Shown: in pieces, positions 1 to 34,252 of the stretch
How the letters are laid out: each line of letters starts with the position of its first letter
How positions within the stretch are numbered: position 1 is the first letter of the stretch
DNA from: Candidatus Zhuqueibacterota bacterium
GTDB taxonomy: Bacteria > Zhuqueibacterota > Zhuqueibacteria > Residuimicrobiales > Residuimicrobiaceae
Reading direction: 5' to 3'
DNA: 34,252 nt
Assembly: GCA_963169875.1 (NCBI GenBank)
Contig: CAUJEL010000126.1
Span: forward strand, 1-34,252
Position numbers and translations under genes: made by a program
Notes under the pieces: model-generated
The model's database searches: none
What the model saw: the letters and a program-made list of their open reading frames with translations, nothing else
What the model was told of the DNA's origin: nothing

Positions 1-941
1 GCCATGACGATATCGATGGGGCCGGTTTTGTCCAGAAATTGTTCCACATAGCGGGCGACCACACGTTCGGTCAGCACCTGCACGCCCGCGGCCACATCCG
101 CCGGAGAGAACTGCTCGAATGTGCGCGGCAAGGCCGCGCGAAATTTATCATAGTTGGTGCGGTGGGGATAGGCATGCTGACGCTGCTTCTCGGCCAGATA
201 GTAGCGGAATTCGCCGTTTTCAAAGCCAAACAGCTGCTCAAATTCCCTGGCCACATGGTCATAATTGCCATGCGCCGCCAGTCCGGTGATTTTCCCTTCA
301 TGCCGCATGGGTTTGTACCCCAGATACCAGGTTATGAAATTGTAAAACAAGCCCGGGCTGTGGTAGCTGGAAATCGTCTTGATGTGGGAGAGACGGCCAT
401 TTTCACCCAGCCAGACCTGGCCGCACTGCCCATCACCCTGGCCGTCCAGCGTCACGATCAGCGCGCGTGTGCGTCCGGAGGTGAAATAGGCGGCCGCAGC
501 ATGAGAACGATGGTGATCCACCAGCTCCAGGGGTTTGTCAGCCAGACCCACTTCCGCCAACAGCTTTTTGACCCGATTGAGGCGGAATTTGTTGTAAAAA
601 TAGGGGTAATACAACCAATATTTGTCCCAGGTGATGCTTTTGCTGAAGAGACTGGCCGCGATCCATTTCCTGTTTTTTTGCACATGGAACAGATCGTTAT
701 GTATATAACGCTGCAGCTCGGCGGGCGGCATGATGCCCACAGCCACCTTGTCGATATTTTCCGGTTTGGAGCCTGTCATCTCCATGACGAGTTTCAGACT
801 CAGAATCGGCGGACCATCTTCATTTCCATTATGGAGTTTGATTCGCGAAAGACGTTCCTCTTCAACCGCAGCGAGAATAACCCCGTCTTCGATGATGGCA
901 CAACCTGCATTATGATCATCATAGATACCCAGAATGCGCAT
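1..941 (-). CDS. Carbamoyltransferase, NodU/CmcH family (partial, C-terminus outside window)
   Basis: Transfers a carbamoyl group from carbamoyl phosphate (via carbamoyl-adenylate) to a sugar hydroxyl, here most likely on the polysaccharide or its nucleotide-sugar precursor. The 313 visible codons begin MRILGIYDDHNAGCAI and match the N-terminal Kae1-like half of the family: the His-rich VDHHRSHAAAAYF metal/nucleotide motif, the LDGQGDGQ motif and EGKITGLAAHG are all present. ATG is at 941, with GGAG a few bases upstream (AAAAAGGAGACAGGTA). The reading frame stays open to base 1, so the C-terminal domain is cut by the window edge and the gene need not be broken. It is the last visible gene of the polysaccharide operon, 81 bases after the ligase-like gene. 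Family assignment is firm; the acceptor is unknown. Confidence 0.87.
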   Translation of the reverse strand, partial: MRILGIYDDHNAGCAIIEDGVILAAVEEERLSRIKLHNGNEDGPPILSLKLVMEMTGSKPENIDKVAVGIMPPAELQRYIHNDLFHVQKNRKWIAASLFSKSITWDKYWLYYPYFYNKFRLNRVKKLLAEVGLADKPLELVDHHRSHAAAAYFTSGRTRALIVTLDGQGDGQCGQVWLGENGRLSHIKTISSYHSPGLFYNFITWYLGYKPMRHEGKITGLAAHGNYDHVAREFEQLFGFENGEFRYYLAEKQRQHAYPHRTNYDKFRAALPRTFEQFSPADVAAGVQVLTERVVARYVEQFLDKTGPIDIVM

Positions 942-1022
942 TACCTGTCTCCTTTTTATGCTCATGTTACTCTATTTCAAAAATACCCTTTTTTTCATCC
1001 GGCTGCCGTCCCTGAGACCGGC

Positions 1023-2348
1023 TCACCGGCCGGCGCGGTTCTGCAGCGGCGCTCCGGCGTGTTGCTGCATCGCACTTTTCCGCGCCAGCAGTTTGGCGCG
1101 CAACCGCGGATCAGCCAGAATTTTGCGCTGGTGGGCATCAATTTTTGCCACGACCAGCGTGATGCCAAAAACCATCCAGATGTGATTCTTGACATAGAGA
1201 TTGCGATAGTCCGGCGACGGCAGCATGGCGATGGCAAAAGCAAGAATGCCGGTGACCGCCGCCGAAGCAATATGATACATGAACTGATCCCTGCTTTTGC
1301 GGCACTTGAAGCCGACATAGAGAAAGGACAGAATGATCAGTGCAAAAAGGATCAACCCCGGATAACCCAATTCCGCACCGATCAGCAAGTAACTGCAGTG
1401 GACGATTTGCAGTCCGGCGGTCTCTTTGCTGACGAATTCGCGGTAATTGTTCAATCCCACCCCGGTGACCGGGTGATCGTTCATGATGCGCACGGCGTCG
1501 AGGGCCAGATTTTTCCGGCTGGAGGAACGTTCAGCCATCATCGAGTCCTCCGCATCGCTGAAGCGGTCGATGATGACGGTCCCGTAGCGCAAGGTGCCGA
1601 GCAACGCCATGACGGCCATCACGCCCAAAAGTCCACGCGCTTTTTTTGTCAAAGCCTTGCCGCGGAAGAAATCGATGCTGAACATGATCACCATGGCGCC
1701 GGCAAAACCAAGCCAGTTGGCGCGGTTCAGCGTTGCGTACAACGCCACCACGCCGATGAAAAAAGCGGCGATGTAAAACGTGTGATACCTGGGCCTGAGA
1801 TAAACCGCCATGCGAAACGTCAGCACCGACATCAGGCTCATATAGAAACCGGCGACGCTGGGATGAACGAACGTTCCCATAGCCTGCCAGCCCCAGAACT
1901 GTTCGCCCAAAAAGGACAAACCCACCGGACCGCGCAGCCACTGATGTACCGCGATCAGCCCTTCATAGAGCAATCCAAATGCAAATCCGAGAAAAAAATA
2001 CTGCAGTTCTTCCTTGGTATTGACAAACAGAATGATGGCAACAAAAATCAACAGAGCCCGCAGATTATATAGCAGTTCCTGATTGACGAACGGCTTGTTC
2101 ACCGCAAAAAAAAGTCCACTGGCAGACCACAGGAAAAAGAGAATCGTAAAAACAATCGGCAGCGTGGCCTGGCGTGCCTGGGGCAGCCGTTTGCGGCCCA
2201 GGATAAACAACAAGAACAAGGGAATGTCAACGATATGGATCGGATCAGGACCGGCGATATAATCCTGAATGCCGCTGATGGTAATTCCCTGCGCGATGGT
2301 CGCAAAAAAAGTCAGGAGGATCAACAGGTATTTGGTATATCGGGCCAT
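1023..2348 (-). CDS. O-antigen ligase / polymerase-like membrane protein (Wzy_C family)
   Basis: A 441-residue polytopic inner-membrane protein with about ten or more hydrophobic segments. The C-terminal half carries the Wzy_C-type signature: an NDHPVTGVGLNNYREF stretch, then a long periplasmic loop ending in VHCSYLLIGAELGYPGL, where the family usually has HNSYL and ELG. Such proteins polymerise O-units or ligate a finished glycan to a lipid or protein acceptor on the periplasmic face. The polar sequence alone cannot separate ligase from polymerase. The start is ATG 2348 with GAGG eight bases upstream; the preceding GT-C gene stops 9 bases before it, so the two are co-transcribed. The usual Asn after the loop His is Cys here. 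As the only such protein in the locus it may be the polymerase (Wzy). Confidence 0.78.
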   Translation of the reverse strand: MARYTKYLLILLTFFATIAQGITISGIQDYIAGPDPIHIVDIPLFLLFILGRKRLPQARQATLPIVFTILFFLWSASGLFFAVNKPFVNQELLYNLRALLIFVAIILFVNTKEELQYFFLGFAFGLLYEGLIAVHQWLRGPVGLSFLGEQFWGWQAMGTFVHPSVAGFYMSLMSVLTFRMAVYLRPRYHTFYIAAFFIGVVALYATLNRANWLGFAGAMVIMFSIDFFRGKALTKKARGLLGVMAVMALLGTLRYGTVIIDRFSDAEDSMMAERSSSRKNLALDAVRIMNDHPVTGVGLNNYREFVSKETAGLQIVHCSYLLIGAELGYPGLILFALIILSFLYVGFKCRKSRDQFMYHIASAAVTGILAFAIAMLPSPDYRNLYVKNHIWMVFGITLVVAKIDAHQRKILADPRLRAKLLARKSAMQQHAGAPLQNRAGR

Positions 2349-2357
2349 CGCATATCC

Positions 2358-3611
2358 TCATGTCACGCGATGATGCTGCCACTCCTGCCAGATCTTCCAC
2401 AGCGCCAGGCTGGTGAAAAGAACCAACAAAGGCAAAATAGGAATCCGGTACCTCGGCACAACCAGCATCACCACGTGCAACGCAACATAATACCACAGCA
2501 GGAGATGCAGCAGAAACATCTCCCGCCACCTCCGCCGGCTCAACCACATCCCTGCGAATGATAAAAACAAAACCGGATAATAGGCAACAGCAAGGACCAT
2601 CTGAATCGTGGTACCGCTCTGGCGTTTCGCACCCGTTGGCGCGGACTCGTACACCCAGAACCAGAAACGCAAAAATTTGCGGCCCATCAATCCCAGCGTC
2701 GCCCAGGGCCGGGCTTTCATATTTTTGAGGGCCTCCTGACGGAGGCGCTGTTCGCGCTCAACCATGTTCATCCCGGCGGTCATGCTGTCCATGAGGGCCA
2801 TGGTTTTTTCATAGCTGAATTTGCCATCCAGCGGCAAATAGTTCCCCGTCCACATGACATCGCCCGTGCCGACCGCAACTGGCACAAAAGCTTCAAAAAC
2901 CAAATAGTTACGAATTGCCCACGGAATAATGGGCAACACGAAGAACAGGCTGAAAATGAGCACCTGACGCAGGGCATTACGAAACCCGAAGCGCACCAGC
3001 GCAGCCAGGCCCAGCAGCAGCGGCATGAACATCGTGACGCCGCGCGTCAGCGTGGCCAACGCCGTAACCACACCGGCCAGGGCCAATCTGCCCCACGTCG
3101 GCTGTTCCACTGCGCGCAGCGTCAGCCAAATCGTCGTTATGAATAAAAAGATAAAGAGCGATTCCGTGTACAGAAACGTATTGAGCACCACCAGTTCCGG
3201 CAAGAACAGGGCGAGCACAAAGGCGATCATAGCCGGACCATGCCCGAAGAAATGGTGCACCAGCCGGTAAAGGACCCACGCCGTCAAGGTTCCCAACAAG
3301 GCCTGCAGCAGCTCCACCAGGAGCGGCTGCACTCCGGCCAGCGCGTACAACGCCGCCAGAAAAAACGGATACAAAGGCGCCACAAAACAGTTGGGATTGA
3401 TCCCATCCTGACTGAATCCCCGGCCTTCAATCAGATTCACCGCAATGCCATTGTACGTTGCTGCATCCAAAGCCGCAGTCCCGCCAATGTCCTGGGTCAG
3501 CAACACAAATACAATCCGGAACGCCAGGCCACTCAAAGCGATCATCCAAAGCAGACGACGGGGCGGCTGCTCCAGCCATTTTTTCATCCACAGACTCAAA
3601 TCTCTGATCAT
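2358..3611 (-). CDS. GT-C glycosyltransferase, GT39/ArnT-like (PMT_2 type)
   Basis: A 417-residue integral membrane protein. Residues about 20-40 form the first hydrophobic helix, followed by an external loop with ALDAATYNGIAVNLIEG; the Asp at about 49 is in the position of the catalytic Asp of GT39/ArnT-like enzymes. Some ten further hydrophobic helices follow. The family uses polyprenyl-phosphate sugars as donors on the periplasmic side. The start is ATG 3611, overlapping the TGA of the upstream GT-C gene by four bases (ATGA), which implies translational coupling. This is one of three GT-C genes in the operon. Donor sugar and acceptor cannot be read from sequence. Confidence 0.78.
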   Translation of the reverse strand: MIRDLSLWMKKWLEQPPRRLLWMIALSGLAFRIVFVLLTQDIGGTAALDAATYNGIAVNLIEGRGFSQDGINPNCFVAPLYPFFLAALYALAGVQPLLVELLQALLGTLTAWVLYRLVHHFFGHGPAMIAFVLALFLPELVVLNTFLYTESLFIFLFITTIWLTLRAVEQPTWGRLALAGVVTALATLTRGVTMFMPLLLGLAALVRFGFRNALRQVLIFSLFFVLPIIPWAIRNYLVFEAFVPVAVGTGDVMWTGNYLPLDGKFSYEKTMALMDSMTAGMNMVEREQRLRQEALKNMKARPWATLGLMGRKFLRFWFWVYESAPTGAKRQSGTTIQMVLAVAYYPVLFLSFAGMWLSRRRWREMFLLHLLLWYYVALHVVMLVVPRYRIPILPLLVLFTSLALWKIWQEWQHHRVT

Positions 3612-5254
3612 TCCTTTCTGACGCGATAAATTTCCACAACCGGGCTGATGTTCAGATCGTTCCCGGGTTCGAAGCGAATCAGCAATTCCGCATGGACATC
3701 CACCCAGGCGTAAAATTGCGCGCGTTGCGCCACCCGCTCAGGGTAACGTTGCCGCGACTCCTTCCACTCATACCGGGCGCGCGTGAAACTGTCCAGAACC
3801 AGATATTCCAGATCCTTCTCCACCACATAGGCGGTGGCATCATGATCACCGGCGCGCTGCATGCCATGCGCAAACATCTTGGGCACCAGACCATGGACGT
3901 CGTAGATACGTGCGTAATCCGGTGACTCGCGGATCACCTCGAGATTGATATCATGCTGACTCAACAACGGCGGGGCGAATTCCTCCGTGCCAATGCGCGC
4001 ATGGGCCGGAACATGCTTCTCAATCCACTCCTTGGCCTCTGTCCTTGTATCAACCTGATACAGAGCGAGGTCATAACGCAGCGATTTCACCCCCTGAGGC
4101 AGGATGGTGATCCCAATCACAACTCCATAGAATATCAGTAGATTACGCTTATTTTTAATATACTCCGATACAATCCCAATCGGCTCAGCGGCAATAAGCA
4201 GCAAAAATGGAACCAAAGGCAGCAGATGGCGCATGGCCTTGTAGTTCATTTGCCCGATCACGGCATAGAGGATCACGGGGAAAACCAGGATGAGAAAATC
4301 GCGTTTTTGCCGCCGCAGCAACATGAAAAAGGCGCCTGCGATGAAGAGCAGCGTGACGCCCCATCCCAGGCTTTCGGGGAAAGTATTGTCATAAAAGAAT
4401 CCATACCCCGGCGAATGATCACCCGTGAAATAGGAAAAAAAGGAGCCGCCGGAACCGAGTTTTCCGGTTTGTTCAAATTCAGCGGTTCCCACAACGCTCT
4501 TCCAGAAGCGGCTGAAATCGATCAACGGCAGGGGACAGCCGGCGAGAAAAGCCAGGATCATCGTCCCGGCGGCCAGCCAGATGCGCTGATCCCGCAGTTT
4601 GAGCACGAGACGTTGTAAAAATTTTTGTGCAACCGCCTGGTCCGGGAAAAAATGCGCCAGGAGGATGGGCAGGACGATCAGTCCGGCATTGTATTTGGTG
4701 GCGACCGCAAGTCCAGCGTAGAGGCCGGCCAGCACATAGGGCCGCACCCCCTCGTTGCGGAAAATGCCGGCGCTGTAATAAAAAGAGAGCGCCACAAACA
4801 GCGTCAACAGTATATCGACCGTCCCAAAGTGCGCATTTTTGACCGGTAAAAACGTCACCGCCCAAAATGCGGCTGCCCACAGGCCGGTCTGACGGGAAAA
4901 AAGCTTCTTCCCGGTTCGATAGATGACAATAATGGTCACTATCCCCGCCAGCAGGGAAAGCCAGCGTCCCACCATGTGGAAATGAAAAGGGTGCAGATAG
5001 TAATACACCTTGACGCTGGCCAAACTCGTGGCCGTGCCGGTCACCATCAACCCGATGATGTAAAGGCCGAACGCAAACGCCAGGACAAACGCATAGAGCG
5101 GCGGATATCCCTTGAGGAGGAATACGGTCTCCGATGACCAATGCTGGATATCCAGGAGATTGCCGGCATGGTAGACCAGTTTCATCTCATCCGGATGATA
5201 GCGAAAGGGATCGCCAAAACCCAGGCCGAGCATCCGCAGTATCAATCCGATCAC
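3608..5254 (-). CDS. GT-C glycosyltransferase, GT39-like (phospholipid-carrier dependent)
   Basis: A protein of about 548 residues with an N-terminal helix, then YHPDEMKLVYHAGNLL, where the DE pair sits in the usual catalytic first-loop position. Many further transmembrane helices follow, with a soluble C-terminal part (about residues 380-548). The role is transfer of a sugar from a lipid-phosphate donor on the outer face of the inner membrane. The start is uncertain. GTG 5254 is the first conventional start in the open frame but lies inside the first hydrophobic helix and has no ribosome-binding site. The frame is open back to base 5350 without ATG, GTG or TTG. An ATA at 5320, overlapping the upstream TAG and preceded by AGAGG, would give a complete helix. 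The C-terminus overlaps the next gene by four bases. Confidence 0.75.
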   Translation of the reverse strand: MIGLILRMLGLGFGDPFRYHPDEMKLVYHAGNLLDIQHWSSETVFLLKGYPPLYAFVLAFAFGLYIIGLMVTGTATSLASVKVYYYLHPFHFHMVGRWLSLLAGIVTIIVIYRTGKKLFSRQTGLWAAAFWAVTFLPVKNAHFGTVDILLTLFVALSFYYSAGIFRNEGVRPYVLAGLYAGLAVATKYNAGLIVLPILLAHFFPDQAVAQKFLQRLVLKLRDQRIWLAAGTMILAFLAGCPLPLIDFSRFWKSVVGTAEFEQTGKLGSGGSFFSYFTGDHSPGYGFFYDNTFPESLGWGVTLLFIAGAFFMLLRRQKRDFLILVFPVILYAVIGQMNYKAMRHLLPLVPFLLLIAAEPIGIVSEYIKNKRNLLIFYGVVIGITILPQGVKSLRYDLALYQVDTRTEAKEWIEKHVPAHARIGTEEFAPPLLSQHDINLEVIRESPDYARIYDVHGLVPKMFAHGMQRAGDHDATAYVVEKDLEYLVLDSFTRARYEWKESRQRYPERVAQRAQFYAWVDVHAELLIRFEPGNDLNISPVVEIYRVRKE

Positions 5255-5316
5255 CAGGATGCCCGCCAGCCAGCTGTTGTTCAGTCCGCTGGCGCGTAGC
5301 TTTTCTATGCGGCCGA

Positions 5317-6417
5317 CTATTTTGCACCTCTGACTTTTATAAAGAGTTCCTCATAATCGCTTGTGACTTTATCCCATGAGTAGTATTGATGCACACGCTG
5401 CTTGACGATCTCGCGGTATTTTTCGACCACATCCGGGCGATCGAGGAGATACTGCAATTGCAGGCGCAAAGAATCCGCTTCGCGGGTGGTGAAATAAAAT
5501 CCGGCATCGGCCAGAACCTCATGATGCTCGGGCACATCATTGGCGAGGATGCAATTGCCATACCCCATCCCCTCCAGCAGCGCCGGATGGGTCCCCCCCA
5601 CCTCGGTCGCCTGAATATAACAATAGGCGTTTTGCTGCAGTTCCCGGTATCCCCGCCCGAAAACATATCCCGTGAACGTGATGCGTGGATCACGGGTCGC
5701 ACGCAGCCCATTGATATAGTCATTGGCGTAAGGGGCATCCCCGACCATGATCAGCTTCAGATCGGTGCGGACTTTTTCGAACGCTTCAACGACGCGATGG
5801 GCATTGTTTTCGGGCTCCATACGGCTGACGTAGAGGACATAATCCCGGCCCCGAAGCCCCAGTTGATCGAGAATCTCTCTGGTTTCTACGGGCGTTTCCG
5901 GCGCACCATAGGGAATATAGGTTGACGCTTTTTGAAATTTCTCCAGATAGTACTGCTGCACCTCGCGGGCGTCCGACACGATGGCAGTCGGCAAAAAGGT
6001 GGCGAGAAATTCCGAAATCTTGTAAAAGGCCTTGCCAGCCCAATTCCATTTTTGCCGCTTCCACTCCAACCCGTCCACATTCAAAACCACGGGTTTGCCC
6101 ATCAACCGGGGCATGAAAGAAAAGACCGCATTCGCGCTGTTGCAGATGAACACCATATCATAGCGATGAAAAAAACTGTGCAGAGCACAGAAAAAAGTAT
6201 GCGCCACCGTGTCAAGATATTTGTGGCTGATCGTCGGCAAGATGACGATACGAACCCCTTTATACCAGGGCTCGTGATAATCGATGATATTGCTGCGGCC
6301 GTACACGGTAACCTGATGACCTTTTTCCGCCAGGCGGGGTGCCATCTGTTCAATAAAAGTCTCAAAGCCGCCATAATTGGCAGGAATGCCGCGAATGCCC
6401 ATGATTGCAATTTTCAT
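5317..6417 (-). CDS. GT4-family glycosyltransferase with DUF1972 N-terminal domain
   Basis: A 366-residue cytoplasmic retaining glycosyltransferase. The N-terminus, MKIAIMGIRGIPANYGGFETF, is the hallmark of the DUF1972 group, which includes many rhamnosyltransferases. The C-terminal GT4 domain holds the EX7E-type signature in TEVGGTHPALLEGMGYG. A strand-rich donor-binding region with YVLYVSRMEPENN is at about residue 195. The start is ATG 6417, with AAGGA nine bases upstream, and it overlaps the flippase stop by four bases (ATGA). The enzyme probably adds one residue to the growing lipid-linked oligosaccharide before export. The specific sugar is unknown. Confidence 0.85.
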   Translation of the reverse strand: MKIAIMGIRGIPANYGGFETFIEQMAPRLAEKGHQVTVYGRSNIIDYHEPWYKGVRIVILPTISHKYLDTVAHTFFCALHSFFHRYDMVFICNSANAVFSFMPRLMGKPVVLNVDGLEWKRQKWNWAGKAFYKISEFLATFLPTAIVSDAREVQQYYLEKFQKASTYIPYGAPETPVETREILDQLGLRGRDYVLYVSRMEPENNAHRVVEAFEKVRTDLKLIMVGDAPYANDYINGLRATRDPRITFTGYVFGRGYRELQQNAYCYIQATEVGGTHPALLEGMGYGNCILANDVPEHHEVLADAGFYFTTREADSLRLQLQYLLDRPDVVEKYREIVKQRVHQYYSWDKVTSDYEELFIKVRGAK

Positions 6418-7901
6418 GACTGACTTCCTTGCAGCTCGACTTCAGGAGCCGGTTTTTTGCCCGCTTGCTGCACCATTTTCCGCAACTCGGCGAATAGGGA
6501 AGGTTTGACCAACCACAGCGTTGCCACATAAACAATGGCACAAACAACCATACCGGCCGCCAGCTGCAGCATCATGGCACCCGGCCATTGCTGATTGATG
6601 AGGGTGCGCAGTGCGAAGGCAGCCAGCATCATGACGAGGCTGGCGGTGGCCGCAGGCCACAACGCCTGAAAAAACTCTTTCATGGTCAGATCAGCCTGGC
6701 GGTTGGTGATATGCTGAATGATGGGAAAGGTGAGCAGATACAATCCCGTATAAGCGGCTGATGCGCCGGTAATGCCATATTGGCTTCCCAGCCAGACAGC
6801 AGCAGCAAAGGGCAGCAAATAAATGGAATTCCACCAAAACTCGATATGCGGTTTGCCCCGCGCTTTGAGAACCGAACCGCGAATGGTTCCAACCGATTTG
6901 AGCATGGCCATGGGGACGAGTATGATGAGCGGTACAATCAGCTCTTGCCATTCTTCGCCCAGCGCCAGCAATACAAACTCCCTGGCGTATAAACCCAGCC
7001 CCACCAGAATGGGGAAGGTTATCAGCGAGATATAGCGCATGGACTGGACGTACCCCCATTTGAACGATTTGAGGTTGGTCTGCACCGCTGAGAAGGCCGG
7101 AAACGTCACGCGGGAGACGACGCCGGAAAGGCGCGTCACGGGCATCTTGACCAGCTGCATGGCCATACCGTAGATGCCGAGCGCGGAATCGCCCAGGATG
7201 CGGCCGATGATGGTGATGTCGGCGTTGGAGTTCAAATAAAAAGCCACATCATTTCCGATCACCTTGCTGCTGAATCCAGCCAGCTCCCGGAATTCGCTCC
7301 ACTTGAAATGGCGTCCAGGTTTATAATCACTGTAGTGCAGAAAGAGCGCGACGCCACACAAATCGCGGATGAGCATGGCGCCTGCCAGACTCCACACACC
7401 AAATCCGCCAAGGGCCATGCTGACGGCCACGACGCCATAGATGACCGCGGTCCCCGTCTCAATGATGCCCAATTTCTTGAATGCCATTTCGCGCACGAGA
7501 AGCGCTTTCTGCACCACACAAAAAGCATCAATGATAAAGCCGAGCGCAAGGACGATTACAACCGGCTGTACCAGTTCGTTGCGAAAAAATAATTTCATGG
7601 GATAGGAAGCCGCGACAGAAAAAATGAAGAGCAGGCTGCCAAAAACCAGACTTCCCCAGAACAAGGAATCGAGATGTCCGCGGTGAATTTGTTGTTTCTG
7701 CACGATGGCCGTGCCCAGGCCGTTGTCGGTGACGATCTGAACGGCAATGGTGACCAGGGCCGCCATGCTGATCAACCCGAAATCGGACGTATCGAGCAGA
7801 TTGCCGAGAATCAGCATCACCACAGCCAGCACGGCTTGCATGCTTATTTTGGCCAGCCCGGTCCACAACATCCCCTGCACGGTTTTCTGCTTGAGACTCA
7901 T
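6414..7901 (-). CDS. Wzx-type oligosaccharide flippase (MOP superfamily)
   Basis: A 495-residue polytopic protein with about 12-14 hydrophobic helices. The N-terminus MSLKQKTVQGMLWTGLAKI and an early LGNLLDTSDFGLISMA motif are typical of polysaccharide-export MOP/Wzx proteins. It moves undecaprenyl-pyrophosphate-linked oligosaccharide from the cytoplasmic to the periplasmic face. ATG 7901 is chosen because it forms an ATGA overlap with the stop of the upstream GT-C gene and begins at the conserved family N-terminus. The frame is open 31 codons further upstream, but that part lies within the neighbouring gene and is not conserved in type. Together with the O-antigen-ligase-like gene it indicates a Wzx/Wzy route. 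Confidence 0.86.
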   Translation of the reverse strand: MSLKQKTVQGMLWTGLAKISMQAVLAVVMLILGNLLDTSDFGLISMAALVTIAVQIVTDNGLGTAIVQKQQIHRGHLDSLFWGSLVFGSLLFIFSVAASYPMKLFFRNELVQPVVIVLALGFIIDAFCVVQKALLVREMAFKKLGIIETGTAVIYGVVAVSMALGGFGVWSLAGAMLIRDLCGVALFLHYSDYKPGRHFKWSEFRELAGFSSKVIGNDVAFYLNSNADITIIGRILGDSALGIYGMAMQLVKMPVTRLSGVVSRVTFPAFSAVQTNLKSFKWGYVQSMRYISLITFPILVGLGLYAREFVLLALGEEWQELIVPLIILVPMAMLKSVGTIRGSVLKARGKPHIEFWWNSIYLLPFAAAVWLGSQYGITGASAAYTGLYLLTFPIIQHITNRQADLTMKEFFQALWPAATASLVMMLAAFALRTLINQQWPGAMMLQLAAGMVVCAIVYVATLWLVKPSLFAELRKMVQQAGKKPAPEVELQGSQS

Positions 7902-9700
7902 CGCGAGGCGCCTCGCTGCAGAAAAAAATTGCACGCCAGTGAAGCGTCGGGGCTTTCCGGGTGCACCAGAAGCCGGTAAATTTCCACAGGCCATTTTGAC
8001 TCCGTCAAGGTGGCCACTTTCTCATAACGCTCAGCGATCATGCGCTCGATGAAATCCCAATAGCGCGCGAACTTTTTCTGCGCATAGCCATCGACAACGA
8101 TAAATCCGGGCGGCGTCTCTTGAAATTCTTTTTCAAAGGCCGCATCATATTTCATAAAAAAGAGCGTCGGATGGGAGACGCCGCCATACGGCTGCAATCC
8201 GGAGGAATGGGTCCAGATCATGGCACCGCTGAGGACGGTATCGTCCCGCTCACCCTGTCTCTGTAATATTTCCACCGCCCGATCCAGCGTGGCCGGAGAC
8301 CAGATGCATTCATACTTGGGGCCGATCAGTTTGCCGGAGACCGAGGCGGTCAAGAAAAGGGTCACCAGACCAGCGATGGCGGACAGCGGCGTCCCGCGAC
8401 GATATCTCATCCACACCAGCGCAGCCCACAAGCCCGCTGCAAACAGCGCCAGCAGCAGATGCCCCCATAAAGGCCAGAGCTGGTGCCACAGGATTCTTTG
8501 TATGGCAAAGATGAAAAAGAAAAGGCCCGCGAAAAAAATGAACCGTGACAGCAACGGCCACCCCTTACGGTCCCCCTTGATGACAGGAATTCCCAGCATG
8601 AGCAAAGGCGGCAGACTTTCCAAAAAGTATTGAGAATAAAAACCGCGATTGGCTGACTGAAAGGCATACGCCAACAACAGGATCACCACCCAAAGGGCGA
8701 AAAAGAGCTGCGCCGGATGTCTTGGCATGCTATTGCTCCGGCTCAACAGCCGTGCCGCAGAATAAACAGCCGCCGAAACGATAAAAAGGGAAAACAGCAG
8801 CGACTCCCGCCAGGCGCGCCAGGTATAGGACAAATCCTGATCGAGAATGCGGAACCCGGTGCTGTCGACAATGCGCATCTGTTCAGGTAAAATGCCCAGA
8901 AGATGGGCGAGGCGGTTCCAGACCAGATTCAGCGGATTTATTTGCGAGAAGACGATTTGGGAGGCCGTCAGAGATCCCCAATAATACCACGCCACCATCA
9001 GACATACCAGGAGGAATCCGCTCACATAGACCCCGATCTGCTTCCAGGTTTGGCCGCTGCGCCAACCACCATGGATGGCGATGAAAACAACCGTCGCCGC
9101 GGGCATGTATAACGTAGACTGGCGGATATACACCGCCATGGCGGCGCTGCAGCCTGAAAGCAGCAGGAAGCTCCACAGCGCCGGCTTGTCAACGGCGCGC
9201 AAAAGCAACCAGGCGCTGAGACAGCAGAACAATACCGCGGGCATCTCGGTCTTGACCACCGTAGACCAGATGAGCGTATAAGGCAGCAGCATATAGATAG
9301 TGGCTGCCAGCCAGCCGCTGGCAGCGTCATAGATCCGCCGGACCATGACGAATATCAGCCAACCGATGGCCAGAGAGGCGAACAGCGGCAACAACCGGCC
9401 GGCCGCGATGCCCGTACCAAAAACTTTGACGAACAAGGCCAGCAAGTACGTATAGACCGGTTGCCGGGAAGCGTAATCAACGATGGGAACCAGCCCCTGC
9501 CAGATCAGGCGCGCATCGAGCAGGTGTGCGCCTTCATCCGGATTGATCCATCTCATCTGCAGCAATAAAATCCGCAGACCCAGAGCGAGGCTCATGGTCA
9601 AGGCCAGCAAAAGCCAGGTCTTTTCGCTCCATCTGGCGACTATATTTTTCAGTGCTGTTGACAATTGTTCTCTGCTGCGTGGTTCAATGCAATCATTCAA
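7898..9700 (-). CDS. GT-C glycosyltransferase, GT39/ArnT-like
   Basis: A 600-residue protein, the longest of the three GT-C enzymes here. A first helix at about residues 29-48 is followed by RWINPDEGAHLLDARLIWQG, with D55/E56 in the catalytic loop position. Roughly eleven more helices follow, then a soluble C-terminal domain from about residue 440. It should take a polyprenyl-phosphate sugar on the periplasmic face. The assigned start is TTG 9700, overlapping the end of the DegT-family gene by eight bases. No strong ribosome-binding site precedes it, and a TTG twelve codons further on is an alternative. The stop overlaps the flippase ATG. Confidence 0.78.
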   Translation of the reverse strand: MNDCIEPRSREQLSTALKNIVARWSEKTWLLLALTMSLALGLRILLLQMRWINPDEGAHLLDARLIWQGLVPIVDYASRQPVYTYLLALFVKVFGTGIAAGRLLPLFASLAIGWLIFVMVRRIYDAASGWLAATIYMLLPYTLIWSTVVKTEMPAVLFCCLSAWLLLRAVDKPALWSFLLLSGCSAAMAVYIRQSTLYMPAATVVFIAIHGGWRSGQTWKQIGVYVSGFLLVCLMVAWYYWGSLTASQIVFSQINPLNLVWNRLAHLLGILPEQMRIVDSTGFRILDQDLSYTWRAWRESLLFSLFIVSAAVYSAARLLSRSNSMPRHPAQLFFALWVVILLLAYAFQSANRGFYSQYFLESLPPLLMLGIPVIKGDRKGWPLLSRFIFFAGLFFFIFAIQRILWHQLWPLWGHLLLALFAAGLWAALVWMRYRRGTPLSAIAGLVTLFLTASVSGKLIGPKYECIWSPATLDRAVEILQRQGERDDTVLSGAMIWTHSSGLQPYGGVSHPTLFFMKYDAAFEKEFQETPPGFIVVDGYAQKKFARYWDFIERMIAERYEKVATLTESKWPVEIYRLLVHPESPDASLACNFFLQRGASR

Positions 9701-10790
9701 ATCTATTGATGACTTCGGCGACGAACCTCACCTCATCATTACTCAATTCCGGATACATGGGCAGCGACAATGTCTGCGCGGCATGGAGCTCGGAAACCGG
9801 AAAAGCTCCTCGCGAATAACCGAGTTCCTGACAGGATTTCTGCAGATGACAGGGTAGCGGATAATGGATCTGCGTGCCCACGCCATAGTCCGTCAGGTGT
9901 TGACGCAAACGGTCACGTTCCGCACAGCGGATGGCATAGTGGTTATACACATGATAAACCTCCGCCCTTTGCGCGGGGATCTTGACCCTGGTATTTTTGA
10001 TCTCGTGTTCATAGATGGCCGCTATCTGGCGGCGGCGCACATTCCAGGTTTCCAGGTATGGAAGCTGCGCCGACAAGAGCGCGGCCTGCATTTCATCCAG
10101 ACGGCTGGTGAAACCTCTTCCTTGATTTTCAGCGTGTTCATCCTGGCCATGATTGCGCAACAGCTTGAGCCGTTCGGCCTGGCGGGTGTCGCGCGTGACG
10201 ACCATGCCACCATCTCCGAAGGATCCCAGATTTCGCGTCGGATAAAAACTGAAACACCCGAACGCACCCAGGGTGCCGGTCTTGCGTCCCTTATAGGCGG
10301 CACCGTGCGCCTGACGGGCGTCCTCGATGATGCTCAAGCCATATTTATCCGCCAGTTCCTGCAGATCATCCATGGCGCAGGTATGGCCGTGGAGATGAAC
10401 GGGGATGATGGCGGCTGTGCGCGCACTGATGCGGTTGGCGGTCTGCGTGATATCCATACAAAAATACGACGCATCGATATCCACAAGAACCGGTCTCGCG
10501 CCGGCGAAAAAGATGGCCGACAGTGTGGAAATCCCGGCATTTGCCGCGGTGATGACTTCATCTCCAGGAGACACGCCGGCGGCTATCAATGACAGATGCA
10601 GAGCCTCTGTGCCGGAACCCACCCCGATCGCATGGCCGACGCCGAGATAATCGGCAAACTCCATCTCGAAGCGCTCCAGTTCTCTGCCCATCACATAGCA
10701 ACCGCTGGCAAGAACACGAGCAATGGTCCTGTCGATATCCGTCTGAATACTGCGGTAATGGCGTCCCAAATCCTTGAACGAAACCTGCAT
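9693..10790 (-). CDS. DegT/DnrJ/EryC1/StrS-family protein lacking the PLP lysine
   Basis: A 365-residue member of the sugar aminotransferase family. It keeps the overall fold markers: GVGSGTEALHLSL (about 56-68), DEVITAANAGISTLSAI, VDID, IIEDARQAHGA with the cofactor-contacting D157 and Q160, and a C-terminal IHYPLPCHLQ motif. It resembles the QdtB/FdtB group that makes 3-amino-3,6-dideoxyhexoses. In the motif FSFYPTRNLGSFGDGG the residue that is normally the Schiff-base lysine is Arg186 (codon CGA at 10235-10233). Without a lysine, ordinary transamination is not expected. It may be a dead or repurposed homologue, or one that binds PMP without an internal aldimine, as the 3-dehydratases with a His substitution do. 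The start is ATG 10790 with AAGGA six bases upstream. Confidence 0.85.
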   Translation of the reverse strand: MQVSFKDLGRHYRSIQTDIDRTIARVLASGCYVMGRELERFEMEFADYLGVGHAIGVGSGTEALHLSLIAAGVSPGDEVITAANAGISTLSAIFFAGARPVLVDIDASYFCMDITQTANRISARTAAIIPVHLHGHTCAMDDLQELADKYGLSIIEDARQAHGAAYKGRKTGTLGAFGCFSFYPTRNLGSFGDGGMVVTRDTRQAERLKLLRNHGQDEHAENQGRGFTSRLDEMQAALLSAQLPYLETWNVRRRQIAAIYEHEIKNTRVKIPAQRAEVYHVYNHYAIRCAERDRLRQHLTDYGVGTQIHYPLPCHLQKSCQELGYSRGAFPVSELHAAQTLSLPMYPELSNDEVRFVAEVINRFE

Positions 10791-10826
10791 AGCAATCCTT
10801 ATTCTAACCCGGTGGCGGGATTATTT

Positions 10827-11708
10827 CTATCCACTTTTCCCGGCATCGAGGCACGCACGGATGGATATCAGCTTGACGCCGGCGGCCAGCAACCTGTTCC
10901 TTGTTTCGGGCGCGCACAGCATCTCAAGTTCGGCACTGCGGTGCCATTCAGCGGTGTCCTCTGCGCTCTTTTCTTCATGGCAGCCGGGATGGCACATCCA
11001 TTCATTGATGCCCGGCCGAAACTGTGCCACCATGCGCTGAAAGGCCTTCGCTTTATCCAGACTCTGATACCAGGACATGCCCCAAAAGTGGTCTGCACCA
11101 CGGAAATGCTGGTAATGTCGGCGGCTGGCGAGCGCACCCACAGCGAGAACCAGCTGCTGTGCCAGACCAAGGGCTTCGCGTTGATGCCAGTACATCCCCT
11201 CGCATGGGAGGGAAATCGTTCTGATCCAGCTGATGCCATACTCACGCGCCAGGGGCGCAACCACCGCAGCGACCCGCGGCAGCAGATGAATATGATGGTG
11301 GCTGTCCATATGATCCAGGGTCAGTCCCATCTGCAGCAGCCGTTCTATCTGGGCGCGGATCTCGCCGGTCAATTCTTTCTGTCTGATGCCGCCGGCCAAC
11401 ATCCGTTGTGTCAGTCGCCATTTGCCGGTGAATTGGCCGTGCTGCTGCACCAGCGTGGGCACGGATCCTGCCGCAAGCAGCGGCGCACCCTCCGTCAGAT
11501 TCACATGCAAGCCCGCGGACAGGTTTTCTGTCTTAATCCAGTCACACGCCGCGGCAAGCGCGGCGCCATTGGCAATGACCGAAAGACTGGTGAGCATGCC
11601 CGCGGCATGAGCGCGCTGAATGCCTCGATTGACGGCCCCGGACTTGCCGGCATCATCCGCGTGCACCACCACAAGACGATCCGCGGAATTTACACCGAGC
11701 GTGGACAA
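10827..11708 (-). CDS. ChbG/HpnK (YdjC) family carbohydrate deacetylase
   Basis: About 293 residues. It shows the metal-site motifs of the family: VVHADDAGKS near the N-terminus (D18, D19), GLHVNLTEG (H68), HMDSHHHIHLLP (about 133-144), and a C-terminal MCHPGCHEE. Relatives remove an N-acetyl group from chitooligosaccharides (ChbG) or from a glycolipid intermediate (HpnK). Here it probably deacetylates an amino sugar of the lipid-linked glycan. The start is uncertain. TTG 11708 is the first conventional in-frame start, but the strong AAAAGGAG motif lies about 18 bases upstream. An ATA four codons earlier would have ideal spacing to it. The DegT-family gene starts 36 bases after this gene's stop. 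Confidence 0.82.
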   Translation of the reverse strand: MSTLGVNSADRLVVVHADDAGKSGAVNRGIQRAHAAGMLTSLSVIANGAALAAACDWIKTENLSAGLHVNLTEGAPLLAAGSVPTLVQQHGQFTGKWRLTQRMLAGGIRQKELTGEIRAQIERLLQMGLTLDHMDSHHHIHLLPRVAAVVAPLAREYGISWIRTISLPCEGMYWHQREALGLAQQLVLAVGALASRRHYQHFRGADHFWGMSWYQSLDKAKAFQRMVAQFRPGINEWMCHPGCHEEKSAEDTAEWHRSAELEMLCAPETRNRLLAAGVKLISIRACLDAGKSG

Positions 11709-11764
11709 AAGTTTCTCTATTCATCACTCCTTTTCCCGGCCGCATGGGCGCGCCGGGATAGAGG

Positions 11765-12766
11765 CTATCCTTCGATATACTCCGCAGCGCGTTCACGATA
11801 AAAGCGAACGGTGCGATCGATGCCGGATTTCAGATCAACGCGAGGCTGCCACCCGGTCAGTCGACTCATCTTGTCGTAGGAGACGACGAATTTGCGAATA
11901 TCGATGCTCTCGCGTTCCGGCGGAAACGGAATATGAACAAAACTGCCGCTGCCCACCGAAGCGATCACCGAACGCACCATATCCAGAAAAAGAGTCTCGA
12001 CGCCCGAACCGATCATAAAAACTTCCTGATCGGTTTCGCCGCTCAAGGCGGCGCGGACAAAGGCATCCACGACGTCATCGATAAAAATATAATCCCGCGT
12101 CTGCAGGCCGTCGCCATATACCGTGATCGCCTTTTCCTCCATGGCGTTGCGGACGAACCAGTTGAGAATGCCGTAAAAGCCATGGTGCATCTGGCATCGC
12201 GGCCCATACACATTGTTGAGGCGCAGGGAAGTGACCGGGAATCCATGGATTTTGCCGAACAAAAAGAGGTATTTTTCCGCGGCGAGTTTATTGATGCCAT
12301 AGACATCGGTCGGGTGACAGGGGTGCGCCTCATCCACGGGCAGGTAAAGCGGCTCGCCGATCTGGCCGCGGCTGCCCGCGAAGACGACCTTGGCGCCGGT
12401 ATTATGAGCGGCCAGGGCGCGACAGAGGTTCAGCGTGCCATCGCAATTGATCGCCACATCCAGCGATGGATCGGCCATGGAGATTTCCCGTCCGACCTGG
12501 GCGGCGAGATGAAAAATATAATCCTTGTGACGCACCTGGTCGCAGAGCAGGTCATAATCGCGGATGTCGCCGCGGATAAATTGAACCTGTTTTTTGATCT
12601 CCTTAATATTCGCCGGATTCCAGCCGTAAGGGTCCAGACATGCGTCCAGAATGACCACATCAGCGCCCTCCTGCACCAGACGGTGGGCGAGATTACTGCC
12701 GATGAAACCCAGGCCGCCGGTGATCAGGGTCTTTTTACCTTTTAATTTTGCAAAATCAGGATTCAT
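11765..12766 (-). CDS. NAD-dependent epimerase/dehydratase (extended SDR)
   Basis: A 333-residue nucleotide-sugar modifying enzyme. The Rossmann motif ITGGLGFIGS lies at about residues 15-24 and the catalytic pair Tyr156/Lys160 in DVYGINK. A family-typical LRLNNVYGPRC and a C-terminal substrate-binding half follow. The active-site serine region reads FAGSRGQIGEP. It is probably a UDP-glucose-4-epimerase-like or dTDP/UDP-sugar dehydratase-type enzyme supplying a donor for the glycosyltransferases beside it; the exact reaction cannot be told. ATG 12766 begins at MNPDFAKLKGKK. A GTG two codons earlier (12772) has slightly better spacing to AGGA and is a real alternative. Both overlap the tail of the upstream GT4 gene. 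Confidence 0.85.
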   Translation of the reverse strand: MNPDFAKLKGKKTLITGGLGFIGSNLAHRLVQEGADVVILDACLDPYGWNPANIKEIKKQVQFIRGDIRDYDLLCDQVRHKDYIFHLAAQVGREISMADPSLDVAINCDGTLNLCRALAAHNTGAKVVFAGSRGQIGEPLYLPVDEAHPCHPTDVYGINKLAAEKYLFLFGKIHGFPVTSLRLNNVYGPRCQMHHGFYGILNWFVRNAMEEKAITVYGDGLQTRDYIFIDDVVDAFVRAALSGETDQEVFMIGSGVETLFLDMVRSVIASVGSGSFVHIPFPPERESIDIRKFVVSYDKMSRLTGWQPRVDLKSGIDRTVRFYRERAAEYIEG

Positions 12767-13826
12767 TGCCACACATTTCCTCAATTATATTGGCAAACGC
12801 TTCTCCGAGCCGCTGCAGGGTGCAGTGTTCCTGAAAGACGCGATACCCCCCGGCGGCGATGTGCGCGCGCAGGACTGGATTGCGTTTCAGTTCGAGTATC
12901 GCCTCAGCCAGAGCCTGTGGATTGGCGCGTTCAATGAGATAAGCGCTCTCGCCATGCGTCAGCAGCTCTTGCACCGGTTCGTTGCCGGCGGTGATCAATG
13001 GCTTGGCCATGGCCATGGCTTCAACGACTTTATTGGTGGTCACGCGCAGCACACGGTCATTATCACCGAAGATGCCCAGACAGAGGTCCGCCCTGGCCAT
13101 CCGCTGCGCGAGTTCCGCGTAGGGAACCGGATCAGAAAAGCGCACATTGGTGAGCTGGAGTTTTTGAGCGAGCTGCTGATCTTCCGCGTAAGTGATGCCT
13201 TTGCCGATGATACGAAATTCGATATCGCGTTCATCGCGAAGCTGGTGCGCCGCCTGCAGTATGTACTTGATGCCGTGAAAGGGCGCGTATTCGCCGTGAA
13301 AATGCACCACAAATTTGTCCGTGTCCTTGGGGCATGAACACGGATAAATGATGCGGTCATCGACGGCCAGGAAAATGCGCCGCATGCGGGACGCAGGTAC
13401 GGCAAACGTCCGGCAAAAAAAATCGATATGCGCCTGGGTTTCAAGCACGGCGAGATCGGACATCTTGTAGGAGAGCCAGTCGCTCCAGCCATAGATGCGC
13501 GCCTTGAGGCTTCCCGGTTTTGCCTTGCCGCGGTCGTAGACCATGGTGTCCAGCGTGGTGATGTACATGTCGAAAAGCAGCGGTTTGCGCGTCAGGAGTC
13601 GCACCCACGGCAGAATGATCTGCCCGTAAAATCCGACCAGCACCACATCACACTGCCGGGACTGCCGCATGGCGCGCCAAATCAAAGCCGGGTAATGGCG
13701 GAAGGAACGGTCCGGCGGGTAACAGCCAACAATTTCATAACCTTGCTGTTCGAGAGCGGAATGAACGATATGAGTACGCGAATAGCTGCGCTCACGGCCA
13801 GCGACAAACAGGATCTTTTTTTTCAC
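12756..13826 (-). CDS. GT4-family glycosyltransferase
   Basis: A 356-residue two-domain GT-B enzyme. The N-terminal domain begins MKKKILFVAGRERSYSRTH. The C-terminal GT4 domain includes VVHFHGEYAPFHGIKYIL, FRIIGKG, and TTNKVVEAMAMAKPLITAG, the last containing the conserved acidic residue of the donor site. The start codon is GTG 13826, overlapping the preceding TGA as GTGA. It acts in the cytoplasm on the growing lipid-linked glycan. No single specificity can be assigned. Confidence 0.83.
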   Translation of the reverse strand: MKKKILFVAGRERSYSRTHIVHSALEQQGYEIVGCYPPDRSFRHYPALIWRAMRQSRQCDVVLVGFYGQIILPWVRLLTRKPLLFDMYITTLDTMVYDRGKAKPGSLKARIYGWSDWLSYKMSDLAVLETQAHIDFFCRTFAVPASRMRRIFLAVDDRIIYPCSCPKDTDKFVVHFHGEYAPFHGIKYILQAAHQLRDERDIEFRIIGKGITYAEDQQLAQKLQLTNVRFSDPVPYAELAQRMARADLCLGIFGDNDRVLRVTTNKVVEAMAMAKPLITAGNEPVQELLTHGESAYLIERANPQALAEAILELKRNPVLRAHIAAGGYRVFQEHCTLQRLGEAFANIIEEMCGNES

Positions 13827-14797
13827 GCCCGCTCACCCGGTTCTTTCTGCCCCTTCTCCAGTTTAAGATCCAATTTTCGCACCCGATACAAGGTGTTTTC
13901 GATCAAACGGCGGTTGAAGCCGATCAGATCGGCCAAAAGGCCAATGATGAACACCTGAAATCCGACGATGAGCAATACCGCGGCGAGGATCAACGATTGA
14001 ATGTGCCCCATGCCGCCGCTGGTGATATAAAAATAGATAAAACGCAATCCGATCAGAAAACCGATCCCAAAGACGACGGCGCCGATATAGGAGAACATCT
14101 TCAGGGGTTCATACATGGAGTAGATGCGCGCGATGGTGGCCATGGAGCGCTTGACATAGTTCCAATTACCCTTGAACAGGCGCGACTCGCGCGTCTTCTC
14201 GTTGGTGCGCACATTGACATGGGCGATGGCGAGATTTTTCTTACCCGCCTGGATGATGGTCTCCAGGGTGTAGGTGAAGCGCGACACCACATTCATTTGC
14301 AATGCAGCTTCGCGGCTGAGGGCTCTGAAGCCGCTGGTGGCATCCGGGATGGCGGTATCGGAGACCTGACGCACCACCCAGCTGCCGAGGCTTTGCAGCC
14401 GTTTTTTCGTCCATGAGAAATGGACGATGCTTTCGGTGTTGCGGTCGCCCACCACCAGCTCGGCCTCGCCGCGAACGATCGGTTGCACCAGCTGGCGGAT
14501 GTCATCACCGCAATATTGATTGTCCGCATCGGTATTGACGATGATATCCGCGCCCAGGCGTAAAGCGGCATCCAGTCCGGCCATGAAGCCGTTGGCCAGT
14601 CCTTTATTTTTGGTGACGCGGACGATATGATGCGCGCCATGTTGACGCGCCACTTCAGCGGTGCCATCGCTGCTGCCATCATCAACGATGAGGATTTCGA
14701 TGGTATCGATGCCATCGATCTGTTTGGGCAGATCCGCCAGGGTTATTGGCAGTGTCTCCGCCTCATTAAAACAGGGTATTTGAATGATCAGTTTCAA
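13823..14797 (-). CDS. GT2 glycosyltransferase, polyprenyl-phosphate-sugar synthase type
   Basis: A 324-residue GT-A enzyme of the dolichyl/polyprenyl-phosphate mannose synthase type. IQIPCFNEAETLP opens the domain, LIVDDGSSDGT binds the nucleotide, and NTDADNQY provides the DXD metal site. The C-terminal ~90 residues hold two hydrophobic helices that anchor it in the membrane. It would make a polyprenyl-phosphate sugar for one of the GT-C enzymes downstream. The start must be TTG 14797, because the frame has a stop only two codons upstream and the conserved N-terminus begins right there. GAGGAG lies about 15 bases upstream inside the preceding gene. Confidence 0.84.
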   Translation of the reverse strand: MKLIIQIPCFNEAETLPITLADLPKQIDGIDTIEILIVDDGSSDGTAEVARQHGAHHIVRVTKNKGLANGFMAGLDAALRLGADIIVNTDADNQYCGDDIRQLVQPIVRGEAELVVGDRNTESIVHFSWTKKRLQSLGSWVVRQVSDTAIPDATSGFRALSREAALQMNVVSRFTYTLETIIQAGKKNLAIAHVNVRTNEKTRESRLFKGNWNYVKRSMATIARIYSMYEPLKMFSYIGAVVFGIGFLIGLRFIYFYITSGGMGHIQSLILAAVLLIVGFQVFIIGLLADLIGFNRRLIENTLYRVRKLDLKLEKGQKEPGERA

Positions 14798-14800
14798 GGC

Positions 14801-15781
14801 TTAGTTAAGTATCTCCTCGATATTATAGTCCTTGATTTCCTTGGCATGGGTGAAAATGATCATCTCCGCCAACAGGCCGATGGAGATCATCTGAATGCCG
14901 ATGATGAAGAGGATCGCACCCAGCAAAAGCATGGGTTTTCCGGCAATGCCGCCAAAGCCGAGAATGCGATAGATGAACAGATAGAGATTGATGGCCGCGC
15001 CCACCAGGGCGAATAAAGCGCCGAGAAAACCGAGAAAATGAAGGGGCTTTTTGGAATATTTGCTCAAAAAGAGGACGCTGACCAGATCCAGGGTGCGGCG
15101 GATGTAATTTTTCGGATAAAGCGATTGCTCGAACTTGCCCGGCAGCTGTTCCACTTTGGCTTCCGCAATTTTATAGCCCTGACGGTGCGCCAGTACGGGC
15201 AGGAAGGCATTCAACGTGCCATAATAGGGCACATGATCCAGCACTTCTCGGCGCAAGGCCAGCACGCCGCTGTTGACATCATGCAGATGCAGCTTGGTCA
15301 TGCGGTTGGTCAAACCATTGAAGAGCCGCGACACGATCTGATTCAGTCCGGAATCACGGCGAGGATAGCGTACGCCGATCACCACATCGGCACCCTGCTC
15401 AATTTCGTGGTACAAGCTGAGGATGTTATTGGGATTGATCCGCACCCGGCAGGTGAAATAGAGCAGCACCGCACCGGCGGCCATCTGAACGCCGGCATCC
15501 AGAGCCGAAGCTTCCCCAAAGGTGGTGCGCAGACGGGCTATACGCACCTGACGATTCATCTCGCCGATTTTTACCAGTTCCTGCCACGTTCCGTCACGGC
15601 TGCCATCGTCCACAAAGATCAATTCATATTCTTTATGGAAAGAACGCATGGTGGCATGGATATCAGCATAGAGTTCAGCGATCTCAGCCCGGTTGTTATG
15701 GGTCAATACGATGACCGACAGCGGCAAAGATCTTTTTGGAGATTCAACAACGGCTGCAGCAGGCTTGGGAAGATTGGTCAT
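14801..15781 (-). CDS. GT2-like protein without the DXD metal motif
   Basis: A 326-residue protein with the same layout as its GT2 neighbours: an N-terminal GT-A domain (LSVIVLTHNN, LIFVDDGSRDGT) and two C-terminal hydrophobic helices (about 235-310). Aligning GAVLLYFTCRVRINPNNI with the usual V-DADLQDPP-I block places Thr110 and Arg112 where the two metal-binding aspartates should be. The nucleotide-binding VDDGS is kept. It may therefore be a non-catalytic partner, bind donors in a metal-independent way, or be decaying. The start is ATG 15781 with GAAGAGA upstream. An A+T-rich gap of 73 bases precedes it, the widest in this part of the operon. Confidence 0.8.
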   Translation of the reverse strand: MTNLPKPAAAVVESPKRSLPLSVIVLTHNNRAEIAELYADIHATMRSFHKEYELIFVDDGSRDGTWQELVKIGEMNRQVRIARLRTTFGEASALDAGVQMAAGAVLLYFTCRVRINPNNILSLYHEIEQGADVVIGVRYPRRDSGLNQIVSRLFNGLTNRMTKLHLHDVNSGVLALRREVLDHVPYYGTLNAFLPVLAHRQGYKIAEAKVEQLPGKFEQSLYPKNYIRRTLDLVSVLFLSKYSKKPLHFLGFLGALFALVGAAINLYLFIYRILGFGGIAGKPMLLLGAILFIIGIQMISIGLLAEMIIFTHAKEIKDYNIEEILN

Positions 15782-15810
15782 GGTCTCTTCTTATTAAATA
15801 ATTAATTTAT

Positions 15811-15839
15811 AAAGTAATATGTTTTATCCTAAAAAACAA
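15811..15839 (-). promoter_or_regulatory. Possible internal promoter in the A+T-rich gap of the operon
   Basis: On the minus strand TTGTTT and TACTTT are separated by 17 bases, inside a 73-base A+T-rich gap between two GT2 genes. The rest of the operon is almost gapless, so a secondary promoter here is plausible, but the -10 match is poor. Confidence 0.22.
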
Positions 15840-15854
15840 TTCCAAAATTTCAGC

Positions 15855-16820
15855 TCACCTGGTCTCTGATCGAGCATTGACTTGCAGAAATGTCTTGCGC
15901 GAACCCGTACGCACGATCACCTTGCCAATCAGTCCGAAAAAGAAAAACTGCGCCGCCGCTATCCAGAACAACACCGTCATGGATAGCAAAATATTCATAT
16001 CGGCAAAGGTGCGGTTTTGCGCAACCACCTGGTAGACCATCGCTGCAAAAGAAATCACACCGCTGAGCAGAAAAAAGCCTCCGATGTGGGAAAAAAAGAC
16101 CAGTGGATTGTAAAGATGCTTCATCAGCAGGCGTATGCTGGTCAAATCCATGACGACGCGGAACGTACGGGTCAGATTATACTTGGAGGTTCCAAAACGG
16201 CGCGGGTGATGATTGACCGGCAACTCGGTGATCTCCGCCCCTTCGATGCGCAGCAGCGCCGGAATGAAACGATGCAACTCCCCGTAAAGCGTGATGCGGC
16301 GCAGAATATCACCGCGGAAGGCTTTCAGAGAACATCCGGTATCATGGAGTTTGACATCGGTCAGGGAGCAGATCAGTTTATTGGCGATTTTGGACGGAAC
16401 CTTGCGCAATACCAGTTTGTCCTTGCGGTTCTTGCGCCACCCCGCCACCACATCATAGCCCTCGTCCATTTTTTTCAAAAGCATGGGGATATCGGCCGGA
16501 TCGTTTTGCAGATCACCATCCATGGCTACGACGACTTCACCGCGGCTGGCCTCAAACCCCGCGCCCATGGCCGCTGACTGGCCAAAATTATTGCGGAAGA
16601 GAATGACCCGCAGCGTTTTGAATTGGGCAGCCAGCTCGCGCAAGCGGTCGCGCGTGCCGTCGCGGCTGCCATCATCCACCAGGACGACCTCATAGCTTCT
16701 GCCCAGACCCTCACATACCGGATGCAAGGCCGCCCACAGCCGATCCACGCTCTCAACCTCATTGTACAATGGTACAACAATGGAAAGATAGGGCTGCGTT
16801 GTAGCATTCAGGGTGTTCAT
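15855..16820 (-). CDS. GT2 glycosyltransferase, ArnC/DPM1-like polyprenyl-phosphate transferase
   Basis: A 321-residue membrane-anchored GT-A enzyme. LSIVVPLYNEVESV, VLVDDGSRDGT, FGQSAAMGAGFEA and the intact metal motif MDGDLQNDP are present, followed by DTGCSLKAFRG and two C-terminal transmembrane helices. This is the standard layout of ArnC-like enzymes that transfer a sugar from a nucleotide donor to undecaprenyl phosphate. The start is ATG 16820, overlapping the stop of the membrane hydrolase gene as ATGA, with AAGGA five bases upstream. Its product would feed one of the GT-C transferases of the locus. Confidence 0.85.
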   Translation of the reverse strand: MNTLNATTQPYLSIVVPLYNEVESVDRLWAALHPVCEGLGRSYEVVLVDDGSRDGTRDRLRELAAQFKTLRVILFRNNFGQSAAMGAGFEASRGEVVVAMDGDLQNDPADIPMLLKKMDEGYDVVAGWRKNRKDKLVLRKVPSKIANKLICSLTDVKLHDTGCSLKAFRGDILRRITLYGELHRFIPALLRIEGAEITELPVNHHPRRFGTSKYNLTRTFRVVMDLTSIRLLMKHLYNPLVFFSHIGGFFLLSGVISFAAMVYQVVAQNRTFADMNILLSMTVLFWIAAAQFFFFGLIGKVIVRTGSRKTFLQVNARSETR

Positions 16821-17368
16821 GACGTTCCTTTAAGGCCGGCCTCATTCCGGCGGCATATTCCGTAACATGCTATAAATAATGGAACAAAAACGACAATCTC
16901 AACGAGTACCGTTTTCAGGTTATGCCAGCTCAACAGACTGGCAAGAAAGAGATGGCTCTCACCGCTGCGGTGCACATCGGAAAAAATCAACAGCGGCGAA
17001 ATGACATAATCCTTCCACAATGGCCACAACAACGGGATCCCCCGCGGTGCGCTCGTATCCACAGCCAGGAGGTCCAGTCCGAGATGCAGGATGCCCGCCA
17101 ACATCAGCAAACCCGTCATCCGGCCCCATCTCGCGCTGATGCGGCCCCCTGCGAGTCCGGCCGCGAGCACAAACGCCAGCGAGTGGGTCGCCTGATGATG
17201 ATAGGCATTGGCGTCGCCTGCAACAACCAGCCCGTAAAGCAAATCGATATCTGGAAGCAGAGCGAAGATGGTGACCCAGGCGATCAGCCACCCGTTCCAG
17301 CGCAGGTTATGATAGCCGGCGTAGAGCAGAAAAATACCGCTGAGCGTATGACCGACAGGGGTTGGCAT
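16817..17368 (-). CDS. YdjM-like membrane-bound metal-dependent hydrolase
   Basis: A 183-residue protein with four or five hydrophobic helices. Motifs of the YdjM/DUF457 family are visible: MPTPVGHTLSG, LLPDIDLLYG, HHQATHSLAF and a LHLGLDLLAVDTSAPRGIP segment, which together supply His/Asp metal ligands. The biochemical role of the family is poorly known; it is called a membrane-bound metal-dependent hydrolase from its motifs. It sits 24 bases after the ketoacyl synthase gene and overlaps the ArnC-like GT2 gene by four bases, so it is clearly part of the operon. The start is ATG 17368. Confidence 0.78.
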   Translation of the reverse strand: MPTPVGHTLSGIFLLYAGYHNLRWNGWLIAWVTIFALLPDIDLLYGLVVAGDANAYHHQATHSLAFVLAAGLAGGRISARWGRMTGLLMLAGILHLGLDLLAVDTSAPRGIPLLWPLWKDYVISPLLIFSDVHRSGESHLFLASLLSWHNLKTVLVEIVVFVPLFIACYGICRRNEAGLKGTS

Positions 17369-17392
17369 TTCCGGTTTTATTTTCCTTTTCAG

Positions 17393-18406
17393 CTAAAATT
17401 CTGCGATCGCAGTAGCGTATGACAATCCGGCGCCGAATCCACTGAGGAGAATCCGCTGCCCCCGCTGCAGCCGCCCCGCATCCCAGGCGTCTTTCAGGGC
17501 GATGGGGATTGTTGCTGAAACCGTATTGCCGCGCTGTGCGATATTTTGATACATTTTTTCCGCCGGCACGTGCAGGATGCGCGCCAGCGAATCGAGCACC
17601 AGTTTACTGGCTTGATGAAACACGAACAAGTCGATATTTTCCGCGGTCATGTGATTGCGCGCCAGCAGGGTTTGCACCTGCGGGGGCACTTTGTCCAGCA
17701 CAAATTCCATGATGCCCATGCCATCCATGAATATGGATTCGGGGGTGCGAACATTGCCGTTATCGTCCGTCTGGCTGAGAGCTGTTTGCGGAGATTTGGG
17801 CATGCGCAGACCGCCGGCTGGAATGATAAAGCGGTCATAGTGTTCGCCCGCGGTGCCGCACAGGACATCGATCACGCCCGCATGGGGCTGTACGGCCGGC
17901 GTTATCCAGGTTACCGCAACCCCATCGCCGAAAAGCACGCGCGCGGAGCGGTCGTTGGCATGGATATACCTGGAGTATGTATCTCCGCTTACGAAGAGAA
18001 TATTTTGTGCCAATCTCGCCGCCACCAGCCCCTGGATGATGGCCAATCCATAGACAAACCCTGAACAGGCGAGGTTGAAATCAAAGGCGATCACCTCCTC
18101 CGCAAGTCCGAGGCTCTTGTGGAGAATGCACGCATTCGGGGGCATGATATAATCGGGACTCTGTGTACAAAAGATAATCGCATCAATTTTACGGCGCAAA
18201 CCGGAATGACGGTCAAAAAGCTGTTCGCAGGCCTGTTCAGCGAGATTGAGCGCCGTTTCATCAGGTGCCGCAATGTGACGGCTTTCGACGCCCGAGCGGC
18301 CTTGTATATGCGCGAGATCCCAGCTGCTGTTTTCCGCGGCCAGTTCGGCATTGCTCACTTTTCGGGCCGGCAAAGAATAGGCGATATCCTGAAATTCAAT
18401 ACACAT
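17393..18406 (-). CDS. 3-oxoacyl-ACP synthase III family protein (KASIII, FabH-like)
   Basis: A 337-residue condensing enzyme of the thiolase superfamily. The catalytic triad is complete: Cys114 in NLACSGFVYG, His264 in FVFHQASKLV and Asn294 in QRGNTVSATIP. A terminal GFGAGLSYATA glycine loop follows. It is somewhat longer than E. coli FabH because of an insertion near residues 195-225. It joins an acyl-CoA or acyl-ACP to malonyl-ACP. With an acyl carrier protein gene two positions upstream in a polysaccharide operon, it probably builds an acyl group for decorating the glycan or its lipid, not bulk fatty acids. The start is ATG 18406, with a weak AGG upstream. Confidence 0.85.
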   Translation of the reverse strand: MCIEFQDIAYSLPARKVSNAELAAENSSWDLAHIQGRSGVESRHIAAPDETALNLAEQACEQLFDRHSGLRRKIDAIIFCTQSPDYIMPPNACILHKSLGLAEEVIAFDFNLACSGFVYGLAIIQGLVAARLAQNILFVSGDTYSRYIHANDRSARVLFGDGVAVTWITPAVQPHAGVIDVLCGTAGEHYDRFIIPAGGLRMPKSPQTALSQTDDNGNVRTPESIFMDGMGIMEFVLDKVPPQVQTLLARNHMTAENIDLFVFHQASKLVLDSLARILHVPAEKMYQNIAQRGNTVSATIPIALKDAWDAGRLQRGQRILLSGFGAGLSYATAIAEF

Positions 18407-18418
18407 AAATGGCCTGGT

Positions 18419-18946
18419 TCATAAAGTTCTGATGACGGGCAGATCGATCATCCGCCCGGATTTCCGGCCATAAATGACCCGAACCGTTTTGATCCCTTTG
18501 ATGCTGCGCGCCACGCGTTTTACATGATCTATCAGTTTAAAGGTCAGCATGTCATCCGATTTTACCCCGTGCATGGTATAGGCGTCATCGACGACGATGT
18601 GAAGAACCAGCAGAGATTCCATATTTTCGCGTTGATACACGATAACGCCGGCGACTTTTTCATAGCCGTCCTGCGGTGCCAGGGCAAAAATGGATTGGCA
18701 GTCCTCGCGATTTGCCAGACAAATACGGAGAAATCCGTTTTGTTCAACGATTTGCGGCACGCCCATCTCTTCGATCGCATGCTGTATATCCTCATGATAG
18801 CGATGCTGAAGCGGATTAAAATAGAGCAGGCGCTCGAGTTCATTCCGGTACTGCGTCCCTATCTGGGAAGTGAAATGCAAGGACACACCATCTCCTTTTT
18901 CCGGCGCATGGACAGAGTCAGGCGCCAAAGCCTCCATCCAGTGCAA
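18419..18946 (-). CDS. Unrecognised protein between ACP and KASIII, possibly GNAT-like
   Basis: About 175 residues, no confident family. The C-terminal half alternates strands and helices (EKVAGVIVYQREN, LLVLHIVVDD, DMLTFKLIDHVKRVARSI, KTVRVIYGR) in a way that recalls a GNAT acyltransferase, but no clear acetyl-CoA loop is seen. There is no signal peptide or transmembrane helix. Its place between an acyl carrier protein and a ketoacyl synthase suggests a role in acyl transfer; this is inference. The start is unclear: TTG 18946 is the first in-frame start, ATG 18937 the next, and neither has a ribosome-binding site. The TTG spans the edge of a six-T run, and a neighbouring frame upstream could supply a further N-terminal stretch. 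Confidence 0.6.
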   Translation of the reverse strand: MHWMEALAPDSVHAPEKGDGVSLHFTSQIGTQYRNELERLLYFNPLQHRYHEDIQHAIEEMGVPQIVEQNGFLRICLANREDCQSIFALAPQDGYEKVAGVIVYQRENMESLLVLHIVVDDAYTMHGVKSDDMLTFKLIDHVKRVARSIKGIKTVRVIYGRKSGRMIDLPVIRTL

Positions 18947-18992
18947 AAAATACGGATGGTGACCACGAATTGCTTTTCCGCGGAATCATTGC

Positions 18993-19226
18993 TCAAGACC
19001 GAGACATTCGCGGCCTTTTGACCAATTTGTAAAGATCCTCCACGGTAACCGCTTTGCGGACTTGATCCGCTGTGAGCCGGATCCCCCATTCCGCATCGGC
19101 CATGGCCAGAAAAGAGACTGCGGCAATGGAATCCCAGCTCGCAAAATTTTTGAGCCGGACATTCATGTGAATATCTTGCGGTCTCATCTCCAGTATCTGC
19201 GCAAATAACTGTTTAAAATTTTCCAT
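18993..19226 (-). CDS. Acyl carrier protein
   Basis: A 77-residue acidic-helical protein. NFASWDSIAAVSFL contains the phosphopantetheine attachment site at Ser33 (DSI), and EWGIRLTADQV and TVEDLYKLV match helices III and IV of acyl carrier proteins. It carries acyl chains for the ketoacyl synthase two genes downstream. The start is taken as ATG 19226 because MENFKQLFAQIL is where the ACP fold begins; GTG 19259 would add eleven residues. The SD-like AAAGGG is almost adjacent to the ATG, which is unusual. It is the first gene of the long minus-strand operon. Confidence 0.8.
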   Translation of the reverse strand: MENFKQLFAQILEMRPQDIHMNVRLKNFASWDSIAAVSFLAMADAEWGIRLTADQVRKAVTVEDLYKLVKRPRMSRS

Positions 19227-19240
19227 ACCCTTTTTCTGTC

Positions 19241-19269
19241 GTATAACAAATATAGACACAATAACACAA
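19241..19269 (-). promoter_or_regulatory. Possible promoter of the polysaccharide operon
   Basis: On the minus strand TTGTGT and TTATAC are spaced by 17 bases just before the acyl carrier protein gene. Transcription would start only a few bases before ATG 19226, giving a nearly leaderless message. It also lies downstream of a good terminator, where an operon promoter is expected. Confidence 0.33.
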
Positions 19270-19294
19270 ATCTGCCGAAAGCCGGCCTATACAC

Positions 19295-19335
19295 AAAAAT
19301 GCCCTGGTCTGACCCGATAGAGGAGGTCCAGGGCA
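19295..19335 (-). terminator. Rho-independent terminator after the YegP-like gene
   Basis: An 8-bp perfect stem (TGCCCTGG at 19300-19307 with CCAGGGCA at 19328-19335) is followed on the minus strand by five T residues (19299-19295). A second hairpin (GTCGGG/CCCGAC, 19352-19376) lies between it and the stop codon. Together they separate the YegP-like gene from the polysaccharide operon. Confidence 0.65.
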
Positions 19336-19393
19336 AATACTTGCACATTCCGTCGGGCCGTACTTCAAACCCCGACAGAATTTAAGTAAATAA

Positions 19394-19765
19394 TTAATAA
19401 TTTACAAAATGATTTTTCTCCACTTGCAGAATCCCGTCATTGCACAGATCAATTATTTCCGCCGTTGGCGCCGTGCGCTTGACCGTCTCGATGCCCTCTT
19501 CCCGCGAACGCAAGGCGGGATAGGCAGCGCTGAAACCGATGGCTTCCCCATTGGCGCTGCGTAGAACAAAATAGTAACATCCGTGCGCATTCTTGCGTTC
19601 AAAGCGATGGTCATTGAGCGCATAGAGGCGCACGGCATGAATGCCGTTGCGCACCGCTTGTTTGAAAAGATACGGCTCGCTGCTCAATATGATCTCATTT
19701 TTCCCCGAACGCAGGCAGAAAAAATAGGCATCCTCCCTGGTCTTGCTGATAATAAACTCGCCCAT
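19394..19765 (-). CDS. YegP/DUF1508-family small protein
   Basis: A 123-residue protein made of two diverged DUF1508 repeats. The first is GEFIISKTREDAYFFCLRSG with EIILSSEPYLFKQAVRNGI. The second is CYYFVLRSANGEAIGFS with a matching REEGIETVK helix. Members are small beta-rich cytoplasmic proteins of uncertain function. ATG 19765 is chosen because AGGAGG is exactly six bases upstream; the ATG two codons earlier abuts the ribosome-binding site directly. It is a single-gene unit ended by the terminator at 19295-19335 and is not obviously linked to the glycan genes. Confidence 0.82.
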   Translation of the reverse strand: MGEFIISKTREDAYFFCLRSGKNEIILSSEPYLFKQAVRNGIHAVRLYALNDHRFERKNAHGCYYFVLRSANGEAIGFSAAYPALRSREEGIETVKRTAPTAEIIDLCNDGILQVEKNHFVNY

Positions 19766-20120
19766 CTTCATCCTCCTGAAACTAACCTGTTCTCTGCCTA
19801 AACCGCCGGGCGCGCCGAGGCCGCCGATTTGTTTTTATTGGGATTAGCGAACAAGTTTTGGCTTGAATTTCATCCCGGTTTTTAAGGTTGTTATCGATGC
19901 TATTTCTATGTTTTTCCATTCTTTGCGCGTCTCTGCGTTCGGCGGCGAATAATCCAGACCAAATGTCAGATTTGCAATTTTCATGACCAATTGCCGGTCG
20001 CCAAGGTTTGTCGACCGGCGTCATTGTCTGATAAACTATTTTGTACTCATCGCTATCCGGCACAGGCCTGGCGCCTCACAATTCGCCAGGCCTGTTTGCC
20101 GTTCCCTCATTCCGCAAAAA
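19766..20120. other. Intergenic region with two GC-rich hairpins, no gene
   Basis: A stretch of 355 bases between the YegP-like gene and the large secreted protein gene. I see no credible coding frame. It contains an 8-bp hairpin (GCCGGTCG at 19993-20000 with CGACCGGC at 20012-20019) and a 12-bp hairpin described separately. The rest is unremarkable, and must contain the promoter for the YegP-like gene, which I could not locate with confidence. Confidence 0.5.
20062..20095 (-). terminator. Strong hairpin after the large secreted protein gene
   Basis: A perfect 12-bp stem (ACAGGCCTGGCG at 20062-20073 and CGCCAGGCCTGT at 20084-20095) with a 10-base loop starts 25 bases after the stop codon. 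No T tract follows on the minus strand, so it may stop transcription weakly or protect the 3' end of the message. Confidence 0.42.
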
Positions 20121-23100
20121 TCACAGCGCAAACCCAAATCCCTGCGGCACCCCGGGCGGCGTCGAATCCGCCACCGTTTCATCACTCTTTTTCACCAGCA
20201 CCAGATACATGGAACTCTTGCTGGTTCCCTCATTGCCACCCAATACGATTTCGCCAGCCGCAATGACCTTGCGATATAACCTCAAGGTGGTATCATCCGT
20301 GGTGGTGATCGATTCTCCCGTGTCCTGCCACGATTCCAGCCAGGCCGGCATGGTGCTGACGCCGCGATCATAGGCAATCATGACGATAGCCGTCATATTG
20401 GTTGTAAAGGAGAGCCAATGCGCATCGCTGCGCTCCTTATCATCATTTTCCGTCTTGATCCACGTAAACCCCTGACAAATGGCCGGAATGGTCAGCAGGC
20501 GGAAGGTCCGGTCGACGTAATAGGCATCATTGACCGCCAGTTGCGCGATGCTGTAGGTTGCCGGGCTGAGATTGCTGATCTGCAAGTTTGTCTCAAAGCG
20601 GTAGGTCAGATTCTGAGATACCAGCGTATTGGCCATGCGGGCACGATCCTTGATATTCCGGATCGTGAGAGTGTAAGATTGTCCCATAGCATGCGCGTTG
20701 GTCTTGAGCGTTGTGGAGAGTCCATCCGCGGCCAGCGTGATCGATACGATGCCGATGGCAGGCGCGATCTGGTAATTGGCTGGATTCTGAGCCGAGGCTG
20801 ATTCGACTTTTTCATCGTAGATAACCTGCAACTCCTGCGCGGAAATGGGTTTGATCTCGACCGCCTTGGGCGCTTGGGTATCGCCGCTGGTGGTGACCGT
20901 CAAGGAAGCGGCATTCGCGCTCTGGTTGCCGGCATCGTCCAGGCTGTACACCTCATAGCGATGCGAAGACAACTCCTCAAGTCCCTGATCCGTGTAGGTG
21001 GTCCCAGCCACCGAGGTGAGGGTGGTGCCGTCGCGTTTGAGCAGATAGCTGCTGGCGCGATCGCCATCTGCTGCCGCGGCCGGCGCCTGCCAGGTCAACA
21101 CGATGCTATGCATGGTTTGACTGGGACTGGTCAACGCCTGCGGCGCGTTCGGGGACACGGCATCGGCGCGTATGCCGGCGCCGATATGCAAACCCCAGTC
21201 GCCGCTGAAGGGGGGCGTCAGCGTCCGTTTCTGACCTCCGGCCACCGTGCCGGCCGCATGCACCACGCCGGCGCGCGGATCGAGCCATTCCATGGGCAAA
21301 GTCCCGGCAACGTCAGTGAGATCGATGGTCACCGCGCCGCCGTTACGGTTGTAGGCCAGATATTCGGCCCCCGGTTTGGCCAGCAGCTGCCCGGCGCTGA
21401 TCAAATTATTTTTTGGTTCCATTTCGGTCAGGGGCAGCCGGTCCATGAGTTTATTAAGGAATTCCACCCAACGTTGTTCCTCGGGCAGCGCTTCGGTGTC
21501 ATAGCCGCCCTTGTCCGGGGCGTAGGTGGTGACGAAGCCATTGGTGTAATAGCCGCCGGAAGCGACGATCTCCCACAGCGCAAAGCGGCTCTCGGAATTC
21601 TCCGTGTCGGTGTACATGTAGCGCGGTTCGGCATTGACGACCGGTTTATTATAAGCCCGATCGCGCAGGATATCTCGGGCGGAATAGGGACTCTGCTGCA
21701 TGACCACATCCATCCAGGCTGTGTGCGCGAATTCAGCGCTGGTGGATCTGCCGGTCGGGTGCAGGGTCAGGGGATGGTCATAGGGATCGTAGCGCCGCAC
21801 CATCTCTCCCCATTTGATGAATTCACTGGTGGGGCGATTATAATCCATCGCCATCTCGTTGTATTCGCCGCAAAGCACCCAAATGACATTTTTGGCGGCA
21901 TAGCGGGCGACGAGATAGCGGATGAATTTTTCCCACTGCGTGGATTTGAAATTGACATATTCCTGCGACCACGAAAACAGCATCACCGGAACCAGCCCTT
22001 TTTCCAGGGCGTAATCGATACGCTTGTCGACCCAGCGAAAATATCCCGGATTGAGCTGGTCGTAGTCCTTTGCACCTGTCCCCTCTTCAAAACAGGTACC
22101 GCCTTCATTTTTCCAGAAATCCAGGCCATTGATATAACTGTTGACGATGGATTGAATGACCGTGTGTCCCTGTTTCACCCGCAGATCGACCAGGGATTTC
22201 CAGCGGCCTTCATAGGGGACCAATGAGGTGTAACCGCGCCATGCGGTATCGCCCTTCCACAACCAGGGCGTACCATTATCGTAAGCGAAGGTGTGCGGCC
22301 GCACCGGATTGGGGCGGACAAAACCGGGCAGTCCGCTCTCATTGCAGATGAAACTGCCGGTGCTGTTCAAGGCTGCGACGGTGCTCGTGATGGTATAGGA
22401 CCAGGTTCCGGCTTCCGTGGGCGCCATGCGCACCTTCCAGACATCATTGCCATCGTAAAAACCCTCGATCTCTATGGTCCTGGTCGGTCCGCTGAAAACC
22501 CCTTTGAGCGCGACATCACGATAGGGATAGCGTCCCCCGGCACCCGGAGCGGATAAAACCACTTCATAGGTTTCATATTTGCCGACCGCAGCGACCTGAG
22601 TGCCGCGTGTGGTAAACGTGGCAGTGAATGCTTTTGCCAGGTTGATGCCCGCTTTGTCTTTCGCCGTTGACTTCACCGCCACGGTATAGGTGGTGTTGGC
22701 CTGGAGGAGTTGCGTATGTTTCCAGGCCAAACCGGTGCCGATCCACTCGAAGGACCCGGTGACCGCGGGCGTGATGGAAAAAGCGGCTTCGGTGGAAGTG
22801 GCATCCATGGGTTCACTGAAATTGACGATGATATCCGCATCTTGCGGCACCGAGGTGCTGCCGGTTTTGGGCTCGATGCCGGTCACTTGAGGGGCGGTCT
22901 GATCAAGGTGTCTGTACACTTTAAAATTGCTGTACAGAACATTCACCGGCGCCATGTAGCCGCCGCTGCGGCTCATCATGCCCGAACCAAGACGGAGACA
23001 GTGATCCGGGGGCGCATAGTCAACGCCAAAACTGGAATAGTCCCACTCCTTGATCAGGGCGCCATCCATATACCAGCGGAAAAAGCCATCCCCCCAAACC

Positions 23101-23684
23101 AGACGCATATGATAAACGTGGTCTTTTTCCCATTCAAACGGACCACAGGGCGGATCTTCAAAGGCATGCGGATCATCCTGGTAGCCGCCGCTGAAAGCCG
23201 CCACATTAAGGCGTAATTTCATGCGCTTCCATTTATAGGGATCGCCTTCAACGTACCCATAGAGATGCATGATGCACTTGTAGGGATTGTGCCATTGCGT
23301 CATTCCATACCAGCTTTGATCATCATCCCGGTCGTACATGAGAAACAGGGTATAATGGACATCCCGTTTATCGGGAATCACCTTGCCATATTTATCATAA
23401 CCGATATTGGGGAAAACCTGATTGGAAGCGTAAATCCCTTTGACATCGTATTCCACCTCGCCGGAGGAACAGGTCGGGATTTTATATTCGATATAATCAA
23501 ACACCGTTTTTGTCAGCCATCCCGCCGGGGTGATAGAACCTCCGCTCATGTTGCCGATCGTCTTGCCCGCGAGCGGATCATCGAGTTCGAGAACCCGGTT
23601 CTGTGAAAAAATCTCTTCACCATTGAAAAAAATTAAAAGTGCCAGACTGACCAGAATGCGTAAACCAATGCTGCGTGACGACAT
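20121..23684 (-). CDS. Secreted multidomain protein with DUF4038 apiosidase-like core
   Basis: 1187 residues. A signal peptide (about 1-28, basic then hydrophobic, ending near IFSQ) is followed by a concanavalin-like/LamG-type region (about 60-260). An SbsA-type Ig (Big_5) domain follows (about 264-360; VTGIEPKTGSTSVPQDADI), then a DUF5060-like beta domain (about 365-445). The DUF4038 TIM-barrel (about 460-760) begins HTFAYDNGTPWLWKGDTAW and has acid residues in LCGEYNE (E607) and NAEPRY (E686). A small beta domain ending FSGDWGLHI, a fibronectin-III domain (about 845-935), another Big_5-like domain and a 130-residue C-terminal beta region complete it. DUF4038 proteins include apiosidase-type glycoside hydrolases. 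It is probably exported to degrade or bind an external glycan. ATG 23684 has GGAGG seven bases upstream. No sorting signal is recognised. Confidence 0.83.
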   Translation of the reverse strand: MSSRSIGLRILVSLALLIFFNGEEIFSQNRVLELDDPLAGKTIGNMSGGSITPAGWLTKTVFDYIEYKIPTCSSGEVEYDVKGIYASNQVFPNIGYDKYGKVIPDKRDVHYTLFLMYDRDDDQSWYGMTQWHNPYKCIMHLYGYVEGDPYKWKRMKLRLNVAAFSGGYQDDPHAFEDPPCGPFEWEKDHVYHMRLVWGDGFFRWYMDGALIKEWDYSSFGVDYAPPDHCLRLGSGMMSRSGGYMAPVNVLYSNFKVYRHLDQTAPQVTGIEPKTGSTSVPQDADIIVNFSEPMDATSTEAAFSITPAVTGSFEWIGTGLAWKHTQLLQANTTYTVAVKSTAKDKAGINLAKAFTATFTTRGTQVAAVGKYETYEVVLSAPGAGGRYPYRDVALKGVFSGPTRTIEIEGFYDGNDVWKVRMAPTEAGTWSYTITSTVAALNSTGSFICNESGLPGFVRPNPVRPHTFAYDNGTPWLWKGDTAWRGYTSLVPYEGRWKSLVDLRVKQGHTVIQSIVNSYINGLDFWKNEGGTCFEEGTGAKDYDQLNPGYFRWVDKRIDYALEKGLVPVMLFSWSQEYVNFKSTQWEKFIRYLVARYAAKNVIWVLCGEYNEMAMDYNRPTSEFIKWGEMVRRYDPYDHPLTLHPTGRSTSAEFAHTAWMDVVMQQSPYSARDILRDRAYNKPVVNAEPRYMYTDTENSESRFALWEIVASGGYYTNGFVTTYAPDKGGYDTEALPEEQRWVEFLNKLMDRLPLTEMEPKNNLISAGQLLAKPGAEYLAYNRNGGAVTIDLTDVAGTLPMEWLDPRAGVVHAAGTVAGGQKRTLTPPFSGDWGLHIGAGIRADAVSPNAPQALTSPSQTMHSIVLTWQAPAAAADGDRASSYLLKRDGTTLTSVAGTTYTDQGLEELSSHRYEVYSLDDAGNQSANAASLTVTTSGDTQAPKAVEIKPISAQELQVIYDEKVESASAQNPANYQIAPAIGIVSITLAADGLSTTLKTNAHAMGQSYTLTIRNIKDRARMANTLVSQNLTYRFETNLQISNLSPATYSIAQLAVNDAYYVDRTFRLLTIPAICQGFTWIKTENDDKERSDAHWLSFTTNMTAIVMIAYDRGVSTMPAWLESWQDTGESITTTDDTTLRLYRKVIAAGEIVLGGNEGTSKSSMYLVLVKKSDETVADSTPPGVPQGFGFAL

Positions 23685-23843
23685 CTGCAAACCTCCCATA
23701 CCACACCACGTTGTTAGTACTTGTTTATTACGCATAGGGACCATGCAAAAGATGGGCCACACTTTTTGATTGATTTTATGGTACTTACAAGAACATGTTT
23801 TTCGGCTGAATTACAGAAATGTCAGCGGCGTCTTATTGGGATA

Positions 23844-23930
23844 CACTTTTGAAAAAGTGCCAGGTTGCGGCATGCCGCCTGCGTGCCCGGATCCATTGGC
23901 CTGATGGGCACGAAAGTATGCCGCAACCTG
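23844..23930. repeat. Composite palindromic element, REP/MITE-like or operator
   Basis: Three nested or adjacent inverted repeats occur within 87 bases. CACTTTT/AAAAGTG is at 23844-23850 and 23853-23859. A perfect 13-bp pair CAGGTTGCGGCAT/ATGCCGCAACCTG is at 23861-23873 and 23918-23930. An inner 7-bp pair CGTGCCC/GGGCACG is at 23882-23888 and 23906-23912. The outer and inner stems fold into one long bulged hairpin. It ends 14 bases before the candidate -35 box of the regulator operon. Confidence 0.7.
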
Positions 23931-23944
23931 ACGAAATTTTTTAT

Positions 23945-23973
23945 TTGCAGACAAACGGTAAAATCAGTAAATT
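23945..23973 (+). promoter_or_regulatory. Candidate sigma-70-type promoter of the hydrogenase-like operon
   Basis: TTGCAG (23945-23950) and TAAATT (23968-23973) are 17 bases apart, about 65 bases before the first ATG of the operon and just downstream of the palindromic element. The arrangement suits a promoter with an upstream operator, but no experiment supports it. Confidence 0.45.
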
Positions 23974-24038
23974 ATGTCCTAATTTGTCATATCAAAGCCA
24001 CACATCGTCAATACGTGGCGAATACGCTGGAGTGTATC

Positions 24039-24707
24039 ATGCAATTAAGCGTCAAGGATGTGGTCAAGCTTTTCAATGTCTCGGAGCGGACTGTCTATCG
24101 CTGGATCAAGGAATCGGACATCCCTTATTACCGGCTCAATGAACAATACCGCTTCAATCGCGTGGAGATTCTGGAGTGGGCCACTTCCCGGCGTCTGCCG
24201 GTCTCACCCGAGATATTTCAGGAAGAGGAAGGCCCGCTGCTCTCCCTGTCACAGGCCATCGCCGCCGGTGGCATCCATTATCGCGTCGGCGGCGCCGATA
24301 AAAAAGAGGTGTTGCGGAATGTCGTTGAATTGCTGCGTTTGCCCGAAGAGGTGGATGTCTCGTTTTTGCTGCAGGTTTTGCTGGCGCGGGAATCGCTCGG
24401 TTCCACAGCCATAGGGGACGGCATCGCCATTCCTCACTCCCGCAGCCCCATTGTATTGCACATCAACAAGCCGATAGTGGCGTTGTGCTTCCTCGAGCAT
24501 CCCATTGATTTTGATGCACTCGACAAGCAGCCGGTATCCGTGCTCTTCACTTTGATCACACCCACGGTACGGTCGCATCTGCATTTGCTGTCGCGGCTCG
24601 CGTTCGCGCTCAAAGATCCGCAGTGGCTCGACATCATTCGCCGCCAGGGCACCCGCGAAGAAATCCTGGATACCTTGCGCACCTTCGAACAATCCATGAA
24701 TGCCTGA
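24039..24707 (+). CDS. Helix-turn-helix / PTS EIIA (fructose-mannitol type) fusion regulator
   Basis: 222 residues in two parts. Residues 1-50 form an excisionase/MerR-like helix-turn-helix (MQLSVKDVVKLFNVSERTVYRWI, then YYRLNEQYRFNRVEILEW). Residues about 68-220 are a PtsN-type EIIA domain with the phosphorylatable histidine H133 in DGIAIPHSR. EIIA domains accept phosphate from HPr-type proteins, so DNA binding could be tied to the phosphorylation or energy state of the cell. ATG 24039 is chosen because GGAG sits six bases upstream and the DNA-binding fold begins there. It is 17 bases ahead of the HyfB-like gene and surely co-transcribed. Target DNA is unknown; the palindrome upstream is a natural candidate. 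Confidence 0.84.
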   Translation: MQLSVKDVVKLFNVSERTVYRWIKESDIPYYRLNEQYRFNRVEILEWATSRRLPVSPEIFQEEEGPLLSLSQAIAAGGIHYRVGGADKKEVLRNVVELLRLPEEVDVSFLLQVLLARESLGSTAIGDGIAIPHSRSPIVLHINKPIVALCFLEHPIDFDALDKQPVSVLFTLITPTVRSHLHLLSRLAFALKDPQWLDIIRRQGTREEILDTLRTFEQSMNA

Positions 24708-24724
24708 GAGGAACCCATCCCGTC

Positions 24725-26719
24725 ATGCTACCGTTTTTCATCGTGTTACTGATTCTTCTGGCCGGAAGCATTCTGGCCATGCTCTTTGTGCGGCGCACCA
24801 TGGCATTGTGGCTGGGATTCGGAGCGGCGGCCCTGGCAAGTCTCATTGGGCTGGTCTGGTCGTTGCACGGCCTCATCGGCCGCGTCCACCACGCGGTCGC
24901 GTATGCATGGTCTCTTCCCTACGCCTCTTTCAGCTTTATGGTGGACGGTCTGGCCGCGTTCTTCCTCATGGTGATTTTTCTCGTCTCGTTTCTGGTGGCC
25001 ATTCACGCCATCATCTATTTTCGTCCTTATGCCGGCCAAATCCGCTGCGGCCTGCTGATGTTCTCCTTCAATGCCTTGATCGCGGGCATGGCTTTGGTCG
25101 TGACTGCCGCCAATGGCATCCTCTTTCTCATGGCGTGGGAAATCATGTCCTTTGCCGCCTATTTTCTCATCGTTTTTGATGATAAAAAAGCTGAAATCCG
25201 CCGCTCGGGTTACATCTATCTGATCGCCACGCATATCGGCACTGCCTTTTTATTTGCTCTGTTCTGGTTGCTGGCCTTGAAAAGCAACGGCTCCATGGCT
25301 TTTGCCGGTTTCAGCGCATTCCGGACAGCCGGCCTCGCCATGCAGGTTGTGGCCGCTTCACTGGCGGTGCTGGGATTCGGCGCCAAGGCCGGCATTGTGC
25401 CGCTGCACGTCTGGTTGCCCGAAGCACATCCCGCAGCGCCCAGTCCCGTCTCCGCCCTGATGTCCGCCGTAATGATTAAAACCGGCATTTACGGCATCCT
25501 GCGCATTTATACCCTGCTGGCGCTGCCTGTGCATTGGTGGGCCTATGGTCTGATCGCCCTGGGAGTGGTTACGGGGTTGCTGGGCATCTTTTTCTCCATG
25601 ATGCAGCGCGATCTGAAACGTTCTCTGGCTTATTCGAGCATTGAGAATATCGGCATCATTTTGATCGGCATCGGCATCGGCAGTCTCGGACTCGCGCTGC
25701 GGAACAGCACCATCGCGCTTTTGGGATTTGCCGGCGCCCTGCTGCATATCCTCAATCACGCCCTGTTCAAGGCGCTGTTGTTCATGAGCGCCGGCATGGT
25801 GGTACAAAAGCTGCATCACCATGACATGGAAAAGATGGGGGGATTGCAGAAGCGTTTGCCGCGCACCGGGACGCTGTTCATCATCGCGGCAACCGCGGTA
25901 TGCGGTCTGCCGCCCCTCAACGGTTTTGTGAGCGAATTCCTCATCTATCTGGCAGCCTTTTCGGGTGTAGCCTCGCCCGGACCTGCCGGCATCGCATCCT
26001 CCCTGATCGTGATCATTTCGCTGTCGCTCATCGGCGCCCTGGCGCTGGCGACTTTTGCAAAGATCATCAGCATCGTCTTTTTGGGCGCGCCAAGGTCCCC
26101 TGAGATCGAGTCCGTCCGCGAGAGCACCTGGGCCATACACCTGCCGCTGATGGCCATCGCCCTGCTTATGTTCGCCATCGGCTTATTTCCAGACTGGATT
26201 CTGCGGCTCATCCTGCCAGCAACCGTACCATTGACAGGCATGACGGACCTTGAAACGGCAACCCTGCTGGCGCCTTTTTCTCCTGTCCTGCGCGGCATCA
26301 CCGTCACCACCATGCTGTTCGGTTTTATCTTTGTATGTTTGTATCATCTGAGAAAAAACATGCTGAAAAAGCGGGCGTATCAGGAAACTGAAACCTGGGG
26401 ATGCGGCTATCTGGCGCCAACGCCGCGCATGCAGTACACCAGCGCCTCATTCGCAGACAGCTTTATGGGATCTGTAAAAAAAGCAGCCGGTCTGGATGAA
26501 GAAGTGGACCGGCCAACTGGTCTCTTTCCCAAAGGGCAATCGTTTCGCGCGATGGTGCAGGATACCTTCATAACCCGTTTGTATGCGCCGTTTTTTGAAT
26601 TTTCAGCGCGCCTGCTGGGATTCGCGCAAAAGCTGCAGCACGGGCGCCTGCCGCTGTACATTTTATATATCACGGTGATGTTACTTCTTTTATTGGTCTG
26701 GTATGGAGGCCTGCGTTGA
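24725..26719 (+). CDS. hyfB: HyfB/HycC-like antiporter-type membrane subunit (NuoL/M/N family)
   Basis: 664 residues, close to the ~670 typical of HyfB/HycC. It has about sixteen hydrophobic helices of the proton-translocating Mrp/NuoL-M-N family, with KAGIVPLHVWLPEAHPAAPSPVSALMSAVM as the conserved central signature and HALFKALLFMSAG further on. The C-terminal tail has the HyfB-specific TWGCGYLAPTPRMQYTSASF. It forms the distal proton-pumping arm of the complex. ATG 24725 begins at MLPFFIVLL, with GAGAGGAA about twelve bases upstream; an upstream extension of the frame lies inside the regulator gene and is rejected. The end overlaps the next start (TTGA). Confidence 0.87.
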   Translation: MLPFFIVLLILLAGSILAMLFVRRTMALWLGFGAAALASLIGLVWSLHGLIGRVHHAVAYAWSLPYASFSFMVDGLAAFFLMVIFLVSFLVAIHAIIYFRPYAGQIRCGLLMFSFNALIAGMALVVTAANGILFLMAWEIMSFAAYFLIVFDDKKAEIRRSGYIYLIATHIGTAFLFALFWLLALKSNGSMAFAGFSAFRTAGLAMQVVAASLAVLGFGAKAGIVPLHVWLPEAHPAAPSPVSALMSAVMIKTGIYGILRIYTLLALPVHWWAYGLIALGVVTGLLGIFFSMMQRDLKRSLAYSSIENIGIILIGIGIGSLGLALRNSTIALLGFAGALLHILNHALFKALLFMSAGMVVQKLHHHDMEKMGGLQKRLPRTGTLFIIAATAVCGLPPLNGFVSEFLIYLAAFSGVASPGPAGIASSLIVIISLSLIGALALATFAKIISIVFLGAPRSPEIESVRESTWAIHLPLMAIALLMFAIGLFPDWILRLILPATVPLTGMTDLETATLLAPFSPVLRGITVTTMLFGFIFVCLYHLRKNMLKKRAYQETETWGCGYLAPTPRMQYTSASFADSFMGSVKKAAGLDEEVDRPTGLFPKGQSFRAMVQDTFITRLYAPFFEFSARLLGFAQKLQHGRLPLYILYITVMLLLLLVWYGGLR

Positions 26720-27633
26720 AAATCGGCATCCCCGCATCGCTAATTCTCTACCTCTTTTCCCTGATGGCAGCGCCGCTGGTGCCGGGCATCATCAATCGGG
26801 TCAAAGCCAGGTTCGGCGGACGCCGCGGCCAGCCGCTGCTGCAGCCTTATTACGACCTCGCACGCCTGATCCGCAAAGGATTCGTCTACAGCCGCACCAC
26901 CACCGCTCTGATCTATTGGGGCCCTCTGCTGCAGTTGGCCGCTCTCGGCACCGCACTGACGCTGCTCCCTTTGTTTCCGGGGGTGCCGCCGCTGTTATCC
27001 ATGCCCGGTGACTATATTTTGCTGTTCTATCTGCTCGCCCTCGGCCGCCTCTTCACCATTCTCGCGGCCATGGATACCGGCTCCGCCTTTGAAGGCATGG
27101 GCGCCAACCGCGAAGCCCTGTTCTCGGCCCTGGCAGAACCTGCGCTTTTCATCATCCTGGCGACGCTGGTGCATCGCAGCGGTTTTCTCTCGTTGAGCCA
27201 GATCTTTGTGGAAAGTTCCGCGCCGCTGGCCTTGCCCGGCGCGGAGGTCATGATCCTCATGGCAGCCCTATACCTCATCCTGTTGTCCGAGAATGCGCGC
27301 ATCCCGGTGGATGATCCCAACACCCATCTGGAATTGACCATGATCCATGAAGTCATGGTGCTCGACCATGCCGGACCGGATCTGGCTGTGATTCAGTATG
27401 GTGTCAGCCTCAAACTGTGGTTGTTCATGATCCTCTTATGTCAGATCGTCCTGTCCGTGCTGCCGAATCTGGGCGTATTGATGCCGTTATTGTGGCTGGC
27501 GGCGCTGCTGATCATCACCATTTCCATCGGCATCGTCGAATCAACCATGGCGCGGCTGCAAATGCGCCGCGTTCCGCAGCTTTTGGTGGCAGCCAGTGCG
27601 CTGGCGTTGGTCGCCTATATTGTATCGAGGTAA
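26716..27633 (+). CDS. hyfC: HyfC/HycD-like membrane subunit (NuoH family)
   Basis: 305 residues with about eight transmembrane helices. The NuoH/HyfC signatures GGRRGQPLLQPYYDLARL, EGMGANREALFSALAEPALF and ENARIPVDDPNTHLELTMIHEVM are all present, the last with the charged residues that link the membrane arm to the large subunit. It anchors the peripheral arm and forms the start of the quinone-like cavity and proton path. The start is TTG 26716, inside the TGA of the previous gene, with GGAGG seven bases upstream. Confidence 0.9.
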   Translation: MKIGIPASLILYLFSLMAAPLVPGIINRVKARFGGRRGQPLLQPYYDLARLIRKGFVYSRTTTALIYWGPLLQLAALGTALTLLPLFPGVPPLLSMPGDYILLFYLLALGRLFTILAAMDTGSAFEGMGANREALFSALAEPALFIILATLVHRSGFLSLSQIFVESSAPLALPGAEVMILMAALYLILLSENARIPVDDPNTHLELTMIHEVMVLDHAGPDLAVIQYGVSLKLWLFMILLCQIVLSVLPNLGVLMPLLWLAALLIITISIGIVESTMARLQMRRVPQLLVAASALALVAYIVSR

Positions 27634-27636
27634 TTC

Positions 27637-28281
27637 ATGTCAGAAATCACCAATCTACTGCTCCTGCTGCTCGTGCTCATCAACCTTTATCTGCTCAGCG
27701 CGACCCGGCTCAGTACGTCGATCAAATTTCTCGCCGCGCAAGGCGTGGTGCTCGCCGTGCTGCCGCTGTCGCTTCATGGCTTGCATTTTTCCATCCATAC
27801 CATCCTCATACCCCTGATCACGCTGGTGATCAAGGGCATTATGATCCCCAATATGCTCTTCAAGGCGATTCGCGAAATCGAAATCGACCGGGAAAACGAC
27901 CCCTACGTCGGCCAGACCGCCTCGCTGCTTTGCGGCGGTTTGTTCATCATCATCTCATTCTGGGTGTCGGAACGCCTGGTGCTGCCCTTGGGTGTGACAT
28001 CGCGCATTTGGGTGCCGGTGGCGCTTTCATCGGTGATGATGGGATTATTTCTGCTCATCACCCGGCGCAAGGCCATCACCCAGGTCATGGGGTATCTGGT
28101 GCTTGAGAACGGCATCTATGCCTTTGCCCTGGCGCTGGTACAAAAGATGCCCTATTTGATCGAGATGGGCGTGTTGCTCGACGTCTTTATCGCCGTCTTT
28201 ATCATGGGGATCATGTTGAATCATATCAAAGAAACCTTTGAAGATTTCGATGTCGAACATCTGACCAAATTGCGGGACTAG
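27637..28281 (+). CDS. hyfE: HyfE-like membrane subunit (NuoK family)
   Basis: 214 residues with six or seven hydrophobic helices. The first ~100 residues correspond to NuoK, and the C-terminal part is the HyfE-type extension with LVLENGIYAFALAL and the VLLDVFIAVFIMGIMLNHI segment. Membrane glutamates and aspartates in these helices belong to the proton path. ATG 27637 follows the HyfC-like stop by three bases, with GAGG six bases upstream. Confidence 0.87.
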   Translation: MSEITNLLLLLLVLINLYLLSATRLSTSIKFLAAQGVVLAVLPLSLHGLHFSIHTILIPLITLVIKGIMIPNMLFKAIREIEIDRENDPYVGQTASLLCGGLFIIISFWVSERLVLPLGVTSRIWVPVALSSVMMGLFLLITRRKAITQVMGYLVLENGIYAFALALVQKMPYLIEMGVLLDVFIAVFIMGIMLNHIKETFEDFDVEHLTKLRD

Positions 28282-28283
28282 TC

Positions 28284-29723
28284 ATGATTCTACTTCTTGT
28301 GATCTTGCCGCTTCTTGCCGGTGCGCTGCTCTTCATGGTCCGCCGTCCCGCGTGGAATCCTTTCGTCCTGTGTGCGACTGCTTTGATCCACCTGGTGATA
28401 ACCTTTTCATTCTGGACAAACGAACCGGATCCCGCGTTCAATGACTGGCTAGCGCTGGACGCGCTGGGATTGTTGTTTCTCTCCATTCTGAGCTTCATCT
28501 TTATGCTGGCCGCGATATATGCTGTGGGCTATTTAAAGGAAGAAAAACGCCTTCATGAAACGGATGTTCAGCGGCCGCACCTGTTTTATGCCTCGCTGTT
28601 ATTTTTTCTGGCGACCATGTCCCTGGTCACCTTAAGCCAGCATCTCGGACTACTCTGGGTCGCGGTGGAGGCAACCACCCTGGCGAGCGCGCCGCTCATC
28701 TTTCATCATCGCACCCATGAAGCCCTCGAAGCGACCTGGAAATATCTCGTGATCTGCTCGGTGGGCATTGCACTGGCCCTGTTGGGCATCTTTTTCCTCG
28801 GCACCGCCATCAAAGCCGAACAGGGATCCCTGATCCTTTCCGACATGTTGCAGTATGGGGTCACACTGGACACCTACTGGGTTCGAGCAGCTTTTATCTT
28901 TTTGATCATTGGTTATGGCACTAAAATGGGATTGGCGCCCATGCATACCTGGCTGCCCGATGCGCACAGCGAAGCCCCTTCGCCTGCCTCCGCCCTGCTA
29001 TCCGGCGTTCTTCTCAACTGCGCTTTTCTCGCCATCCTGCGCGGCTATCAGGTCCTCAGTGCCGCCGGGCAGGCGATGTTTGCACAGCATATTTTGCTGC
29101 TGTTCGGACTGCTCTCTCTCGGTCTGGCGGCGGCGTTTTTGCTCAATCAAACCGACTACAAACGCATGCTGGCATATTCCAGCGTCGAGCATATGGGCAT
29201 CCTGGCGCTGGGTATGGGCCTTGGCCCGGGAGCGGCCTTTTTCGTGCTGCTGCACAGTCTCAATCATTCGCTGGCCAAATCGATGCTGTTTCTAACATCG
29301 GGAAATATCCTCTTGGCCTTTAAAAGCAAAAAAATTCATTCCATCACCGGTCTGGTACGCGCCCTGCCGTGGAGCGGATTCTTGTGGATCAGCGGATTTC
29401 TCGCCATCACCGGTACGCCGCCATTTGCACCCTTTGTCAGTGAATTCAATTTGCTGGGTGTGGCGATCTCCGGCCATCGTTTTGTGGTGGCGGGATTGTA
29501 TCTGGCCGCCCTGGTTGTGGCGTTTCTCGGCATGGGCAAGAGTGTTCTGAGCATGTCGCAGGGAGATTCCAGCATGGCCCCCGCTGGTTGTAAGGAAAAA
29601 AGCGTCCTGGTGGCGGCGCCCTTGATCCTGTTTCTGCTCCTGCTGCTGCTGGGCGTTCATATACCCGAGGTGCTCTCCGGAAAAATCATGGCGGCTGCCC
29701 GGCTGCTGGGAGGCGTACAATGA
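28284..29723 (+). CDS. hyfF: HyfF-like antiporter-type membrane subunit (NuoL/M/N family)
   Basis: 479 residues with about fourteen hydrophobic helices. The conserved GTKMGLAPMHTWLPDAHSEAPSPASALLSG block, HSLNHSLAKSMLFLTSG, and GTPPFAPFVSEF are characteristic of HyfF and the HycC/NuoM-like pumps. It is the second antiporter-type subunit of the operon. The usual third one of Hyf operons (HyfD) is absent. ATG 28284 directly follows the HyfE-like gene. The end overlaps the large-subunit gene by four bases (ATGA). Confidence 0.87.
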   Translation: MILLLVILPLLAGALLFMVRRPAWNPFVLCATALIHLVITFSFWTNEPDPAFNDWLALDALGLLFLSILSFIFMLAAIYAVGYLKEEKRLHETDVQRPHLFYASLLFFLATMSLVTLSQHLGLLWVAVEATTLASAPLIFHHRTHEALEATWKYLVICSVGIALALLGIFFLGTAIKAEQGSLILSDMLQYGVTLDTYWVRAAFIFLIIGYGTKMGLAPMHTWLPDAHSEAPSPASALLSGVLLNCAFLAILRGYQVLSAAGQAMFAQHILLLFGLLSLGLAAAFLLNQTDYKRMLAYSSVEHMGILALGMGLGPGAAFFVLLHSLNHSLAKSMLFLTSGNILLAFKSKKIHSITGLVRALPWSGFLWISGFLAITGTPPFAPFVSEFNLLGVAISGHRFVVAGLYLAALVVAFLGMGKSVLSMSQGDSSMAPAGCKEKSVLVAAPLILFLLLLLLGVHIPEVLSGKIMAAARLLGGVQ

Positions 29724-31219
29724 AATCCAGTGACCATCTGTTAACGCACAACGGTTTCGCCTTCCCGTTCAATAAATGCCCGATTCTGCCGCTGCCGCGA
29801 TTTCAGGAAGGCGTGCTGCAGCAGGTACATGATGGCGGCAGAGTCTCCGCTCTGTTCGCCATGCCGCAATCCACGGCTTCTCATTTGCTGGTGGCTGTGA
29901 TCAGTCATGACCTGGAGGGGCTATTGGCGGTGCTGGCCACAGAGGCAGCACAGCACTTTCCATCCCTGACGCCGGCGTGTCCGCAAGTGCATCTATTCGA
30001 ACGTGAGATATTCGAGCAGATGGGCATAAAACCCCGGAACCATCCCTGGCTCAAGCCGGTGCGGTTTCCGCAGACTCCGGGTGTGAAGCGCAAAAAGAAC
30101 GCCGTGGGCGTGATGGATTTTTACCGCCTCGAGGGCGAGCAGATTCATGAAGTCGCGGTCGGACCGGTGCATGCAGGCGTCATCGAGCCGGGGCACTTTC
30201 GCTTCCAGTGTCAGGGCGAACTGGTGCATCATCTGGAAATATCGCTGGGATATCAGCATCGCGGCATAGAGGAGCATTTGTCCGGTGGACCGTGGCCGGC
30301 CACCCTCTACCAGATGGAAGCGGCCGCTGGCGACACCAGCATCGGGCATACGCTGGCATATTGTCAGAATATGGAAGCCTTGTCGGGTGTGCGGGCGCCG
30401 GCCCGGGCGCAGGCCATTCGTGGACTGGCCCTGGAGCTGGAGCGGCTGGCGAATCACATCGGCGATCTTGGCGCGCTGGCCGGGGATGTGGGATTTTTGC
30501 CCACTGCCACCTATTGCGGCGCCATCCGCGGCGATCTGCTCAATATGACGGCAGTGGTCTGCGGCAGCCGTCTCGGACGCGGTTTGCTGCTGCCGGGCGG
30601 TGTCGCATTCGATCTCGATGACCGCCTCATCAAAACACTTTTGTCGCGTTTGAAAAAGGCACAACAGGATGTCACATCCGCTGTGGCGTTATTGTGGGAT
30701 TCCTCCTCGGTGTTGTCAAGATTTGAAGGTACGGGCCGTATCACGCAAGCGCAGGCTGAGGAAATCGGCATGGTGGGACCCGCCGTGCGGGCCAGCGGCG
30801 TCGAACAGGATGTGCGTCATGATCATCCCACCGGAATTTATCAACTCTTTCAAGTGCCGATGGCGGTGCTGACCCAGGGCGATGTTCACAGCCGGGCCAT
30901 GGTGCGCTGGCTGGAAATTCAGCGTTCCCTGGCCTTCTGTCAGGATCTGCTGGCGCATCTGCCCGAGGGGGAGGTTTTAATGCCGTTGAAAAATTTGGCG
31001 TCCTGGCACATGGCCATCAGTCTGGTTGAGGGCTGGCGCGGTGAAATCTGTCATGTCGCCTGCAGCGACGCAAAAGGCAAGGTCAGCCGTTACAAAATAG
31101 TCGATCCCTCCTTTCACAACTGGTTCGGCCTGGCACTGGCCCTGCGTGGTCAAGCCATTTCTGATTTTCCGCTCTGCAACAAGAGCTTTAACTTGTCCTA
31201 TTGTGGATTTGATTTATAG
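29720..31219 (+). CDS. NuoC-NuoD-type large subunit without the NiFe cysteines (Ehr-like)
   Basis: 499 residues. Residues about 1-125 are a NuoC-like domain (HLFEREIFEQMGIKPRNHPW). Residues about 140-499 are the hydrogenase-large-subunit/NuoD-like domain (VGPVHAGVIEPGHFRFQCQGE, RLANHIGDLGALAGDVGF). In true group 4 hydrogenases two CxxC motifs bind Ni-Fe. Here the first reads EAAAGDTSIGH, so both cysteines are Ala203 and Thr206. The C-terminal one reads VDPSFHNW, giving Ser464 and Asn467. This matches NuoD more than HycE and implies no hydrogenase activity. It should face the small subunit's terminal cluster and could bind a quinone-like or unknown redox substrate. ATG 29720 has GGAGG seven bases upstream. 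Confidence 0.88.
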   Translation: MKSSDHLLTHNGFAFPFNKCPILPLPRFQEGVLQQVHDGGRVSALFAMPQSTASHLLVAVISHDLEGLLAVLATEAAQHFPSLTPACPQVHLFEREIFEQMGIKPRNHPWLKPVRFPQTPGVKRKKNAVGVMDFYRLEGEQIHEVAVGPVHAGVIEPGHFRFQCQGELVHHLEISLGYQHRGIEEHLSGGPWPATLYQMEAAAGDTSIGHTLAYCQNMEALSGVRAPARAQAIRGLALELERLANHIGDLGALAGDVGFLPTATYCGAIRGDLLNMTAVVCGSRLGRGLLLPGGVAFDLDDRLIKTLLSRLKKAQQDVTSAVALLWDSSSVLSRFEGTGRITQAQAEEIGMVGPAVRASGVEQDVRHDHPTGIYQLFQVPMAVLTQGDVHSRAMVRWLEIQRSLAFCQDLLAHLPEGEVLMPLKNLASWHMAISLVEGWRGEICHVACSDAKGKVSRYKIVDPSFHNWFGLALALRGQAISDFPLCNKSFNLSYCGFDL

Positions 31220-31228
31220 AGGAATTCC

Positions 31229-31981
31229 ATGTACCGAATTTTACGCGCGCGTCAGCAGCACGGGATGCGAACCATCGCTTTCCCGGACCAGGAGCCGGTA
31301 CTGCCGGAACGTTTCCGCGGACTGCCCGAAATCGATGCGAAGAAATGCCCGGCCGAATGCACGCACTGTGCCACGGCCTGTCCGACCCGGGCGATTACCC
31401 TAAACCCATTTGCCGTGGACCTGGGCCGATGTCTCTTTTGCGGCGCCTGCGAGCGGGCGTGTCCGGAGAAAGCATTGGTTTTCGGGCGCGATTATCGCCT
31501 GGCGGTGCGGCGCCGGGAAGCACTCCACTGGAGCGGGGCGGCCTTGCAGCATGCGGAAGCCTTGGGACAGGAGCTGATCAAGCTCTACGGCCGGTCATTC
31601 AAACTGCGCCAGGTGAGCGCGGGCGGCTGCAATGGCTGCGAAGTGGATATCAATGTTCTGGGAACCAATGTGTTTGATCTGGGGAGGTTCGGCATTCAGA
31701 TCGTTGCGAGTCCGCGTCACGCCGATGGTTTGATCGTCACCGGTCCGGTGAGTGAGAATATGCGCGAAGCGCTGCTCAAGACCTGGGAGGCGGTGCCGTC
31801 GCCGCGGCTGGTCATCGCAGTTGGAGCTTGCGCTGTTTCAGGGGGTGCGTTTCGCGATCACGAGCAGGTGCATAATGGCGTGGCCGCGCTGCTGCCGGTG
31901 GATTTGTATATTCCCGGTTGTCCGCCGCATCCGATCACGATTTTGGATGGACTGCTGAGGCTGCTGGGGCGGAGAGGCTGA
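31229..31981 (+). CDS. Fused double [4Fe-4S] ferredoxin and NuoB-type small subunit
   Basis: A 250-residue fusion of a HyfH/NuoI-like and a HyfI/NuoB-like protein. The ferredoxin part has two cluster motifs: Cys 40, 44, 47, 51 (CPAECTHCATACP, one residue longer than the usual spacing) and Cys 68, 71, 74, 78 (CLFCGACERACP). The NuoB part (about 115-245) keeps all four ligands of the terminal N2-type cluster: C134 and C137 in GGCNGCEVD, C201 in GACAVSGG, C231 in PGCPPHP. Electrons would pass through these three clusters to the large-subunit cavity. The start is ATG 31229 with GAGGA seven bases upstream. No maturation, formate dehydrogenase or other input module follows in the window. Confidence 0.88.
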   Translation: MYRILRARQQHGMRTIAFPDQEPVLPERFRGLPEIDAKKCPAECTHCATACPTRAITLNPFAVDLGRCLFCGACERACPEKALVFGRDYRLAVRRREALHWSGAALQHAEALGQELIKLYGRSFKLRQVSAGGCNGCEVDINVLGTNVFDLGRFGIQIVASPRHADGLIVTGPVSENMREALLKTWEAVPSPRLVIAVGACAVSGGAFRDHEQVHNGVAALLPVDLYIPGCPPHPITILDGLLRLLGRRG

Positions 31982-32161
31982 CACCCAGGTCATGCAGGAA
32001 TCTTTTAGCAAATACCCGCCCGTGTGAGCGCCTGCCACAGTCCCTGCATAGACGCGCCTCATGCCACGATGCCTGAAAGACACTACCTGCAGGAAAGGCC
32101 GGAACTGAGGTTGTGGAGAAATATCCCCCCTGTACAAAGATTTGCGCAATGCAAAAAAGAG

Positions 32162-32190
32162 TTGCAAAGGTGTTAAAAATTATCTAAAAT
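32162..32190 (+). promoter_or_regulatory. Candidate sigma-70-type promoter of the 189-residue protein gene
   Basis: TTGCAA (32162-32167) and TAAAAT (32185-32190) are spaced by 17 bases in an A+T-rich patch 40 bases before ATG 32230. The 248-base gap after the preceding operon makes an independent promoter likely. Confidence 0.5.
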
Positions 32191-32229
32191 TACACAACTA
32201 CTAATGGCCTTATTTCAGGAGACTGGATC

Positions 32230-32799
32230 ATGTCGCGCACCTTTGTAGAAATGGTCTTAACGGCGAATCAAGAGTATTTAAAAGGTTTTTTGCAGGGTTA
32301 CATCGCGGGTGTGGGAGTTGAGTACCCGTTTTTCTTCAACCACGAAGCGGGCATCGAGGCGGAGTCCCTGACCGAGAAAATTCAGGAGTGGGCCACATTG
32401 TCCGATAAATACCAGTATGTCATCCTGGAAAAAGCCTTATACGAAGCATTACAGGCATCCGCTGCCATTTTTAGTGAAGCCACAAAGATCGTCTCCGTGA
32501 AAAACGTGAAATCCTGTCAATTCGAGGTCACCATCAAAGCGCATTCGCGCGATGACAGCAAAGCCATTCGTGAGCTTGTCCAATTCAGGCCGTCAACTCT
32601 GGAGATGATCAATTGGCAGGAATCGGAAGAAATTGACGAAAAGGCAAAAGGCGTGGAACTCTATACACCGGCGCATGATTACACGTATAAAGCCTCCGGA
32701 TCGTTCAAAGGGGACCTGGAGACGGTGATTGAATTCCGCAAGAAATTAACCGGCTTTTCAGCGGTGACCGCCGGGGAAATTAAACTCGAACGGCAATAA
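32230..32799 (+). CDS. Unrecognised 189-residue soluble protein
   Basis: I do not recognise a family. The protein begins MSRTFVEMVLTANQEYLKGF, has mixed helix and strand and no signal peptide or membrane helix. Strands near SVKNVKSCQFEVTIKAHSRDDSKAI and helices EEIDEKAKG and LETVIEFRKKL are the clearest elements. Charged residues are common and cysteine rare. It has a good ribosome-binding site (AGGAG before ATG 32230) and promoter-like sequence upstream, so it is probably a real single-gene unit. Nothing links it to the hydrogenase-like operon beyond position. Function unknown. Confidence 0.7.
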   Translation: MSRTFVEMVLTANQEYLKGFLQGYIAGVGVEYPFFFNHEAGIEAESLTEKIQEWATLSDKYQYVILEKALYEALQASAAIFSEATKIVSVKNVKSCQFEVTIKAHSRDDSKAIRELVQFRPSTLEMINWQESEEIDEKAKGVELYTPAHDYTYKASGSFKGDLETVIEFRKKLTGFSAVTAGEIKLERQ

Positions 32800-32934
32800 A
32801 GCATGCACGTAGCCTGCGTTAATTCCTGACACAGACTCATGGTTGTGAACAATCGAGCTGAGACAGTGAAATCTGATCATCGCGGTGCCGCGGAGGACAT
32901 CACGGTTGAGTTGGGCGAGATTTAGATTTTAGGA

Positions 32935-34074
32935 TCAGTGGGACGGTACATGAGAGGGTATTCTCGTTTTCAAATTTCTATACCAGGCATGCAAACCCGC
33001 GGGAAGCCAAAGAGACAGCAGCAAAGTGGCAATGGCCACTCCTTGTAATCCGTTTTGTGGCGAATTCCAAAAATCAATCGTAAGATAAAGCATGAATAGC
33101 ATCTGTACATGATAGCAATAAACCTGTAAAGAGTGACGGCCAAGAAAGGCGAATGGACGAAAAATCATCCACTTATGTAGTGCAAAGAATCTGCCCACGT
33201 CTAACATCACGATTCCCCACAGCATAAAATTAAATAATCGCAGCAAACCCAGGTTTTGCAGACCGGTAACATGGCGAAACATCCATCCCTGTTGAGGCAG
33301 TTCAATCCAGTGATGCCGCCAGCCAAAAAGGAAAATGAGGAAAGGCATGGCCAGCACCGCGCATCTGCGCAAAAGGGCAGGTGGTACCTGCAGACCACCC
33401 AATTTGCGAAAACCCAGATAAATTCCAGAGGCAAAAATCAACCACCACGCCATCGGATCAAAAATAGCCCAGTGCATTGGGATATATTGATTAACCCAAA
33501 TCTGCATACGGTAAAAAATATGAAATTGCGCCAGGAGCCAGAGCGCCAGCGTGATAAAAAAGGCGGTCCGGATGTGACCGGCATGGATGGCGCGCAGAAA
33601 GAACGGCACAATGAGCACAAAGATCACATACATGGGGAGTAAATTGGCGCCAAATGGAGCATACAGCAGAAACAAACCAGCGATGAAGGATGATAAACGA
33701 TGGTCGTAGACGGGGATCATGGCCTTGTACCAGAAAGGCTTGACGGATGTGAAGAATAGCGAAATAAGAAAGAGAATGAGAAAGATACTGATGTGATATA
33801 GATAAATGTTTCGAGCCCGGTTTCGTATTTTGCTGTTCAGCTCAGCCTCTCCTTTTTGCACCAGTGCATGACAATATACATAGCCAGCAACAACACCCGA
33901 GAGCAGCACAAAAACTTCGGCAAATGAACTGAATCCGAACAGATCACGAATGCATTGTGAGTACTTTCCGGGAAGATGATTCAACATCATGGAGATCAAT
34001 GCGATGCCACGCAAAAGATCGATACGATGATCCCGGGATATCTGGGATGCAAGCGTGACGGTATTCTTCAACAT
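32935..34074 (-). CDS. OpgC-type membrane acyltransferase
   Basis: 379 residues with ten or so hydrophobic helices. The N-terminal DHRIDLLRGIALISMMLNHLPG is the OpgC signature, with the basic Asp/Arg/His stretch common to acyltransferase-3-like proteins. FAEVFVLLSGVVAGYVY and a C-terminal FLGRHSLQVYCYHVQMLF segment fit as well. OpgC proteins add succinyl or other acyl groups to periplasmic glucans or other glycans. Here the acceptor is unknown; it may act on the polysaccharide made by the large locus, but it stands alone. The start is ATG 34074, with only a weak ribosome-binding site. Codon use looks somewhat more A+T-rich than in the neighbours. Confidence 0.82.
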   Translation of the reverse strand: MLKNTVTLASQISRDHRIDLLRGIALISMMLNHLPGKYSQCIRDLFGFSSFAEVFVLLSGVVAGYVYCHALVQKGEAELNSKIRNRARNIYLYHISIFLILFLISLFFTSVKPFWYKAMIPVYDHRLSSFIAGLFLLYAPFGANLLPMYVIFVLIVPFFLRAIHAGHIRTAFFITLALWLLAQFHIFYRMQIWVNQYIPMHWAIFDPMAWWLIFASGIYLGFRKLGGLQVPPALLRRCAVLAMPFLIFLFGWRHHWIELPQQGWMFRHVTGLQNLGLLRLFNFMLWGIVMLDVGRFFALHKWMIFRPFAFLGRHSLQVYCYHVQMLFMLYLTIDFWNSPQNGLQGVAIATLLLSLWLPAGLHAWYRNLKTRIPSHVPSH

Positions 34075-34153
34075 GCAAATTCACTTTCTCGATCCTGCCA
34101 TAATTATTTTTAGGTTCATCCGAATAATGCGTACTTTTTTTAGTTGAAAAAAA

Positions 34154-34214
34154 GGTAGACACAGTATTACTTTCCAAGTGACAAGCAAGGAAAGGAGCAA
34201 ATACTATGTCTACC
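34154..34214. repeat. Inverted repeat spanning the transposase start codon
   Basis: GGTAGACACAGTATT (34154-34168) pairs with AATACTATGTCTACC (34200-34214) with one mismatch in 15. An inner CTTTCC/GGAAAG stem (34170-34175 and 34189-34194) lies between them. The right arm contains the ATG at 34206 and its SD-like AAGGAG lies in the loop region, so the folded transcript would hide the start. Confidence 0.65.
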
Positions 34215-34252
34215 AGTTTGATTTACCATGCACTCGGAGTGCACGGCTACTT
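34206..34252 (+). CDS. ISL3-like transposase, N-terminal fragment cut by window edge
   Basis: Only 47 bases are visible: MSTSLIYHALGVHGY, which resembles the opening of ISL3-family transposases (MSTSL-YHA-GV-GY). The frame is open to the edge of the window. An SD-like AAGGAG lies eight bases upstream. The start codon lies in the right arm of an inverted repeat. With so little sequence the family call is tentative. A possible left end of the element begins near 34113 (GGTTCATCCGAATAATGCG), but I cannot confirm it. Confidence 0.6.
   Translation, partial: MSTSLIYHALGVHGY

Follow-up and report, generated by a model that had tools for sequence, protein, structure and literature searches.

A conserved Ehr operon whose hydrogenase-related large subunit has lost its Ni-Fe ligands and probably serves another redox reaction

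The window, by which we mean the whole 34,252-nucleotide stretch of DNA that was analyzed, carries on its forward strand a gene for a PtsN-like regulator followed by six genes for a predicted Ech/energy-converting hydrogenase-related (Ehr) complex. The order pts-ehrA-ehrB-ehrC-ehrD-ehrL-ehrS is that of a conserved seven-gene module. Gaps between the subunit genes run from -4 to +9 bp and 17 bp follow the regulator, in agreement with the original prediction that the neighboring genes are intact and have coupled starts. Downstream of ehrS, a 189-amino-acid open reading frame (window positions 32230-32799) has no match in Pfam or NCBIfam and no relatives in 80 loci. The features, by window position, are as follows.

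24039-24707, + strand: regulator, excisionase-type HTH (HTH_17, PF12728) plus PtsN-like PTS EIIA (PF00359; the NCBIfam PtsN match is below cut-off)
24725-26719, + strand: ehrA, HyfB-like antiporter subunit of Mrp/NuoL type (PF00361; NF005086, hydrogenase 4 subunit B, 552 bits, below cut-off)
26716-27633, + strand: ehrB, HyfC/NuoH-like membrane anchor with a TTG start (PF00146)
27637-28281, + strand: ehrC, HyfE/NuoK-like subunit (PF00420; NF008556 below cut-off)
28284-29723, + strand: ehrD, HyfF-like antiporter subunit (PF00361; NF005044, 377 bits, below cut-off)
29720-31219, + strand: ehrL, NuoCD/HycE-like large subunit without Ni-Fe ligands, 499 aa (PF00329 and PF00346 in Pfam)
30185-30187, + strand: E156 of EhrL, in the beta1-beta2 loop, aligned with HycE E193 and MbhL E21
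30209-30211, + strand: C164, near-invariant in the window's Ehr branch
30326-30337, + strand: A203-G204-D205-T206, the former proximal CxxC (HycE C241/C244 replaced by A203/T206)
30515-30517, + strand: C266, near-invariant in the same branch
30560-30562, + strand: C281, likewise
31103-31120, + strand: DPSFHN, the conserved NuoD-type "PSF" motif
31166-31216, + strand: Ehr C-terminal signature FPLCNKSFNLSYCGFDL, with S493/G496 at distal C531/C534 and N491 at canopy D529
31175-31177, + strand: C486, near-invariant in the branch
31196-31198 and 31205-31207, + strand: codons of S493 and G496, aligned with HycE C531/C534
31202-31204, + strand: C495, near-invariant in the branch
31229-31981, + strand: ehrS, 2x[4Fe-4S] ferredoxin domain fused to a NuoB/HycG-like domain (8 + 4 cluster cysteines)

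The two Pfam matches of ehrL bear out the earlier description of its product as a NuoC-NuoD fusion. When this protein was aligned with E. coli HycE and with NuoD, the absence of all four Ni-Fe ligands was upheld, with A203, T206, S493, and G496 in their place, and no CxxC motif occurs anywhere in the 499 residues. The proximal pair had been correctly assigned to A203/T206. The distal pair, however, had been placed at S464/N467, which the alignment rules out: DPSFHN lies opposite ATYANW of HycE and PSFAHL of NuoCD, and the true site is S493/G496, within the C-terminal FNLSYCGFDL. EhrL ends three residues past G496, with no cleavable tail for a maturation protease.

Scanning one genome per species gave 283 relatives of EhrL, of which the best 80 (51 to 63% identity) were kept and aligned with the window protein in 81 rows; by their labels they come from Desulfobacteraceae, Planctomycetes, Acidobacteria, Lentisphaerae, Elusimicrobia, Poribacteria, and others. 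Across this set, G204, D205, S493, and G496 are invariant (81/81), position 203 is Ala in 73 rows, Ser in 7, and Cys in 1, and position 206 is Thr in 76 of the 81. AGDT and FPLCNKSFNLSYCG are thus nearly invariant among the window protein and the best 80 of 283 relatives, and CxxC appears at the proximal or distal site in none of these 81 rows. The core signature is also shared by seven more relatives of the window's own class, at 42 to 63% identity. Since 80 relatives from many phyla share the ligand loss, an indel or a sequencing error cannot account for it, and close relatives with intact motifs, which would have undercut the original prediction, did not appear among the best 80 of 283. A decayed site would vary, whereas here new residues have become fixed, which argues against decay; we judge the pocket of EhrL to be remodeled.

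The HyfB-, HyfC-, HyfE-, and HyfF-like membrane subunits occur in one operon together with EhrL and EhrS, and the large subunit is a group 4 homolog without the four Ni-Fe cysteines. In our tree, Ehr sequences group in one clade, separate from NuoD and from [NiFe] group 4, with 100/99 support, in an unrooted topology with flagged long branches and without a Geobacter reference. Such a topology bears only loosely on the earlier statement that Ehr complexes lie between group 4 hydrogenases and complex I. With this subunit composition, gene order, and single clade, the predicted products are those of an Ehr complex (EhrA-B-C-D-L-S) within the complex I and group 4 hydrogenase superfamily, as had been proposed. 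We follow the definition of Ehr given in citing papers, and Geobacter was compared by description, outside the alignment and tree. The window complex therefore joins a family that has already been described. According to those papers, Ehr was first described in Geobacter, where it corresponds to GSU0739-0745 of Geobacter sulfurreducens (PMC7894505), and occurs also in Nitrospira, Margulisbacteria, and CPR (PMC10284858, PMC12342949, PMC6349859, PMC7304191). They describe the Nitrospira complex as being of unknown function and voice the suspicion that Ehr ties ion translocation to a redox reaction in the cytoplasm. Among the papers that we found, none gives a measured activity for any Ehr. One report credits a Desulfotomaculum EhrL with all four cysteines, so the name is used loosely.

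An AlphaFold2 model of EhrL (pLDDT 87.7, pTM 0.90) has HycE as its best match among solved structures (7z0s_E, TMq 0.89), followed by NuoCD chains of complex I; the beta1-beta2 loop and C-terminal tail of the model are poorly placed (pLDDT < 50 for residues 148 to 158 and 493 to 499). Along with E156, whose counterparts HycE E193 and MbhL E21 have a role in proton transfer (PMC9474812, PMC7684303), the alignment pairs H246, R357, E399, and R440 with HycE H284, R395, E437, and R478, residues of the proton path formed by Glu193, His284, Arg395, Glu437, and Arg478 (PMC9474812). The canopy Asp529 of HycE, called strictly conserved in PMC9474812 and common to hydrogenases and complex I, is replaced in the window by Asn491, which is shared by 78 of the 81 rows (window plus best 80 of 283 relatives). 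The His and Tyr used by complex I for quinone are also missing from EhrL: by column, NuoCD H224 corresponds to I155 and Y273 to G204. Both are present in the NuoD of the complex I from the same genome.

All 12 cysteines for three [4Fe-4S] clusters are present in EhrS. In the membrane arm, both antiporter subunits retain the Glu and Lys residues of the proton path, with E139, K221, K252, and E404 invariant in EhrA and E129, K214, D291, K293, and K332 conserved in EhrD. EhrB conserves E141 (NuoH E157), D199, and E206, acidic residues common to NuoH and HyfC, and EhrC conserves E157, E176, and D182. From these pump residues and Fe-S ligands we infer ion pumping and an electron acceptor or donor in the cavity of the large subunit.

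The operon also offers a view of possible regulation. Of 49 loci with a complete ehrA and sufficient sequence before it, at least 46 have an EIIA/HTH gene immediately upstream of ehrA, and the phospho-accepting H133 (GIAIPH) is kept in 52/53. At one of the three exceptions (L085), the gene is probably hidden because a long open reading frame overlaps it; a pts match is listed there. Of the seven relatives from the window's class, six likewise have this gene before ehrA, and four of those six are at 47 to 48% identity; the seventh and most distant (41%) has no such gene before ehrA, and its operon opens with ehrS. No other neighbor is conserved at the Ehr loci compared. A flanking enzyme as a substrate clue, such as the formate dehydrogenase whose link with Ehr is proposed for Margulisbacteria, was considered and not found. 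We found no Ehr-linked PTS regulator in the literature, and the association with ehrA is apparently undescribed so far. Six loci (L024, L039, L052, L060, L083, L085) have two HyfB-like ehrA genes in tandem, possibly like the seven-gene cluster of Geobacter, and at L007 the short contig that carries ehrL ends in a second, partial ehrL (L007:7345-8058; 38 to 56% identity), which is either a second copy or an assembly artifact.

When we searched the window's genome family by family, three NuoD-family genes emerged, belonging to complex I (contig C197), a true group 4 hydrogenase (C210), and the Ehr of the window. The C210 enzyme has the DPCFSC motif, a C-terminal tail, and an adjoining hycI protease gene, whereas no hyp or hycI family was found among the Ehr operon genes with Pfam and NCBIfam. 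Maturation genes do occur elsewhere, as HypD and HypE genes on C104 and hycI on C210, and the true hydrogenase accounts for them. With respect to quinones, Mqn and MenB gave no match in this genome, yet a no-quinone reading fails because MenA- and UbiE-type genes are present on C48. Among 49 Ehr-bearing genomes, 26 carry a futalosine-pathway marker and another 3 a MenB match above the cut-off; 20, including the window's, lack both, a count that covers menaquinone markers only, in genomes whose completeness is mostly not known. This weakens the case for a universal quinone acceptor.

The C210 hydrogenase gene itself (G000:C210:30914-32152; L091, L138) has an in-frame TGA exactly where the proximal motif would have its second Cys (ICGI-TGA-G). 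This TGA is conserved in at least 10 genomes (also L103, L105, L106, L107, L110, L111, L114, L115, and L116) and is followed by a conserved hairpin of the ACAGTAC-GG.-GTACTGT type with modest folding z-scores (-0.2 to -2.4); SelB is present. The product looks like a selenocysteine hydrogenase of the CxxU type, while UxxC is given for hydrogenase alpha subunits in a 2026 review (PMC13188914). A tRNA-Sec candidate was rejected, the over-threshold Rfam match being an ordinary tRNA.

Our results are most consistent with a hydrogenase-related complex that lost the residues of its Ni-Fe site, kept its electron wires and pump residues, and probably does another redox job. We give a probability of roughly 0.6 to a live redox pump in which a ferredoxin-like donor feeds EhrS, an acceptor other than protons is reduced in the EhrL pocket, and ion transport is driven. 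In the scheme that we infer for electron direction, acceptor, ion, and regulation, electrons would pass from the donor to the two [4Fe-4S] clusters of the ferredoxin domain, then to the hydrogenase-type proximal [4Fe-4S] cluster, and from there to the acceptor in the rebuilt pocket. Protonation of the acceptor at that site, with proton uptake through E156, is probable given that EhrL retains Glu156 and the His246/Glu399/Arg357/Arg440 path. Turnover would drive the two Mrp-type antiporter subunits, moving H+ or Na+, and the EIIA/HTH protein probably controls expression through PTS phosphorylation. This redox pump is favored by the ligand loss in the best 80 of 283 relatives with Fe-S and pump residues kept, the single clade, the canopy and proton-path positions that map to HycE, the HycE fold, and an operon without the maturation genes that adjoin the true hydrogenase. 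As to the acceptor, a membrane quinone bound in a noncanonical manner is the single most likely candidate, though a tentative one: the quinone enzymes encoded in the window's genome speak for it, and the I155/G204 substitutions and the 20 of 49 genomes without the menaquinone markers tested speak against it. A small polar substrate is nearly as likely.

An argument can be made that Ehr is not a redox enzyme at all and serves as an Mrp-like ion transporter, the former hydrogenase arm being structural or regulatory. Plasmid-borne homologs at 35 to 41% identity (Variovorax, Burkholderia, Cupriavidus, Sinorhizobium, and Azospirillum) have an NKSF C-terminal signature and no Ni-Fe ligands, and in several of them, as in Ehr-like relatives from proteobacteria and genome G030, EhrS has no ferredoxin domain. 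In Allomeiothermus silvanus and Mycobacterium branderi, even the proximal-cluster cysteines are absent. Electron input is therefore not universal in the wider family, and the nonredox reading stays alive for those members in which the redox arm is dispensable. For the window's branch it is unlikely, because a purely structural arm would need no cluster cysteines, and EhrS here keeps those of the proximal cluster in 77/77 sequences and those of the ferredoxin domain in 72-77/77.

Several of these distant loci are of interest in their own right. Five (L163, L164, L165, L166, L145) lack the N-terminal ferredoxin domain of EhrS and have no separate ferredoxin subunit beside it. All four proximal [4Fe-4S] cysteines are replaced in A. 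silvanus pMESIL01 (L162:11278-12150) and M. branderi (L169:8848-9642), for example with NTGLDD where others have CNGC, which suggests complex-I-type assemblies without a proximal cluster. Variovorax sp. PBL-E5 plasmid 3 carries two different tandem Ehr operons (L161, L170), of which only one has the ferredoxin domain in EhrS.

Another alternative, which we regard as somewhat less probable still, is that the complex resembles MBS, the solved complex that has lost part of its Ni-Fe ligands and reduces polysulfide (PMC7684303). The proximal cluster itself would then reduce a hydrophobic sulfur substrate without protons, and C486 and C495 do lie near the former ligand site in sequence. Such a mechanism is a poor fit for a complex that keeps both E156 and the four-Cys proximal motif. 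The short loop of MBS leaves its proximal cluster with three cysteines, and MBS has lost the counterpart of MbhL E21; MbsL also retains two Ni-Fe cysteines and EhrL none.

We give similarly little credence to a bolder variant, in which C164, C281, C486, and C495, mostly with C266, form a new metal or thiol redox center in the ferredoxin-domain branch, replacing the Ni-Fe site and driving the pump by a reaction foreign to known relatives of complex I under a PTS phosphorelay switch via the EIIA-HTH protein. Among the sequences compared, these residues occur together only in the window's branch; the four without C266 co-occur also in the four relatives at 47 to 48% identity, and the set is absent from homologs whose EhrS has no ferredoxin domain. 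The two features may, however, go back to a single phylogenetic split and not to separate events. Caballeronia and B. cenocepacia, a third type at greater distance, have the ferredoxin domain without the cysteine set. The pattern is therefore no proof of a shared site. As a universal catalytic residue, Cys486 was rejected: it is Ile in several distant homologs.

Decay, with function ending when the Ni-Fe site was lost and the genes drifting since, is very improbable. The ligands are gone, and a 2026 Geobacter paper (PMC13194489), reporting missense mutations in Ehr under electrode cultivation, called the complex "already nonfunctional" because the site is lost. Yet 130 of 499 EhrL columns are at least 97% conserved across the 81 rows (window and best 80 of 283 relatives), and the substituted residues are near-invariant; Fe-S and pump residues are intact, frames are open, and the module is kept over many phyla. 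In Geobacter, Ehr proteins are produced and are more abundant on formate. We reject decay on this conservation, as the original prediction had done. That true CxxC motifs were merely displaced nearby is refuted, for although the misplaced distal site shows that alignment matters, there is no CxxC in EhrL or at either site in the best 80 of 283 relatives, and the matches to HycE, by HMM and by structure alike, span nearly the full length.

Ehr occurs in very many bacteria, and where one recent paper dismisses it as dead, the conservation found here points to live enzymes. The replaced residues AGDT and FPLCNKSFNLSYCG, the canopy change from Asp to Asn, and the branch-specific cysteine set provide testable handles, and the PtsN-like regulator may indicate when the complex is used. 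If the acceptor were identified, a new step linking hydrogenases with complex I would come to light.

Comparison with known systems places the window's complex among its relatives. As far as the available descriptions go, Geobacter Ehr shares EhrA (NuoL-like), EhrC (HyfE-like), EhrL, and EhrS, Mrp-like subunits, and the lack of Ni-Fe ligands, and differs in forming a seven-gene cluster that includes EhrA-1, against six subunit genes here; the portions consulted of the Geobacter, Nitrospira, Margulisbacteria, and CPR accounts make no mention of a PtsN/HTH gene heading the operon. MBS of Pyrococcus furiosus resembles the window's complex in its lost Ni-Fe site, missing quinone His/Tyr, ferredoxin-type input, and Mrp-type membrane arm, but neither its three-Cys proximal cluster nor its two retained Ni-Fe cysteines are seen in the window's complex, which keeps as E156 the Glu lost from MbsL. 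Complex I (NuoCD/Nqo4) shares the superfamily, the PSF motif, the absence of Ni-Fe ligands, and the antiporter, NuoH, and NuoK homologs. In contrast to complex I, the window's complex has no quinone His/Tyr, no NADH module, and not the tandem-Cys N2 motif of NuoB; EhrS has C134-x2-C137, a hydrogenase-type CxxC. Compared with group 4 hydrogenases of the FHL type (HycE/HyfG), the window's complex lacks the two Ni-Fe-binding CxxC motifs with their four cysteines, the canopy Asp529, the cleavable C-terminal extension, and a cognate endopeptidase in the operon, and it has its ferredoxin and small subunits fused into one. With HycE/HyfG it nevertheless shares the NuoC-NuoD fusion, the HycE fold, the Glu193/His284/Arg395/Glu437/Arg478 path, and the CxxC proximal cluster motif of the small subunit.
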